DNA of 64,000 nucleotides from the NCBI RefSeq assembly GCF_019469205.1, contig NZ_CP048265.1, forward strand, positions 744,001 through 808,000, in the 5' to 3' direction. The stretch is from Gilliamella sp. ESL0405 (GTDB taxonomy: Bacteria > Pseudomonadota > Gammaproteobacteria > Enterobacterales > Orbaceae). Under the pieces are notes generated by a model, which saw nothing but the letters and a program-made list of their open reading frames with translations, was not told the origin of the DNA and made no database searches. The translations under genes were made by a program, and so were the position numbers. Below are positions 1 through 64,000 of the stretch, one piece after another. How positions within the stretch are numbered: position 1 is the first letter of the stretch; every line of letters begins with the position of its first letter.

Positions 1-2
1 GT

Positions 3-1493
3 GCAGCAAAAGATTTTTTTCCTGAAGATTTAACATTAGCTCAATCAAATGTCTTAGTCTCTTCGGAAGCAGTTTGGATATATGTTGATGAGTTCTCACA
101 TTTACCAATAGTCTATGATTCATTGATTGCTAAATGGCCTGACATGTTAGGTCGTGTCGGGGTATTTTTGGCATTAAATCCTGAAATAGAAGATAAACAA
201 GGTTTATTTGTTGCAAAATTGCAAGCATTTCGGCAGTCTTGGGTTGATACTTGTCGTATAGCAAAATATCAATTACCTGTTTATTTATCGGTACATATTG
301 GGCTAAATGACCTGATTTATGATGAGTATAATCCTTTACCGGTTTACTGGTTTCAGTCAGTTAATCAAAAGTTATATTTACTCGATAGTTATTTATCACC
401 AATCAATAATTGGGTTAATGATATCAAGATCCCAAGTGATGAAAGGGAAAGGCGCTTACGACTTCGTCCATTTCTCAATGAAACTCAATCATGGTTTGAA
501 ACTAATGTTTTAACGACGTTAATTAGTGACAAACAACCGATTGCTAAATGTGTGCCATCAGGAGTGGTGATTTACCCAACGAATAAAACGCTTATAAATG
601 AAAATATAATGCAAAAACTATGGGAAAGTGCGACTACCTTATCACTTCCTAATACTCACACTATTCAAGGCGGTATTACTCCACCAGATAGTTTGATTAA
701 GTTTATGCCAATAGCGTATCCATTTTCTCATATGTGTTCAATGGTTTGTGGTTTAATCATGATTACTTCACTGTTTATCATGGGCTGTTTAGGCGCTTCA
801 TTTTGTAATAATGTTAAGTTTATTAGTCAAATCCAAAATGATATTCATCACTATCGTTTAATTCCAATGAATAACTATGAAGAAAAACGACAAGCATTGG
901 ATGTATTAAAAAACGATAAGTCATTATTAAATGAATATTTTACGCAAGGAGAACCTATCCGTTTAGGAATGGGGTTATACCGTGGTTCACAACTTGTGGA
1001 GCCTTTAAATGTATCAATGAGTGACTATGTGGCAAAACCACCAGAACCTGAGAAAGTAATAGTCGAAAAAACGGAAGTTATCTTCAAAGAGCCACCTCCG
1101 TCCATTCGTCTTGATAGTTTAGCTTTGTTTGAAAGTGGACAAGCAAATTTAAAAACGGGATCTGAAAAAGTATTAATTAATGCTTTAGTTGATATCAAAA
1201 AACAGATGAATACCAATCCGGAAACAGGCTGGCTAATTATCATTGCAGGTCATACCGATTCGGTCGGTGATGAGTTAAAAAATGAACAATTATCATTTAA
1301 TCGTGCAATGTCGGTACGTGATTGGATTTTAAAAGCCAGTGACTTACCGGAGACCTGTTTTGCCATTCAAGGGCATGGAGCCAAAAAACCTTTAGTGAGT
1401 AACGACACGCTAGAGGGTCGTGCTAAAAATCGAAGGGTAGAAATTAATTTAGTTCCTCAATCGTCAAATTGTATTTGGTCGAGAGAAAACTAA
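3..1493 (+). CDS. T6SS OmpA-domain inner-membrane protein (5' part outside window)
   Basis: The reading frame is open from base 3, so the gene starts upstream of the window; the TTG at 123 is not a credible start. The N-terminal half is a soluble region. One transmembrane segment lies near bases 723-806, followed by a periplasmic stretch and a C-terminal OmpA/MotB peptidoglycan-binding domain (about 1110-1470) with the motifs GHTDSVG and a final NRRVEI. Proteins of this build often sit just before hcp and clpV in enterobacterial T6SS loci and probably help anchor the membrane complex to the cell wall. The TssM of this locus is a separate gene at 6760, so this is not a split tssM. Family assignment is firm; the precise role is inferred. 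Confidence 0.85.
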   Translation, partial: AAKDFFPEDLTLAQSNVLVSSEAVWIYVDEFSHLPIVYDSLIAKWPDMLGRVGVFLALNPEIEDKQGLFVAKLQAFRQSWVDTCRIAKYQLPVYLSVHIGLNDLIYDEYNPLPVYWFQSVNQKLYLLDSYLSPINNWVNDIKIPSDERERRLRLRPFLNETQSWFETNVLTTLISDKQPIAKCVPSGVVIYPTNKTLINENIMQKLWESATTLSLPNTHTIQGGITPPDSLIKFMPIAYPFSHMCSMVCGLIMITSLFIMGCLGASFCNNVKFISQIQNDIHHYRLIPMNNYEEKRQALDVLKNDKSLLNEYFTQGEPIRLGMGLYRGSQLVEPLNVSMSDYVAKPPEPEKVIVEKTEVIFKEPPPSIRLDSLALFESGQANLKTGSEKVLINALVDIKKQMNTNPETGWLIIIAGHTDSVGDELKNEQLSFNRAMSVRDWILKASDLPETCFAIQGHGAKKPLVSNDTLEGRAKNRRVEINLVPQSSNCIWSREN

Positions 1494-1529
1494 ATATGTA
1501 AAGCAAAAACAACAAAAAGGAGACAAACA

Positions 1530-2018
1530 ATGGCTGTTCCAGCTTATATGTTTTTAAAGGATGATGGCGGTGCTGAAATCAAAGGTTCTGTAACCGTTGT
1601 TGGGCGCGAGGGTAGTGTTGAAGTGGTTGAGTTTGACCACCGAGTATACATCCCTACAGATGGTAATACAGGTAAATTAACAGGTACACGTGTACATAAA
1701 GCACTTGAATTTGTTAAAGAAGTTGATGCTTCATCGCCTTACCTTTACAAAGCCGTTACTACCGGTCAAAACTTACAATCAGTTGAGATCAAGTGGTACA
1801 AAATTAACGATGCGGGTCAAGAAGTTGAGTATTTCAATACTTTAATGGATGGCGTTAAAGTTGTTTCTGTTAAACCAGAAATGCACAACATCAAAGATCC
1901 AACAAAAGAACAATACAATCACCTTGAGCGTATTGAACTTCGTTACGAAAAAATTACCTGGACTTATAAAGATGGCAACATCATTCACTCAGACAGCTGG
2001 GTAGAAAGCCGAGGTTAA
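1530..2018 (+). CDS. hcp: Hcp, T6SS inner tube protein (TssD)
   Basis: A 162-aa protein of the Hcp family, which forms hexameric rings stacked into the T6SS inner tube and is exported on firing. The N-terminus (MAVPAYMFLKDDGG) and the internal stretch with SVEIKWYKIN are typical of enterobacterial Hcp. A strong ribosome-binding site (AAGGAGA) lies just upstream of the ATG. It sits 36 bp after the OmpA-type gene and before clpV, a common order. A hairpin directly after the stop may separate its expression level from that of clpV, as would suit a protein needed in many copies. Confidence 0.95.
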   Translation: MAVPAYMFLKDDGGAEIKGSVTVVGREGSVEVVEFDHRVYIPTDGNTGKLTGTRVHKALEFVKEVDASSPYLYKAVTTGQNLQSVEIKWYKINDAGQEVEYFNTLMDGVKVVSVKPEMHNIKDPTKEQYNHLERIELRYEKITWTYKDGNIIHSDSWVESRG

Positions 2019-2028
2019 TTTAATTAAC

Positions 2029-2059
2029 ACAGCCCTTATTAGCCATTAATAGGGGCTGT
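2029..2059 (+). terminator. Hairpin between hcp and clpV
   Basis: Inverted repeat ACAGCCCTTATTA / TAATAGGGGCTGT with a 4-5 base loop and one G-T wobble. There is no T tract after it, so it is more likely a 3' stabiliser or partial attenuator of the hcp transcript than a full rho-independent terminator. Confidence 0.6.
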
Positions 2060-2098
2060 CATAATAATACTAATAATGTAATTAGAAAAGGACTGCAA

Positions 2099-4930
2099 AT
2101 GATTACTGACCCCTCTATCTTATTGAGACGACTAAATTCTTATTGTGCAAAATCTTTAGAAGCGGCTGCTGGATTATGCCAAACAAGAGCTCATACAGAA
2201 GTTACACTTGAACATTGGTTATTGAAATTATTAGAGCAGGGTTCAGGCGATATAACAATCATAGCTAGACATTATCAACTTGATATGGATAAAGTCTGGT
2301 CTGGATTACTTAAATATCTGGATTTCTTACCACATACAATCGATTCCAAACCTAGTTTATCATCATCATTAATAGCGGTAATTCAATCAGCATGGCTGAA
2401 GGCATCATTAGAAGATCAAGAAGAGATGATCCGTTCTGTCCATATTTTACAAGCTTTAGTTGAAATGCCACACTGTCTTAAAGCTCAAGATGCATGGCAA
2501 TTATTGAGTTTACCAGCTGTTTCATTAAAAAAAATTCGTTCGAAATTAGATACGGTATCTGATGAAAACCCACTATATCAATACAACTATTATTCAGATT
2601 CAACCTCAACATCTGCTGAAACTTTAGATATTAATACACAAGTTAATAAAGAAACAGCAATGAACAGAAATGAAAAATCTGGATCATTCGAAAATACAAT
2701 AAATAGTGACAAACCGAATACACAGGCAAATCATCATAAAGCTGCCCTTGAGCGCTTTACAGAAAATGTAACTGAAAAAGCCAAAGCCGGAAAAATTGAC
2801 CCAGTTTTTGGTCGTGATAGTGAAATCCGACAAATGGTAGACATATTATCACGTCGCCGTAAAAATAATCCTATTTTAGTTGGTGAACCAGGTGTGGGTA
2901 AAACAGCTCTTGTGGAAGGATTAGCACTTCGTATAGCTGAAGGAAATATCCCCAAAAATCTTGAAAATGTAAGCATACTAACGCTTGATTTAGGTTTACT
3001 ACAGGCTGGAGCAGGCGTTAAAGGTGAATTTGAACAGAGATTAAAAAATGTGATTGATGCAGTACAACAATCACCAACTCCGGTACTCCTTTTTATCGAT
3101 GAAGCACATACTATTATTGGCGCAGGTAATTCAGCCGGAGGAGCAGATGCTGCTAATTTATTAAAGCCAGCATTAGCAAGGGGTGAATTACGCACTATCG
3201 CAGCCACAACTTGGTCTGAATACAAACAATATTTTGAAAAAGATGCTGCATTAGAACGCCGATTTCAAATGGTTAAAGTGGATGAACCGGATGATGAAAA
3301 AGCATCCCTTATGTTACGAGGCTTGAAATCAAGATACGCTAAGCATCATGGCGTGCATATTTTAGATGAAGCAGTGAAAACGGCCGTTTCGCTATCTCGT
3401 CGATATATTAGTGGCCGCCAATTGCCGGATAAAGCAGTCGATTTACTCGACACTGCATCTGCTCGTGTTCGCATGGGGCTTGATACTATCCCTGAATCGA
3501 TCACTGAACTCGAAGCTAAAATTGCATCACTTAACATAGAAAAACAAGCTATCGAAGCAGATTTTGCGCTAGGTGAAAAAATATCAGATGAACGTCTAAA
3601 TGAAATAGCGTTGCAGTTAACCCAATTGACAGATCTTTTGAATAACAAACAGCAGCAATTTGAAAAAGAGAAAAAAATAGTTGAAAAATTAATAGCATTG
3701 AGACAAAAACTTACCAATAAATCTGATAAAAAAGTACTTAGTCAATTAAGTGATATGCAAAAAGAATTAGCCGATCTACAAGGTAACATGCCGTTATTAT
3801 CACTTGATGTTGACAGTCGGGTGGTCTCTGCTGTTATTTCTGACTGGACTGGTGTACCTTTAGAAAGTTTATTAAAAGATGAACAAAGCCACTTGCTTTC
3901 TCTCGAGGAAGATTTAGGAAAACGAGTTGTAGGCCAAGATAATGCACTTTTTGAAATCGCTAAACGAATTCGTGCAGCAAAAACAGGACTAACTTCAGAA
4001 GATGCTCCTATGGGCGTATTTTTATTAGTTGGTCCTTCAGGTGTAGGTAAAACAGAAACGGCATTAGCACTTGCTGATACTTTATTTGGTGGAGAACAAT
4101 CAATTGTAACGATTAATATGTCGGAATATCAGGAGTCACATACTGTATCACAGCTTAAGGGGTCACCACCAGGATATGTAGGATATGGACAGGGAGGTGT
4201 GTTAACCGAAGCTGTTCGCAAAAGACCTTATAGTGTTGTATTACTGGATGAAGTTGAAAAAGCACATCGTGATGTTCTTAATTTATTTTATCAAGTATTC
4301 GACCGTGGGTTTATGCGTGATGGTGAAGGACGTGAAATTGATTTCCGTAATACTTTGATATTAATGACCTCTAATTTGGGTAGTGATGAACTAATGGCGC
4401 TTTTTGATGAAATGCCAGATGCAGATACAGCTACTCAGCAAGAACTATTACGCCCAATTATACGAGAACATTTCCAACCTGCGTTATTAGCTCGTTTTCA
4501 AACTGTGATTTATACGACACTAGGTCAACAAGCTTTACGTAAAATTGTTGAAATGAAACTCAATAAAGTTGCTAGCCGACTACAAAAACATTACAAGATA
4601 GTGTTTGAAGTTGGTGAAAAATTATATGACACATTAGTGTCGGCTTGTCTTTTACCTGACACTGGTGCTAGAAATATTGATAGCATATTAAATCAGCAAA
4701 TTTTACCTGTGGTTTCAAATTTACTTTTACAAAGAAGTAATAGCACAGATAGTGAAGTACCAAAACTAATACTCGATTTTAACGAGTCAGAAGGTATTGT
4801 GCTTGAGTGGGCGAATGAACAAAGTAAGGCTGAGATTAAAAAAAATAAGTCTCAAAAAGCGACAAAGGTGAAGGCTCAATCAACAGAAAAAATAAATAAA
4901 AAAAGTAAACCAATTAAAAAGGATAAATAA
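2099..4930 (+). CDS. clpV: ClpV, T6SS sheath-disassembly AAA+ ATPase (TssH)
   Basis: A Clp/Hsp100 ATPase of 943 aa. It has an N-terminal Clp_N double repeat (about 1-150), a first AAA+ domain with Walker A GEPGVGKT near residue 262 and Walker B acidic residues D334/E335, a coiled-coil middle domain (about 420-540), and a second AAA+ domain with Walker A GPSGVGKT near residue 645. Its known role is to unfold and recycle contracted TssB/TssC sheaths. The last 35 or so residues form a lysine-rich tail beyond the usual ClpV end. Context inside the T6SS locus separates it from ClpA or ClpB. Confidence 0.96.
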   Translation: MITDPSILLRRLNSYCAKSLEAAAGLCQTRAHTEVTLEHWLLKLLEQGSGDITIIARHYQLDMDKVWSGLLKYLDFLPHTIDSKPSLSSSLIAVIQSAWLKASLEDQEEMIRSVHILQALVEMPHCLKAQDAWQLLSLPAVSLKKIRSKLDTVSDENPLYQYNYYSDSTSTSAETLDINTQVNKETAMNRNEKSGSFENTINSDKPNTQANHHKAALERFTENVTEKAKAGKIDPVFGRDSEIRQMVDILSRRRKNNPILVGEPGVGKTALVEGLALRIAEGNIPKNLENVSILTLDLGLLQAGAGVKGEFEQRLKNVIDAVQQSPTPVLLFIDEAHTIIGAGNSAGGADAANLLKPALARGELRTIAATTWSEYKQYFEKDAALERRFQMVKVDEPDDEKASLMLRGLKSRYAKHHGVHILDEAVKTAVSLSRRYISGRQLPDKAVDLLDTASARVRMGLDTIPESITELEAKIASLNIEKQAIEADFALGEKISDERLNEIALQLTQLTDLLNNKQQQFEKEKKIVEKLIALRQKLTNKSDKKVLSQLSDMQKELADLQGNMPLLSLDVDSRVVSAVISDWTGVPLESLLKDEQSHLLSLEEDLGKRVVGQDNALFEIAKRIRAAKTGLTSEDAPMGVFLLVGPSGVGKTETALALADTLFGGEQSIVTINMSEYQESHTVSQLKGSPPGYVGYGQGGVLTEAVRKRPYSVVLLDEVEKAHRDVLNLFYQVFDRGFMRDGEGREIDFRNTLILMTSNLGSDELMALFDEMPDADTATQQELLRPIIREHFQPALLARFQTVIYTTLGQQALRKIVEMKLNKVASRLQKHYKIVFEVGEKLYDTLVSACLLPDTGARNIDSILNQQILPVVSNLLLQRSNSTDSEVPKLILDFNESEGIVLEWANEQSKAEIKKNKSQKATKVKAQSTEKINKKSKPIKKDK

Positions 4931-4975
4931 AATATAAAGATAAATACCTTTTAAGGAATAAAAGGGGGACATAAC

Positions 4976-5345
4976 ATGGAAAATGAGTTAACTGATCTCA
5001 TGATATTTGTTAGTAAAGACTAATTAGCTAACAGTTTAGGTTAGCTAACGTTGCTCAACTTTTCTGGCGGATGATGAGGTTAGTTTTCTCATAGTTATTT
5101 GTCCATTTTAATGGTGATTAACAACAAAACTAAGAATATAACTAGGCTATTTGACTGTTTTATTCGAAGTGAACTTGTTATAAATCATTTTAGATAAATT
5201 GCTTTATTTATGTTTGATCTTCAGATTAAACATACTCTAACAAAGTAATGATTAAAAAAGATTATCAGTTTTAATACTATTTTAATGAATCTAAAATCTT
5301 TAATTCAAAAAGCGGAAAATAACCTAGAATCATAAAGGAATATAA
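4976..5345 (+). other. Non-coding gap with a 15-codon mini-ORF
   Basis: Between clpV and the PAAR gene. An ATG at 4976 follows a good ribosome-binding site (AAGGGGG) but runs only 15 codons to a TAA at 5021. In several enterobacterial T6SS loci a vgrG sits here, so the gap could mark a deleted gene, but the mini-ORF itself resembles nothing I recognise. No other coding signal is seen up to 5345. Confidence 0.4.
5024..5048. repeat. Perfect 9-bp inverted repeat
   Basis: TTAGCTAAC and GTTAGCTAA are separated by 7 bases, right after the mini-ORF stop. No T tract follows, so this may be a transcript hairpin or a scar rather than a terminator. Confidence 0.5.
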
Positions 5346-5612
5346 ATGGGTAGAAACGTCGTACGATTGGGTGATCCAACAACACATGGAGGTAGGGTGA
5401 TTTCTGTATCGTCAAAAACGAATATAGAAGGTAAGTTAGTAGCGCTATTAGGGGATTTAGTCAGTTGCCCTTTACCCGGTCATGGTGTAAACCCAATTAT
5501 TGAAGCTTCCACTTATACATTCTCAGACGGTAAACCTGTTGTTATGGATCAATGTGCCTGTGCTTGTGGCTGCAAGGTTATTGCAACAACCACTACATCG
5601 GAGATTGATTAA
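5346..5612 (+). CDS. PAAR-domain T6SS spike tip protein
   Basis: An 88-aa single-domain PAAR protein. It starts with RLGDPTTHGGRV and has the glycine/proline-rich core (GDLVSCPLPGHG) of the family. The C-terminal CACACGCKV holds clustered cysteines and may add metal binding. PAAR proteins cap the VgrG trimer with a sharp cone and can bind effectors. It carries no toxin extension. The next gene starts 4 bp after its stop. Upstream lies a gene-free gap of more than 300 bp, so it may begin a new transcription unit. Confidence 0.92.
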   Translation: MGRNVVRLGDPTTHGGRVISVSSKTNIEGKLVALLGDLVSCPLPGHGVNPIIEASTYTFSDGKPVVMDQCACACGCKVIATTTTSEID

Positions 5613-5616
5613 AATT

Positions 5617-6738
5617 ATGTCTTGGCCTAAACCAAATACTCTAAATATTATAAAACCACCGGTAAAGTTAAACCGTGGAAGGTGGTTTCTTTTCTTTATT
5701 GTATTATTTATTATTACTTGTTTAATTCTTGCTGCAATTTGGCCAAGTAAAAATTTTCACTCTCAGTGGATGTATTGGGCGGTGGCAATATTTATACCAA
5801 CTTTGATCGGTGGTTCCGCTTTTGGCATACGATTATATCTTTATGGATTATCTCAAGAAGAATATGAAATATGGCAACAGGAACAGCAAAAGGTCGATCA
5901 AAACTGGCAAAAATGGGCAATGCAGTCATTAGTTGTTCTCGATAGTTATTACTCCATACCAACACATATAACTAGTATGGAAATCTATAGTAATGCATCG
6001 AATATAGACTCTCAAGTTAATAAGTCACTAGAATTTGAAGGGGATGTAAAAGCCGAAAGGTACATTGAGGATCTTTTTTTCGCGATAAAAGATACACTAA
6101 TTCAATTACCTTCGACAGAAGAGCTGGACATTAAAGTTTTGTCTTCACCAGATAGTTTTAGCTATATAGATCAAGCTATTAGTCATGCCTATAAAAATGC
6201 CCAAATATCGTTAGGTTATAATCTATCTCATCAGATTTTGCAAAATACAAATATAGAAAATTTAATTGAAAATATTGATTCATCTCAGCCAGGAGTCCAA
6301 TTAATTATCATTAATAACGCTAAATCAAATGGTTCAGCGTTTGTTGCTGCTTTTTTGTTGACCAACAAAACTTATTATCAAGAGCTAAACATTAGTTTTG
6401 CGAAAAGTGAAATTTTAAGACCGATGATATCGAATGATTTGACCACTGATTTAAAACAGATGGTTGATATGCAATGTGCATTAGAAGAGATCAATCAGCT
6501 TTGGTTCACAAACATCGACAGTAAGGAAAAAGTTAATATTATAAAACAGTTAGCTGATTATCAGATTGTTCCTGAACATCTATATATGCTTGAGATTTTT
6601 GTTGGAAATCAAACCGAACTTTCTTATTGGCTTGCATTGGCATTAGCCTGTGAAATGATAACGATAACTAATCAAAATAACTTAATTGCTTCGCAAAGTA
6701 TGAATCAAAAGTTACTTTCAGTAGTCAAGGGAATGTAA
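5617..6738 (+). CDS. T6SS-associated inner-membrane protein, two TM segments
   Basis: A 373-aa protein when started at the ATG at 5617, just after the PAAR stop; the longer open frame upstream merely overlaps the PAAR gene. Two transmembrane segments lie near residues 21-41 and 52-75, followed by a large, probably cytoplasmic domain with no motif I recognise. Genes of similar build occur between PAAR and tssM in related T6SS loci, so it is likely an accessory part of the membrane complex, but the function is not known to me. The stop lies 21 bp before tssM, consistent with one operon. Confidence 0.7.
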   Translation: MSWPKPNTLNIIKPPVKLNRGRWFLFFIVLFIITCLILAAIWPSKNFHSQWMYWAVAIFIPTLIGGSAFGIRLYLYGLSQEEYEIWQQEQQKVDQNWQKWAMQSLVVLDSYYSIPTHITSMEIYSNASNIDSQVNKSLEFEGDVKAERYIEDLFFAIKDTLIQLPSTEELDIKVLSSPDSFSYIDQAISHAYKNAQISLGYNLSHQILQNTNIENLIENIDSSQPGVQLIIINNAKSNGSAFVAAFLLTNKTYYQELNISFAKSEILRPMISNDLTTDLKQMVDMQCALEEINQLWFTNIDSKEKVNIIKQLADYQIVPEHLYMLEIFVGNQTELSYWLALALACEMITITNQNNLIASQSMNQKLLSVVKGM

Positions 6739-6759
6739 AAAAGGGAAATGGAGTTGTAA

Positions 6760-9700
6760 ATGAGTCACAAATGGAAACGTGCTGGATTAATTTTCATTAT
6801 TTTATTAAGTGCTGTATCTATAGCCTTAGGTCTTTTTTTCTGGGGTGATGAATTAGGTTTTACTACATTTGGACGTAAATTGGAAATGTGGGTCTATTGT
6901 ATGCTGTTTATATTAGGCTTACTTTTAATTCCCGCAATCATTACCAATAGCCTTCGTATTGCAGCAAAAGATAAAATCAAGCGTGAAGCGCTTAATCCTA
7001 ATGAAACAGCAAAACCAATGAAAGTAACCCCTTTCCCTGAATTTGCAGAAATTCAAAAAAAATGCCGCTATATTTCGGGGCTTTTCTGGCGTTATAAAAT
7101 TAGAAAATGTTTAGTCATAGGTGCATCATCGGATGTGGAGTCGGCATTTCCTCGTCTACAACAAAATCAATGGCAGTTAAACGATAAAACTTTAATGATT
7201 TATGGTGGAAACATAGAAGATCCACTCAATACACCTTGGTTACTGGCGTTAAAAAAGCAATTATCAAGAATTATTCCGTTTTTTCGTAAACCTTTAAATG
7301 CAATAATTTGGGTTGTACCTAATAACTATCTTAATGAAACTCCTTGGCAACAATTGACCATTGAAAAAGCGATAACACAATTTAAATCTCGTGATAAGTT
7401 GTTAAAATGGTCAGCGCCAGTTTATCTTGTTGCTACAGAAAATAGTGAGTGGCCACAAAAGGATCGCATTGAGCAAAGTGTCGGTTTACTTTTACCAACA
7501 TTAAAAAAAGATACAATGGCATCCGTTGTATCGTCTCTTAATGAGCTTTCGATATTGTGTAGTAAGCGTGGCGTTCAACAAATTAAAGTAAACAGTAACT
7601 ATTCTTTTCTTTTAAATCTTAGCCAAAAACTTGTTAAAGGTGATATCAATAAGATTGAAAATTACCTATTAACATTAACCTCTCTGCCTTTTTCACCACA
7701 GGTGAGAGGGTTGTTTTTTATACCTAATCAAACCTCATTAATGGAAGATAGCCCATTTTATGATAATTATCTATTAATGACACCGACATGGCAGTCGATT
7801 AGTGATGACGCTAATCAACAGCAAGGGCGACGCATGGGAATTCAATGGGGAATGGTTTCAGTTTGCGCCTTTTTGGGGCTTTTAGTCATTAGCGGTATAG
7901 GTATTGTCACTTCTTACTTTAATAATGCCTCGCTTATTGATAGTACAATTGAATTGGCAAAACAAGCTGATAATTCTGTTAAGCAAGATTATCTGTCCAA
8001 ATTGCAAACACAATTTCAATTACAGCAGCGTGTAGAGCAATTGCTTCACCGTCAGCAACATGGCTCGCCATTATCACACCGTTTTGGGTTAAACCATAAT
8101 GATGAATTGTTACAAAAATTATGGCTTACTTATAAAGTGACTAATTCACGTAATATTGCAACGCCGTTTCATGATCTTTTGACCAACTATTTAGTTTCAT
8201 TAACAACGCTACCGCCTGAAAGTCCGGAACGAAAAAAATTAGTTGATTCAGCTTACGACTATTTGAAAGCTTATTTAATGCTAAGTCATCCTGATAAAAG
8301 TGATGGACACTATTTAAGTGATTTTGCCGCTCAAAATTGGCGAGCACCAAAAGAGATAAAAGATGGTGACTGGCAACAAATAATGCCAGAATTAGTTCGT
8401 TTTTGGGGACAAATGCTGAATTTGCACCCGGAGTGGAGCCTTTTTGAAGATAAACAACTTGTCAAAAGTACACAAAAAATACTGATAAATAAAATTGGCG
8501 TAAAAAATGCCGTTAACACGTTGTATCAAGAGATAATTCAGCGAGCAAGCCAACAATATTCTAATCAAAGTTTAGATCAATTGCTTGAAGGAATTGATAG
8601 CCATTTGTTGTTTTCTAATGAGACCGAAATTCCAGGTGTCTATACTCGTAAAGCTTGGGAAGGGTTAATAAAAGAAGAAATTGAAGATGCTGCAAAAATG
8701 CGACAAGAACAAATAGATTGGGTATTAGGTGATGATAATCAAAGCAACTTAACTGCTTCGATTGCGCCTGAAATTTTAAAAAAACAGCTGACAGATCAAT
8801 ATTTCAGTGAATATAGTGCTGCATGGCTTGATTTTTTAAACACAATTAAATGGCAACAAGCAGATAATGTTTCAGATGTAATTGCACAATTAACCTTACT
8901 CGCCGATAATCGCCAGTCTCCCTTAATTGCATTGATCAATGTTATTAAATATCAGTCAGAAGTTGAATATAAAGGCAATGGCATATCAGATAATTTAATG
9001 CGTACAGCACAACAAATTATGGGTAAAAAGAATCAATCAGTTTTACCAATGCCAGAAGAAAATGAGTCATCAGGGCCTTTAACTGCCACTTTTGCACCCG
9101 TATTGAGTTTGCTTAAAAATGATAACAACAATGGATTATCGCTACAAACTTATCTATCTCGTGTTACTCAAGTGCGCTTAAAATTACAAAATGTAACTAA
9201 CAGTCAAGATCCTCAAGCTATGATGCAAGGTCTGGCAAAAAGTGTTTTCAAAGGTTCTTCCGTTGATCTAACTGAAACACGAGATTATGGCAATTTAATC
9301 GCCGCTAATTTGGGTGATGAATGGTCTGGATTTGGCCACAGCTTATTTAAACAACCCCTAGAACAATCTTGGCAAGTAGTTTTAACTCCTGCCGCTGATA
9401 GTTTTAATAGTGTTTGGCAAAATTATGTTGTTAATCAATGGGAAAAATCTTTCGCCGGTCGTTACCCGTTCAAAAATAGTGATAATGAAGCTTCTTTATC
9501 AGAAGTTGCTCGTTTTTTAAGGAGTGATACAGGTATTATCGATAACTTTATTGTCAATGAGCTTAATGGTGTATTAGAAAAGAAAGGGGGAAGATGGGTA
9601 GTTAATGCGGTTAATGCTCAAGGGCTTAATTTTTCACCAGCATTTCTAGAAACATTAGAATTATTTAATGATATTTCCTCGGAACTAATAACTTCAGGTG

Positions 9701-10098
9701 ATGTCGCATTATCTTTCGATTTAATGCCGCGTAGTGGTAATCAGATTGTTCGTACAGAATTAATTATTAATAAACAAAGATCAGAATATTTTAATCAAGC
9801 CCCGACATGGCAACGGTTTAATTGGCCGGGCGATGGTTATTCTCCTTATTCACAACTTAGCTGGAGCACAGATGAAACTGGCTTGAAGCTTTTTAATTAT
9901 TACCATGGTGACTGGGCATGGATACGCCTATTAGAAAAAGCGTCAGTTAAACAACTTGATTCCAGCCGTTTTGAAGTGGTTTGGAAAACATCAGATGGCA
10001 AAAGGTTACGCTATATTTTAAGGACACAGTTAGGTAGCGGTCCATTGACTTTATTAAAATTACGTAACTTTAACTTACCAGATAGGGTATTTGAGTAA
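6760..10098 (+). CDS. tssM: TssM (IcmF), T6SS membrane-complex protein
   Basis: An 1112-aa IcmF/TssM-family protein. Two transmembrane segments are near residues 9-27 and 42-62, a cytoplasmic domain follows, a third segment lies near 365-388, and a long periplasmic region ends in the typical beta-rich C-terminus. TssM spans the inner membrane and contacts the lipoprotein TssJ in the outer membrane. The position where longer TssM proteins have a GxxGxGKT nucleotide loop reads VIGASSDVES near residue 120, so no Walker A lysine is seen; this is known in many functional TssM proteins. It is followed after 33 bp by tssA. Confidence 0.95.
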   Translation: MSHKWKRAGLIFIILLSAVSIALGLFFWGDELGFTTFGRKLEMWVYCMLFILGLLLIPAIITNSLRIAAKDKIKREALNPNETAKPMKVTPFPEFAEIQKKCRYISGLFWRYKIRKCLVIGASSDVESAFPRLQQNQWQLNDKTLMIYGGNIEDPLNTPWLLALKKQLSRIIPFFRKPLNAIIWVVPNNYLNETPWQQLTIEKAITQFKSRDKLLKWSAPVYLVATENSEWPQKDRIEQSVGLLLPTLKKDTMASVVSSLNELSILCSKRGVQQIKVNSNYSFLLNLSQKLVKGDINKIENYLLTLTSLPFSPQVRGLFFIPNQTSLMEDSPFYDNYLLMTPTWQSISDDANQQQGRRMGIQWGMVSVCAFLGLLVISGIGIVTSYFNNASLIDSTIELAKQADNSVKQDYLSKLQTQFQLQQRVEQLLHRQQHGSPLSHRFGLNHNDELLQKLWLTYKVTNSRNIATPFHDLLTNYLVSLTTLPPESPERKKLVDSAYDYLKAYLMLSHPDKSDGHYLSDFAAQNWRAPKEIKDGDWQQIMPELVRFWGQMLNLHPEWSLFEDKQLVKSTQKILINKIGVKNAVNTLYQEIIQRASQQYSNQSLDQLLEGIDSHLLFSNETEIPGVYTRKAWEGLIKEEIEDAAKMRQEQIDWVLGDDNQSNLTASIAPEILKKQLTDQYFSEYSAAWLDFLNTIKWQQADNVSDVIAQLTLLADNRQSPLIALINVIKYQSEVEYKGNGISDNLMRTAQQIMGKKNQSVLPMPEENESSGPLTATFAPVLSLLKNDNNNGLSLQTYLSRVTQVRLKLQNVTNSQDPQAMMQGLAKSVFKGSSVDLTETRDYGNLIAANLGDEWSGFGHSLFKQPLEQSWQVVLTPAADSFNSVWQNYVVNQWEKSFAGRYPFKNSDNEASLSEVARFLRSDTGIIDNFIVNELNGVLEKKGGRWVVNAVNAQGLNFSPAFLETLELFNDISSELITSGDVALSFDLMPRSGNQIVRTELIINKQRSEYFNQAPTWQRFNWPGDGYSPYSQLSWSTDETGLKLFNYYHGDWAWIRLLEKASVKQLDSSRFEVVWKTSDGKRLRYILRTQLGSGPLTLLKLRNFNLPDRVFE

Positions 10099-10131
10099 GT
10101 ATTTATAAGAAATAGATAATGGAATACGATT

Positions 10132-11742
10132 ATGTTTAGTCAGCTACTAAGCCGTTTATTTGGTACACAAGACCCAGATGAATCAATAAAAAAAGAGTTA
10201 AATCAAAAGTGGGCTGATTGGTTAGAGCCAATTAGTTTGGAAAAACCAACTGGTGAAGATTTAACTTATCATGATACTTTTCAGGAGATAAAAGAGGAGA
10301 TTGCTAAACTTTCTGGTATTGATTATCAAATGGTTGCTATTGAAAGCGAAAATATACTAAAACAAAATAGTAAAGATATTCGAGTTGCAACTTATTATTG
10401 TTTAGCTCGCCTAAATTTAGATGGTGTTGACGGCTACACCGATGGGGTTGAATTACTGGCTGGATTACTCGATAAATTTGGAACAATAATTTACCCTTCA
10501 CGGCATAATATTCGGAAAAATGCTATTGAGTGGTTAGCAAACGCTAGATTTATAGAGTTATTAGCTAATTTAAGACCACTACCCGAAGCTAATCTAACAC
10601 GAATCATTTTTGCTTTAAATTTGATTGAAACGACATGCCAATCACTATTTGTAAGTGAAACATCTGAACAATTTATCGAAGCACCAGACCTATCCGCACT
10701 GGTCAGCTTTTTTAGTAATAACTTGAAGCATGAAGCCAAAAATTCTCAAGTTGAAGTTGCTACCGCAAGTGAGCCTCAAGTCATACCTGCATCGGAATCA
10801 ACACCTAAAATAGTCGAGGTTAAAATTGGATCGCAACGAGAATTACTCGATCAAGCACGTAAAATGGCGGTTTTCTTACGTGAGAAACCAGAAGGTTATC
10901 TTGCGGCAGCTCGCTTTTTACGAATTTTGCGCTGGGATACCGTTTTGGAGTTACCACCTACTGATCATCGAGGAAGAACACGTTTACCTGCACCAAGAGC
11001 TGAGCTAAAACAAAATATCAGCCGATTAATTATTCAGCAGCAATGGTTAGATCTTTTCGAACGTGTAGAAGCTGCTTTTATGGAAGGGGCTAATCATTTT
11101 TGGTTAGATCTTCAACGTGCAACCGTGCTTTCTTTCCAAAAAATGGGCGGACAATATCAAGCATGGGCTGATATATTTTTAACAGATATTGGCTTAATGC
11201 TTGAACGGTTAAATGGAATTGAGAGACTGAGCTACGAAAATGGTATGCCTTTTGCCGATGATGAAACACTCAGTTGGATAGCCAGTAATGCCCGTATTCA
11301 CCATTTAGATGAAGGTGATAGTATCGCCCCCATTTCTATATCTGGTGAGAACAACTGGAGTGAAATAGAAACGCAAGCATTAGAATTAGCTCATAGTGAA
11401 AGTTTAGAGCAAGCCTTTCAATGGTTACAAAATATGCCGTCAATCAGAACAGCAAAGCAGCGGTATCTAGTTCAATATACACAAGCAAGAGTTGCTGAAC
11501 AATTTGGCAAACATGATGTTGCCTTAAATTTATTGACAGGCTTAAATGGCCAACAGCAAGGTATCTCATTTTTGGAGTGGGAACCTGAATTACTATTTGA
11601 TGTTAAACGTTGTCTGTTAAGGTTATTGAAGCAGAAAAATAAATCTAAAGATAACACAAAAATAGAGCTGTTGGAAAAAATAGACTTATTACAACATGAA
11701 TTAATGCAGCTTGACCCTGCTCGAGCATTGAGTTTTATTTAA
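10132..11742 (+). CDS. tssA: TssA (ImpA family) baseplate/sheath-cap protein
   Basis: A 536-aa protein with the ImpA_N domain (about 15-140; contains LTYHDTF and YYCLARLNLDGVDGY). The middle region (about 235-400) and helical C-terminal region match the longer class of TssA. TssA primes the assembly of baseplate, tube and sheath. It lies in the usual order tssM-tssA-tssF-tssG. No truncation or frameshift is seen. Confidence 0.92.
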   Translation: MFSQLLSRLFGTQDPDESIKKELNQKWADWLEPISLEKPTGEDLTYHDTFQEIKEEIAKLSGIDYQMVAIESENILKQNSKDIRVATYYCLARLNLDGVDGYTDGVELLAGLLDKFGTIIYPSRHNIRKNAIEWLANARFIELLANLRPLPEANLTRIIFALNLIETTCQSLFVSETSEQFIEAPDLSALVSFFSNNLKHEAKNSQVEVATASEPQVIPASESTPKIVEVKIGSQRELLDQARKMAVFLREKPEGYLAAARFLRILRWDTVLELPPTDHRGRTRLPAPRAELKQNISRLIIQQQWLDLFERVEAAFMEGANHFWLDLQRATVLSFQKMGGQYQAWADIFLTDIGLMLERLNGIERLSYENGMPFADDETLSWIASNARIHHLDEGDSIAPISISGENNWSEIETQALELAHSESLEQAFQWLQNMPSIRTAKQRYLVQYTQARVAEQFGKHDVALNLLTGLNGQQQGISFLEWEPELLFDVKRCLLRLLKQKNKSKDNTKIELLEKIDLLQHELMQLDPARALSFI

Positions 11743-11824
11743 GAATAAATTCAACTAACGGTCTGAATAAAAACAGGCGAAATAAATTCAATAAAATATA
11801 ACGTTACAATAAAAGAGATAAACA

Positions 11825-13588
11825 ATGGATGATTTAATTTTAGGCTACTATGAATCGGAAATGCGATATTTGCGAGAGGCCGGAAAGGAATTTGCAAAAA
11901 TACATCCTGATAGAGCGAATTTATTAAATTTAGATAATGTCGGGGACAGAGACCCTTATGTGGAGCGATTATTTGAAGGATTTGCTTTTTTAACAGGACG
12001 ATTACGTCAAAAGATTGATGATGATTTACCTGAGTTAACTGAAAGCCTAGTGACTTTACTTTGGCCTCACTATTTACGTTTAATTCCGTCATTATCAATC
12101 GTTGAATTAACGCCTAATTTTTCGACATTATCACGTCAAGAGTTAATCCCAAAAGGTTTACAAATGCAGACTGAACCTGTTGGGCAGGTTGGCACTAAAT
12201 GTCCATTTAGAACAACTCAGGCGGTAACATTACAGCCAATTAAAATCAGTCAAGTTAACCTTGGTATTAATCATGATGGTCGAAGCATGATAACCATTCG
12301 TTTAAGTTTTAGTGAACTTGCCGATTTGGAGCAGTTAGATCTATCTTGTTTACGTTTGTATTTAAATGCGGATGCGCCAATAGCCTCAAATTTGCATCTG
12401 GCATTAACGCAACAAATTGCATCAATGTCTATTCGTTATTCGAATAATCCCGAAAACAAATTCGAGTTAAATGGCAAGATCACTCCGGTTGGTTTTAGTG
12501 ATGAAGACCGCTTATGGTTAAAAGCGGATAATGCGTTTTCCGGTTATCAATTATTACTAGAATATTTTGCTTTCCGTGAAAAATTCATGTTTGTGGATTT
12601 ACATGGTTTAGATAGTTGTCAGTTATCAGACTCTTGTTCTTATATAGATATTGAAATAGTTCTTAATCAGACCTGGCCAAGCGATATGCCGTTGCAAAAT
12701 GATAATATTTGTTTGCATTGCGTACCTGTTATCAACTTGTTTGATATGGAAGCTGATCCGATTGTTGTAAATCAATTAGAGAGTGAATATTTGCTTCGTC
12801 CATTACTTCGTCAAGATGGTCATATTGAGGTCTACTCAGTTGAACATGTAGAATCAATTACGCGTGATGGGCGATATCGTTATGTGCCATTCACTAGCTT
12901 CAAACATCGTGGTGGTATGTTAAGACATGATGCTCCGGAAAGATACTATCATACCCGTGTTAGAAAAGGTGCATCCGGTTTACATGATACATGGTTAATT
13001 TTAGGCGGAAAGATTTGGGATAAAAATGAGTTGCTTGAAACTGAAACCTTATCTTTGCGTGTCACTGGTACCAATGGGATGTTACCACGTAAATCTTTAC
13101 GTAATGCACGAATTAATGATCTTAAAGATTCAAATAGTAATATCGCTAAAGTGCGCAATCTTTGCTCTCCAACCATGCCTTGTTATCCGCCAACGGAGGA
13201 TCGTTTTTATTGGCGAGTATTATCTCATCTTGCACCAAATTATCTTTCACTCATGAATGCAGAAGTTTTGCGTGGAACGCTTGCTTTATATGATTGGACA
13301 GATAACGAACTTAATCGCCGCCGTTTAGAGGGGATTGTAGAAGTAACGCATAGGATGATAAAACGCACAGTAAAAGGTATGTTGCAACGAGGGATAGAAA
13401 TAGAAGTGACAATCAATAGTTATCAATTTACCGGTGAAGGTGATGTGCGACTTTTTGGTGAATTATTACATCAATTTTTCGCATTATATGCTGATGTAAA
13501 TCTTTTCACTCAATTGGTTATGATTATTTTACCAACAGGAAATAAAATTGTATGGAATCAGAGCAAAGCATCGAAAATAGCCCTTTAA
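11825..13588 (+). CDS. tssF: TssF (ImpG/VasA) baseplate protein
   Basis: A 587-aa protein. The start MDDLILGYYESEMRYLREAGKEF (quoted in part) is the signature of TssF, which forms the T6SS baseplate wedge with TssG, TssE and TssK. The conserved stretch DPYVERLFEGFAFLTGRLRQ follows near residue 40. The ATG has a weak AGAGAT ribosome-binding site. The 3' end overlaps tssG by 37 bp, suggesting coupled translation of two proteins that work in a fixed complex. Confidence 0.95.
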   Translation: MDDLILGYYESEMRYLREAGKEFAKIHPDRANLLNLDNVGDRDPYVERLFEGFAFLTGRLRQKIDDDLPELTESLVTLLWPHYLRLIPSLSIVELTPNFSTLSRQELIPKGLQMQTEPVGQVGTKCPFRTTQAVTLQPIKISQVNLGINHDGRSMITIRLSFSELADLEQLDLSCLRLYLNADAPIASNLHLALTQQIASMSIRYSNNPENKFELNGKITPVGFSDEDRLWLKADNAFSGYQLLLEYFAFREKFMFVDLHGLDSCQLSDSCSYIDIEIVLNQTWPSDMPLQNDNICLHCVPVINLFDMEADPIVVNQLESEYLLRPLLRQDGHIEVYSVEHVESITRDGRYRYVPFTSFKHRGGMLRHDAPERYYHTRVRKGASGLHDTWLILGGKIWDKNELLETETLSLRVTGTNGMLPRKSLRNARINDLKDSNSNIAKVRNLCSPTMPCYPPTEDRFYWRVLSHLAPNYLSLMNAEVLRGTLALYDWTDNELNRRRLEGIVEVTHRMIKRTVKGMLQRGIEIEVTINSYQFTGEGDVRLFGELLHQFFALYADVNLFTQLVMIILPTGNKIVWNQSKASKIAL

Positions 13589-14598
13589 TGCAAATGCTTG
13601 AAAAAAATCTGCCAAAAATTAACTTTTATCGTTTTTGTCAGTTACTCGAGCAATTATATGATAAAGAGCCATCTTTAGGTCGATTCGAATCACCTGTATC
13701 TGACCCATTAAGATTTGCACCTTCGGTCGATATGTCTTTTCCTGCGAGCGAATTGAAGTGTATTGAAAAGTCACCTTATTTAAATCGACCAACAACAGTA
13801 AGGACACGGTTTTTGGGTTTATATGGTGTCGATGCAATATTGCCACTGGGGTTGCTTGATAATATCATTCGCCGAGAAGAAAATTATCAGGCTATGACTG
13901 ACTTTTTGGATATTTTTAACCATAGGGTGATTACTCAGTTTTACCGAATCTGGTTAAAATACCATTATCCAGCAAGCTATTTAAGTGGTGGGCGAGATCC
14001 GATATCACAATGTTTATTCGGGCTAATTGGTTTGGGTATTAAAGGAACGAGTAAACAGATTGGTACACCGTTATCTCGTTTCTTTGCACTGCTTGGGACT
14101 ATGTCTCAAAAAACACGTACTGCACAGGGAGTCGCTGGCTTAATTCGATTATTGGTTGAAGATGCCAAAGTAGATGTTATTGAGTTTTATCCTATATGGC
14201 AATCGATCGACCAGCCTGCAAAATTAGGTGGGCAAGGTCAGCAAAAAATTGGATTAGATGGTGGTGCTATCCTTGGATCTCGCTTTAAAGAGTGTAATCA
14301 GTGTATACATATCATTATCACCCCTCAACATGAAAATCAAATTACGGATCTTCTGCCGGATGGTCAAACCTTTCATGATATTTTGGCTTTATTACGTGTT
14401 TATTTAGGTTATCAGGTTGATGCCAAAATCACATTACGTATAAAAAGAAAATTTTTACCGAAAAGCCAATTGACCTCCAACAATAGTCGATTGGGATTAA
14501 CTGCATCATTTACTAAAACCAATACCAATAAAGACGCCATTGAAGATGTATTGGTAAATATAGGATTTTATTCTGGTATTGATTATCAGGCATATTAA
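13552..14598 (+). CDS. tssG: TssG (ImpH/VasB) baseplate protein
   Basis: A 348-aa TssG-family protein. Near the N-terminus it has the family pattern NFYRFCQLLEQL, then SLGRFESPVSDPLRFAPSV. The start overlaps the 3' end of tssF by 37 bp. TssG forms the baseplate wedge with two TssF copies and TssE. No missing segment is seen; length is normal for the family. Confidence 0.95.
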   Translation: MESEQSIENSPLMQMLEKNLPKINFYRFCQLLEQLYDKEPSLGRFESPVSDPLRFAPSVDMSFPASELKCIEKSPYLNRPTTVRTRFLGLYGVDAILPLGLLDNIIRREENYQAMTDFLDIFNHRVITQFYRIWLKYHYPASYLSGGRDPISQCLFGLIGLGIKGTSKQIGTPLSRFFALLGTMSQKTRTAQGVAGLIRLLVEDAKVDVIEFYPIWQSIDQPAKLGGQGQQKIGLDGGAILGSRFKECNQCIHIIITPQHENQITDLLPDGQTFHDILALLRVYLGYQVDAKITLRIKRKFLPKSQLTSNNSRLGLTASFTKTNTNKDAIEDVLVNIGFYSGIDYQAY

Positions 14599-14611
14599 AA
14601 AAGGAATTGAA

Positions 14612-15127
14612 ATGAGAATAATAAAATCGATAACTACTTGCTTATTAATGATTTGGTTAACAGGGTGTGGTATTGCTCAGAGTGTGACAGAAACCGTAAC
14701 AGGGATAAGCGATTCCGTTTTCAAGTGGAACATTAGAACGTTACATTTAGATATTACAGCCAGAGCTGAATTAAATTTAGATGATGAAAGCCGCTCATCT
14801 CCGGTGGTAATTCGCATATATCAGTTAAAAGAAGAAGATTCTTTTATCTCAGCTTCTTATCAAGATCTGGTTGATCAAGATAGCGAGATATTAAAAGATT
14901 CTCTCATTGAAAGTAAAGAAGTTGTCTTAAAACCAAATACTTCAATTTCGATAGACACACCTTTTGATAAGAAGGCCGAAAAGGTTGGAATCGTTGCACT
15001 TTATAAAGAACCCAATTTGAAAGATGACAGTTGGCGATTAGTCTTATCTCGAGATGATTTACATATCACCGATCCACGTGAAATTATTGCAAATAAATAT
15101 TCAATTGAACTAGTGGAAGAAAAGTAA
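14612..15127 (+). CDS. tssJ: TssJ (VasD/SciN) outer-membrane lipoprotein
   Basis: A 171-aa lipoprotein. The ATG at 14612 is chosen because it follows AAGGAA and gives a clean signal peptide ending in the lipobox L-T-G-C; a longer frame from a TTG at 14579 would overlap tssG and bury the signal. The mature part (DITARAELNLDDESRSSPVVIRIYQL region) matches the TssJ transthyretin-like fold. It anchors the TssL-TssM complex in the outer membrane. The tssE start codon follows its stop directly. Confidence 0.95.
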   Translation: MRIIKSITTCLLMIWLTGCGIAQSVTETVTGISDSVFKWNIRTLHLDITARAELNLDDESRSSPVVIRIYQLKEEDSFISASYQDLVDQDSEILKDSLIESKEVVLKPNTSISIDTPFDKKAEKVGIVALYKEPNLKDDSWRLVLSRDDLHITDPREIIANKYSIELVEEK

Positions 15128-15553
15128 ATGAGTGCTTCACTATATGACATATTATACGGTTATTTTGAATCCGGAATTGATATTGATGATGTATCAGAAA
15201 ATGAACAAACCATAATCAGTGTTATGGATAATATTGAGCGAATTTTAAATAGCCGGGCAGGTGCGATAAAACATCTGCCAGATTATGGGCTTCCCGATAT
15301 GTCAACAATCTTTCAGGCTTTGCCTTCTTCTGCTTATGTATTAATGCGAGCAATAGAGAAAACGCTTCTGATTTATGAGCCAAGATTAGAATCAGTTAGT
15401 ATTAATATTGATGAAAAAATTAATGATTCTATGGTATTAAGTTATGAATTAGTTTGTTATTTCAAAGAAGGTGGATTGGTTAAATATGGAACCTATTTTA
15501 TGCCAGATGGTAAAGCTCGTTTAAAATATACCAAAAAAGCAACAAGGTATTAA
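15128..15553 (+). CDS. tssE: TssE (gp25-like) baseplate protein
   Basis: A 141-aa GPW/gp25-like protein. The segment ILNSRAGAIKHLPDYGLPD near residues 40-60 is typical of TssE, which is homologous to the phage T4 baseplate wedge protein gp25. Its ATG abuts the tssJ stop, so translation is probably coupled. It closes the structural operon; about 120 bp of AT-rich sequence without a gene separates it from vgrG. Confidence 0.93.
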   Translation: MSASLYDILYGYFESGIDIDDVSENEQTIISVMDNIERILNSRAGAIKHLPDYGLPDMSTIFQALPSSAYVLMRAIEKTLLIYEPRLESVSINIDEKINDSMVLSYELVCYFKEGGLVKYGTYFMPDGKARLKYTKKATRY

Positions 15554-15674
15554 TTAGATTTTTAATGTTTAATGATTAAAAAACTCTAAAATATAAAGCG
15601 TATAAAAGTTAGCGGTTAATAACTAAAAAATTAAAAACTGCCAAGAAATGGTCAGGGATATTAAGGGATGTAAT

Positions 15675-18173
15675 ATGAAAAAGGAATTAGCCAAATTCAT
15701 TGGCCCATTGGGTCAAGAGTTACTCCATGGACTGACAGGCTTAGCTGTCAGTCATAACCGTTATACCTTAACGGTTGACGGGTTAAATGCACCTGTTTCA
15801 GTATTAAAGGTTAATGGTGAAGAGCAGTTAAACCAGCCGTGGCAATACACAATAGAATTTACCTGTACTGATAAACAACTATCGATTGAAACCCTGCTGA
15901 ATCAAAAAGCTTCGTTCTGCTTTAATCCGTTTACCGGTAATTTGCTTAATACAGCGATACGCTCCTTAACGGACTTACCGACAACAGGACAAGCCCGCAC
16001 TCTTTATGGGGTAATTACTGCATTTAGTCTGCTGTCGGTCAGCCGGGATGAAGCGCATTATCGGGTGGTGTTATCGCCAAGATTAGCCCGACTGTCACTG
16101 AGCCGTAACAGCGCTATCTTTCAAAACCAAAGTGTCATTAGTGTGATTGAAACAGTGTTACGCAGCCATGAATTTACCGGTGTTGATTACCGTTTGGAAT
16201 TAAAAGCGGCCTATCCGGAAAGAGAATTTATCACCCAATGGCAGGAGAGTGATTTAGCCTTTATTCAGCGACTGTTAGCCGATATCGGTGTCTGGTTTCG
16301 TTTTGAAACGCATACCGAGCATCATTGTGATGTCCTTGTTATCAGTGATGATGAACAAGGTTATCATCAGGCGGCCGATATTGAGTACAAACAGCCGAGC
16401 GGTATGACCGATGACGGTGTTGAAAGCGTATGGGATATCCGGTTAGACAGTCAGGTAGTCGAGTCCTCAGTCAAGGTGCAGGATTATAACTACCGGGATG
16501 CCAAAGCCAGTTTACTCAGTGATGTCAACAGTCAACCGAAAGAGACCACCACCTACGGAACAGATTACCGCTATGCTGAGCACTATAAAGGCTTAAATGC
16601 AAATGGCGAAAAAACCGCGCAGGGTGATGATGAAAGCCAAGCAAGTGACAATGATGGCAGCGCTGATGAAAAAGAAAATAGCCGCCATATTGAAAGCGGG
16701 CAATGGTATGCACGTATTCGTCATGAACGTGCAATCAGTGAAAAAATCATCATCAGCGGCGCCAGCAACCACTACAATCTGGCACCGGGACAACGGATTC
16801 ACATAAAAGGCAGCCCGCTGGCTGATATCGATGACGGCGTGATTATTTTAAGTGCGGAAGGACATGGCAACCGCACCGATGCTTATGAGCTACGCTTTAC
16901 GGCGATACCGTATCAAGCCTTTAAACCTTACCGGCCAAAACCGATAGCCTGGCCGACAGTCGGCGGAACATTACCGGCACGGGTCACCAGTCCGGATAAT
17001 GACACTTATGGTTATATCGATACGCAAGGTCGCTATCGGGTCAAATTCAACTTTGACTTAAAAAACTGGAAAAACGGTGAAGAGAGCCTGTGGGTCAGAT
17101 TAGCCAAACCGTATGCCGGCAACACCTATGGCTTTCACTTTCCGTTAATTGACGGCACAGAAGTGGCGATAGCCTTTACCGACAGCAACCCCGACCGCCC
17201 GTATATCGCCCATGCCATGCACGACAGTGCCCACCCTGACCATGTCACCACGATAAACAAACATCGTAATGTAATACGCACCCCGGCCAATAATAAATTG
17301 CGGATGGATGACAAACGGGGGCAGGAGCATATCAAACTGGCAACCGAATACGGTAAAACGCAACTTAATCTGGGTCACTTAGTTGACCAAAACAAAACAC
17401 CACGGGGTGAAGGGTTTGAACTTCGCACGGATGACTGGGGTGCCATTGCAGCTGAAAAGGGCTTATACCTGACCAGCCAAACCGAGCCAAAAGCGCAAGG
17501 CAAACAACTGGATATGCAAGGTGCGATTACCCAGCTGGAAAATGCCTTATCGATAGCCAAATCACTCCAGCAAGCCGCAAAGCAATCGGAAGCCCACGAT
17601 GCCGACACCGACAGTCAGGACCAGCTCAAGGCCAACTTAACTGAACTGGCACAAAGTGGCATCTTAGCTTATGCGCAAGAAGGCATTGCATTAACCAGCC
17701 CGGAAAACATTCAGCTATCAACCGGTAACAGCGTGAGTATCACGGCGGAAAACCAAACCGACATCACGGCATTAAAAAACATCACGGTATCATCGGGAGA
17801 AGCAATAGGGTTATTTGCCCACAAATCAGGGATGAAGGTTTTTGCCAATCAAGGGGATATCAACCTGCAAGCCCAAAATGCCAACCTGAATATGGCCGCA
17901 AAGCAAGATATCAACATTGACAGTGTTGACGGCAAACTGACCATTACCGCCAGCAAAGAGTTAACCTTAATCTGTGGCGGCTCGTATATCAAAATCAGCA
18001 GTAAAGGCATAGAGCTTGGTACACCAGATAACGTTAAGCTTAAATGTAATGTGATGCAGAAGATGGGGCCGGCGAGTAATGATCTAACAGCAAAATTGAA
18101 TAATGATAATAAAGAGCTTGAATTATTGCTAAAAAAACATATAAGTTTTAATTCAAAAAGCTTTTCGGAATAA
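15675..18173 (+). CDS. vgrG: VgrG (TssI) T6SS spike protein
   Basis: An 832-aa VgrG. The ATG at 15675 follows AAGGGA; an in-frame ATG 27 bp upstream has no such site. The gp27-like domain spans about 30-380, the gp5 OB-fold about 410-520 (GRYRVKFNFDLKNW, FPLIDGTEVAIAF), then a DUF2345-type C-terminal extension with beta-helix-like repeats up to about residue 790. The core, roughly bases 15700-18000, is clearly richer in GC than the genes on either side, while the last 100 bases return to AT-rich sequence. VgrG trimers carry effectors; the next gene, 18 bp on, is the probable cargo. Confidence 0.96.
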   Translation: MKKELAKFIGPLGQELLHGLTGLAVSHNRYTLTVDGLNAPVSVLKVNGEEQLNQPWQYTIEFTCTDKQLSIETLLNQKASFCFNPFTGNLLNTAIRSLTDLPTTGQARTLYGVITAFSLLSVSRDEAHYRVVLSPRLARLSLSRNSAIFQNQSVISVIETVLRSHEFTGVDYRLELKAAYPEREFITQWQESDLAFIQRLLADIGVWFRFETHTEHHCDVLVISDDEQGYHQAADIEYKQPSGMTDDGVESVWDIRLDSQVVESSVKVQDYNYRDAKASLLSDVNSQPKETTTYGTDYRYAEHYKGLNANGEKTAQGDDESQASDNDGSADEKENSRHIESGQWYARIRHERAISEKIIISGASNHYNLAPGQRIHIKGSPLADIDDGVIILSAEGHGNRTDAYELRFTAIPYQAFKPYRPKPIAWPTVGGTLPARVTSPDNDTYGYIDTQGRYRVKFNFDLKNWKNGEESLWVRLAKPYAGNTYGFHFPLIDGTEVAIAFTDSNPDRPYIAHAMHDSAHPDHVTTINKHRNVIRTPANNKLRMDDKRGQEHIKLATEYGKTQLNLGHLVDQNKTPRGEGFELRTDDWGAIAAEKGLYLTSQTEPKAQGKQLDMQGAITQLENALSIAKSLQQAAKQSEAHDADTDSQDQLKANLTELAQSGILAYAQEGIALTSPENIQLSTGNSVSITAENQTDITALKNITVSSGEAIGLFAHKSGMKVFANQGDINLQAQNANLNMAAKQDINIDSVDGKLTITASKELTLICGGSYIKISSKGIELGTPDNVKLKCNVMQKMGPASNDLTAKLNNDNKELELLLKKHISFNSKSFSE

Positions 18174-18191
18174 GTTATAAGGAAATAAGAA

Positions 18192-21100
18192 ATGGCTATA
18201 AAAAAAGTAACTAGCTTTATTTTTCCCGTTGGCACAAAACAGCTCACCCAAGATGCTTACTATAAAGCACTATCTGAGGCCGACAGTGGATTTTACCCGT
18301 TTGGTGACAATGGAATATGGCATGGTGGTATTCATATTGATCAATCAGTTTTAAATAAAATCGGTAATGATGAAAAGCTAGTATGCATGGCTAACGGTGA
18401 GGTTATAGCTTATCGCGTTAATGAAGTTTATCCTAAAATAGTGTACAACGATAATGTTCAAGTACAAACTCCTTATAAAGATCTCCAAAAAGTTGCCTAT
18501 TTTTCCTCTGGCTTCACCTTAGTTAGGCACTACTTGCAGATGCCTAAAGTTGCCGATTCAAATGAGACTGGACCAGCATTGACTTTATACAGTTTATATA
18601 TGCACCAGCTTGACTGGTATGGTTATGAGCAAAAGAAAAAAGACTATGGTGAAATTAAATATCCGCATTACTGGCAACCTGTGTCAGGCAAAGTCAATGA
18701 AGAAAAAGCAGAAGCTATTTATGGTAGTGTGATACGAGAAAATGGTAAGGATTCAAAGGCTGTTGGATTATTACTGAAAGGTAGTAAAGTGCGTTTAGGT
18801 GAACAAAAAAAAGGGAAGTCTGGATGGTATAAAATCACTTCAATAACTCAAGGTATATTGGTTACGACAAATGAATTTAAAAATGAATTAGGGTCTACTT
18901 CGGGTTATGTATGGAAAGGGGATATAGGAACGAGCGATACAGACAGACCGACCGGAAATAAAGCGGAAGCTGATAAAGATTATGAAGTATGTCGGGAAGA
19001 TAATTACAAGGTAGATGCCCCTGAAAAAGAAGTGAAAGGAATTGCCGTTTATGAGGCTGCCGATGATAAACAAAAATTAACATATTTGCCAATAACAGCG
19101 ACTTTCGAATTCGATGGTCAAGAAAATGGCTATGCTAAAATTCGGAAAATTGAGGGTTGTTCGATTCCGCCTGCTTTAGTCGCTGAAAATGGTGAAGAGG
19201 ATGCACCTCATAAAGGCTATGTTAAGATGGAATCAGTGACTTTAACAGCGCTAAAACCTGAAAATTTGAATGAAGTCATTGTACTAAAACAACCCATAGC
19301 AATAAAAAAAGGTGATTTTATTGGTTATCTTGGACATAATGTAAGCCAAAGCCAGCGTTTTGATGAGTTCAAAGAACCTGCATTATCAACCGTTAAGCGC
19401 ACATCAGATGATAAATTGCCCATATTAACACATATTGAATTATTTACCTGTGATGATTTGCCGGCTTTTATCGAAAAAACAAAAGCGTTAGCCAACAATT
19501 TACCTGAATATGAAAAAACAATTATTTTAGTCGAAAAAAATGCTCAATTAATTCAAGCTACCCAACCCAGTGGTTTTTTACATAAAGGATTGGGAGTAAA
19601 ATTTATTAGTCATACCAATAGTTATTACGTAAAAATCAAACCAGAATATACTTTAAATTTATCCATCATCTCCTCTTTGGACACTAAAACTGGAGAGATT
19701 ATAAAAGGTAATGGTAAAAGGTACTATTTAACGCAGGAAGATAAAAAGAATCTGTCTGAATGTTACAAACTAGAATATCCCCAATTAATCGAAAGCGATA
19801 TTCCTGATAAAGTGGAAATTGTCAATGATGTTTTTGCATATAGTATAATCCTTAATAAAGATATGACGACATCATCTATTAAAATACGTTTTAGTCCTGA
19901 AAACGTGTATTACTGGATAGCATCAAAAGATGTTTCCCACCTTAAAGGTCTAGACGGGCAATTAAATAGCACAATAGATTATTGGAATAATTTTCCATTA
20001 TCATTAAATAATTTACCAGCAGCGACCGACTATAATACTGTTTATTATCCTAAAACAATTTCTCTCAATTCTTCATTAGAATACGATGAAAGTTTTATGG
20101 CGATCGATGATGCTGAGCCTGATGTTATTTGGCGATATATCCAAGCGGGAAACAATCAAGGTATACCTATACAAGGTTGGATAAACACAAAAAAAGGTGC
20201 ACAACAGCACATAAAACTCGTTACACCATGGCATTGGCCAGGGTTTAATACTATTGAAGAAAAAGCCACTATTGGTGAGTTATCCAATAAAGTTAGTAAG
20301 AATAAAGTGGCAAAATTGGATTTAGCCGATTACACACCAATAATGTTTGCATTACATGAAATCTTGACTCAATTACCATTAAATTTAGTAATACTAGGAC
20401 AACAACCGCCTCCTTTTAATCGCAAAAATCTAAAAGAGGGATTACGTAACGCTTGGACAGCAGAGCTGATAGGGCATCTGTTAGTTAAATATGAAAGTGA
20501 ATGGTATGCAGACGAAGCGCTATCGAAATGGAATCAAATAGATGATTTGTTTGAAAAAGAAAAACAAGAGAAAAAAGATTTCATATCAAAAGAGTTAGAT
20601 AAGATTGGAATAACTAATCCATTTGAACGAAATATTGCATTACAAAAGTTAGATGAAGCTCATAAAAATGCAAAGAAAAACTGGCAAATCGAAAAAGAAA
20701 AGCGAATAAAACCCTCGTTATGGTGGAAAGGCGTTGCCGACAAACAATCCTCTCAATCAACCAATACTAACAATAATGCACCGACACTAACTAATCTATC
20801 AGAAGACGGTAAAGCCTGGTTTATTCACCCCGTCGCAATGGTGGATTATTTTCCTGGAGCGGGAATTGTGACTTATCATATCTATCATGATGGAAAAATC
20901 GTGAAGTATATTCCACAAGAAATCTTAATAGGCTATGAACAAAAATACAAATATGTTTATCATGATAAAGATGATAATGAGCATGAAGTATGTATAGTCG
21001 ATTGGCATACAACGAAAAAGAAAAAAGATGGTGTTACTGTGAGTGAACCAAATCGAAATGACGCAAATATTCTTGAGTATAAAGAAAATGTTAATGAAGG

Positions 21101-21629
21101 CGATACCCAAAAAAGAGTTAAATATAAGAATGGTGATATTGCTGAATATGGGCAGCATCCAACAAAAGGATTGATTTGGCGAAAGTATGTAGCGTTAGAT
21201 GAAGAAATTGAAATAGTTCGAATGCCTGATGAGATTAATTATGTGAAAGATAACATTATAATTAAATATCAATTTAGTAATACTAAAAGGCGATATACAG
21301 GACCAGATCCTTTAGCTGGATTTATAGGCGCTCTAGCTGAGGTAGGTTTTGAATTGATAACGACAGGAAGTTGCTTTTACGAAGCTTCTTGCTTTCCTAG
21401 TTCTGAACATGTGAATGGAACTAGTGTGGATACGACTTATATTAAAAATGTAGATAAAGATCAGAAAATTATAGATGCTATGGCTAAATTTCATTTCATA
21501 AAAAGATTGATAGGTATAAATCAATATTGTAAGAAATTATCTAATGCAGAACATCATGATGAACTTCATAATTCTCATTTACATTCAGGTGATTTTGATG
21601 AAACACAAGTGAAGATAATAACTATTTGA
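18192..21629 (+). CDS. Multidomain VgrG-linked T6SS effector, LytM-like N-terminus and M15-like C-terminal tip
   Basis: An 1145-aa protein encoded 18 bp after vgrG. The N-terminus (about 1-150) resembles an M23/LytM-like fold, with WHGGIHID (H44, H48, D50) and LYMHQ (H138). SH3-like segments follow near 190-350 and a scaffold runs to about 700. Next come a linker (AKLDLADYTP at 707) and a charged coiled region (about 750-860) that is repeated downstream. The C-terminal tip (about 1030-1145) carries H1073-x6-D1080 and H1129-x-H1131, the metal-site pattern of LAS peptidases such as M15/M74. A peptidoglycan-cutting role outside the cytoplasm is inferred; no signal peptide is present, as expected for T6SS cargo. 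Whether the N-terminal LytM-like domain is active or only structural cannot be told. Confidence 0.8.
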   Translation: MAIKKVTSFIFPVGTKQLTQDAYYKALSEADSGFYPFGDNGIWHGGIHIDQSVLNKIGNDEKLVCMANGEVIAYRVNEVYPKIVYNDNVQVQTPYKDLQKVAYFSSGFTLVRHYLQMPKVADSNETGPALTLYSLYMHQLDWYGYEQKKKDYGEIKYPHYWQPVSGKVNEEKAEAIYGSVIRENGKDSKAVGLLLKGSKVRLGEQKKGKSGWYKITSITQGILVTTNEFKNELGSTSGYVWKGDIGTSDTDRPTGNKAEADKDYEVCREDNYKVDAPEKEVKGIAVYEAADDKQKLTYLPITATFEFDGQENGYAKIRKIEGCSIPPALVAENGEEDAPHKGYVKMESVTLTALKPENLNEVIVLKQPIAIKKGDFIGYLGHNVSQSQRFDEFKEPALSTVKRTSDDKLPILTHIELFTCDDLPAFIEKTKALANNLPEYEKTIILVEKNAQLIQATQPSGFLHKGLGVKFISHTNSYYVKIKPEYTLNLSIISSLDTKTGEIIKGNGKRYYLTQEDKKNLSECYKLEYPQLIESDIPDKVEIVNDVFAYSIILNKDMTTSSIKIRFSPENVYYWIASKDVSHLKGLDGQLNSTIDYWNNFPLSLNNLPAATDYNTVYYPKTISLNSSLEYDESFMAIDDAEPDVIWRYIQAGNNQGIPIQGWINTKKGAQQHIKLVTPWHWPGFNTIEEKATIGELSNKVSKNKVAKLDLADYTPIMFALHEILTQLPLNLVILGQQPPPFNRKNLKEGLRNAWTAELIGHLLVKYESEWYADEALSKWNQIDDLFEKEKQEKKDFISKELDKIGITNPFERNIALQKLDEAHKNAKKNWQIEKEKRIKPSLWWKGVADKQSSQSTNTNNNAPTLTNLSEDGKAWFIHPVAMVDYFPGAGIVTYHIYHDGKIVKYIPQEILIGYEQKYKYVYHDKDDNEHEVCIVDWHTTKKKKDGVTVSEPNRNDANILEYKENVNEGDTQKRVKYKNGDIAEYGQHPTKGLIWRKYVALDEEIEIVRMPDEINYVKDNIIIKYQFSNTKRRYTGPDPLAGFIGALAEVGFELITTGSCFYEASCFPSSEHVNGTSVDTTYIKNVDKDQKIIDAMAKFHFIKRLIGINQYCKKLSNAEHHDELHNSHLHSGDFDETQVKIITI
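20682..20968 (+). repeat. Effector linker repeat, copy 1 (inside full effector)
   Basis: Encodes the linker from WQIEKEKRIKPSLWWKGV to the YEQKYKYVYHDK region. It is almost identical at the DNA level to 22691-22977, with weaker similarity extending upstream to about 20455 and 22450. Sequence diverges sharply after the repeat, where the variable tip begins. Confidence 0.85.
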
Positions 21630-21666
21630 TTATAAGAATATAAACTATTATATAAGGATACAATTT

Positions 21667-22326
21667 ATGAGATTTAATTTAATTATAATTTTCTTTTTTA
21701 GTTGTCTTGTTTTAAATTCGGTGGATGCTAAAACAAAGGATAATGATATCTATTCTAAACAGCTAAGTAAAGTATTAGAAAAATATCAGGGAGATAAGCA
21801 TATATCAATTAAGAATTATGCAAAAAAAATAGATGATTCTTGTAAGATTAAACATTCTTTTAGTGCGGCAAAAAAAGAAATAAATGAACGCAGAGAAAGA
21901 TGCGTATTATCGAAGATGACATATGATTTTGATGAAATGATTAGTCAAATGAAATTAAGAGAAAAAGTATATTTGTATTCAATAAATGGTATTGATCTTT
22001 ATTTTGAAAAGATGAAAGAAATTGATCCTCAAAGCTTAGAAAGTATAACCATCGAAGAAATGAAGCTTTTTACAAAAATCAATGATGAAATACAAGACAA
22101 TCTTACCATTTATTATCAAAAAAATGACTATGATGGTTTTTATGTAGAGTATCAAAAATATTATATTGATAATTTTATATACGTTTTAAACTATGGTACT
22201 GATGAATATGGACCGTTAGTTAATTTTTGGAAAAAATATTCTATCAATAATAATGGAAAATTTACATTAGAGGATTCATTTGAGTGTTATTTTGATAATA
22301 ATCTTGATAGAAATATATGCAACTAA
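21667..22326 (+). CDS. Putative periplasmic immunity protein, family A
   Basis: A 219-aa protein with an N-terminal signal peptide (hydrophobic residues 4-18, likely cleaved after VDA), placed 37 bp after the effector stop and preceded by AAGGATA. I recognise no named family. It shares a pattern with the proteins at 24939 and 26255: an N-terminal Y-x-G segment, a Cys-containing segment with charged residues (ERRERC), and a C-terminal FWKKYSINNNGKF stretch. Position after a toxin tip aimed at the cell wall, and export, make it the likely immunity protein for the M15-like tip of the upstream effector. Function is inferred only. Confidence 0.6.
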   Translation: MRFNLIIIFFFSCLVLNSVDAKTKDNDIYSKQLSKVLEKYQGDKHISIKNYAKKIDDSCKIKHSFSAAKKEINERRERCVLSKMTYDFDEMISQMKLREKVYLYSINGIDLYFEKMKEIDPQSLESITIEEMKLFTKINDEIQDNLTIYYQKNDYDGFYVEYQKYYIDNFIYVLNYGTDEYGPLVNFWKKYSINNNGKFTLEDSFECYFDNNLDRNICN

Positions 22327-22429
22327 TTTACAACAAAACTTTTGGTTTTAGCTTTATTGTTAATAACTTCATCATATGATAATCAATTTGATCTAATCAG
22401 CTGTTTAGTACAAAACATTGCCTCCATTG

Positions 22430-23587
22430 ATGAATATTTATAATCAGCACTACGAAAAAGTTGGATATGCAGAGCGTATAGGGCGCCTGTTAGTTAAATA
22501 TGAAGGTGAATGGTATGCGGATGAAGCGCTAACAAAGTGGAATGAGATAGATGAGCTGTTTGAAGAAGAAAAAGACGAAAAGAAAGATTTTATATCTAAA
22601 CTTTTAGACGAGCTGGGTATAGATAAAGAACATCAGAGAAAATTTGCATTCGATAAAGTAGACGAAGAGCTTGAACATATTAAAAGAGTCTGGCAAATCG
22701 AAAAAGAAAAGCGAATAAAACCTTCGTTATGGTGGAAAGGCGTTGCCGACAAACAATCCTCTCAAACTCTGAATACAAACAATAATGCACCGACACTAAC
22801 TAATTTATCAAAAGACGGTAAAGCTTGGTTTATTCACCCCGTCGCAATGGTAGATTATTTTCCCGGAGCGGGAATTGTGACTTATCAGATCTATCATGAT
22901 GGAAAAATCGAAAAGCATATACCTGAAAAAATACTGCCCGGCTATGAACAAAAATACAAATATGTCTATCATGATAAGAATAAAAAAATACATGAGTTAG
23001 GTATTTTTACTGTTTATGTGACTAAGGCTATGGCGAGAGGAAATATTCCGCAAGAACATGACGTAGAATTAATTAATGTTAAGGAATTTGAAAATGGATA
23101 CATTTCATCTGATGGTAGTGTTAAAGCAAAATTTGCAACATTTAATAGTGATCATAATAGATGGTATATAAATCCTAGTTGTTTTGCTGGGTTGCTCGGC
23201 GCTATGTTAGAACTAAATGCTGATTATTTAGGCTTTAACGGATTTAGCACTCATGACGCTAAGTCTGTAGAGAGCCAATCTCATATTAATGGGATTGCAG
23301 GAGACCTAAGGTATATATCAGAAAAGAGAAATGGTGAGCTAACATGGCTATCTTATTCAACTTTTGATTTTGATGAGCAAGAAAAATTTAATACTGCATT
23401 ATATAAATTTGGTTGGGCTAGAACATCGTTAATGTATTCGGAATATTTTACATATAAGAAACAATCAAATACTTTACTTAAATATACGAAGCATATGAAG
23501 AAGGCTCCGCCAAATGGATATGATCACTATCACCATTTACATATATGCGGTTTTGATTTTAACTTAATTATAAATGTACAGGATTAA
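22430..23587 (+). CDS. Orphan effector tip with shared linker and LAS-type peptidase domain
   Basis: About 385 aa; the start is uncertain because neither the ATG at 22430 nor the TTG at 22418 has a ribosome-binding site. From about 22460 it repeats the linker of the full effector (LLVKYEGEWYADEAL, then the near-identical copy at 22691-22977), but the N-terminal 750 residues are missing. The tip then diverges into a different domain that keeps the pattern H-x6-D (SHINGIAGD) and H-x-H (HHLHICGFD), again like M15/M74 metallopeptidases. It is probably a silent module able to recombine onto the 18192 effector. The next gene, 2 bp on, is its likely immunity gene. Confidence 0.72.
   Translation: MNIYNQHYEKVGYAERIGRLLVKYEGEWYADEALTKWNEIDELFEEEKDEKKDFISKLLDELGIDKEHQRKFAFDKVDEELEHIKRVWQIEKEKRIKPSLWWKGVADKQSSQTLNTNNNAPTLTNLSKDGKAWFIHPVAMVDYFPGAGIVTYQIYHDGKIEKHIPEKILPGYEQKYKYVYHDKNKKIHELGIFTVYVTKAMARGNIPQEHDVELINVKEFENGYISSDGSVKAKFATFNSDHNRWYINPSCFAGLLGAMLELNADYLGFNGFSTHDAKSVESQSHINGIAGDLRYISEKRNGELTWLSYSTFDFDEQEKFNTALYKFGWARTSLMYSEYFTYKKQSNTLLKYTKHMKKAPPNGYDHYHHLHICGFDFNLIINVQD
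22691..22977 (+). repeat. Effector linker repeat, copy 2 (in orphan tip)
   Basis: Direct repeat of 20682-20968, about 2.0 kb downstream, in the same orientation and reading frame. Only scattered base changes are seen. Recombination between the copies would delete the first tip and its immunity gene and fuse the second tip to the full scaffold. Confidence 0.85.
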
Positions 23588-23589
23588 AA

Positions 23590-24186
23590 ATGATCAGATA
23601 TCCATTTTTCTATATATGCATATTATTTTTCTCATTTTTTTCTTTTGCAGAAGATAAAAATAAAGATCTCAATAATATCCTTTATGAATTTAAAGGGTAT
23701 TCAAAAAAAACATCTTCTTATCATTCTTTGAAAGACTTTTTTGCGGATAATAATCAAATATATGATGAAAAAAATCCATTGAATGCGCTTTTTGATCCCA
23801 ATACACCTTTATTAAGCATGGTTGAGCATAGAAAACCTTACACAGGTGAAGCTATATTATTTAAAAAGCTTCCGCTTGATAACAAGCTAAATGTGTACCT
23901 TTTTGCTTATTGGGATCGTAATGATCAAGATTCATATTATAACCTTCCATCTCTTGAATTACAGATTTTTGATAAAAGTAATCAACTGATTAGTAAAATG
24001 ATTGTTGTGGATGGTGCACAAGCAGAGTGCTCAATCAATAAAAGAACACGTATTTATAAAAATAAGAAATTTGAAATAATAGAATCAGAATATTGCATTG
24101 ATATAGAAACAGACAAGCTTATGACTGAACAACATAAGGTAAGTTATTATTTAATTGATAATATGGGTAATATTAATTTTGAATAA
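23590..24186 (+). CDS. Putative periplasmic immunity protein
   Basis: A 198-aa protein with a signal peptide (hydrophobic residues 5-18, cleavage likely after FSFA). It starts 2 bp after the stop of the orphan tip, so the two would be co-translated if expressed. It matches no family I recognise. It holds two cysteines in the C-terminal half (AQAEC and EYCID) that could form a disulphide in the periplasm. It is the natural candidate for immunity against the tip at 22430. Base composition is very AT-rich, like the rest of this array. Confidence 0.55.
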   Translation: MIRYPFFYICILFFSFFSFAEDKNKDLNNILYEFKGYSKKTSSYHSLKDFFADNNQIYDEKNPLNALFDPNTPLLSMVEHRKPYTGEAILFKKLPLDNKLNVYLFAYWDRNDQDSYYNLPSLELQIFDKSNQLISKMIVVDGAQAECSINKRTRIYKNKKFEIIESEYCIDIETDKLMTEQHKVSYYLIDNMGNINFE

Positions 24187-24329
24187 CGATTGTGACAAAG
24201 TTTAAATTAGACTAATCAAAGGCATTTTTTCATCACCTTTATTTTTTATATTAAATAATATTCTAATAAAAAATACAATATTAATTAAAATGTTGTATTA
24301 AGCGTGAATAACATTGAGGAAATTTAATA

Positions 24330-24935
24330 ATGAAATTTATTCAAAGATTTATCATAATCTGTCTATTATCATTATTTAATGTAAATATTGCATTGTCAGA
24401 AAATTTTAAGAGTGATTTACCTTACTATCATAAAATTAAATTACCCTATTCTTCCAATCAGTTAAAAAAATATTATTATTGGGGAGAATATGGCTTATAT
24501 CTTTCCCCTAATATGCCATTTCCATTAAGATTTACCAATAAAGAATTTTCATTTAAACCAAAATTATTTGAATATCTTACTAAAACAACTTTTTATTTTC
24601 CTCATTGTTATTTTTATTATAAGGACATTTTATATAAAGGCATTATTCAAATGGCTATAGGTGAAAATGATGAGAAAGTTTTTACTTTTCAATTATATAG
24701 TTATGGTAATAACGGAAATTTGATTGATGCTATACTTTTGTACAAAATTCAAAATGGCGAAATATCCTATTGGAATGATTTTGTAATAAAGCCTGATGGT
24801 AAAATATTAATAAAACAACATCAACAACAAAATCTATTTGAGCTAGATGAAAATCCAAAAGATAAAAAAATTTATACCAAAGAAAAGAAATATCAAATGA
24901 GTTCTTCAGGCTTTTTTAACACAATAAAGGATTAA
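24330..24935 (+). CDS. Exported protein of unknown function, probable immunity gene
   Basis: A 201-aa protein with a clear signal peptide (residues 5-22, ending near ALSE) and a good ribosome-binding site (GAGGAA). The mature part is rich in Tyr, Phe and Lys and has no motif I recognise. No toxin tip lies directly upstream, so it may be an orphan immunity gene left after loss of its toxin. It ends 3 bp before the next exported protein, suggesting co-transcription. Immunity is inferred from export, size and neighbourhood only. Confidence 0.5.
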   Translation: MKFIQRFIIICLLSLFNVNIALSENFKSDLPYYHKIKLPYSSNQLKKYYYWGEYGLYLSPNMPFPLRFTNKEFSFKPKLFEYLTKTTFYFPHCYFYYKDILYKGIIQMAIGENDEKVFTFQLYSYGNNGNLIDAILLYKIQNGEISYWNDFVIKPDGKILIKQHQQQNLFELDENPKDKKIYTKEKKYQMSSSGFFNTIKD

Positions 24936-24938
24936 GTA

Positions 24939-25928
24939 ATGAAAAATTTATTGTTTATCCAAATAGTTTTATTTTTTGTCAGTTTTTGTTGTTATGGAGA
25001 GGAAATTAATGTTATTGAGAACTATAAAGGTAAATCTTTTCTTAACGCGATAGATATCACTAAACTAACAAAAGATTGCGAAAAAAACGATAATTTTTGG
25101 CATATTTCAAATACTGAACGAGAAGAAATACTTGAGCGTTGTCCAATTAATCAAATGGCTTCATATTTTGATAATTTATATGACGTTATTAGAAATAATA
25201 TTGTTATATATGATGATGATGATTTAAAGCTTACTATTAATAAAAAAATCTATAATAAAACCGTTAATAATAAAATATATCCAGTTAAAGAGCTTAACTT
25301 ATCTCTTATTCATGAAGGAAACCTTGAAGATAAAATTATACTGGCAAATAGTTCTTATGATGTTGAAGGTTATTATTGGTTAAGTAACCAATACTATTAT
25401 ATATCACCTAATATGGATATTTATATATTATTGGCAAAAGATGTCGAAACCAGTATAAAACCAATATTTTGGAAGCATTACCAAATAGATAAAAAAAGTT
25501 TACAGTTTCAACTAAAAGCATTATTAATTGACGAAGGTTATAAATATCAAATTATTTATCCTGATCAATTTAAAATTCTCGAAGGTTCGCTTGAAACTTC
25601 AAAATATCAAATTAATAAACTAAAAACTTGTTATCAAGAAGAATACTCAACTAGTTGTAGTATAGAATCTTATCGTTTCTATCATAATATTTTATCTCAA
25701 AAATTAAATTTTCTTAAAACTAAAAATCCTCATGCTAACGAGCTCATGGAAATAATAGATAAAGAAATCAATATGGTGTGTTTAACTTCACAACCTCCAA
25801 ATTATCAGGATGAAACGAAGAATTTTACCTATAAGATTACCAAATGCTTAACAGAACAACTACATCAAAAAATAGAGGACATAGATCAAAAATTGGCGGA
25901 ATATTATCCACACCAAAATATTAAATAG
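24939..25928 (+). CDS. Putative periplasmic immunity protein, family A (long form)
   Basis: A 329-aa exported protein (signal peptide about 1-19, ending CCYGEE). The segment NYKGKSFLNAIDITKLTKDC followed by REEILERCPINQM matches the family-A pattern of the proteins at 21667 and 26255 and of the decayed copy at 30514. A C-terminal extension from about residue 210 has four or more cysteines (TCYQEE, TSCSIE, MVCLT, KCLTE). It has no tip directly upstream, but a decayed family-A-type tip lies just downstream at 25982. The assignment as immunity is inferred. Confidence 0.55.
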   Translation: MKNLLFIQIVLFFVSFCCYGEEINVIENYKGKSFLNAIDITKLTKDCEKNDNFWHISNTEREEILERCPINQMASYFDNLYDVIRNNIVIYDDDDLKLTINKKIYNKTVNNKIYPVKELNLSLIHEGNLEDKIILANSSYDVEGYYWLSNQYYYISPNMDIYILLAKDVETSIKPIFWKHYQIDKKSLQFQLKALLIDEGYKYQIIYPDQFKILEGSLETSKYQINKLKTCYQEEYSTSCSIESYRFYHNILSQKLNFLKTKNPHANELMEIIDKEINMVCLTSQPPNYQDETKNFTYKITKCLTEQLHQKIEDIDQKLAEYYPHQNIK

Positions 25929-25981
25929 TAATAACTTCTACAATTTTGATCGTTTAGTAATACTGTTTTACTAGTGCTTGA

Positions 25982-26224
25982 CATGTAAATGGAAAAAGTA
26001 TTGCCACAAAATACATTAGAAAAGTTAAAAATTTAACTGATTGGGAAAAAGATAAAGAATTTGTTAAGGCTTTGGCTAAATTCCATTTTGGAACGTTTCG
26101 AATAGGAGAAGATATTTATGACTTATTTAAAGATATATCAGGAGCAGTAAATGGATACAGATTACATAATAGCCATTTGCATACAGAAAATTTTGATTTT
26201 AATACCATTAAAATAATTGGATAA
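25982..26224 (+). pseudogene. Decayed orphan effector tip (M15-like C-terminus)
   Basis: An 80-codon open stretch from a CAT at 25982 to TAA at 26222, with a TGA immediately upstream and no start codon or linker. It is homologous to the C-terminal tip of the 18192 effector: HVNGKSIATKYI against HVNGTSVDTTYI, then ALAKFHF, then LHNSHLHTENFD against LHNSHLHSGDFD. The Asp of the H-x6-D metal site is replaced by Ala, so it would be inactive even if fused. The rest of the 25929-26254 gap holds nothing else recognisable. Confidence 0.78.
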
Positions 26225-26254
26225 TCGAAGAGTTAAATTAGAAGGATAAAGGGA

Positions 26255-27316
26255 ATGAAAAAAAATTTTTTAACTTTGATTTTATTGTTTATTTTCTCTA
26301 TAGGAATTGTTCATTCAAATGAATCACCGGATATTTGGGATTATTATAAAGTTTCAAAAAATTCTGTTTCTGGTAATAAATCAGGTTATAGCAGAGAATT
26401 TTTAACGCAAAAGTATCCGCGAATTAAACTAATATTAATTGATGGAAATATTATAGTTGATACAATTTGTCTTATTCACTATGAAACATCAACAAATCTT
26501 ACTACACCTTTATCTTATTGGAAAACTCCAGAAAAAGTAGAAAAATATAAAAAAATTTTTTCAGAAGAAGGGATCCTTTTAGGAGATCAATTTGAGGCAA
26601 TAAAATTTCCTAATAATCATGAAGATAAATTATGCTTGGAAGAGGGTTTAACTGATTTAATAAAGATCGATAATTATTTTGTTTTTCTAACTAAGTCAGA
26701 TTACTTATTAATATTTTCGAAGCAATTGAAAAAAAATAATGAATCGCCCATAACTTATCGAGGATTTAATTATAAGATACCAAATCGGGAATTTAGTTGG
26801 TTTGGTCATCCCATGTTGACAAATAAAAAATTTGTAGAGGATATGAATAAGAAGTGTGATTTTCCCGATGATGGATCTTATTATAATTCTTACTTTGCCA
26901 ATGAATGTGATTTAAACGAATTAGGTCAATATTTTGGTAAAGTTAGTGACACTTTATTTAACAAAAAGAAAGAGATATATCAAAAAGGAGAATATCGATA
27001 CAATTTAACTAAAAAGCAGCATGGAGAGTTTGATTTCGAAATATTTTTGAATATTGAAAAAAATAATAAATTAATAGATAAATTATCAATTTTTAAAGAA
27101 AAAATTTTAGAATCGGCTGCTTTTTCACAGTATTACTACATTGATAAAAATTTAAAAAATGTTTGGTTATTAAATTATGTTGGTGATCACTATACACAAT
27201 ATATTGAAAAATGGAGACATTATAAAATAGATAATAGTGGGCACTTCAAGTTATTGGAATCGATTTCATGTAAATATCGTGATAGACAAAGAGTTGTAAA
27301 ATGTCACAAAGATTAA
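26255..27316 (+). CDS. Putative periplasmic immunity protein, family A (two-part)
   Basis: A 353-aa protein with a signal peptide (about 1-22, ending VHSNE) and a strong ribosome-binding site (AAAGGGA). The C-terminal half (about 185-350) matches the family-A proteins: a KKCDFPDDGS segment, NECDLNELGQYFG, and YYYIDKNLKNVWLLNY with the WRHYKIDNSGHFKL ending seen as FWKKYSINNNGKF at 21667. The N-terminal half is unrelated to those and could be a second immunity-like domain. It follows the decayed tip at 25982, which it probably once neutralised. No named family recognised. Confidence 0.55.
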   Translation: MKKNFLTLILLFIFSIGIVHSNESPDIWDYYKVSKNSVSGNKSGYSREFLTQKYPRIKLILIDGNIIVDTICLIHYETSTNLTTPLSYWKTPEKVEKYKKIFSEEGILLGDQFEAIKFPNNHEDKLCLEEGLTDLIKIDNYFVFLTKSDYLLIFSKQLKKNNESPITYRGFNYKIPNREFSWFGHPMLTNKKFVEDMNKKCDFPDDGSYYNSYFANECDLNELGQYFGKVSDTLFNKKKEIYQKGEYRYNLTKKQHGEFDFEIFLNIEKNNKLIDKLSIFKEKILESAAFSQYYYIDKNLKNVWLLNYVGDHYTQYIEKWRHYKIDNSGHFKLLESISCKYRDRQRVVKCHKD

Positions 27317-27387
27317 GAATGTCTTCGTTAAAGTTTTGCTACCTTAGAAGAAAATTTTAGGTTTGTGAACTAAGTTGTGTAGATTAA

Positions 27388-28356
27388 ATGGCTAAACTCG
27401 ATTTAAAAGATTATAGCCCGGCAATGAAAGAGGCAGAAGACAGCTCAAAGCAACAAACAGAAACTTCATCAACGCCAGCCACCTTGAGTCAAAATGGAAG
27501 GGTGTGGTTTATGCATCCTGTATCTATGATAAATTATTTCTCTGATAATAAGGTTCTTTTTCAAAAAGGCGATAAAGATGAAATAATTCGAGAAATCAAT
27601 ATCCGCCTTGCCGGTTTTGGTGGCAATGTCCCGACTGATGAGTTTACGGAAAGAACGGAAAACATGATCAAACAGTTTCAACGTGACTATATGAAAGTTG
27701 AAGAAACGGGTGTTGTTGATATGGATGTAATAACGGCAATTGATGAATTTTCTGTTGAATACGATTTACCAAGCGATGAATGGGTAAAGAAGCCTTCTTC
27801 TGATGATCAACAAATGTTTTGTCCATGTGGTTTGTGTGATGGATTTGGTCAAAATAGACATAAAGATCTGTATTATGGAGCACAGTTAGAATCAACGCAT
27901 AGATATGAATATCCTGGTATACATAGGTCACTTTTATGGGCACTAAAAGCTGTAATATTTTATTTAAAAAAAGAAAATTCAGTTTATAGTTTCAGAAAAA
28001 TTTCATCGGGATATAGATGCTATGATAGAAATCTTCAAAAAAATAGACGGACTACAAACCATAAAGGTAAAGCTTTAGATATACATTTTAATAAAAATGG
28101 TGTTAGAACAAGATCATGCGAAGATATGGATAAGTTGAGAAAAGATATTTTTAATAATTATTTAGGAGCTAAGTGGGATTGGTTAGCTGGACAAAATAAT
28201 ATCTTCAATTTGGAGTCTGCGAAAAAAGGTGCAAAAAGCTGGGTGCACTATGATGTACGGCAATTTGATCAAATTTTCCTAAAAGATGAATATTTTTGTA
28301 AAGATTCAGAAACATTAAATGGCAAACCTCTAGTATCATTAATAATTAATGAGTAA
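27388..28356 (+). CDS. Orphan effector tip: peptidoglycan-binding domain plus M15-type peptidase
   Basis: A 322-aa protein. Residues 1-52 copy pieces of the full effector linker (MAKLDLKDYSPAM against AKLDLADYTPIM; QNGRVWFMHPVSMINYF against EDGKAWFIHPVAMVDYF). A peptidoglycan-binding-type helical domain follows (about 65-120). The C-terminal M15-type peptidase has SSGYRCYDRN, then TTNHKGKALDIHF (H225, D231) and WVHYD (H287), the zinc-site pattern of the family. There is no good ribosome-binding site, so it may be a silent module. It overlaps the next, exported, protein by 8 bp. Peptidoglycan cleavage is a strong inference from the two domains. Confidence 0.8.
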   Translation: MAKLDLKDYSPAMKEAEDSSKQQTETSSTPATLSQNGRVWFMHPVSMINYFSDNKVLFQKGDKDEIIREINIRLAGFGGNVPTDEFTERTENMIKQFQRDYMKVEETGVVDMDVITAIDEFSVEYDLPSDEWVKKPSSDDQQMFCPCGLCDGFGQNRHKDLYYGAQLESTHRYEYPGIHRSLLWALKAVIFYLKKENSVYSFRKISSGYRCYDRNLQKNRRTTNHKGKALDIHFNKNGVRTRSCEDMDKLRKDIFNNYLGAKWDWLAGQNNIFNLESAKKGAKSWVHYDVRQFDQIFLKDEYFCKDSETLNGKPLVSLIINE

Positions 28357-28915
28357 TAAGTATATGAAAAATAAATGTTTATTGATTTGTTTGTTATTTT
28401 ATATAATTTCTTTTTTTACTTATGCGCAAGAACCGTATATAGAAAAAGATTCAAATAAAATTTTCCGTCACAATAACAAAAATGTTTGTTTTGTAAAAAG
28501 TGAAGATCGTTTACCATTAAATAAAAGTCATAGAAATTCAAAGTATAAGCAAACAAATATGGAAAGTTGTCAAGTTGAAGATTTGGAATTATGGAATTGT
28601 GAAATAGATTTTCGTTATATACCTTTACCATCAAAAAATAGTATTGATATGTTATTAGTACCAATGGATTGTGGCGATTTCCCGTATAGGTTATATTTAA
28701 TAACAATAAAAGATCATCAAATCCGCTCAGAATTATATGTTGAAGGAGAGTGGTATGAGTCAGGATACAATGAAGATATGATTGAGAAAACGCATTTTAA
28801 CATCTCAAAAGATTTTATCATTACCGTTACAACTGAATATGATAATAAGTTAACAATTAAGCATTACTATTTAAACGATAATGGATACATTGAAGAAAAA
28901 AACAATAATAATTAA
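28349..28915 (+). CDS. Putative periplasmic immunity protein, family B
   Basis: A 188-aa protein whose start overlaps the end of the M15 tip. Translation could begin at 28349 or at the ATG at 28364; both give a signal peptide ending near TYAQE. The C-terminal half has YLITIKDHQI, then HFNISKDFIITV and a final LNDNGYIEE; the same pattern (YLVTVKDHQV, EFNIDKNMVIEL, INKNGEFE) occurs in the broken gene at 29072-30171. It is the likely immunity partner of the tip at 27388. Not a family I can name. Confidence 0.58.
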   Translation: MSNKYMKNKCLLICLLFYIISFFTYAQEPYIEKDSNKIFRHNNKNVCFVKSEDRLPLNKSHRNSKYKQTNMESCQVEDLELWNCEIDFRYIPLPSKNSIDMLLVPMDCGDFPYRLYLITIKDHQIRSELYVEGEWYESGYNEDMIEKTHFNISKDFIITVTTEYDNKLTIKHYYLNDNGYIEEKNNNN

Positions 28916-28948
28916 ATAAAAAATAAAACAAACTTAAAAAAAGCGAAA

Positions 28949-29005
28949 TATATGGATGTTGAAGAAACTGATTTTGTGGATATGCAAATAATTGAAGCGT
29001 TTTGA
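28949..29005 (+). pseudogene. Fragment of a second peptidoglycan-binding effector tip
   Basis: Nineteen codons ending in TGA read YMDVEETDFVDMQIIEAF, matching YMKVEETGVVDMDVITAI of the tip at 27388, also at the DNA level (27694-27750). No start or flanking domain survives. It marks a lost copy of that tip type just upstream of a second family-B immunity gene. Confidence 0.65.
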
Positions 29006-29071
29006 TGAAATTATTCCTATCCAAAATATGTAAAACTAACTAGTTGAATTTGAAGATTTTATGGAAATAAG

Positions 29072-30171
29072 ATGAAAACAAAAAAACAAATATCTTTGTT
29101 CTTTATTCTAATATTTATATTTGTTTGTCATAACACTGCTGTGGCAAATTTAAAAAAAGAACATCAAATTTTAATCGAAACACCTTTACCATTCGATTTT
29201 AGTTTATGGGATAAAGCTGAGAGGGGAATTAGTAATGAAGGTTATTTTTTTAATCATGCTAAGATAGATTATGAGTTTACGGATAATATAAAATTATTCA
29301 CTTATTTTGTTAAAGATAATCCTGTTTTAACGAATTTTTACAAAGAAAATAATTTGAATTTGAATGATGCTATTTACATTAAATTAGAAACAAAGAAAAC
29401 ATTTGACACATTTATTGTTAAATCATTAAATGATTTTGTTTTATTGAATATTTCCAAGCAAGGTAAAGTTTTATCCTTTCAAAAAATAGCAAATATGGTT
29501 AATAATCATCAATGGCGTACATTTATCATTGATAAATCCTTAAATATTAAAAGTACTGTAGAAACTGTCAGATATAGTGAAGTCAATGCTATGTATTTAA
29601 CAAACCAAAAACTGACAGAGCAGAAGTTACAAATTTTGGATAATGGAAAAATTGACTTAATCAGTAGTAAACAATTTCCAAACATTGAAACTAACTATAA
29701 TCCCACTATTCCCGATAATTGTTTTCAAAAAATAGCTTCTATTTCCAATGAAATAGCTGAGTTAAATTTACCTTTGGATCTACCTATTAATAGTAATAAT
29801 TTTAGCTTTATTACGGATAATTTTGAACCAGAAGGTAGAGGAAATCCGACTTACTGCCAGACGTTAGCTGGATACTATGTTCGCTTACCTAATGTTACTG
29901 AAAATTATGTTTATTTTTTACTGGGCATGATGATATTGGATGGCAAATGGATGGGAATTCAAATAGCTATTATGGTATAGGTTATTTAGTTACTGTTAAG
30001 GATCATCAGGTAAAAGAAATGTTACCGGTTTATCATAATTCACCCAATCATAACCAAAAAATTGAGTTTAATATCGATAAAAATATGGTTATTGAATTAG
30101 TTATAACAGAGGATTCCGGTAAAAAAAATAATTATCAGTTTTATATTAATAAAAATGGTGAATTTGAGTAG
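29072..30171 (+). pseudogene. Family-B immunity gene broken by a frameshift in a T6 run
   Basis: The first frame (29072-29980) encodes an exported protein (signal peptide about 1-25, ending AVANL). After a run of six T at 29914-29919 the meaningful reading continues in another frame to 30171: GHDDIGWQ, then SYYGIGYLVTVKDHQV and INKNGEFE, which match the family-B protein at 28349. A one-base length change in the T run would restore a protein of about 365 aa. This can be decay, phase variation or a sequencing error. If intact it would be an immunity protein for the lost tip marked at 28949. Confidence 0.7.
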
Positions 30172-30834
30172 TATTTAGCATGAGAACAATATTTTCAATT
30201 AACAAAGTTACTCTTCATAATTCTTATTTATATTAAATAGGATCAAGAAACATGTTATATATGACAACACCCATTTAATATGTCGAATTCTCAATAAATA
30301 TTAAAAGAAAAAAGAGTTAACTTCAAAAAAGAAATTACCCCAAAAATTATAGCGATAACCATATTTGTATTATAAGCTTTGATGATATTAAGCGTCAATT
30401 TTAATGCAAATACTGTGCGGAAAGATTGTTTTTCAGATTATCTGGCGTAAAAAATGACGCAACTTTAATTAATTCTCTCTTTCACGCGATGCTTCCTTTT
30501 TCAAAGATTGGTAATGAAAGGTTTATTGTATCTTATTTTATACTTGGTTAGCTTTTATGCAAATAGTGCATTGTATAATATCAATAAAAGTTATCAAGGA
30601 GACACCTTCTTTAGAGATGTGAATATACAGAAATTAGAAGAGGATTGTACAAAGAGTGTCGAGTATTAGAAAGATAGTAATGAGCAAAATAAGGAAGATC
30701 ACCCTGTCCTTTAAATTCTATATGAAAATAACTCTCTTTATTTGGTTTGTAAATATAAAAACTTTATTAAATTATGATAAATATCCAGAAATTACATGAT
30801 TATTTAGTTAAACATAGAGGAAAAGGAAAAAATA
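30172..30834 (+). other. Gap with decayed sequence
   Basis: About 660 bp without an intact gene. The recognisable part is the immunity-gene relic at 30514-30714 listed separately. The stretch 30172-30480 is AT-rich with many stops in all frames; I see nothing I can name in it. Confidence 0.5.
30514..30714 (+). pseudogene. Decayed family-A immunity gene (N-terminal part)
   Basis: From an ATG at 30514 the frame gives a signal peptide (MKGLLYLILYLVSFYANS), then NKSYQGDTFFRDV and IQKLEEDC, matching NYKGKSFLNAI and ITKLTKDC of the protein at 24939. A TAG at 30667 stops it; similarity continues weakly to a TAA at 30712. The rest of the gene is gone. Confidence 0.65.
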
Positions 30835-31440
30835 ATGATGATATTGTCGCACTTTTGGAAGTTATTAAGTAAATTTTTATTTATTTGTTTTTTTAGCTGC
30901 AGTGCAAGTCAAGCTATTGCTAAGAGTTTTCATGACTGTGATTTGAATTGGATGGTAGAGCATCCTATTGAAGAATGCACAGATTTATATGAAAAGAAAA
31001 TTTCATCATTGACGGTAACGCAAAAGCAATATTTTGAAGATGAGTTTAAAAGAATTGTAGATAACAAAAGGACAGTACCTGTATGGGTTATAGCTGAGGA
31101 GCTTTCTTATCTTTTTAAGGATTATCCAACATCAAAAATACTGTTTACTAAATTACAAATAGATGAAAAAGTTAGCAGAACAAATGAATATGATAGTAAA
31201 CAAATAAATTGGGATGATCCAACATGTTCGGATTGTTTATATTACTCCTTTATGCTTAAACAATTTAAAATTTTATCTTCTATGCTAGAAAAAAAAGGTA
31301 TATTAGATACCAAAGAAAAAAACATGTTGCTTATTAGTAAACAACGTATTGAGTGCTTAACTGATATTATTGATTATCTGAGTAATAATCTGGATAAATC
31401 AATTGAACGAAAAACCATTATCGATAAATGCTATAATTAA
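30835..31440 (+). CDS. Exported protein of unknown function, possible immunity gene
   Basis: A 201-aa protein with a strong ribosome-binding site (GAGGAAAAGG) and a signal peptide (about 1-29, ending AIAKS). The mature part is helical and charged with a possible CSDC-type cysteine pair (DPTCSDCLYY). It is not similar to families A or B. It lies between a decayed immunity gene and a decayed effector scaffold, so an immunity role is plausible, but no partner toxin remains next to it. Confidence 0.5.
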   Translation: MMILSHFWKLLSKFLFICFFSCSASQAIAKSFHDCDLNWMVEHPIEECTDLYEKKISSLTVTQKQYFEDEFKRIVDNKRTVPVWVIAEELSYLFKDYPTSKILFTKLQIDEKVSRTNEYDSKQINWDDPTCSDCLYYSFMLKQFKILSSMLEKKGILDTKEKNMLLISKQRIECLTDIIDYLSNNLDKSIERKTIIDKCYN

Positions 31441-31597
31441 CAATTTTTCCTCATACACCTAATAGTAAGTAACCCTATAAATATATTATGCTAAGTAGAG
31501 ATATATTTTAAATCTGTTTTTTTACTAAAGGGTGTATTGTCACAAAATCTCAATTAAAAAATGAAAACACTAACAAAAAAAGATGTTAATTATATAG

Positions 31598-32424
31598 ATA
31601 TGGGGCTTTACCGCTAAAAGAGGTTTAACAGCAAGTCAATTTAAACCAAGTTTACATGTTGAATGTTTTACTTGTGAAGATTTGCCGACGTTCATCACCC
31701 AAACGCAGACAGAGGCAAGCAAAATTCCTGATGAAGATAAAACATTGGTTGGCATAACAAAAGGTGCAAAATTACTGGCGTCATCGTCAAAATCGGATAC
31801 AACGGTAGGTAAAGTACTTAAAGACACCAAAATAAAAGTATTGAGTAAACAAATTAATATTAACTGGTTACAAATTGAGATTAACACATCGGAGACCGAA
31901 ATTAAAAAGTTATGGGTAGAAAATAGTAAAAAGATAGCCGAAAAAGCCAAAGCTGAAGGGAATATAGAATTAGTCGAAGCACCCTCGGCCTGGAGCCAAC
32001 ATCTCTACAGTAGAGTGAATTAACCAGCAGCCAAAACGTGGTTCAAATGCCGATGATATTTACTCTGGATGATAAAGAATTTCAAGCAGAAAATGCCCGC
32101 GCAGTTGACGACAAAGGTACGTTATGGATTTTAATCCAAAAAGATGCCTTAGGCAGTAACAATTTACCTGTCCTTGGTTGGGCAGCCATCGGCCATGAAG
32201 GCGTAAAAAAAGTCAGTTGTTGGGACTGGTTTGATTTTAAAGAGATTATAGAAACCAGCAGTTTAAAAGAATTTTACCTGAGTGCGAAAAAAGCGGAAAC
32301 CCGAAACAAAGATGATGCCTCACTGGAGCAATATAAGCCAACCATTAAAACGACCTTAACAATATTAGATAAACAATATACAAATAATGAATGTGCGGCA
32401 TTAACAACAGAGTGTTTTAGATGA
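31598..32424 (+). pseudogene. Decayed second copy of the effector scaffold
   Basis: Two consecutive frames hold pieces of a protein like the middle of the 18192 effector. The first (31598-32023, no start, TAG just upstream) has LHVECFTCEDLPTFI against THIELFTCDDLPAFI, then an SH3-like stretch. The second (about 32024-32424, another frame) has LWILIQKDALGSNNLPVLGW against IWRYIQAGNNQGIPIQGW. The LytM-like N-terminus and the tip are missing. It shows that a second full effector once stood here and marks the right end of the toxin array. Confidence 0.75.
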
Positions 32425-32449
32425 TTTTCATCCTAAACCTGAGTTAATT

Positions 32450-32950
32450 TTATTTACTCTGATATTGTGATTCAGTTACTTTTTCAAGCCAATCACTACT
32501 TTTACCATCGACAATATCGGCAAGAGCAAAATGGGTAAAATAATAGTCAGGTGACGCACCATGCCAATGTTTGACGCCAGCAGGTACCCATACAACTTCA
32601 CCCGGATTAATCTCAATTATGTCATCACCCCATTTTTGAACACGTCCTTTACCGGCTACGCCAATTAGCATCTGGCCATTAGGATGAGTATGCCAATTGG
32701 TTCTTGCACCTGCTTGAAAAGTAACATATCCAGCGGATTTATCTAATGGATCTTTAGCTGTAATTAATGGTGAGATAGTGACATATCCGGTAAAATTATT
32801 TTCTGAGCCTTTAACCATTGTATTTATGTTATGTCGAATAATATAAATCTTATCATCCACCTTAATTTCCTCCTGATCGTTAGCTACAACATTAGGAGCG
32901 CTAAAGCTGAAAGTAAACAAAAAGAGTGTTGTTAGCCATGTACTTTTCAT
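32450..32950 (-). CDS. Exported cupin-domain protein
   Basis: A 166-aa protein with a signal peptide (about 1-23, ending NVVAND) and a single cupin barrel with the metal-site motif NWHTHPNGQ (about residue 80) and the second motif PAGVKHWHG (about 120). Cupins of this type are often encoded next to carboxymuconolactone-decarboxylase-like proteins, as here. It may act on or sense a small periplasmic molecule; the substrate is unknown. It lies 19 bp after the next gene upstream, probably in one operon with it. Confidence 0.82.
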   Translation of the reverse strand: MKSTWLTTLFLFTFSFSAPNVVANDQEEIKVDDKIYIIRHNINTMVKGSENNFTGYVTISPLITAKDPLDKSAGYVTFQAGARTNWHTHPNGQMLIGVAGKGRVQKWGDDIIEINPGEVVWVPAGVKHWHGASPDYYFTHFALADIVDGKSSDWLEKVTESQYQSK

Positions 32951-32969
32951 GTTGTTTTCCAGATTGAAG

Positions 32970-33707
32970 TTATTGTTGACGATTGCTCAAGACTTGGTTA
33001 AGCACTGTTGTTGCATTGTTGGCTATATCTTTATCAATATGATTATTAATTAAAGCAATTAAATCTCGTAATTGTGACTCAGTTATACCATTATGCATGC
33101 TTACATTAATATGTGATTTGAGTTGTGCGTTTACATTACCTAAACTGGTTAAGGCAGATACCGTTATTAATTCACGAGTCTGATAATCTAATACACCACG
33201 TTCAAAAATATCTGCAAATAGATGCTCTTTTAAAAAAACTTCAATGGTAGGCACAAATGCAGCATAGCCAGCTGAATGACCAGATGGAAGAACGCCAGTT
33301 AGTAAGGCTAAATTTTCTTTGCCTATCTCGTATTTACTTTTGTCTGTACGAACTTGATTAGGTTCTACGCCAATCTCATCATAAATCCCTTTTTCTTGAC
33401 GACTTTTAAGAACTTTTTCAAAAGTAATAATACCATTTAAACTACGAGGAAAACCTGTATAAGCATACATTTGAATCAATATTTCCTTTATTTCATTAAT
33501 TGTTAAATCGCGCGTCAGCCTTTCATCTAATGCCGCAGCTAATGACTCCAAATCACCTTGAGCGGTTAAAGCAGCAATTAATATGATACTTTGTTGTTTT
33601 GGTGTAAGAGTTGAACTTTCACTCTCCGGTAAAGTATTGGCATTTGAACCACTACTAAATATTGCCAGCAGAATGCTGGCAAAAAATAATCGAAACTTAT
33701 TAAACAT
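32970..33707 (-). CDS. Exported carboxymuconolactone-decarboxylase-family protein
   Basis: A 245-aa protein from the ATG at 33707, which follows AGGAA and gives a signal peptide (ending SNANT); a longer frame adds 15 unlikely residues. Two CMD/AhpD-like alpha-helical repeats are seen (about 35-110 and 140-235), containing LTRDLTINEIKEILIQMYAY and the later TRELITVSAL. The CxxC of the AhpD peroxidase group is absent, so a peroxidase role is unlikely. Together with the cupin and the hydrolase it looks like a small exported pathway of unknown substrate. Confidence 0.8.
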   Translation of the reverse strand: MFNKFRLFFASILLAIFSSGSNANTLPESESSTLTPKQQSIILIAALTAQGDLESLAAALDERLTRDLTINEIKEILIQMYAYTGFPRSLNGIITFEKVLKSRQEKGIYDEIGVEPNQVRTDKSKYEIGKENLALLTGVLPSGHSAGYAAFVPTIEVFLKEHLFADIFERGVLDYQTRELITVSALTSLGNVNAQLKSHINVSMHNGITESQLRDLIALINNHIDKDIANNATTVLNQVLSNRQQ

Positions 33708-33811
33708 ATCGTTGTTCCTGTAAAATAGACGGTACAATGCATCGTAACTCACTCATCGTTACAAAAAATTGAACACTTTGTACCGTTTTTAAAATGTATT
33801 AGAATTAATGT

Positions 33812-34861
33812 TTAGAGATTTTTACCGTAAAATTGAATTAATTTATCTACAGCTTGATCAACATATTTAGGTACCCAATAGGTTTCGATATGTGTTGCGT
33901 CAGGGATAAGATAGAGTTCTTTGTTTTTTGTTCCCGTAGCACCTTTGAACGCTTTTTCTGTCATATATAAAGAATCAGCTTTACTACCAGCCATCATCAA
34001 TAATGGTTGATTTATTAGATCCATATTGCTGGCCGCATCAAAACGCATCAAATCAAGTAAACTGCTCATAGTGTATTTAGAACTTGAATTTGGATGGGCG
34101 TGAGTATATTGATAATATTCCATTCCTTGACGATAGAGTTCGAAAGGCAAACTCGCAATTTGGTTTTTAGTTAACTTATTATCTCCACCAACGTAAATAA
34201 CATTACCCCCAGCGGCTTCTTGAGCTCTTGCATCAGTAGCTTGTTTTAATCGCTGTTGAATAGTATCTAACTGAGAATCCATATAACCATTACGGCGAAC
34301 TAAACCTGAATCAAACATACTTAATGTAGCCACAGCTTTAAACCGTTTATCAGTTTGTGCAGCTTTGATTGAATAACCGCCTCCACCGCAGATTCCAAGC
34401 AAACCAATTCGATCGGTATCGGCACCTGCGTATTGGCTTATATAGTCTGCCATACCATGAATATCTTCAATTCTATTAGCTGGTTTATCCACATAACGTG
34501 GCTCACCTCCGCTACCACCTTGATAAGCAGCGTCAGCTGCAATAGTTATATAATCAAGCTCAGCTAAGCGTTGAGCATAAAGCCCTGCGACTTGTTCTTT
34601 AACTCCACCATTTGGATGAGCAACAACTACTACAGGATATTTTTTTGTCGGGTCATAATTAGGAGGGGTATAAATATTAGCAACTATTTTAATGCCATGA
34701 AGTTGGTAGGTAACAGGATGAATATTAACTTTACCTTTTATATTTTCAGTAATCGCACCTTGATAAGTCAATGTAAATGGATTTTTTCGATAATCATCAG
34801 CGACTGCACCACCAGCTAATGAGGCTGAAACAACCGTTGCCATAACCATTTTTTTAATCAT
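33812..34861 (-). CDS. Exported alpha/beta hydrolase with Cys nucleophile
   Basis: A 349-aa alpha/beta hydrolase with a signal peptide (about 1-21, ending AVADD). The nucleophile elbow reads GICGGGG with Cys at about residue 158, as in dienelactone hydrolases, instead of the usual Ser. The acid and base are likely the Asp in AGSKADS and the His in PDATHIE near the C-terminus. HPNGG near residue 82 forms the oxyanion region. It lies 104 bp upstream of the CMD gene in the same direction and may be its operon partner. The substrate is unknown. Confidence 0.82.
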   Translation of the reverse strand: MIKKMVMATVVSASLAGGAVADDYRKNPFTLTYQGAITENIKGKVNIHPVTYQLHGIKIVANIYTPPNYDPTKKYPVVVVAHPNGGVKEQVAGLYAQRLAELDYITIAADAAYQGGSGGEPRYVDKPANRIEDIHGMADYISQYAGADTDRIGLLGICGGGGYSIKAAQTDKRFKAVATLSMFDSGLVRRNGYMDSQLDTIQQRLKQATDARAQEAAGGNVIYVGGDNKLTKNQIASLPFELYRQGMEYYQYTHAHPNSSSKYTMSSLLDLMRFDAASNMDLINQPLLMMAGSKADSLYMTEKAFKGATGTKNKELYLIPDATHIETYWVPKYVDQAVDKLIQFYGKNL

Positions 34862-35208
34862 TTTTATTTCCTCTTTATATTGATTAAAACCTAAAATTAA
34901 TCGGCTTTAATCAAATATGAATAAAATTTAATATGAGGAAAATTATAGTCGTCTATCAAATTACTTAAATATACAATTTTTGCAAATGTATGCCTATTTA
35001 TCTCAAGAAATAGAGGAGATTGAATTTTATTCAATCTAACATGTAAATATTCGCGCGAGCTATTTTAAAAATTATTTAAAACAACAGTGGTTACTGCTTT
35101 GTCTTTTCCGAAATGTTAACCGCTGCATCGATATCACTATTAGCTATAGTCTTTGCACCTTTTGCTAAGCTATCCAATAAATATTTATCTCAATTAAAGG
35201 CATATTTA
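34862..35208. other. Intergenic region with a short membrane-protein-like open stretch
   Basis: The left part should hold the promoter of the hydrolase gene on the - strand. On the + strand at about 35078-35248 an open stretch without a start reads SEMLTAASISLLAIVFAP and continues hydrophobic and basic; it looks like a membrane-transporter remnant. It overlaps the end of the HPP gene. Too short to name. Confidence 0.3.
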
Positions 35209-35748
35209 TTACTCGTTCTTTTTATTATTGAAAAATGCTAACCAATAAACTGGCCACTTACTTTTTGATAGTAGATTGTTAACCACATAGGCTATTATTA
35301 CTAAAGAAAGGGAACCTGAGAGCACAGGAAACAACAAAAAGTTGAAATCGTAATTAACCTGATTTGCTGTTAACAATATAACCAATGGATTAGCGCCTGC
35401 TGGTGGATGTACACATCTAAAGAATTGCATTGCTGCAATAGCGCAACCTACAGCTAAAGCAGTAACAAAAGCTGAATCACCAAACAATTTCAAAAATACT
35501 AAACCAATAAATGCTGATATAAGATGCCCTAAAATTACATTTCTTGGTTGTGCAAGAGGAGACTGAGAAACAGCAAATAAAATGACACACGAAGCCCCAA
35601 ACGGAGCCATTATAAAATAACAGCCTGAATAGATCGTCAGACACTCCAGCGTTAAAATTGCCAAAGTCCCGCCTAACAGTCCTTGAAATAATTCAAGTAA
35701 TTTAGGCCTACTAGGTAGTTTTTCACTACCCCAAAAAAAGAATTTCAT
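35209..35748 (-). CDS. HPP-family inner-membrane protein
   Basis: A 179-aa protein from the ATG at 35748 (preceded by AAGGAA). Four transmembrane segments and the family signature CVHPPAGANPL (about residue 115) define the HPP family; members in plants and cyanobacteria have been linked to nitrite transport, but bacterial roles are mostly unknown. It is divergent from a TetR gene, with a double palindrome between them, so the TetR protein probably controls it. Confidence 0.85.
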   Translation of the reverse strand: MKFFFWGSEKLPSRPKLLELFQGLLGGTLAILTLECLTIYSGCYFIMAPFGASCVILFAVSQSPLAQPRNVILGHLISAFIGLVFLKLFGDSAFVTALAVGCAIAAMQFFRCVHPPAGANPLVILLTANQVNYDFNFLLFPVLSGSLSLVIIAYVVNNLLSKSKWPVYWLAFFNNKKNE

Positions 35749-35795
35749 TAATTGTTTTTCCTTGTAAGTTATAATGTATGACAAGATAATAATGT

Positions 35796-35838
35796 GAACA
35801 GATCTGTACGCAAATTCAATGGTAGTACAGATCTGTTC
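35796..35838. promoter_or_regulatory. Double palindromic operator between HPP and TetR genes
   Basis: GAACAGATCTGTAC (35796-35809) and GTACAGATCTGTTC (35825-35838) form a perfect 14-bp inverted repeat. Each arm also contains the perfect palindrome ACAGATCTGT. Two dimer sites in the divergent gap fit binding by the adjacent TetR regulator, with repression of both genes. Confidence 0.75.
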
Positions 35839-35866
35839 ATTTTACAATTTATTTAGGTGATTTATT

Positions 35867-36436
35867 TTGAAAAAAACATATGAATTAATTATAAAGACTG
35901 CTGAAAAACTGTTTTATCGAACTGGTTTTTCGAGTGTAGGCGTTGATGAAATTAGGGATATGTCAGGCTGCTCTAAAACCACTTTATACAATCATTTTGG
36001 AAGTAAAGATAAACTTATAGTGGAAGTATTAAAACATAGAGACTTAATATTCCGTTCAAAGCTTGAGGATTCTATTACTGGGCTTAATGGAAAAAATGCT
36101 ATTTTGGGAATATTTAAATGGCATAAAAAATGGTTTTCCGAAGTGGATTATAACGGCTGTTTATTCACGCGAGCAGTAGAGGAAATGCGTGAAACCTTGC
36201 CTTGCATATCAGATATACTTAAAGAACATAAAGAATTTGTTAGAGGCCTAATTTATTCAAAACTTGAAGATTATTCTGATAAAGAGTCTTTGACAAATAA
36301 ACTGATGGTGATTCTTGAAGGACTTATTAATATTGGTGTGGAGTATAAAAATGATAAGAATCTTAATGATCAGATTGAACAAGATGCTATTAATTTAGTG
36401 TTAGAGTTGTTGGATAGGAATTCAGTACACAAATAA
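35867..36436 (+). CDS. TetR-family transcriptional regulator
   Basis: A 189-aa TetR protein. The TTG at 35867 is taken as start because AGGTGA lies 6 bp upstream. The N-terminal helix-turn-helix is clear: GFSSVGVDEIRDMSGCSKTT followed by LYNHFGSKDKL, the usual TetR signature. The C-terminal ligand domain (about 75-185) is not assignable to a ligand. Its gene is divergent from the HPP gene, with the palindromic site 28-70 bp upstream, so autoregulation and control of the HPP protein are likely. Confidence 0.88.
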   Translation: MKKTYELIIKTAEKLFYRTGFSSVGVDEIRDMSGCSKTTLYNHFGSKDKLIVEVLKHRDLIFRSKLEDSITGLNGKNAILGIFKWHKKWFSEVDYNGCLFTRAVEEMRETLPCISDILKEHKEFVRGLIYSKLEDYSDKESLTNKLMVILEGLINIGVEYKNDKNLNDQIEQDAINLVLELLDRNSVHK

Positions 36437-36589
36437 GAATGCTAAATTTAAAATAACTATAAAATTTTCTCCTACGATTTTTATCTAATTCCTAGAAACG
36501 ACATCTGTTCACTTTTTTAGTGAGAAGCTCTCAGATAATCAACGACTGGTAATTTGTAAAATTGATAAATGGTAAGTATAAAAACAAAC

Positions 36590-37183
36590 CTAATTGTGAA
36601 ACTTATGTTGTGGAGTAAATATCTTCAATAATGTATTAATAGTTATATGGAAATAAGAGTCATCTTGCAATCCTTTTGCAGAAATATAAGCACCTTGCAA
36701 AGTAGACATTAAGAGCGTTGCTGCTTCTAATGGTGCAAGAATATTAGAAATACTACCATCAGCAATCCCAATTTTTATAAGACTTTCTAGCGTTTTCTTC
36801 ATAGACTCAAATCCACGATTAACCTCTGACGCTAACTTTTTGTTTTCCATAATAGCTCTATCTCGAGCCATTTGACCAACCACACATCCTCTATCTATAT
36901 TACGAGCTTTAAATAACAGATCTGAAAGTTTATTATATGCATTTTTATCTGTATTTAGCACTGAAGCATTAAAACTTATAAGTTGATCGACATTATATTT
37001 TATTGCATGTAGGCACAGATCCTCTTTACCATTAAAATAATGATAGAGGCTACCTTGACCGACTTCAGCACGAGTCAAAATATCTCTTGGGCTAGTAGCA
37101 GCTAGACCTTTTTCTAATAGGAGCTCAGCCATAGCTTTGATCAACTTTTCTTTAGAATTTTGTTTGTTATTCATTTTCACCAT
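36590..37183 (-). CDS. TetR-family transcriptional regulator
   Basis: A TetR protein of about 197 aa; the start could be the ATG at 37183 or 37174, and a GTG at 37198 lies inside a palindrome and is less likely. The helix-turn-helix reads GLAATSPRDILTRAEVGQGS and LYHYFNGKEDL, typical of the AcuR/NemR-like group. CVVGQMARD near residue 100 is also typical of that group. No target gene is obvious: its neighbour on the left is the other TetR gene and on the right a gene remnant. It may control a gene lost to IS activity. Confidence 0.85.
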   Translation of the reverse strand: MVKMNNKQNSKEKLIKAMAELLLEKGLAATSPRDILTRAEVGQGSLYHYFNGKEDLCLHAIKYNVDQLISFNASVLNTDKNAYNKLSDLLFKARNIDRGCVVGQMARDRAIMENKKLASEVNRGFESMKKTLESLIKIGIADGSISNILAPLEAATLLMSTLQGAYISAKGLQDDSYFHITINTLLKIFTPQHKFHN

Positions 37184-37191
37184 AAAACACC

Positions 37192-37211
37192 ATACCACCA
37201 GTCGATGGTAT
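37192..37211. promoter_or_regulatory. Palindrome at the start of the second TetR gene
   Basis: ATACCA and TGGTAT arms separated by 8 bases (ATACCACCAGTCGATGGTAT). It lies directly upstream of the TetR coding region, a usual place for an autoregulatory operator. Confidence 0.5.
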
Positions 37212-37223
37212 GATTATAATTAT

Positions 37224-37630
37224 TTATTCAATCTGTAAAATAGTATCTACTAAACGATTTGAAAAACCCCATTCATTGTCATACCAACTAACAACTTTGA
37301 GTAATTTGCCATCGATGACCTTAGTGAGCTTAGAGTCGAAAATAGATGAAGCTGGATTTTTAATAACATCAGATGAAACAATTTCATCTTCTATATAAAC
37401 GAGAATACCATCTATTGTTTTAGAGCTAGTTGCTTGTTTAATAGTATCATTTACTAGTTGTTCTGTCACTTCTTTCTCTAGATTTAAAGTAAGATCTATC
37501 ATTGATCCTGTAATTACCGGAACCCGCACAGATCCGCCGTCTAATTTTCCTAAATCTTCCTGAGTTTTAATGCCTTTGGCGAGCTCTGCGGCCATTTCTC
37601 TTATTTTTTTTCGTCCATTTATATCTACCC
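37224..37630 (-). pseudogene. IS256-transposase N-terminus fused to a GAPDH C-terminal fragment
   Basis: The open frame ends like glyceraldehyde-3-phosphate dehydrogenase: KLDGGSVRVPVITGSMIDLT, NPASSIFDSKLTKVIDG and WYDNEWGFSNRLVDTI, about 105 of the usual 330 residues, without the catalytic Cys. The first residues (IREMAAELAKGIKTQEDL) instead resemble the N-terminus of IS256-family transposases; the presumed transposase ATG is one base out of frame at a run of eight A. The junction is near 37550. The product is no working enzyme. The GAPDH end differs from the WYDNETGYS type usual in enterobacterial GapA, which suggests a foreign origin. Confidence 0.72.
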
Positions 37631-37857
37631 ATTTTTTACTCGTTATCGTAGTTCAAAAATAGGCAAATACACAAATTTATTTATAGGGTCTATAGTAATC
37701 ATTAAGAGTTTTATTAAATAAAGTTTCTTTTCTTCGCTCGTTTTTTAATAATAAGCAAGAGAAAATTGCTTCACTAAATGAATGGTGCGCTCAATATCAA
37801 TAATTTACTGCTTCTAAATCTTTTTTATCATTTGGATTTTCCAACAAGCATAACCAC
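37631..37857. other. Gap between the gene remnant and the IS3-like element
   Basis: AT-rich, stops in all frames; no gene or RNA recognised. Confidence 0.4.
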
Positions 37858-38976
37858 TGACCTTTCCCCCGAAATAAATACCAGAACTTAAATGAAATTT
37901 CATTAGAATTAACCAAACAAGGAGATCATATTATGAAAAAACGATTCACCGAAGAACAAATCATCAAAGCAATTAAGTGCCATGAAGTGGGAACCAAGCT
38001 TGACGACTTATGTCGAGAGTTAGGTATTCCATCGGGTACATTTATAACTTGCGTAGTAAATATGCCGGGCTTGAAGTGAATGAAGCTAAGCGATTGAAAG
38101 AGCTTGAATTAGAAATAATAAATTAAAAAATCTCCTTACTGAAAGAATTCTAAAAGTAGAAACGATGAAAGATGTGTTATCAAAAAAGTGGATATTGTTG
38201 CAAAACGGCTATGGGTTGCAACACATCTAATTGATACTTCTAAATTAGCCGAGGGTAGAGCATGTTATTTGTCTAATTTGAGTCGGATCGTCTATCGGTT
38301 TAAGCCCAAAGCAAAGTTAGATGACGGGCTAAGAGCTCATACAAAAGAGCTGGCTAGTTAGTATCGAAGATATGGGAATTTAATGTTATACAGCTTATTA
38401 AAATCAGAGGACCTAATTAAAAATAAAAAGAAAACTTATCGGTTATATTGTGAAGAAAAACGGCAAGTTAGAACCAAAAAGAGAGGTAAAATTCATCGTC
38501 AAAGAGTGCCATTATTATTACCATCAAATGTAAATGAACGATGGTTGATAGGTCAACTAATTTCAATCTCAATCAGTGGTCAGCAAGTGGCAAGATTTTA
38601 AACCAGTGGATAGAAATAAGGAATAAACCTCAATATATTACTTGTGATAATGGCAGCGAGCTTACAAGCAAAGCTATTTTATGGGGGGCTAAAGAAACAG
38701 ACACAACGTTAAATTTTATTCAATCTGGAAAACCGACGCAAAATGCCTTTGTTGAAAGTTTAAATGGCAAATTCAGAAATGAATACCTAAATCGGCATTG
38801 GTTTAGGGGGGTAAATGAAGCACGTTATGAAACTGATAAATGGCGCGAACATTACAATTATCTTCCACCTCATAGTTTATTAAATTATTTGTCATCTGTT
38901 GAATATGCTAAACAAGTGGCTTACTTAGTATGAATAATCTCATTTAAGCAGTGGTACTGTTATTGGGAAAAGTTCA
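37858..38976 (+). mobile_element. Decayed IS3-family insertion sequence
   Basis: Left end TGACCTTTCCCCCGAAATAA and right end TTATTGGGAAAAGTTCA (38960-38976) are imperfect inverted repeats. OrfA starts at 37933 (KKRFTEEQIIKAI, a helix-turn-helix transposase start) and is broken by frameshifts after about 40 codons. OrfB survives as pieces; 38541-38933 encodes the integrase core end with the DNGSE motif, WGAKETDT, and NAFVESLNGKFRNEYL with the catalytic Glu. A middle part of orfB, including the first catalytic Asp, is missing. The element cannot transpose by itself. Length of 1.1 kb is a little short for the family. Confidence 0.85.
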
Positions 38977-39249
38977 GTTATATTACCTTAGTACAAATGT
39001 TGTTTTTAACAACTCTCATTTATAATTAATTTGACAGTAAACTATTTTTTTGATCTGGCTCTCAAATATTGATCTTTTATATTTACTAAGATTTGAAATT
39101 ACTATATATAGATAATATGTTTAGCGTAAAAAAGTAAATCTATTTATTTTTTGTAATACAATTAAATGTTATTTATAGCTTTTTATTTAAGAAATTTAAA
39201 AACAAATATTATTTAGATAAAGTGTTTTTTTAACGATGGAGTGGAGAGA
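38977..39249. other. AT-rich gap left of the GNAT gene
   Basis: No gene seen. It should contain the promoter for the two-gene cassette that follows, but I cannot place a convincing -35/-10 pair. Confidence 0.4.
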
Positions 39250-40109
39250 ATGATAAATAAACCACAATCGTATCATTGCTGTTTTTATGAGAATTATTTT
39301 AAAACATCATAACTAAATATTTTCAATTTAATTATATAGATATAGTAATTAATGTCGCAAATAGAAATTACAAGATTGATCTATTTTACAATGAAATCGA
39401 TAAAATATACCAAATTGGTGTCATAGGTTATGGTGGTATATTCCCCGCACCACCAAATTGTTTTGTTCTTGAAGAAATAATTTCTAATCTAAAAATTATT
39501 CACGACATAGACATAAAAAAAATAATAATCCCTCCTCTTTTTCCTTGCGAACTTTCTGTAGAAAACATAAAAGATTATATGAAAACCGAAATGACTACTC
39601 AAATAATTGTAATGCAAGAATTTAGAGAGTTAGGTCATAACTTGTTTAAAGGTAGTGTTCGAACAGATATTAGATGTGCAGAAAAAAATCAAATAACAGT
39701 TCATCGTTATAATAAAAGTAATCGTAGAGATCTAATGCTTTTTTATGATTTATATATAAAAACCATGGAAAAAGTTCAAGCAAAATATTGTATCAGTTTA
39801 CCTTTGATCGAAGATTTGCTTAATGATGAGAGAAATGCAGAATTATATTTAGCTCACTATAATGACAAAATTGTATCTGGCAGTATTATTCTAAAATCAA
39901 AGAATAATATTTTTTACTGGATAAACGCTAGTGATAGTATTTCATTAAAATTTAAACCAAATCATAAAGTACTTTCACATATTATTAATGAGTATTCTGA
40001 TATGGATTATATCAATTTAGGGTTTTCACATAGTGATACATTAAGGCAATTTAAAAAAACATGGGGAGCTAAAGATTTTAAATATTATGTGTTTGAAAAA
40101 TTATTTTAG
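39250..40109 (+). pseudogene. GNAT/FemAB-like acyltransferase, frameshifted near its 5' end
   Basis: The C-terminal part (39579-40109, 176 aa) resembles GNAT/FemAB-type acyltransferases: FYDLYIKTMEKV, AELYLAHYNDKIVSGSIILKS, and INLGFSHSDTLRQFKKTWGA, a typical end of the family. The same frame is open back to 39303 with protein-like sequence (IGVIGYGGIFPAPPNCFV) but no start codon. An ATG at 39250 with an upstream GGAGAG starts another frame that stops at 39310, so a single-base loss near 39295-39305 best explains it. The full protein would be about 285 aa. It may act with the following gene; the substrate is unknown. Confidence 0.6.
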
Positions 40110-40163
40110 CTATTATCGTTCGTTGAAAAATTAATTATTAATTCAGTTAATTAAGGAGTTAAT

Positions 40164-41480
40164 GTGAAATCAGTATTTTTTATACCAACAAATAGAAGTA
40201 TTAAAGATAGTGTTAGTAGTTATATAAAGGAGGTTTTATATGCGAATGAGGTTTTACAAGTTAATATTCCTCTCATTATAGTTGAAACTAATGAATTTTC
40301 ATATATTGAAAATCATAAAATTATTGAATCATTAAAGAATCAATATCCTGAATTAAATATTCTACATCTTTCTGTAGATATACAGAAAAAGTATTTTAAG
40401 TCACTTTTTAAAAATATGAATGATGATTTTTATAAGATTTTTACTTATACAGGTACTGATTATGCTACGGCAACAAATAAATTGGGTTTATTTGCTTGTT
40501 CAATGGGGGCAGATGCCTATCATAGAAGAGATTCAGATACTTGTTTATTATTTGATAGAAGAAGTGAAGCCAGAAAGGTTTATCCAATTGAGTTTGAGTT
40601 AAAGTATTTGGGTAAACAAATAATAGAAATAGCTAATGAGCTAGGTATCAAAATTAATAAGCAAGATATAGACGATAAAAGACGAATACTTGTAGTTGGT
40701 GGAAATTATTTAGGTGAATGGAATCTTGATGTAAAAGATTTTGCAAAAATCTCGTATGACTATGTATATAAAATATATGAACTACTTGGTTTTAAATCTG
40801 AGCATATTGTTGATATTTGCGATGATATATTCAAATTAGATCAACCAATTCCTAAAAATGATGTTATTTCCTTAGTTACTTCTGTTAACGATGGATGCAA
40901 TCCTGACTGTGGTAATGTTAGTGTCTATCGACTATTTGAATTTCTACCAAACTTACCTGGTAAAAATACATTAGCAGCGGATTATTTCGCTTTTGATACT
41001 TCGACTGCATTAGGTTACCCATCTGTACATCATACTAGGCCTGTGTTTCATGAATATCATGACGAAAGATTTGACTATGATAAAAAACTAAAATATTGGT
41101 ATGGGATGTTGAAATTTGCAGATTATTTTTCACTGTATGGGAGTATTTACAACGATAAGCTTATTGATAACTTTTGTGATTATGATGATTGCTTCGTTTC
41201 TCAACAAATGTGTGAAACTCTTTCTGAAAAAATAACATCATTTGTTTCTAATGAGACTAAAAGGGAAGAGCGTATAGTCAGAATTATTGATGAAGTTTTA
41301 TTAGATTTTGATGAAAATTATTCAAAGATAGGACAAGAATTAAGGAAAGTCACTGCAAAATGTATTGCTGAATGTAATGAAGAATACCTCTTACACGCTA
41401 ACCTCTTAAATAATTGGAATAAAATAATTGAACAAGCCAAAAAAATGAATTTAATGGATTTTATCGATTTTGGGTTATAA
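40164..41480 (+). CDS. Glycosyltransferase-like protein (resembles DUF6271)
   Basis: A 438-aa protein with a good ribosome-binding site (AAGGAG). Features seen: N-terminal FFIPTNR, a Y-A-T-A-TNKLGLFACSMGA segment, then HRRDSD at residues 120-125, a DxD motif like that of GT-A glycosyltransferases. Further on are VVGGNYLGEWNLDV and NVSVYRLFEFLPNLPG with ADYF. From memory this order of motifs fits the uncharacterised DUF6271 family found in some natural-product gene sets; I cannot check this. It lies 54 bp after the GNAT-like gene, in a block bounded by IS3-family remnants, so horizontal gain is likely. Confidence 0.6.
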   Translation: MKSVFFIPTNRSIKDSVSSYIKEVLYANEVLQVNIPLIIVETNEFSYIENHKIIESLKNQYPELNILHLSVDIQKKYFKSLFKNMNDDFYKIFTYTGTDYATATNKLGLFACSMGADAYHRRDSDTCLLFDRRSEARKVYPIEFELKYLGKQIIEIANELGIKINKQDIDDKRRILVVGGNYLGEWNLDVKDFAKISYDYVYKIYELLGFKSEHIVDICDDIFKLDQPIPKNDVISLVTSVNDGCNPDCGNVSVYRLFEFLPNLPGKNTLAADYFAFDTSTALGYPSVHHTRPVFHEYHDERFDYDKKLKYWYGMLKFADYFSLYGSIYNDKLIDNFCDYDDCFVSQQMCETLSEKITSFVSNETKREERIVRIIDEVLLDFDENYSKIGQELRKVTAKCIAECNEEYLLHANLLNNWNKIIEQAKKMNLMDFIDFGL

Positions 41481-42229
41481 TCCCTCTAAGCTTTATCTGG
41501 TAACAGTACCTTTCCACAAATGAGATTATATACTTAGCCGTTTTTATAGTATATTTAATGGGTTAAAAATAATTTAATGCACTATGAGGCCTAGTTTGAA
41601 AATGGTTGTAATCTTTGCACCATTTATCAATTTCATAATGTACTTCTGCTTGGCTTCTTGATCCCTGGCAAAATAAGAAAAGTACACACCTTAATAGCAT
41701 TGTTGATGCTAATGTTCATATACCTCTAGCGATATTCTACTGCTTGCGGAATGAGGACGGTAAATAATATGCCTTTCTAAGAGACAATCTTAGCTATGTT
41801 ATAAAGCATCAACTAATCAATTTAAATATGATACGCTTGACTCAAAGACCAATTTTATGCTTTATCTAAGCTAAAACGAAATATCCAAGACTTAGCCCCT
41901 GAATCCTTAATGAGAAGTGAAAGACCATTTCCAGCGCTGTAATTGCACACTTTATTTTTTACAAATAATGTTGCAAGTTTTTCAATTAGCCTTGCAATTA
42001 ATAATTCTCCAATAAGTTTTTATGTATTGAATTCTGCAGGTAGGGAAAGACTTATTTAATAATAAATACAAAACGGCTATGATATTTTTCAGTTGGCTTT
42101 CTCATCCTAATATTGACTTAGGTAACTCTTAAAGAGTGAGTAATTGAAGGAAAAATAAAATCCGATCTAAAATGTAAAAGATAAAAATGGATAACTTTAT
42201 AATAATGTGAATTTTGAATAAAAAATAGA
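41481..42229. other. Gap with mobile-element debris
   Basis: About 750 bp without an intact gene. The left end holds an inverted IS3-family remnant (41502-41671). The stretch 41680-42060 has scattered protein-like pieces with many stops and may be further transposase debris, but I cannot name it. The last 170 bp before the tRNA show nothing. Confidence 0.5.
41502..41671 (-). mobile_element. IS3-family orfB remnant, inverted relative to the left copy
   Basis: The - strand reads AEVHYEIDKWCKDYNHFQT, RPHSALNYF, then a stop, matching the C-terminal end of orfB in the left element (ARYETDKWREHYNYLPPHS). After the coding part, both copies share AATCTCATTT and GGTACTGTTA. Only the last 60 codons remain. 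Confidence 0.75.
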
Positions 42230-42319
42230 TGGCGGAAGCGCAGAGATTCGAACTCTGGGAGGGTCGCCCCTCGCCGGTTTTCAAGACCGGTGCTTTCAAC
42301 CGCTCAGCCACACTTCCGC
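42230..42319 (-). tRNA. tRNA-Ser (anticodon UGA)
   Basis: On the - strand a 90-nt tRNA begins GCGGAAG, has a D-arm (GTGGCTGAGCGG), an anticodon stem-loop with CTTGAAA (anticodon TGA), a long variable arm as in all tRNA-Ser, the TTCGAAT T-loop, and ends CTTCCGC with CCA encoded. It separates the IS-rich region from conserved housekeeping genes. Confidence 0.95.
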
Positions 42320-42509
42320 AATGGCTGTGAATATTAAAGGAGACGGAGTTATTTGTAAATAGCTTTTTTAATATTTTTTGTTGATCGCTCTAAATTTCAT
42401 CATATTTTGTGAAAATTGCGCACTTGATGATGCTTTGCTCATCAAAAATAGTGTTGGAATCAAATTAATTGAGTATAATACAGCGCAAATAAAATAACGT
42501 ATTGAAAAA

Positions 42510-42827
42510 ATGTTAACGCAAATTGATACTGATGATAAAGGTTACTTAAAAAATTGGCAGGATTGGACTGCTGATTTAGTACCTCAATTAGCTGAAAAAG
42601 AGTCGATTGAATTAACTGATGCACATTGGGAAGTTATCTTATTTGTTCGTGAATTTTATTTAGAATATAAAACTTCTCCCGCAATTCGAGCTTTAGTCAA
42701 AGCTATGGAAAAAAAATTTGGTGCTGAAAAAGGCAACAGCCGTTATTTGTATAAATTATTTCCGGATGGTCCTGCAAAACAAGCGACAAAACTTGCAGGT
42801 CTACCTAAACCAGTTAAATGTATTTAG
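42510..42827 (+). CDS. tusE: TusE, sulfur-relay protein for tRNA 2-thiouridine
   Basis: A 105-aa DsrC/TusE-family protein. It accepts sulfur from TusBCD and passes it to MnmA in 2-thiouridine synthesis. Family features are [39 protein letters not shown], and the penultimate Cys of the C-terminal KPVKCI, the sulfur-carrying residue. A TATAAT box lies at 42474-42479, 31 bp upstream, without a good -35 at the normal distance. It is followed after 15 bp by ftsB. Confidence 0.94.
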
Positions 42828-42842
42828 GTTAAGGGAAAACAG

Positions 42843-43139
42843 ATGATGAGATGGAAACTACCATTAATATTATTGATCGTGCTGGGTTACTTGCAATACT
42901 CATTATGGTACGGTAAGAATAATATTCATGATTATCAAGATAACTTGCAGATGTTAGCCAATCTTCATCAGGAAAATGAAAAATTGAAAAGCCGCAATGA
43001 ACAAATGTTTGCTGAAATTAATGATTTACAGCGTGGTTTTGAGGCGGTAGAAGAGCGAGCACGCAGTCATTTAGGAATGGTTAAACCAGACGAATATTTT
43101 TATCGAATTATCATTGATTCTAACACTCAACAACAATAA
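42843..43139 (+). CDS. ftsB: FtsB, cell-division protein
   Basis: A 98-aa bitopic membrane protein with a short cytoplasmic N-terminus, a transmembrane segment (about 5-21), and a periplasmic coiled coil (about 28-70) ending in the conserved VEERARSHLGMVKPDE. It forms the FtsQLB complex of the divisome. It lies directly before ispD-ispF, the conserved gammaproteobacterial order. ATG at 42843; an ATGATG repeat allows either of two starts. Confidence 0.94.
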   Translation: MMRWKLPLILLIVLGYLQYSLWYGKNNIHDYQDNLQMLANLHQENEKLKSRNEQMFAEINDLQRGFEAVEERARSHLGMVKPDEYFYRIIIDSNTQQQ

Positions 43140-43147
43140 GGCTTTAC

Positions 43148-43843
43148 GTGACAAATACAAGTAATATTATTGCGATTGTTCCTGCTGCGGGTATAGGTTC
43201 CCGTATGAATAGCCAAACACCTAAACAATATTTAAAAATAGGAACAATGACAGTTTTAGAACATACGTTAAATAAATTATTAACACATCCCCAAATAGCC
43301 AAAATTATTGTTGTTATTAGTTCTAAGGATGAATTATTTAATACACTGTCAATTGCATCGCATCCGAAAATTAGTGTCACTATTGGCGGTAAAACCCGAG
43401 CGGATTCGGTTTTAGCTGGTTTACAATTACTACATGATGATCAATGGGCATTAGTGCATGATGCTGCAAGACCTTGTGTTGCTCACCAAGATATCACTCG
43501 TTTGATTGAAACAGTTACAAGACAACAACAAGGCGGCATCTTAGCAACTCGTGTTAGTGATACCATTAAACGAGCTTATCAAGATAACGATACAATCATT
43601 GAGCAATCAATTGATCGTACTATTTTATGGGGAGCGGCAACGCCACAATTATTTAAAACCGCTGAGTTGAAATCTTGCTTAAAAAAAGCTTTAACTCATC
43701 AAGTGGCAATAACTGACGAAGCTTCAGCTATTGAGTATTGTGGTGGCCATCCTTTATTGGTTGAGTGCCGTCGAGATAATATAAAAATAACTCGACCAGA
43801 AGATTTACTCTTAGCCTCTTTTTATTTAACTGAGCAGATTTAA
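43148..43843 (+). CDS. ispD: IspD, 2-C-methyl-D-erythritol 4-phosphate cytidylyltransferase
   Basis: A 231-aa enzyme of the non-mevalonate isoprenoid pathway, making CDP-methylerythritol from MEP and CTP. The nucleotide-binding start VPAAGIGSRM (about 10-19), QTPKQYL, VHDAARPCV (about 105), and the later TDEASAIEY match the family. The start is a GTG 8 bp after ftsB. The following ispF starts 12 bp on; the pair is a typical operon. Confidence 0.95.
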   Translation: MTNTSNIIAIVPAAGIGSRMNSQTPKQYLKIGTMTVLEHTLNKLLTHPQIAKIIVVISSKDELFNTLSIASHPKISVTIGGKTRADSVLAGLQLLHDDQWALVHDAARPCVAHQDITRLIETVTRQQQGGILATRVSDTIKRAYQDNDTIIEQSIDRTILWGAATPQLFKTAELKSCLKKALTHQVAITDEASAIEYCGGHPLLVECRRDNIKITRPEDLLLASFYLTEQI

Positions 43844-43855
43844 AATAGGTAAAAT

Positions 43856-44347
43856 ATGAGAATAGGTCATGGATTTGATGTGCATAAATTTGGTGGTGAA
43901 GGACCGATTACCCTAGGAGGAGTTAAAATTCCTTATCAATATGGGTTAATTGCACACTCTGACGGTGATGTCGTTTTACATGCCATTACTGATGCTTTAA
44001 TTGGTGCACTCGCTTTAGGTGATATAGGTAAACTTTTTCCCGATACCGATTCTAAATATAAAGGCATTGATAGCCGAATATTATTAAAAGAAGTTTACTC
44101 TATTATTCAAGCAAAAGGTTTTGTGCTTGCGAATTTGGATACAACAATTATTGCTCAAGAGCCTAAGATGCGCCCATATGTTGATCAGATGCGAGTCAAC
44201 ATTGCTGAAGATCTTAACGTTCATTATGATCAAATCAGTGTAAAAGCAACCACAACTGAGCAATTAGGTTTTACCGGACGTAAAGAAGGTATAGCTTGTG
44301 AAGCGGTAGTATTGTTAATAAAAAAATCAACAAAAAATCCAACCTAA
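43856..44347 (+). CDS. ispF: IspF, 2-C-methyl-D-erythritol 2,4-cyclodiphosphate synthase
   Basis: A 163-aa enzyme of the non-mevalonate pathway. The zinc ligands are visible as D8 and H10 in GFDVHKF and the His of [19 protein letters not shown] (about 35-53). The C-terminal [19 protein letters not shown] is typical. It acts two steps after IspD, converting the CDP-ME phosphate to the cyclic diphosphate. It lies within the ftsB-ispD-ispF-truD-pcm group. Confidence 0.96.
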
Positions 44348-44362
44348 AAGTAGGCATTATAC

Positions 44363-45385
44363 GTGTTAGCAGAACTAAATTATTTTTATGGAAAACCAAC
44401 CACAGCTGGAATTTATAAGCAACAATATGAAGATTTTATTGTTCAAGAAGAGCTAGGCTTTGAGCTTACTGGGGAAGGTGAACATGTTCTTGTTTATCTT
44501 CAAAAAAGAGATTGCAATACGGTTTTTGTTGCAGAGCAATTGGCAAAATATGTTGGTATTGCCGCTAAACAAGTAAGTTACGCTGGATTAAAAGATCGCC
44601 AGGCAGTGACTGAACAATGGTTTAGTTTACATATGCCAGGACAAGAAACGCCCGATTTTACCAATTTTGACTTAGCGGGTTGTCAGATAAAGCGAGTGAC
44701 TCGACATAACAAAAAACTCAAGATTGGTGCTTTACAGGGCAATCATTTTAAGATTATTTTAAAAGAGTTAAGTCAGCATGCTGAGATAGAAACAAAACTA
44801 GCATTAATAAAACAGCATGGCGTTCCTAACTATTTTGGTGAACAACGATTTGGGCGTGACCAAAATAATATTGAACAAGCTATCAAATGGGCACAAGGAG
44901 AAATATCGGTTAAAGATAGAAAGAAACGTAGTTTTTATTTGTCTGCGGCACGTAGTGCTATCTTTAATGATATTGTTAGTCAACGAATTGAACAGAACAT
45001 TCATCAAAATGTGCTTGAAGGTGATATATTGCAGCTTGCCAATCGTGGCAGTTGGTTTGTTTCTAAAGCGGATGAAATAGCAACATTACAACAACGCTTG
45101 CAACAAGGAGAGATCAATATTACTGCTCCAATGGTTGGTGACTCATCTTTAAATACGCAAGGTGTTGCTTTACAATTTGAGCAAAGCTGTTTGAACAAAT
45201 GGTCTAATTTTGCTGATCTGTTTAAAAAAGAGCGTCTTGAAACGGCAAGACGATCATTATTACTACGTCCGGAGCAATTAAACTGGCAATGGTTGGGAGA
45301 ACATAGTCTTGAAATTAGTTTTTATTTGCCATCTGGTAGTTACGCAACAAGTGTGATACGTGAATTGATAATAAGAAATGAGTAA
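44363..45385 (+). CDS. truD: TruD, tRNA pseudouridine-13 synthase
   Basis: A 340-aa pseudouridine synthase that modifies U13 of tRNA-Glu. The catalytic Asp is D78 in [10 protein letters not shown]. Other family marks are the early [33 protein letters not shown] (about 151), and [14 protein letters not shown] at the C-terminus. GTG start at 44363. The conserved neighbours ispF upstream and pcm downstream (in many gammaproteobacteria surE-pcm follows; surE is not present here). Confidence 0.95.
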
Positions 45386-45390
45386 CACAA

Positions 45391-46017
45391 ATGCAAAGTT
45401 TGAAAATGCAGTCTTTAATTAAATTACTTAAGCAGCAAGGGATAAAAGATAATCGTGTTTTGAGTGCAATTGCTTCAATTCCGCGTGAATTATTTGTTGA
45501 CGAAGCGCTTTCTCATCAAGCTTACGATAATCGTTCACTGCCAATTGGTAGTGGTCAAACTATTTCTCAGCCTTATATTGTCGCCCGAATGACTGAACTG
45601 CTTAGATTAGAGCCAAATTCTAAAGTCCTTGAAATTGGAACAGGTTCCGGCTATCAAACAGCGATATTAGCTAAATTAGTCGATCATGTATGTTCGGTTG
45701 AAAGAATTAAAAGCCTACAATGGAACACTAAGCGTCGCTTAAAACAACTTGATATTCATAATATTTCAACACGTCATGGTAATGGCTGGTTAGGGTGGGC
45801 AGAAAGAGGACCATTCGATGGCATAATTGTTACAGCTGCCGCTTCAGAAGTACCGCAAAACTTGTTAGCACAGCTCGCTAATAAAGGCCGACTAGTGATT
45901 CCTGTTGGTGAGAATAAGCAGATTTTGCAATTGATTGAACGTGATGGTGATAACTTTATTTCTAAAAATATGGGGGATGTAAGGTTTGTTCCCTTAGTTA
46001 AAGGCGATATTGCATAA
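45391..46017 (+). CDS. pcm: Protein-L-isoaspartate O-methyltransferase
   Basis: A 208-aa SAM-dependent methyltransferase repairing isoaspartyl residues in aged proteins. It has VPRELFVD-like [18 protein letters not shown], the [18 protein letters not shown] substrate motif (about 50), SAM motif [14 protein letters not shown] (about 82-94), and DGIIVTAAA (about 146). It starts 5 bp after truD. A weak hairpin follows at 46020-46044. In E. coli surE and nlpD-rpoS flank this gene; neither is seen here. Confidence 0.94.
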
Positions 46018-46019
46018 AC

Positions 46020-46044
46020 TAGCCACCAGTTAGAATGATGGCTT
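46020..46044 (+). terminator. Possible terminator after pcm
   Basis: AGCCA and TGGCT form a short stem with a partly paired extension (CCAGTT/AATGA), followed by TTTT. Weak but well placed between convergent pcm and pnuC. Confidence 0.4.
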
Positions 46045-46129
46045 TTATGACTATGCTAATAACTTAGTTTTTACTCTTTTAGTGTTAGTACTTTTTTCTT
46101 TTGAGTATCGCTAGCAGTATTAACTTAAA

Positions 46130-46822
46130 TCAGCTATTTTTTTGTTCTGATAATTTCCATTCGCAGATACCATAAATCGCATTAAATAAGTAAATCAGAT
46201 ACTGGGTCGCTATCACAATATTATTGGTATAAATATTTAATCCAATGACTAACACATTTAATATTACCCATAAATACCAGTTAAAAGCATATCGCATCAT
46301 TAACAGTAACTGAGCAACCACGCCTAAACCAAAAATAAAACTGTTGGTAATAAGTTGATAGATTGTGTTATCAACACTTAATGTGTTGGTCAAATAAACA
46401 TTGAAAAACACAGCAGCAATCAGGAAAATTATGGAGCAAAGAAATATTTGTTCATTTAACGAACGTACTTTGACCTTGTCATTATTGTCTTGATTTTTAT
46501 TCCAAGTGAACAAGCCATAAATATGTGAACCAAAATAATAAAATGTTGGTAACCCAGCCCCGATATTGCCACCTAAAAAGTTGGCACAACACTCAGCCAT
46601 CACAGCCAGCATTCCAACAACGTTGCCCATATTCTTACGTTTGGCTAATAAAATAACACATAATAAACCACACACAGCACCTATGTAAGAAACAGAGTAA
46701 CGTAAATCTAATTGTTCAAAAGGGTCGGTAAATAAAAAGGCGATAGTGACACAAAGTATACAAAAGTACGGATATAACTTGTTGCGTCCTACTGATATAA
46801 CTATTTGGCTTAATTTATTCAT
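46130..46822 (-). CDS. pnuC: PnuC, nicotinamide riboside transporter
   Basis: A 230-aa membrane protein with about seven transmembrane segments. LGGNIGAGLPTFYYFGSHIYGLFTW and the later YAFNWYLWVILNVLVIGLN hold the conserved Asn and Trp pattern of the PnuC family. It imports nicotinamide riboside. It lies 2 bp downstream of nadR, whose ribosylnicotinamide kinase traps the substrate, so the two form an NAD salvage operon. Confidence 0.93.
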   Translation of the reverse strand: MNKLSQIVISVGRNKLYPYFCILCVTIAFLFTDPFEQLDLRYSVSYIGAVCGLLCVILLAKRKNMGNVVGMLAVMAECCANFLGGNIGAGLPTFYYFGSHIYGLFTWNKNQDNNDKVKVRSLNEQIFLCSIIFLIAAVFFNVYLTNTLSVDNTIYQLITNSFIFGLGVVAQLLLMMRYAFNWYLWVILNVLVIGLNIYTNNIVIATQYLIYLFNAIYGICEWKLSEQKNS

Positions 46823-46824
46823 AA

Positions 46825-48096
<1,272 letters not shown>

Positions 48097-48274
48097 TTAC
48101 ATTATTTTTATTAAATGTTCAATATATTAAACAAAAATAATTAATATTAATGATTTTGTGTTTTTAGGGAATTAGACATACAATGATTTTGTGTTCTAGC
48201 TCTTTATTCATTTTGTTGATAAAAATGTTCTTATCAACTTTATTATTATGATTATATTTAAGGAAAGGAATTAC

Positions 48275-49858
48275 ATGAAAATTAAAACAGTTGTGCTTTT
48301 GATCGCTTGCTTCTCCGGAAGTGCTTTTGCAGATAATAATGTGACACTAAATAAAGTAACATTATTTTTGAAAGGTGCAGAATTGGAAGGAGAGTCTAGA
48401 GTCTCATTAAAAAAAGGTGAAAATCAATTAGTTTTAACCAATATTGCAAATGGCACAAGAGCTAACTCCATTAATGTAGGATTTGACGATAATGACGTAA
48501 AAGTTTTATCAACGTCATTAAACGAAAATTATATTGATAATAAACAAAACGACGATGCAAAGCCATTACTTGAAAAGTTAAAACAGTTACAAGAAAAATA
48601 CGATAACACTGAAATTCAACTGCAAGCAACAACCGAACAAGTCACTCTTTTACGTGGAAATCATTTGGAATTGCTATCAAAAGGGGCAAATAGTAATGTA
48701 ACTGAATTAAAAAATATGTTGGAGTTTATTAAAACTAATTTAATTACTGCTTTAAGTGAAGAATACAAATTACAGAAAGAAATCGACCAATTGAAAGAGC
48801 AAATTCTAAAATGCCAAGAGGAGATTACGAATTTAGAAGAATCAACCAAAAACTCAACTAATGCAATTAATGTGACGGTTTATTCGAATAAAGATATCAC
48901 TTTACCAATTAGATTATCTTATGTCACCAATGTTGCTGGTTGGAGTCCTGCATATGACGTACGAGTTGATGATATAAATTCACCAATGTATTTAACATAT
49001 AAAGCTGATATTTATCAAAATAGTGGCCTGGATTGGAAAGATGTTGATTTTATTTTATCCACATCTAATCCAAGTAAAGGGATAACTGCTCCTTTTTTCC
49101 TTCCATGGTATATTGAAACGGTGAGCAGTAAAGGGTATAAAAAACTGGCAGCTGACGTCGTCTTGGACGACAGCAATCGTTACAGGAGTTATTCGAATCA
49201 AGTTAATTCAAATGTAAATAATGTTACGGTTAATACTTTAGGTATTAATACCATTTTTAAGGTTAATTTACCCAATACTATAAAATCCAATTCTAAAAAT
49301 AATATGCTAACTTTGCAAACTAAAGAAGTTGAAGCAAAATATCAATATGTTGCATTACCAAAATTGGATAATGGTGTTTATTTGCAAGCAAAAGTCGCAG
49401 ATTGGGAAAAACTTAATCTCCTACCAGGTAAATTAACAGTATTTTTTGCGGGTAATTATATTGGTGAGAGTTCTATTAATACTGAGGATTTGCCAGATAC
49501 ACTTGATATTGCTCTGGGACATGATAAAAATATTTATGTTTCACGTAATCGCAATGTGAATGAAACATCTAAACCTTCATTTTTTGGTAACGATATTACA
49601 CAAAAATATGCTTATACTATAGATGTAAAAAATGCTAAATCATTACCGATAGATATTATGGTTTATGACCAACTACCGGTAATTAGAGATAAAATTATAT
49701 CACTTAATGATACCAAATATGATGGCGCTGAATATGACCAAACAACAGGCAAACTCTCGTGGCAATTGAAGTTAAACCCAAGTGAAAGTAAAACTCTAAA
49801 TTTAAGTTTCAAACTGACTTATCCTAAAGATCGAGTTGACGATATAATAGGGTTATAA
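48275..49858 (+). CDS. Exported DUF4140/DUF4139 (MuiA-like) protein
   Basis: A 527-aa protein from the ATG at 48275, which follows AAGGAAAGGA and gives a signal peptide (ending SAFADN). An N-terminal DUF4140-type domain (about 20-110), a coiled coil (about 90-205), and a DUF4139 beta-domain (about 210-525; YVTNVAGWSPAYDVR, YKADIYQNSGLDWKDVD) are seen. The group is annotated as mucoidy-inhibitor MuiA-like, of unknown mechanism. It stands between nadR and recD with its own promoter region of about 210 bp upstream. Confidence 0.85.
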   Translation: MKIKTVVLLIACFSGSAFADNNVTLNKVTLFLKGAELEGESRVSLKKGENQLVLTNIANGTRANSINVGFDDNDVKVLSTSLNENYIDNKQNDDAKPLLEKLKQLQEKYDNTEIQLQATTEQVTLLRGNHLELLSKGANSNVTELKNMLEFIKTNLITALSEEYKLQKEIDQLKEQILKCQEEITNLEESTKNSTNAINVTVYSNKDITLPIRLSYVTNVAGWSPAYDVRVDDINSPMYLTYKADIYQNSGLDWKDVDFILSTSNPSKGITAPFFLPWYIETVSSKGYKKLAADVVLDDSNRYRSYSNQVNSNVNNVTVNTLGINTIFKVNLPNTIKSNSKNNMLTLQTKEVEAKYQYVALPKLDNGVYLQAKVADWEKLNLLPGKLTVFFAGNYIGESSINTEDLPDTLDIALGHDKNIYVSRNRNVNETSKPSFFGNDITQKYAYTIDVKNAKSLPIDIMVYDQLPVIRDKIISLNDTKYDGAEYDQTTGKLSWQLKLNPSESKTLNLSFKLTYPKDRVDDIIGL

Positions 49859-49881
49859 TTTCATTAAAACAGAAACAAAGT

Positions 49882-51735
49882 ATGCTAAATCAGTGGTTAA
49901 ACCAATTTAAACAAGACAGCCAAATCAGTTTGCTTGATATTCATTTGGTTGTGTTTTTAACTAACAAAGCTAAGTTGCATGATGAGTTAATCCTCAAACG
50001 TTTTAGCTTTTTGGTGCTATCACTGAGTAAAGAGGTAAGGTCAGGGCATGTCTGCCTTGATCTTACCAACTTGAACCAACAAACTATAGCGCCAGATGTC
50101 TGGCTGGATTTAGCTTCACCTACAACAAAGGATTGGCTAGATGCATTAGATCATGCTCAACATACACAAGTTGTGAGTGATGGCTCTAAACTTTCCCCCC
50201 TTATTCTTATCGATAATAAACTTTATTTTCAACGAATGTGGCACGATGAAAAGCAAGTAGCACAGTATTTTAATTGTAATGAGTTGACTGAAAATTCAGG
50301 GAACAATGTTGATTTAAAGTTAATATTAGACCAACTTTTTACCGACCGCCAAACTTTTATTGATTGGCAAAAAGTTGCCGTTGCGGTGGCATTGACTCGT
50401 AAAGTTGCTATTATATCCGGCGGGCCGGGAACCGGTAAAACCACCACGGTAGCAAAAATTTTAGCCGGAATCGTCTTAACTCAACCGAGTGCAAGAATTG
50501 TGACCGCTGCACCGACGGGTAAAGCTGCTTCAAGACTGACAGAATCACTTAGTCGTGCTATTTCGCAACTCTCCTTTGATCATTTAAACATTAAAGCTGA
50601 AGCAGTGACGCTACATCGATTACTTGGTGCGAAGGCAGATAATCGTGAATTTAGTTATAATAAAAATAATCCCTTGAATATTGATGTGTTAGTGGTAGAT
50701 GAAGCATCAATGGTTGATTTAAATATGATGGCAAGAATTATCGATGCTTTGCCTAAAAACGCACGCTTGATATTATTAGGTGATAAAGATCAGCTCTCCT
50801 CAGTTGAAGCCGGCGCAGTATTTGGTGACTTATGTGAATTTATCTCAACCGGGTATAGCCCCGCTCGTGCAGAACAATTAAGCCAACTAACGGGTTTTGC
50901 TATTCCATCGAGCCAACAAGTGGCCATAATAACCGATAGTATTTGTTTATTACAAAAGAGCTATCGATTCAATGAATCATCCGGAATAGGATTACTGGCT
51001 AATGCGGTTAAAGAAGGGCAAGTAGCCGCTGCTAAAAAGCTTTTAGCTGATAGATTATTTCATGATATTCATTACCACCTTTTGACTTCCCAGCACACAT
51101 ATGAAGCAGTATTGCATGATTGTGTTGACCATTATAAAAGTTATTTAACTGCTATCAATCCTAGAGGCAATAATGATATTGCTGACATTTTAGAAAAATT
51201 TGCTCAGTACCGGTTACTTTGCGCGGTACGTGAAGGCATGTTTGGTGTTGAAGGATTAAACAAACAAATCGAATCACTGTTAGCCAAAAAAAGATTAATT
51301 CATTTGAAAAACAAAGAAGCTTGGTATGTTGGCCGCCCAATTATGATCTTGCGTAATAGCTCATCGTTAGGCTTATATAATGGCGATATTGGCATTACGT
51401 TAATGGCAGAACATGATAATACTAAACTGCGAGTCTATTTTCCTTTTGCTGACGGATCGATTAAGGGATTTTCGCCTTTTCGACTACCGGAACATGAAAC
51501 AGCTTATGCGATGACGATTCATAAATCTCAAGGTTCAGAGTTTGATAAGGTCAATATTATTTTACCTACCGATTATTCACCACTGCTCAATCGTTCATTG
51601 CTTTATACAGCAATTACACGTGCTAAAAAATCTGTATCCATTTACGCTAATGAACAGATCTTATCACAAGCAATCAAAACACAAACCGTTAGACATAGCG
51701 GATTAGTTAATTTATTAGAAAATAAACAATCGTAA
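49882..51735 (+). CDS. recD: RecD, exodeoxyribonuclease V alpha subunit
   Basis: A 617-aa 5'-3' helicase of superfamily 1B. Walker A is SGGPGTGKTTT near residues 179-189; Walker B VVDEASMVDL near 273; motif III GDKDQLSSVEAGAVFGDL near 304; and the C-terminal AMTIHKSQGSEFDKV and LLYTAITRAKKSV (motifs V and VI). RecD works in the RecBCD complex of double-strand-break repair. recB and recC, usually next to recD in enterobacteria, are not here, so the cluster is split. Confidence 0.94.
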   Translation: MLNQWLNQFKQDSQISLLDIHLVVFLTNKAKLHDELILKRFSFLVLSLSKEVRSGHVCLDLTNLNQQTIAPDVWLDLASPTTKDWLDALDHAQHTQVVSDGSKLSPLILIDNKLYFQRMWHDEKQVAQYFNCNELTENSGNNVDLKLILDQLFTDRQTFIDWQKVAVAVALTRKVAIISGGPGTGKTTTVAKILAGIVLTQPSARIVTAAPTGKAASRLTESLSRAISQLSFDHLNIKAEAVTLHRLLGAKADNREFSYNKNNPLNIDVLVVDEASMVDLNMMARIIDALPKNARLILLGDKDQLSSVEAGAVFGDLCEFISTGYSPARAEQLSQLTGFAIPSSQQVAIITDSICLLQKSYRFNESSGIGLLANAVKEGQVAAAKKLLADRLFHDIHYHLLTSQHTYEAVLHDCVDHYKSYLTAINPRGNNDIADILEKFAQYRLLCAVREGMFGVEGLNKQIESLLAKKRLIHLKNKEAWYVGRPIMILRNSSSLGLYNGDIGITLMAEHDNTKLRVYFPFADGSIKGFSPFRLPEHETAYAMTIHKSQGSEFDKVNIILPTDYSPLLNRSLLYTAITRAKKSVSIYANEQILSQAIKTQTVRHSGLVNLLENKQS

Positions 51736-51802
51736 TATTACGTTTTGAGGCTTGTAGCACAATCCCAACGGCGAACTAAAAACTACAAATATTGCGAGAT
51801 AT

Positions 51803-51827
51803 AAAAAAACAGGGCAATTTGCCCTGT
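51803..51827 (-). terminator. Rho-independent terminator of the glt operon
   Basis: ACAGGGCAA-TTT-GCCCTGT hairpin at 51809-51827; on the - strand it is followed by a run of T (A run 51803-51809 on +). It lies 9 bp after the gltL stop. Confidence 0.85.
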
Positions 51828-51835
51828 GTAATTGA

Positions 51836-52561
51836 TTAGTGAATAATCTTGGCTAAAAAGTCTTTAGCACGATCAGATTGAGGATTGGTAAAGAATTGCT
51901 CTTTAGAGGTATCTTCAATAATTTCACCGGCATCCATAAAAATGACACGATGCGCAACTTTTCGAGCAAAGCCCATTTCGTGGGTTACAACCATCATTGT
52001 CATGCCTTCATACGCAAGCTCAACCATAACATCAAGTACTTCGTTAACCATTTCTGGATCGAGCGCTGATGTTGGTTCATCAAATAACATAACGATTGGA
52101 TCCATGCAAAGTGCGCGAGCAATAGCAACACGTTGTTGCTGACCACCCGATAGCTGTGCAGGGTATTTATCAGCGTGGGCAAGTAAGCCGACTCGTTCAA
52201 GAAGGTTTAGGGCTTTCTCACGAGCTTCATCCTCAGCTCTACCTAATACTTTGATTTGAGCAAGCGTAAGATTTTTTAAAATTGTTAAATGTGGAAACAG
52301 TTCAAAATGTTGGAATACCATACCCACTTTAGAACGTAATTTAGCTAAATTAGTGGATTTGCTCGTTACTTCTGTTCCATCAATAATGATTTTACCTTGT
52401 TGAACTGGCTCTAAACCATTTACCGTTTTTATTAGTGTGGATTTTCCAGAACCTGAAGGCCCACAAACAACAACAACTTCGCCTTTACCGACTTTGGTAC
52501 TACAGTTTTTTAAAACTTGAAATTGTCCATACCATTTTGATACATTTTCTAAGGAGATCAT
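51836..52561 (-). CDS. gltL: GltL, glutamate/aspartate ABC transporter ATPase
   Basis: A 241-aa ABC ATPase with Walker [10 protein letters not shown] (about 34-42), Q-loop, signature LSGGQQQR (about 135) and Walker [13 protein letters not shown]. It belongs to the polar amino-acid group. Its start overlaps the gltK stop by 4 bp. With GltI, GltJ and GltK it forms the high-affinity glutamate/aspartate importer. A terminator follows. Confidence 0.94.
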
Positions 52562-53259
52562 CGACTTATCCCTTTCTTGAAATAATTAACTAAACGTGAA
52601 GCAGTAAAACAAATTATAAAGTAACTTGCCGCTGCAAATATAATCATTGAATATTTAACTGTACCGCCTTGTACATTACCGATTTGTGTCACACTGGCAC
52701 CAAATAAGTCTATTAAACTCATGACATAAACAAGCGAAGTATCCTGGAACAAGATAATACCTTGAGTTAATAATAGTGGTACCATCGATCTAAATGCTTG
52801 CGGCAGAATAATTAAACGCATAGCCTGACCTTTTGTCATACCGAGTGCATAGGCGGCGTGATATTGGCCTTTAGTAACTGCATTGATACCAGCACGAATG
52901 ATCTCTGAATAATATGCCGCTTCGAAAAGGGCAAAAGCGATCATCGCTGAGACAATCCGTACATCTGCATAAGGCGGCAGATTAAAGACGAATTTTATTA
53001 CTTGTGGTAACGCTAAATAGAACCATAACAATACTAATAATAATGGAATGGAACGAAATAAATTAACATAACATTTTGCAAAAATATTAAGAAATTTATT
53101 ATTTGATAGGCGCATTAATGCTAAGACTGTTCCCCAAATAATGCCGAAAATAACAGCAATCAAGGTAATTTTAGTCGTTAACCATAATCCGCTTAATAAT
53201 AGATGATAATTATCGCTTACCAGTGAAGGTATATTGGCAATCCAAGTATATAACTGCAT
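52558..53259 (-). CDS. gltK: GltK, glutamate/aspartate ABC transporter permease
   Basis: A 233-aa inner-membrane permease of the HisM/GltK type. About five transmembrane segments and the EAA loop ([23 protein letters not shown], near 125-150) that docks on the ATPase are present. It lies 1 bp after gltJ and overlaps gltL by 4 bp, so translation is coupled. The two permeases form the heterodimeric channel. Confidence 0.94.
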
Positions 53260-53260
53260 A

Positions 53261-53995
53261 TTATCCTCCGTGACTCATGTTTGGCAAACGAGTATGTTTC
53301 TCAACAATTCGCATAATGGTAAGTACAGCATAGTTAATAAGCATAAAGGCAATTGTTACACCACACAATATTTCAACAATACTATTGGTCGATTCATTGA
53401 TGCGATCAATTTGCCCAATCAAGTCAATTAACCCAATGGTTGATGCAACAGAGGAATTTTTAATAATATTGGTCATTTCCGAAGTTAATGGTGGAATAAT
53501 ACGCCTGTAAGCATTTGGTAATAATACGTACTGATAAGCTTGTCGGTTTGTTAAGCCAAGCGCAATTGCGGCATATCTTTGTCCTTTTGGCAAAGTTTGA
53601 ATACCGGTTCTGACCTGTTCAGCAATACGAGCAGAGGTAAATAAACCTAAAGCAATTGATGCTGTAATAAATGAACTGATATTTGGTGATAATCCCGAAA
53701 TAAACCAAGTTTTTAAACTCCCGGTCAATAATTCAGGTAGTATCATGTACCATAAAAACATTTGAACAAGTAAGGGAATATTACGAAACAGCTGAATGTA
53801 GCCAGCGGCAAATTTATTTAAAAATTTGTTGTCCAATGTTCTGCATATACCGACAAAAGACCCTAACACAAATGCAATAATCCATGCGGTAACGGCTAAT
53901 GAAACTGTGACAAAAATACCGTCCAACAACCAGTTTAGGTAAATTCCGTCACCATAAGGGGTGGGTTCAAAAAATAGTATCCAATTAAAACTCAT
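53261..53995 (-). CDS. gltJ: GltJ, glutamate/aspartate ABC transporter permease
   Basis: A 244-aa permease. It has the long N-terminal segment of GltJ (GDGIYLNWLLDGIFVT), FRNIPLLVQMFLWY (about 92), and the EAA loop (EQVRTGIQTLPKGQRYAAIALGL). Paralogous to GltK next to it. It follows gltI after 83 bp, as in enterobacteria, where gltIJKL adjoin lnt; the same adjacency is kept here. Confidence 0.94.
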   Translation of the reverse strand: MSFNWILFFEPTPYGDGIYLNWLLDGIFVTVSLAVTAWIIAFVLGSFVGICRTLDNKFLNKFAAGYIQLFRNIPLLVQMFLWYMILPELLTGSLKTWFISGLSPNISSFITASIALGLFTSARIAEQVRTGIQTLPKGQRYAAIALGLTNRQAYQYVLLPNAYRRIIPPLTSEMTNIIKNSSVASTIGLIDLIGQIDRINESTNSIVEILCGVTIAFMLINYAVLTIMRIVEKHTRLPNMSHGG

Positions 53996-54078
53996 AATAT
54001 ATTTAATTCACTAAATTAGATTATGTACTAAATGCCAATTACATTTAGTACACAGGATTAGAAAGAATAAGAAAAGTA

Positions 54079-54993
54079 TTAATCTAATGCTTTATCGTTA
54101 GGATTTGCAAAAAGCTCAACCATTTTAGGTGAAATTTCCAGATCCATATTTGCGCCTTTTGGCGGTACTGGTTGAGTAAACCATTTGTTATATGATTCCA
54201 GTGCTTTTCCTGATTTTTGAGCATCAGCAATGGTTTTATCCATTAATTGTTTAAATTGAGTATCGCCTTTTCTTAACATACAGCCATAAGATTCATAAGA
54301 TAACGGTTCGCCAACAATTTTCCATTCTGTTGGGTTAATTGCGCGAGAACGTTCACCAGCAAGCAAAGCATCATCCATTAAAAATGCTACTGCACGACCA
54401 GTTTCAAGAGCATTAAATGCATCACCATGATCTTTTGGCGTAATAATACGAATGCCTAAGTCTTCTTTACTATTGATTTGATTTAAACGAATTTCAGAAG
54501 TTGTACCTGCTGTGGTAACGACATTTTTACCTTTAAGATCTTCAATACTTTTAATGTCGCTATCAGCTTTCACTAAAAAACGTGTACCAACAATAAAGAT
54601 GCTGTTTGAAAAATCAACCGTTTTTTGGCGTTCAAGATTGTTAGTGGTCGAACCGCATTCAAAATCATAAGTGTAGTTATTAAGTAGTTGAATACGAGTC
54701 TTAGAAGTAACAGGTAAATATTTTACTTTTAGATCTGGTAAATTTAACTCTTTTTTAACTGCTTCTACAATCAGATTCGAATAATCTTGTGAATAGCCAA
54801 TGACTTCTTGTTTTTCACCATAGTAGGAAAATGGAATAGAAGATTCACGATGACCAACAACAATCACACCACTATCTTTAATTTTGGCTAAAGTACCAGT
54901 TAGTTCTTCTGCAACCGCTGATCCGCTAATTAGACCTAACATTGCAAATGATAATACTAATTTGGTTAATTTTGTCTTCTTGTTCATACTCAT
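54079..54993 (-). CDS. gltI: GltI, periplasmic glutamate/aspartate-binding protein
   Basis: A 304-aa solute-binding protein of family 3 with a signal peptide (about 1-28, ending SAVAEE). Typical stretches: TLAKIKDSGVIVVGHRESSIPFSYY, ECGSTTNNLERQKTVDFSN, and the C-terminal NKWFTQPVPPKG found in GltI. It captures glutamate and aspartate in the periplasm for GltJK. It is the first gene of the glt operon, with about 215 bp upstream to lnt that should hold the promoter. Confidence 0.94.
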   Translation of the reverse strand: MSMNKKTKLTKLVLSFAMLGLISGSAVAEELTGTLAKIKDSGVIVVGHRESSIPFSYYGEKQEVIGYSQDYSNLIVEAVKKELNLPDLKVKYLPVTSKTRIQLLNNYTYDFECGSTTNNLERQKTVDFSNSIFIVGTRFLVKADSDIKSIEDLKGKNVVTTAGTTSEIRLNQINSKEDLGIRIITPKDHGDAFNALETGRAVAFLMDDALLAGERSRAINPTEWKIVGEPLSYESYGCMLRKGDTQFKQLMDKTIADAQKSGKALESYNKWFTQPVPPKGANMDLEISPKMVELFANPNDKALD

Positions 54994-55208
54994 CTCCTAC
55001 TGTTTAATTTGTATCATATTAAATTTATTTAATATTTTTACAAAGGGCGTATATTATAACTTATTTTTTAGCATAAAAGTACTTTTTACTATTTATTTGT
55101 AGATAATTGGAGCTAGATACAACGTCAGATTCTGGCATTTTAACAATAGATTTTTACCCAATTTCTTTAGAAACCAATTACATATAAGCAATAATTGTGC
55201 CAGTCTTA

Positions 55209-56753
55209 CTAATTATGACGTTTTTTTATAAAAAGTGAGATAAGCATTAAAGATATGATTAAAAAATAGAGTTTATTTCCCCATTTGGCATAAGGAGTTA
55301 GACCAGTGGTGGGTGAAATCGTGTCGATTAATACATCAGTTTTAAATTGAGGTAATTGTTTAATGATATTACCTTTATGGTCTATTATCGCTGTAATACC
55401 ATTATTGGTACTGCGAATTAGCGGTCTACCAAACTCTAATGCTCTAGCTTGCGCCATTTGCAAATGCTGCTTAGGCCCAATGCTGTCACCAAACCACGCA
55501 TCGTTGGAAACGGTTAATAAAAAATCAGTATCAGGCGTGAAATTCTGCCACATTAAATCAGATAAGATGATTTCATAACAGATAGCAGTGGTAAATTTAA
55601 ATCCTTTCATGGTCAGTGGCGGTTGGTTTACTCCCCCCGGTTGCATCGAGGACATAGGAATATCGAGCATATTGGTCAAAGGTTGAAGTACGGATTCTAA
55701 AGGCGTGAATTCACCAAATGGTACTAAATGGTGTTTTTGATAGCGATTAGTAGTTGGATATTGATAAGGTTTTGGTTCTCCTAACACGATCAAGCTATTA
55801 TAAACTTCGCTAGTTGGACTGTTTCCAAAGTGACTAAAGCGGTAATCAATAATCCCTACAGCGACCTCTGAATCATTCGCTCTGGCTTGATTATCAATAT
55901 ATTGCAAATAGGGTTGCTGGTTGAGTTCATAATCGGTGATACTGGCTTCAGACCAAATAATAATTTTGTTTTTATCTAAGTTGTCTTCGGTCAGCTTAGC
56001 GTAGGTTAGTAATGTATTATTCAGTTGCTCAGATGACCAACGTATTGACTGAGCAATGTTTGCTTGCACTAAAACAAAATTGGCTGAACGCTGATTATCA
56101 ATAGTTGTCCATTGAATATTTTTGAGTGAAGTTGGTGCAATTAAGATCACTAACAGTGCAATAATTGCACCAAATGCGTGCCATTTTTGGACTGTTTTAA
56201 TCAGCTTATGTAAGCTAAAAACTAATAATCCACATAAAATGGTGAAAATAAGATTAAGCCCGTCAATCCCCACAATTGGAAAATAGTTCCGTAATGGGCT
56301 ATCAAGTTGGCTGTAACCGAATTGTAGCCAAGCAAAACCAGTAAGAATATAACCACGTAAAAATTCGGTTATTTGCCAAACAATTGGCATTATCAGTACC
56401 AGTTGTTTAAACGTAAATGGTTTAGCCACTCTATCAGCTGAGCGAATAAGGAAAGCAAACAGCATTGGAAAGAGTGATAAATATAAAACTAAAAAACCTA
56501 AAATAATAACGGCAATAAAGGAGGGGAGTTCGCCATACTGTTTAATACTGAAATATATCCAGTGAATGCCAGCTGAGAAATATCCAATACCCCAGCAAAG
56601 TCCTAGAACTAAAGCTTGTTTTTTGGATTTGTTTGCTATTAACCATAGCAGTCCGGCAAATGACACAAACGCCAAAGGCCAGATGTGAAAAGGCGCATAG
56701 CTAAAAACAGCAATGGCACCGAATACTAGACTGTATAAAATCTGTTTAAGCAT
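55209..56753 (-). CDS. lnt: Lnt, apolipoprotein N-acyltransferase
   Basis: A 514-aa inner-membrane enzyme that adds the third acyl chain to lipoproteins. An N-terminal block of six to seven transmembrane segments is followed by a periplasmic nitrilase domain (about 225-480). The triad is visible as Glu in IIWSEASI, Lys in the conserved loop before PFGEFTPLE region, and Cys in TAICYEII. One more transmembrane segment ends the protein. The start overlaps corC by 8 bp. The T6SS lipoprotein TssJ is one of many substrates in such a cell. Confidence 0.94.
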   Translation of the reverse strand: MLKQILYSLVFGAIAVFSYAPFHIWPLAFVSFAGLLWLIANKSKKQALVLGLCWGIGYFSAGIHWIYFSIKQYGELPSFIAVIILGFLVLYLSLFPMLFAFLIRSADRVAKPFTFKQLVLIMPIVWQITEFLRGYILTGFAWLQFGYSQLDSPLRNYFPIVGIDGLNLIFTILCGLLVFSLHKLIKTVQKWHAFGAIIALLVILIAPTSLKNIQWTTIDNQRSANFVLVQANIAQSIRWSSEQLNNTLLTYAKLTEDNLDKNKIIIWSEASITDYELNQQPYLQYIDNQARANDSEVAVGIIDYRFSHFGNSPTSEVYNSLIVLGEPKPYQYPTTNRYQKHHLVPFGEFTPLESVLQPLTNMLDIPMSSMQPGGVNQPPLTMKGFKFTTAICYEIILSDLMWQNFTPDTDFLLTVSNDAWFGDSIGPKQHLQMAQARALEFGRPLIRSTNNGITAIIDHKGNIIKQLPQFKTDVLIDTISPTTGLTPYAKWGNKLYFLIISLMLISLFIKKRHN

Positions 56754-57618
56754 GCTCCGGCATCTCTAAATTTGGCACGGTTGCGCCATCAGGTATGGTC
56801 ACATGTAATTGAATTATTCGTCTTCTATCAACAATTGTGACCTTAAATTGATAGCCGTCAATTGTGATACTTTCACCACGTAAAGGTAAACGACCGAAAT
56901 GTTGCATCACCAATCCACCAATTGTATCCATTTCATCATCACTAAATGAAGTGGCGAAAATTTCGTTGAAATCTTCAACTGGTGTAAGTGCGCGCACGGT
57001 GTAAACCGATTGGCTTAAGCGACGGATATCACGATCTTCAATTTCATCGTATTCATCTTCAATATCACCGACAATAAGCTCTAAAATATCTTCGATAGTG
57101 ACAAGTCCCGATACCCCGCCAAATTCGTCAATCGCCATTGCCATATGGTAGCGCTGCATACGAAACTCTTTGAGCATATGATCGACACGCTTACTTTCCG
57201 GCACAACTACAGTTGGTCTTAAGATCTTTTTTAAATCAAAATCATTAACGCCTTGGCGTATATAGATAAGTAAGTCTTTGGCTAATAAAACACCTTCAAT
57301 ATGATCTCTATCTTCACTAATTACCGGATATCGGGAGTGACCATGTTCAGAAATAATATCTAAACATTCATCAAGTGTATAATTATCTTTAATTGTTACA
57401 ATTTGAGAGCGGGGAATCATGATATCGCGAACTCGCTGTTCGGCTATATCCATTACACCTTCAATCATATCAAGGGTGTCAGGATCGATAAGCTCGTTTT
57501 CTTCTGCTTCACGAATCACTTCAATCAGTTCTTCTTTATCTTTTGGTTCTGAATGGAATAACTGACTTAACCATAAAGTAAACCCTTTTTTTGGGCTCCG
57601 GTGATTGTCATCACTCAT
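56746..57618 (-). CDS. corC: CorC/YbeX, CBS-domain protein
   Basis: A 290-aa soluble CBS-pair protein. The first part (IMIPRSQIVTI) starts two CBS domains (about 65-185, with HSRYPVISEDRDHIEGVLLAKDLL), then a CorC_HlyC domain (about 205-285, DTIGGLVMQHFGRLPLRGE). It has been linked to magnesium and cobalt efflux and to ribosome biology; the role is not settled. It overlaps lnt by 8 bp and lies 73 bp after ybeY. The usual ybeZ is not seen in the window. Confidence 0.93.
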   Translation of the reverse strand: MSDDNHRSPKKGFTLWLSQLFHSEPKDKEELIEVIREAEENELIDPDTLDMIEGVMDIAEQRVRDIMIPRSQIVTIKDNYTLDECLDIISEHGHSRYPVISEDRDHIEGVLLAKDLLIYIRQGVNDFDLKKILRPTVVVPESKRVDHMLKEFRMQRYHMAMAIDEFGGVSGLVTIEDILELIVGDIEDEYDEIEDRDIRRLSQSVYTVRALTPVEDFNEIFATSFSDDEMDTIGGLVMQHFGRLPLRGESITIDGYQFKVTIVDRRRIIQLHVTIPDGATVPNLEMPEHA

Positions 57619-57691
57619 TTGCTCTTTTCCTTTCTGTCTTGTTGTTTTAAAGATTCTATTTAGTTGATAGAAATAGTATTAAAAATTTTAT

Positions 57692-58156
57692 TTAGTCAAT
57701 TGGTTGATAAGGATTATCAAATCCTAATTGATTCATAATATCAATTTCGATATTTTCCATTTCTTCAGCTTCTTCGTCAAGGATATGATCATAGCCTAAT
57801 AAATGCAAACAGCCATGAACGATCATATGTGCCCAATGTGAAGATAATGATTTGTGTTGTTCTTTCGCTTCGGCTTCAACCACTTGTTTACAAATAACTA
57901 AATCGCCAAGCAAAGGTATATCAATTTCAATCGGTGACTCGAAAGGGAAAGATAGCACATTAGTTGGTTTGTCTTTATGACGATAAGTATTGTTTAATTG
58001 CTGACTTTCTTGCTCATCAACGATACGAATGGTAATTTCAGCATTTTCCTTAAATTGTGGCAAAATGACTTCCAACCACTGCATAATCTGCTGCTCGGTG
58101 GGTAAATTTTCATTATGCTCGGTGGCAATTTGCAAATCTAAAATAACTGCGCTCAT
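57692..58156 (-). CDS. ybeY: YbeY, rRNA-maturation endoribonuclease
   Basis: A 154-aa UPF0054/YbeY metalloprotein. The zinc motif is visible as [15 protein letters not shown] (about 115-130), and [19 protein letters not shown] (about 53-71) is the conserved middle. It takes part in 16S rRNA 3' maturation and ribosome quality control. It starts 10 bp after rlmH, so rsfS-rlmH-ybeY appear joined here, whereas in E. coli ybeZ precedes ybeY. Confidence 0.95.
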
Positions 58157-58166
58157 TTTATTGCTC

Positions 58167-58637
58167 TTATTCCCGATGATAAGGATGATTAGTGGTTAAA
58201 CTCCATGCTCGATACAAGCTTTCAGCAACAATCACCCGCACCAAAGGATGTGGTAAAGTAAGTGGTGAGAGTGACCAACTTTGTTCAGCTGCAGCTTTAC
58301 ATGCAGGTGATAGACCTTCAGGGCCACCAATTAATAAACTAACATCTCGACCGTCTGTTTTCCAGCGTTCCAACTGCTCAGCTAGATTGTGGGTGGTATA
58401 AGGTTTACCCGGAATATCCAAAGTCACAATACGGTTACTTTTGCCGCATGCGCTTAACATAAGTTCGCCTTCTTTGTCTAGTATACGGGCAATATCAGCA
58501 TTTTTAGTACGTTTGCCGGCTGGTATTTCAATAAGCTCTAATGGCATATCTTTAGGAAATCGAGAACGATAATCATCAAATGCGGTAATGACCCAACTCG
58601 GCATTTTATTGCCAACAGCAATAAGCTGTATTTTCAC
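58167..58637 (-). CDS. rlmH: RlmH, 23S rRNA pseudouridine-1915 methyltransferase
   Basis: A 156-aa SPOUT methyltransferase. The start is the GTG at 58637, giving [16 protein letters not shown] as in E. coli RlmH; the upstream open frame merely overlaps rsfS. Family marks: [42 protein letters not shown] and the C-terminal TTNHPYHRE, all conserved. It methylates pseudouridine 1915 on 70S ribosomes. It follows rsfS by 4 bp. Confidence 0.95.
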
Positions 58638-58641
58638 GCCA

Positions 58642-58956
58642 TTAACTCCAAAGTTTTTCGAGTTCGTAAAGTTGGCGGCTCTGTTCTTGCATGATATGTA
58701 CAATAACTGAATCCATATCAACCACGACCCAATCGGCATCGTTTTGACCTTCACTACCTAATACAAGGTGCCCGTGTTTCTTCGCTTCGTCAAGTAAATG
58801 ACCGGCGATTGATGCTACATGACGATTAGATGTGCCAGTACAAATAATCATATAATCAGTAATACTTGATTTACCACGTACATCAAGAGTTACGATATCT
58901 TGACCTTTTAGATCATCAATTTTATCTATAATAAAATCTTGTAACGATTGTTGCAA
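58642..58956 (-). CDS. rsfS: RsfS, ribosomal silencing factor
   Basis: A 104-aa protein of the Iojap/RsfS family. It has [28 protein letters not shown] (partial quote of the family core), then [23 protein letters not shown]. RsfS binds ribosomal protein L14 and blocks subunit joining in starvation. It is first in the rsfS-rlmH-ybeY run; the 150 bp upstream to cydC should hold the promoter. Confidence 0.95.
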
Positions 58957-59106
58957 AATAAACTCTCTATTCGAATAAATAAAGCGCTAGTATAGCATAT
59001 TTTTAAAAATAGCGAGCAGATCAGCCTAAGCAATCATTTTTTTGACAAGAAGTTTCAGATTTACTATACGTTAAAGTATAAAACCGCTGTTTTGCATTCT
59101 ATTCCA

Positions 59107-60738
59107 TTAGAGCGAAATGACTCGATCAAATAACGGATTATCAGTCAAACGATGCGTGACCATTAGCAATGTTTTATCATGGCAAACCTGTTTAATTAAT
59201 TGAATAATTTGTTGTTCAGTGTGCTGATCCAAACTTTCTGTCGGTTCATCCATTAATATTAATGGTGAATTATGCAGTAGTGCTCTGGCAATACCGATGC
59301 GGCGAATTTCGCCCCCCGATAGCGAGCGCCCCCCCTGTCCAAGGGGTAAATCTAAACCATGCTCAGTAGTAAGAAGCTTATCGAGCTCAACTTGCTGTAA
59401 GACTTCTATTAACTGCTGATCAGAAGCTGAGCTGTTACCAATTAATAAATTTTGACGTAAACTATCGCTAAAAATCGTGATAATTTGCGGAACAACTGCT
59501 ATGGCCTGTCTAAGCGTTGGCTCATCGAGCTCATCAATTGCGACATCGTTGATGTAGATCTGCCCAGTATTGGGTTGCCAACTGCGGGTAACTAAATTTA
59601 GCAAAGTCGATTTTCCGCAGCCTGTTTTGCCTATTAAGCCAACATGTTCACCGGCATTGACGGTTAATGAAAAATTGCTCAATACGGCAAATGGTTGATT
59701 AGGGTAACTGAAACTGATGTTATCAAATTGGACTTTAGCTGTGCTTAAATCCAGCGATTGCCCATGCGGGATAAATTCAATTTCCGGTTTTTGGTTAAAT
59801 ATTGCCGTTGTACGTTTCGCAGAAGTTAATACTTGCCCTAAAAAAATAAAGGCAGTTGGGATTGGAGCTAAAATTTCCGAGCTGGCAAGGCAGACAAACA
59901 CAAATAGCGCAACTATAGGTGATAGAGTATATTGAGTAATTAACCACAGTACGAGCAGTGTTAAAATTCCGGTAATAAGTAGGACTAATGCGCTTGATAA
60001 TGCCATTAATGCTGACTGTTTTTGCTGGTTATTTAGCCAGCTTGATTCTAATTGATCTAATTTAGTGCGGTATCGAGGCTGAGCGTTAAATAGTGTCAAC
60101 TCAGCTTGTCCTTGTAAATAATTGATCAGCAATAAGCGATATTCACTTTGTTGCTTAGCAAGCGTTTCACCTAATTGCTTACCTGCATAATAAAAAACCA
60201 CCGGCACGACCAGTAAAGTAAGTGTCAGCACAATGGTAATAATTAATGCAACAGGTAGATTAATCTGACTAAGTGCAATAAACATCACGCCAATAGTGAT
60301 TAGAGCAGTGATAATCGGTGAGAAAAGTTTTAAATATAAGTGATCAAGCGCATCGATATCGACAATAAAGCGATTGAGTAAATCGGCACGTTGGTACTGA
60401 GATAATTGGTTTGCACTAAGAGGTAAAATCTTTTGAAAAGCTAGCGTTCTTAAATAGGACAAAATTTGAAAAGTCGTATTATGATCAACTAACCGCTCCA
60501 TATAACGTGAAGCTGTACGAGTGATTGCAGCGCCACGTACCCCGGCAGCCGGTAGCATATAGTTAAAAGTATAGAGTCCAGCGACCCCAACAAAAGCCGT
60601 AGAGGCTAAAAACCAGCCAGATAACGAAAGTAAAAATACGCTGGCAAAAAGGGTAAGTATCGACAACGACAAACCGAGTAAAATTTGCCAAAAATAGTGT
60701 TTATAAAGTGCAATATAGGGGCGTAATGTTGCTATCAT
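59107..60738 (-). CDS. cydC: CydC, heterodimeric ABC exporter subunit
   Basis: A 543-aa ABC exporter half from the ATG at 60738, which overlaps the cydD stop (ATGA); a longer frame adds seven residues inside cydD. Six transmembrane segments (about 15-310), then the ATPase with Walker A GKTGCGKST (about 372), signature LSGGEIRR and Walker B LILMDEPTESLD. CydDC exports cysteine and glutathione to the periplasm and is needed for cytochrome bd assembly. Confidence 0.94.
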   Translation of the reverse strand: MIATLRPYIALYKHYFWQILLGLSLSILTLFASVFLLSLSGWFLASTAFVGVAGLYTFNYMLPAAGVRGAAITRTASRYMERLVDHNTTFQILSYLRTLAFQKILPLSANQLSQYQRADLLNRFIVDIDALDHLYLKLFSPIITALITIGVMFIALSQINLPVALIITIVLTLTLLVVPVVFYYAGKQLGETLAKQQSEYRLLLINYLQGQAELTLFNAQPRYRTKLDQLESSWLNNQQKQSALMALSSALVLLITGILTLLVLWLITQYTLSPIVALFVFVCLASSEILAPIPTAFIFLGQVLTSAKRTTAIFNQKPEIEFIPHGQSLDLSTAKVQFDNISFSYPNQPFAVLSNFSLTVNAGEHVGLIGKTGCGKSTLLNLVTRSWQPNTGQIYINDVAIDELDEPTLRQAIAVVPQIITIFSDSLRQNLLIGNSSASDQQLIEVLQQVELDKLLTTEHGLDLPLGQGGRSLSGGEIRRIGIARALLHNSPLILMDEPTESLDQHTEQQIIQLIKQVCHDKTLLMVTHRLTDNPLFDRVISL

Positions 60739-62447
60739 AAACTCTCCTTGATATGACAATGTAAAAGCCCTTTAGAAAGTTGCCAAATTGAATCATACGA
60801 ATGCAAATCCTCATTTTGGTGAGTAATTGTTATACTGTTTGTTGCAATATTATGATGTTCTAAATTTTGCACCGTTTGTTTATCTAAACTGGCGGTCGGC
60901 TCATCAAGAATAAGTAGTTGACATGGTTTTAGCATCGCTCTTGCCAGTGCGATACGTTGTGCTTGCCCTACCGATAAACGAATGGCATCTTCGCCCACTT
61001 GAGTATCTAATCCATTGGGTAATTTAGCAATAACTTCCGCTAATTGCGCTTGTGAAATGACAGATGCCAGCTGCTGATCGGTGGCATTTGGATTACCAAG
61101 TAAAATATTTTCACGTATTGAGCCGTTAATTAAATAAGGATTTTGACCAATCCAACTTATCTGCTTTTGCCAACTTGACAATGTTAACTGATTAAACTCA
61201 ATTCCATTAATTTTTAATGAGCCTTGATAGGGTAAAAATCCTAATAACACCTGCATCAACGACGTTTTACCTTCACCGCTGGTACCGATTAAAGCCAATT
61301 TAAACGGCGCTTTAAGCGTAAAAGATAATGGACCAACAATCGGCTTATTCTCACTTGATAACACAATTAAGTTATCTGCTTCAATGGTTTGTAGTGAATC
61401 ATTAAAATCAATTGTTGCTTTAGCATTATCAAATTGCTGTTTAGCTGATTTTTGCGTTAAAAAAGTTTCAATATTGTCTGCCGCGGCAATCGCCTCAGCT
61501 TTTGCGTGATAATAGGTACCAAGATCGCGTAATGGTTGAAAAAACTCAGGTGCTAAAATTAAGGCAAAAAAACCGGCAAAGAGGGTTACGCTGCCACTAT
61601 ATGAGCCAAAATCGAACTCGCCTAAATAGGAAAAACCAAAATAAACCGCCACAACAGCTATTGAGATAGAGGCAAAAAACTCTAGAACGGCTGAAGATAA
61701 GAATGCCATTTTAAGCACTTGCATGGTTTTAACTCGAAAATCTTCTGACGCTTTTTTAATTTCGTTCGCCTGTTTTTCACCTTGATTAAATAATCGGATA
61801 GTGCTTAAACCTTTTAACCGGTCTAAAAAATGTCCGCTTAAATAGGCTAATGCTTTGAAGTGCCGGCGATTAATATCGGCAGCGCCCATACCAACCAAAA
61901 TCATAAAGATTGGGATAAGTGGGGCAGTGCAAAATAAAATAGCCGCAGCAGCCCAATTAAAAGGTAAAATTGCGATACAAATTATGATAGGCGCCATACT
62001 GGCTAATCGCATTTGTGGTAAATAACGCGCAAAGAAATCTTGCAGATTATCAACTTGTTCAATAACTAAAGTACTTAAGGCACCAGTAGTACTTTGATTT
62101 AAATAAGCTGGACCCAGTGATTCAAATTGATTAATTAAATCCTGCCGAATTTGATTACGCACTTTTCTGCCCAAAGCAAAATTAATTTTTTCCCGAAAAT
62201 AGATCAATATTGCTCGCGCTAATAGGATGACAATTAATAGCAAGAAGTAGATTAAAACTTCTGAGAAATTGACTTGTTCAATGATTATTTTTTGTAAAAT
62301 AGTGGCAAGCAATGCAGCTTGAGCAATCATGAAAAGAGTCAAGATAAAGCCGGTTAAAATCGAGGCACGCAGATTTGATTGGTATTTTTTTGCGTGTTGT
62401 TTCAACCAGCTAAGTAAGTAAGTTTGACGTTTTTTATCTAATGACAT
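60735..62447 (-). CDS. cydD: CydD, heterodimeric ABC exporter subunit
   Basis: A 570-aa ABC exporter half. Six transmembrane segments (about 25-320), ATPase with Walker A GTSGEGKTS (near 385), signature LSVGQAQR, and Walker B LLILDEPTASLD. It partners CydC, with which it overlaps by 4 bp. It lies 11 bp after trxB, the same trxB-cydD-cydC order as in E. coli, tying thiol export to thioredoxin reduction. Confidence 0.94.
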   Translation of the reverse strand: MSLDKKRQTYLLSWLKQHAKKYQSNLRASILTGFILTLFMIAQAALLATILQKIIIEQVNFSEVLIYFLLLIVILLARAILIYFREKINFALGRKVRNQIRQDLINQFESLGPAYLNQSTTGALSTLVIEQVDNLQDFFARYLPQMRLASMAPIIICIAILPFNWAAAAILFCTAPLIPIFMILVGMGAADINRRHFKALAYLSGHFLDRLKGLSTIRLFNQGEKQANEIKKASEDFRVKTMQVLKMAFLSSAVLEFFASISIAVVAVYFGFSYLGEFDFGSYSGSVTLFAGFFALILAPEFFQPLRDLGTYYHAKAEAIAAADNIETFLTQKSAKQQFDNAKATIDFNDSLQTIEADNLIVLSSENKPIVGPLSFTLKAPFKLALIGTSGEGKTSLMQVLLGFLPYQGSLKINGIEFNQLTLSSWQKQISWIGQNPYLINGSIRENILLGNPNATDQQLASVISQAQLAEVIAKLPNGLDTQVGEDAIRLSVGQAQRIALARAMLKPCQLLILDEPTASLDKQTVQNLEHHNIATNSITITHQNEDLHSYDSIWQLSKGLLHCHIKESL

Positions 62448-62458
62448 GACTGTTTTAT

Positions 62459-63901
<1,443 letters not shown>

Positions 63902-64000
63902 TTATTCAGATAAGTGGGTTGTGATTTCAGAAAGAGACCAACGCACGTTCTCGGTTGGCTCATTGATACGATAACCAAAAGCTAAACAAAGTCCAATACC
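63902..64000 (-). CDS. 3' end of an unidentified gene (cut by the window edge)
   Basis: The - strand is open from the window end to a TAA at 63902-63904, 32 codons. The peptide includes GIGLCLAFGYRINEPTENVR and ends in THLSE. It looks like real coding sequence, but I cannot assign a family from so little. Confidence 0.55.
   Translation of the reverse strand, partial: GIGLCLAFGYRINEPTENVRWSLSEITTHLSE

Follow-up and report, generated by a model that had tools for sequence, protein, structure and literature searches.

A small cassette next to the tRNA-Ser(UGA) gene of the bee gut bacterium Gilliamella sp. ESL0405 is an ordinary but informative relic, made up of an intact gene under selection and a dead partner gene, with dead IS elements on either side, at an insertion hot spot. 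The window, i.e. the whole stretch of 64,000 nucleotides analysed, corresponds to G000:C1:744001-808000 in a genome of 2.81 Mb that forms a single contig. The locus probably represents what remains of an accessory gene pair that entered Gilliamella laterally and settled beside this tRNA gene. One member, encoding a DUF6271 protein, has stayed intact under purifying selection, and the other, an acyltransferase gene, is dead in the window genome. We give a probability of about one half to the complete reading, in which the pair was laterally acquired at the tRNA, its partner is dead and the DUF6271 protein is kept as a GT-A-like nucleotide-sugar transferase.

The intact gene (40164-41480, + strand) starts with GTG and encodes a protein of 438 amino acids, with the HRRDSD motif at residues 120-125. 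An earlier note on this DNA had put this protein forward as a DUF6271 candidate and recommended a profile search, which proved positive: PF19787 (DUF6271) matches over its full length with 127 bits (cut-off 25; profile positions 7-430 of 434). No NCBIfam model gave a significant match to the protein. By sequence it is a new member of a known, uncharacterised family, to which Pfam assigns no function and which is mentioned neither by name nor by accession in the open-access literature searched. In the alignment of family members, the motifs PTxR and HRRDSD are both present in the window protein; the protein is itself part of this alignment, and the invariant columns are thus present in it by construction.

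The gene upstream is a pseudogene of the Acetyltransf_6 (GNAT) type (39250-40109, + strand), as seen from its alignment with five relatives and from tblastn. An A-run near 39301 has lost one base, so that the reading frame that begins at 39250 ends after some 20 codons. The remainder lies in another frame, where the first ordinary start codon, at 39579, leaves an ORF of 176 aa (39579-40109, + strand). In comparison, an intact homologue (L011, 7050-7946) encodes 298 aa, the ancestral length, and residues 31-298 can be aligned with the window remnant at 89.6 % identity (tblastn). The earlier note had described the first gene as GNAT/FemAB-like. Its acetyltransferase type holds, since the 176-aa ORF matches PF13480 (Acetyltransf_6) with 28.1 bits (cut-off 22), a match above cut-off that it has in common with FemAB-like/Acetyltransf_6 acyltransferases. 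However, the window copy is frameshifted, and its assignment to FemAB_like, at 15.2 bits, stays below the cut-off of 27 bits. Judged from its reading frame, the acyltransferase gene is dead in the window genome.

Similar damage is found in the other carriers. Of the six carriers, only G035 has a full-length acyltransferase gene, whereas DUF6271 is open in all of them. A one-base deletion is present in each of the window, G003 and G016; in G015 a stop codon lies 20 residues short of the end, with uncertain effect; and in G034 the block is shortened, the 5' part of the acyltransferase gene being replaced by IS-like sequence and accompanied by further indels. If both genes are weighted by length, the probability that five changes all fall by chance into the shorter one is about 0.01 (0.405 to the fifth power), to be read with the proviso that sequencing errors could account for some of the single-base deletions and that two of the relatives are metagenome bins. 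The idea that the pair presently modifies a product, as the earlier note suggested, is therefore not supported: DUF6271 is intact throughout, but its neighbour is broken in the window genome and altered in four of the other five carriers.

Both genes are much less diverged than two core genes nearby. When the window is compared with the other carriers, DUF6271 has a dS of 0.33–0.35 and the acyltransferase one of 0.30. The corresponding values are 1.54 for truD and 2.5 for nadR, the only two core neighbours used in this comparison, and lie near saturation. A dS of about 0.3 for the pair versus 1.5–2.5 for the core points to horizontal movement of the pair. Moreover, omega is 0.15–0.17 for both cassette genes (about 0.16 for DUF6271), which points to purifying selection on the pair during most of the interval after the transfer.

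DUF6271 occurs in 6 of 44 genomes of the family, all within Gilliamella; apart from the window's own copy, none was detected among 369 sampled genomes of the class or 398 of the phylum. No DUF6271 relatives were found in IMG/VR or in phage records. A block of 2.2 kb (39220-41464, + strand) is found with about 90 % DNA identity in the five other Gilliamella carriers, where it adjoins the same tRNA-Ser(UGA). In the window, this tRNA gene (42230-42317, - strand; ARAGORN, Rfam RF00005), the only structured RNA that Rfam detected there, has its 3' end toward the cassette, and the cassette is inverted relative to it when compared to the five relatives. In some carriers the tRNA is separated from the block by TraI-type remnants (TraI_2_C, Pfam) and a Cho-like ORF. 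In G018, about 54 kb (G018:C1:2172650-2226598, L055-L057) separate tRNA-Ser(UGA) from a 60-bp copy of the tRNA 3' end; judged by the sizes and starts of its ORFs, this insert looks phage-like. At the other extreme is the near-empty site of G027, in which the window's left-hand genes (HPP, TetR) are found some 200 bp from the tRNA. The G018 insert, the TraI remnants, the variable neighbours and the near-empty G027 site mark tRNA-Ser(UGA) next to tusE as a hot spot of insertion in Gilliamella. An intact island would be expected to end in another copy of the tRNA 3' end, but none was found in the window or in the rest of G000.

Beyond the block, in carriers whose analysed stretch extends far enough, lies an MFP-MFS-PPTase-AraC gene set. 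These genes were considered as a part of the DUF6271 cluster and rejected, the same set being present without DUF6271 beside the tRNA (G017, G036), past the insert (G018) or near the tRNA (G031). Since it occurs at the tRNA without DUF6271, the set was treated as backbone. In the window itself no biosynthetic genes are found next to DUF6271, the neighbours being IS sequences, TetR, a GAPDH fragment, the tRNA and tusE. The TetR gene and the C-terminal GAPDH fragment (36590-37595) adjoin the left IS, and this block of about 950 bp is found again elsewhere in several other Gilliamella genomes. Further away, between 15648 and 31440, a VgrG-like ORF (841 aa) is followed by a low-GC stretch (23–31 % G+C), in which peptidase-like ORFs recur and many small ORFs have signal-like starts; read by eye, this region resembles an array of type VI secretion effector and immunity genes.

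The cassette is flanked by IS3-type remnants in inverted order, as the earlier note had observed. On the left lies a degenerate IS3-family element (37858-38976, approximate ends from terminal repeats read by eye, + strand), which we take to be IS407-like from the start of its orfA. It is itself broken, its orfB being reduced to a fragment of 130 aa (38541-38933, + strand) that matches rve_3 with 79 bits and NF033516 with 87.7 bits, under the cut-off of 160. On the right, a remnant (about 41487-41646, - strand) begins some 6 bp past the DUF6271 stop codon and resembles the right end of the left IS in inverted orientation, with 73 % identity over 152 bp (E=4e-21; E=4e-17 in a second comparison). 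This similarity of the two ends is far beyond chance.

The earlier note saw in this arrangement the cargo of a former composite transposon. In such a scenario, two inverted IS3 copies would have moved the pair as a unit, or would have reversed its orientation beside the tRNA at a later time. Related ends on both sides in inverted order would fit such a history, as would the orientation of the cassette to the tRNA, opposite to that in the five relatives. However, the two similar, once-complete end copies of a composite IS3 transposon are not seen, the right one being recognised over about 150 bp only, at 73 % identity, and the left one being broken; no target-site duplication was seen by eye, and an intact copy of the IS is absent from 35 Gilliamella genomes. 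Nor is the block missing from IS-free relatives: five carry it without these IS ends. Their occurrence agrees with what the earlier note had named as evidence against its own proposal, namely wide vertical presence of both genes at the locus without IS ends, as far as the missing ends are concerned, but it does not reflect simple vertical inheritance. Because the remnants are no matching pair and the block is found elsewhere without the IS, the composite transposon is not supported, and we regard it as quite improbable. The two remnants would rather be separate, decayed elements and no proven vehicle.

What the surviving protein does is suggested by its motifs. PTxR, an Asn-Arg/Lys pair, HRRDSD, a DY pair and a later His are common to the DUF6271 proteins of Gilliamella, Apilactobacillus kunkeei and actinobacteria; HRRDSD is invariant in seven aligned sequences, and PTxR, HRRDSD, DY and H are invariant across the three lineages. 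In GT-A enzymes an N-terminal strand end of the type P-T/Y-x-R/N is followed by DxD and by a later Asp and His. We take the DUF6271 motif order to fit a nucleotide-sugar transferase. We thus infer a GT-A-like, metal-dependent nucleotide-sugar transferase, and with it fold, donor, acceptor and product: the N-terminal alpha/beta half with PTxR would bind the nucleotide, HRRDSD (DxD) would hold the metal and the diphosphate, and the conserved Asp273-Tyr274 and His290 would belong to the acceptor/metal part. The acceptor of the sugar or similar group may be a small molecule derived from an amino acid, or else a surface glycan.

Although the motif order is like that of GT-A glycosyltransferases (e.g., GT2, PF00535), it is accompanied by no significant profile or sequence match. 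Pfam yields no glycosyltransferase match for DUF6271 even at E=10, and a sequence search of the PDB returned chance matches only. A profile of the N-terminal part aligns in register with 18 GT2 domains at a weak score of 22.4; in the same test, unrelated families reached 10–17 and a true remote GT2 23.9. As 2 of 100 column shuffles scored higher, this signal is suggestive only. Comparisons of thin profiles with GT2, IspD and unrelated families by hhalign gave no signal and were underpowered. AlphaFold2, run on four near-identical DUF6271 sequences, gave an unusable model (pLDDT 38) in which the strand position of HRRDSD is unreliable.

The gene company of DUF6271 outside Gilliamella gives a hint as to the acceptor. 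The proteins of Streptomyces clavuligerus, S. chartreusis, Streptantibioticus cattleyicolor and Embleya belong to the same full-length family and have PTxR, HRRDSD, DY and H in common with the Gilliamella copy, to which they are about 20 % identical. In five actinobacterial loci DUF6271 follows a PhyH dioxygenase gene, and is itself followed by a PLP decarboxylase and an MFS exporter in two of them, with MFS nearby in a third, whereas the Gilliamella copy follows an acetyltransferase and is found without a biosynthetic cluster. One S. clavuligerus cluster comprises PPTase, a small PP-binding protein (just below cut-off), an aaRS-like gene, PhyH, DUF6271, a condensation domain, MFS and a transketolase pair. 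Small carrier-like ORFs at the S. cattleyicolor and S. chartreusis loci were inspected and dismissed as probable artefacts of high-GC sequence.

DUF6271 is also encoded on plasmids of A. kunkeei, likewise a honeybee symbiont (30–35 kb, pLPX-type locus tags; PF19787, 96.6 bits; 21.7 % identity). The A. kunkeei plasmid shares an aaRS-like gene, DUF6271 and the transketolase pair with S. clavuligerus and further carries carrier protein, MFS, ATP-grasp ligase, aminotransferase and methyltransferase genes. A compact cluster with an aaRS-like gene, DUF6271, the transketolase pair, a small carrier-type protein and MFS spans 7468-17866 in L019 (OX335123.1) and 10848-21629 in L020 (S. clavuligerus). 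In a main-text section of the plasmid study (Dyrhage et al. 2022, PMC9648514), the description of pLPX is confined to its surface protein. The tie of DUF6271 to natural-product-type gene sets, which the earlier note had suggested, is thus borne out by Streptomyces loci and by the A. kunkeei plasmid. Taken together, the settings outside Gilliamella point to amino-acid-derived small-molecule clusters.

These contexts also bear on the possibility that DUF6271 and the acyltransferase come from a surface-polysaccharide locus, as a glycosyltransferase and an acyl-/aminoacyl-transferase decorating an envelope glycan. Several relatives do carry a UDP-sugar dehydrogenase fragment (PF03721) downstream of DUF6271, and weak acyltransferase relatives outside Gilliamella lie among ORFs that, judged by their starts, resemble exopolysaccharide genes. 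However, the latter similarity amounts to 24–28 % over about half of the protein, and all annotated DUF6271 contexts are small-molecule-like (PhyH, carrier protein, transketolase or MFS), which leaves an envelope role conceivable but doubtful.

A stand-alone resistance or detoxification enzyme, which would inactivate a small molecule made by neighbours, could likewise explain why DUF6271 is intact and selected when the adjoining gene was lost by different changes, and why it lacks surrounding biosynthetic genes in Gilliamella. Its distant relatives occur in antibiotic-type clusters, one of them on plasmids of another bee symbiont. However, identity to the A. kunkeei protein is only about 20 %, so that no shared substrate is implied, and the two bee symbionts likely acquired their copies separately. 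No resistance or defence model matched (PADLOC for the latter). We consider such a function very unlikely. Slightly better, though still unlikely, are the prospects of a bolder version of the glycosyltransferase reading, in which DUF6271 would be a new GT-A-type family acting on small molecules; in Gilliamella the enzyme would work on its own, tailoring or inactivating its substrate, and would have spread laterally and been kept by selection after repeated independent loss of its partner.

The comparison is of use in several respects. It marks tRNA-Ser(UGA)/tusE as an insertion hot spot of Gilliamella, and it points to a conserved small cluster common to Streptomyces clavuligerus and a plasmid of the honeybee symbiont Apilactobacillus. 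Since the Gilliamella copies have no cluster and mostly no neighbour gene, they would provide a simple test case for DUF6271 alone.
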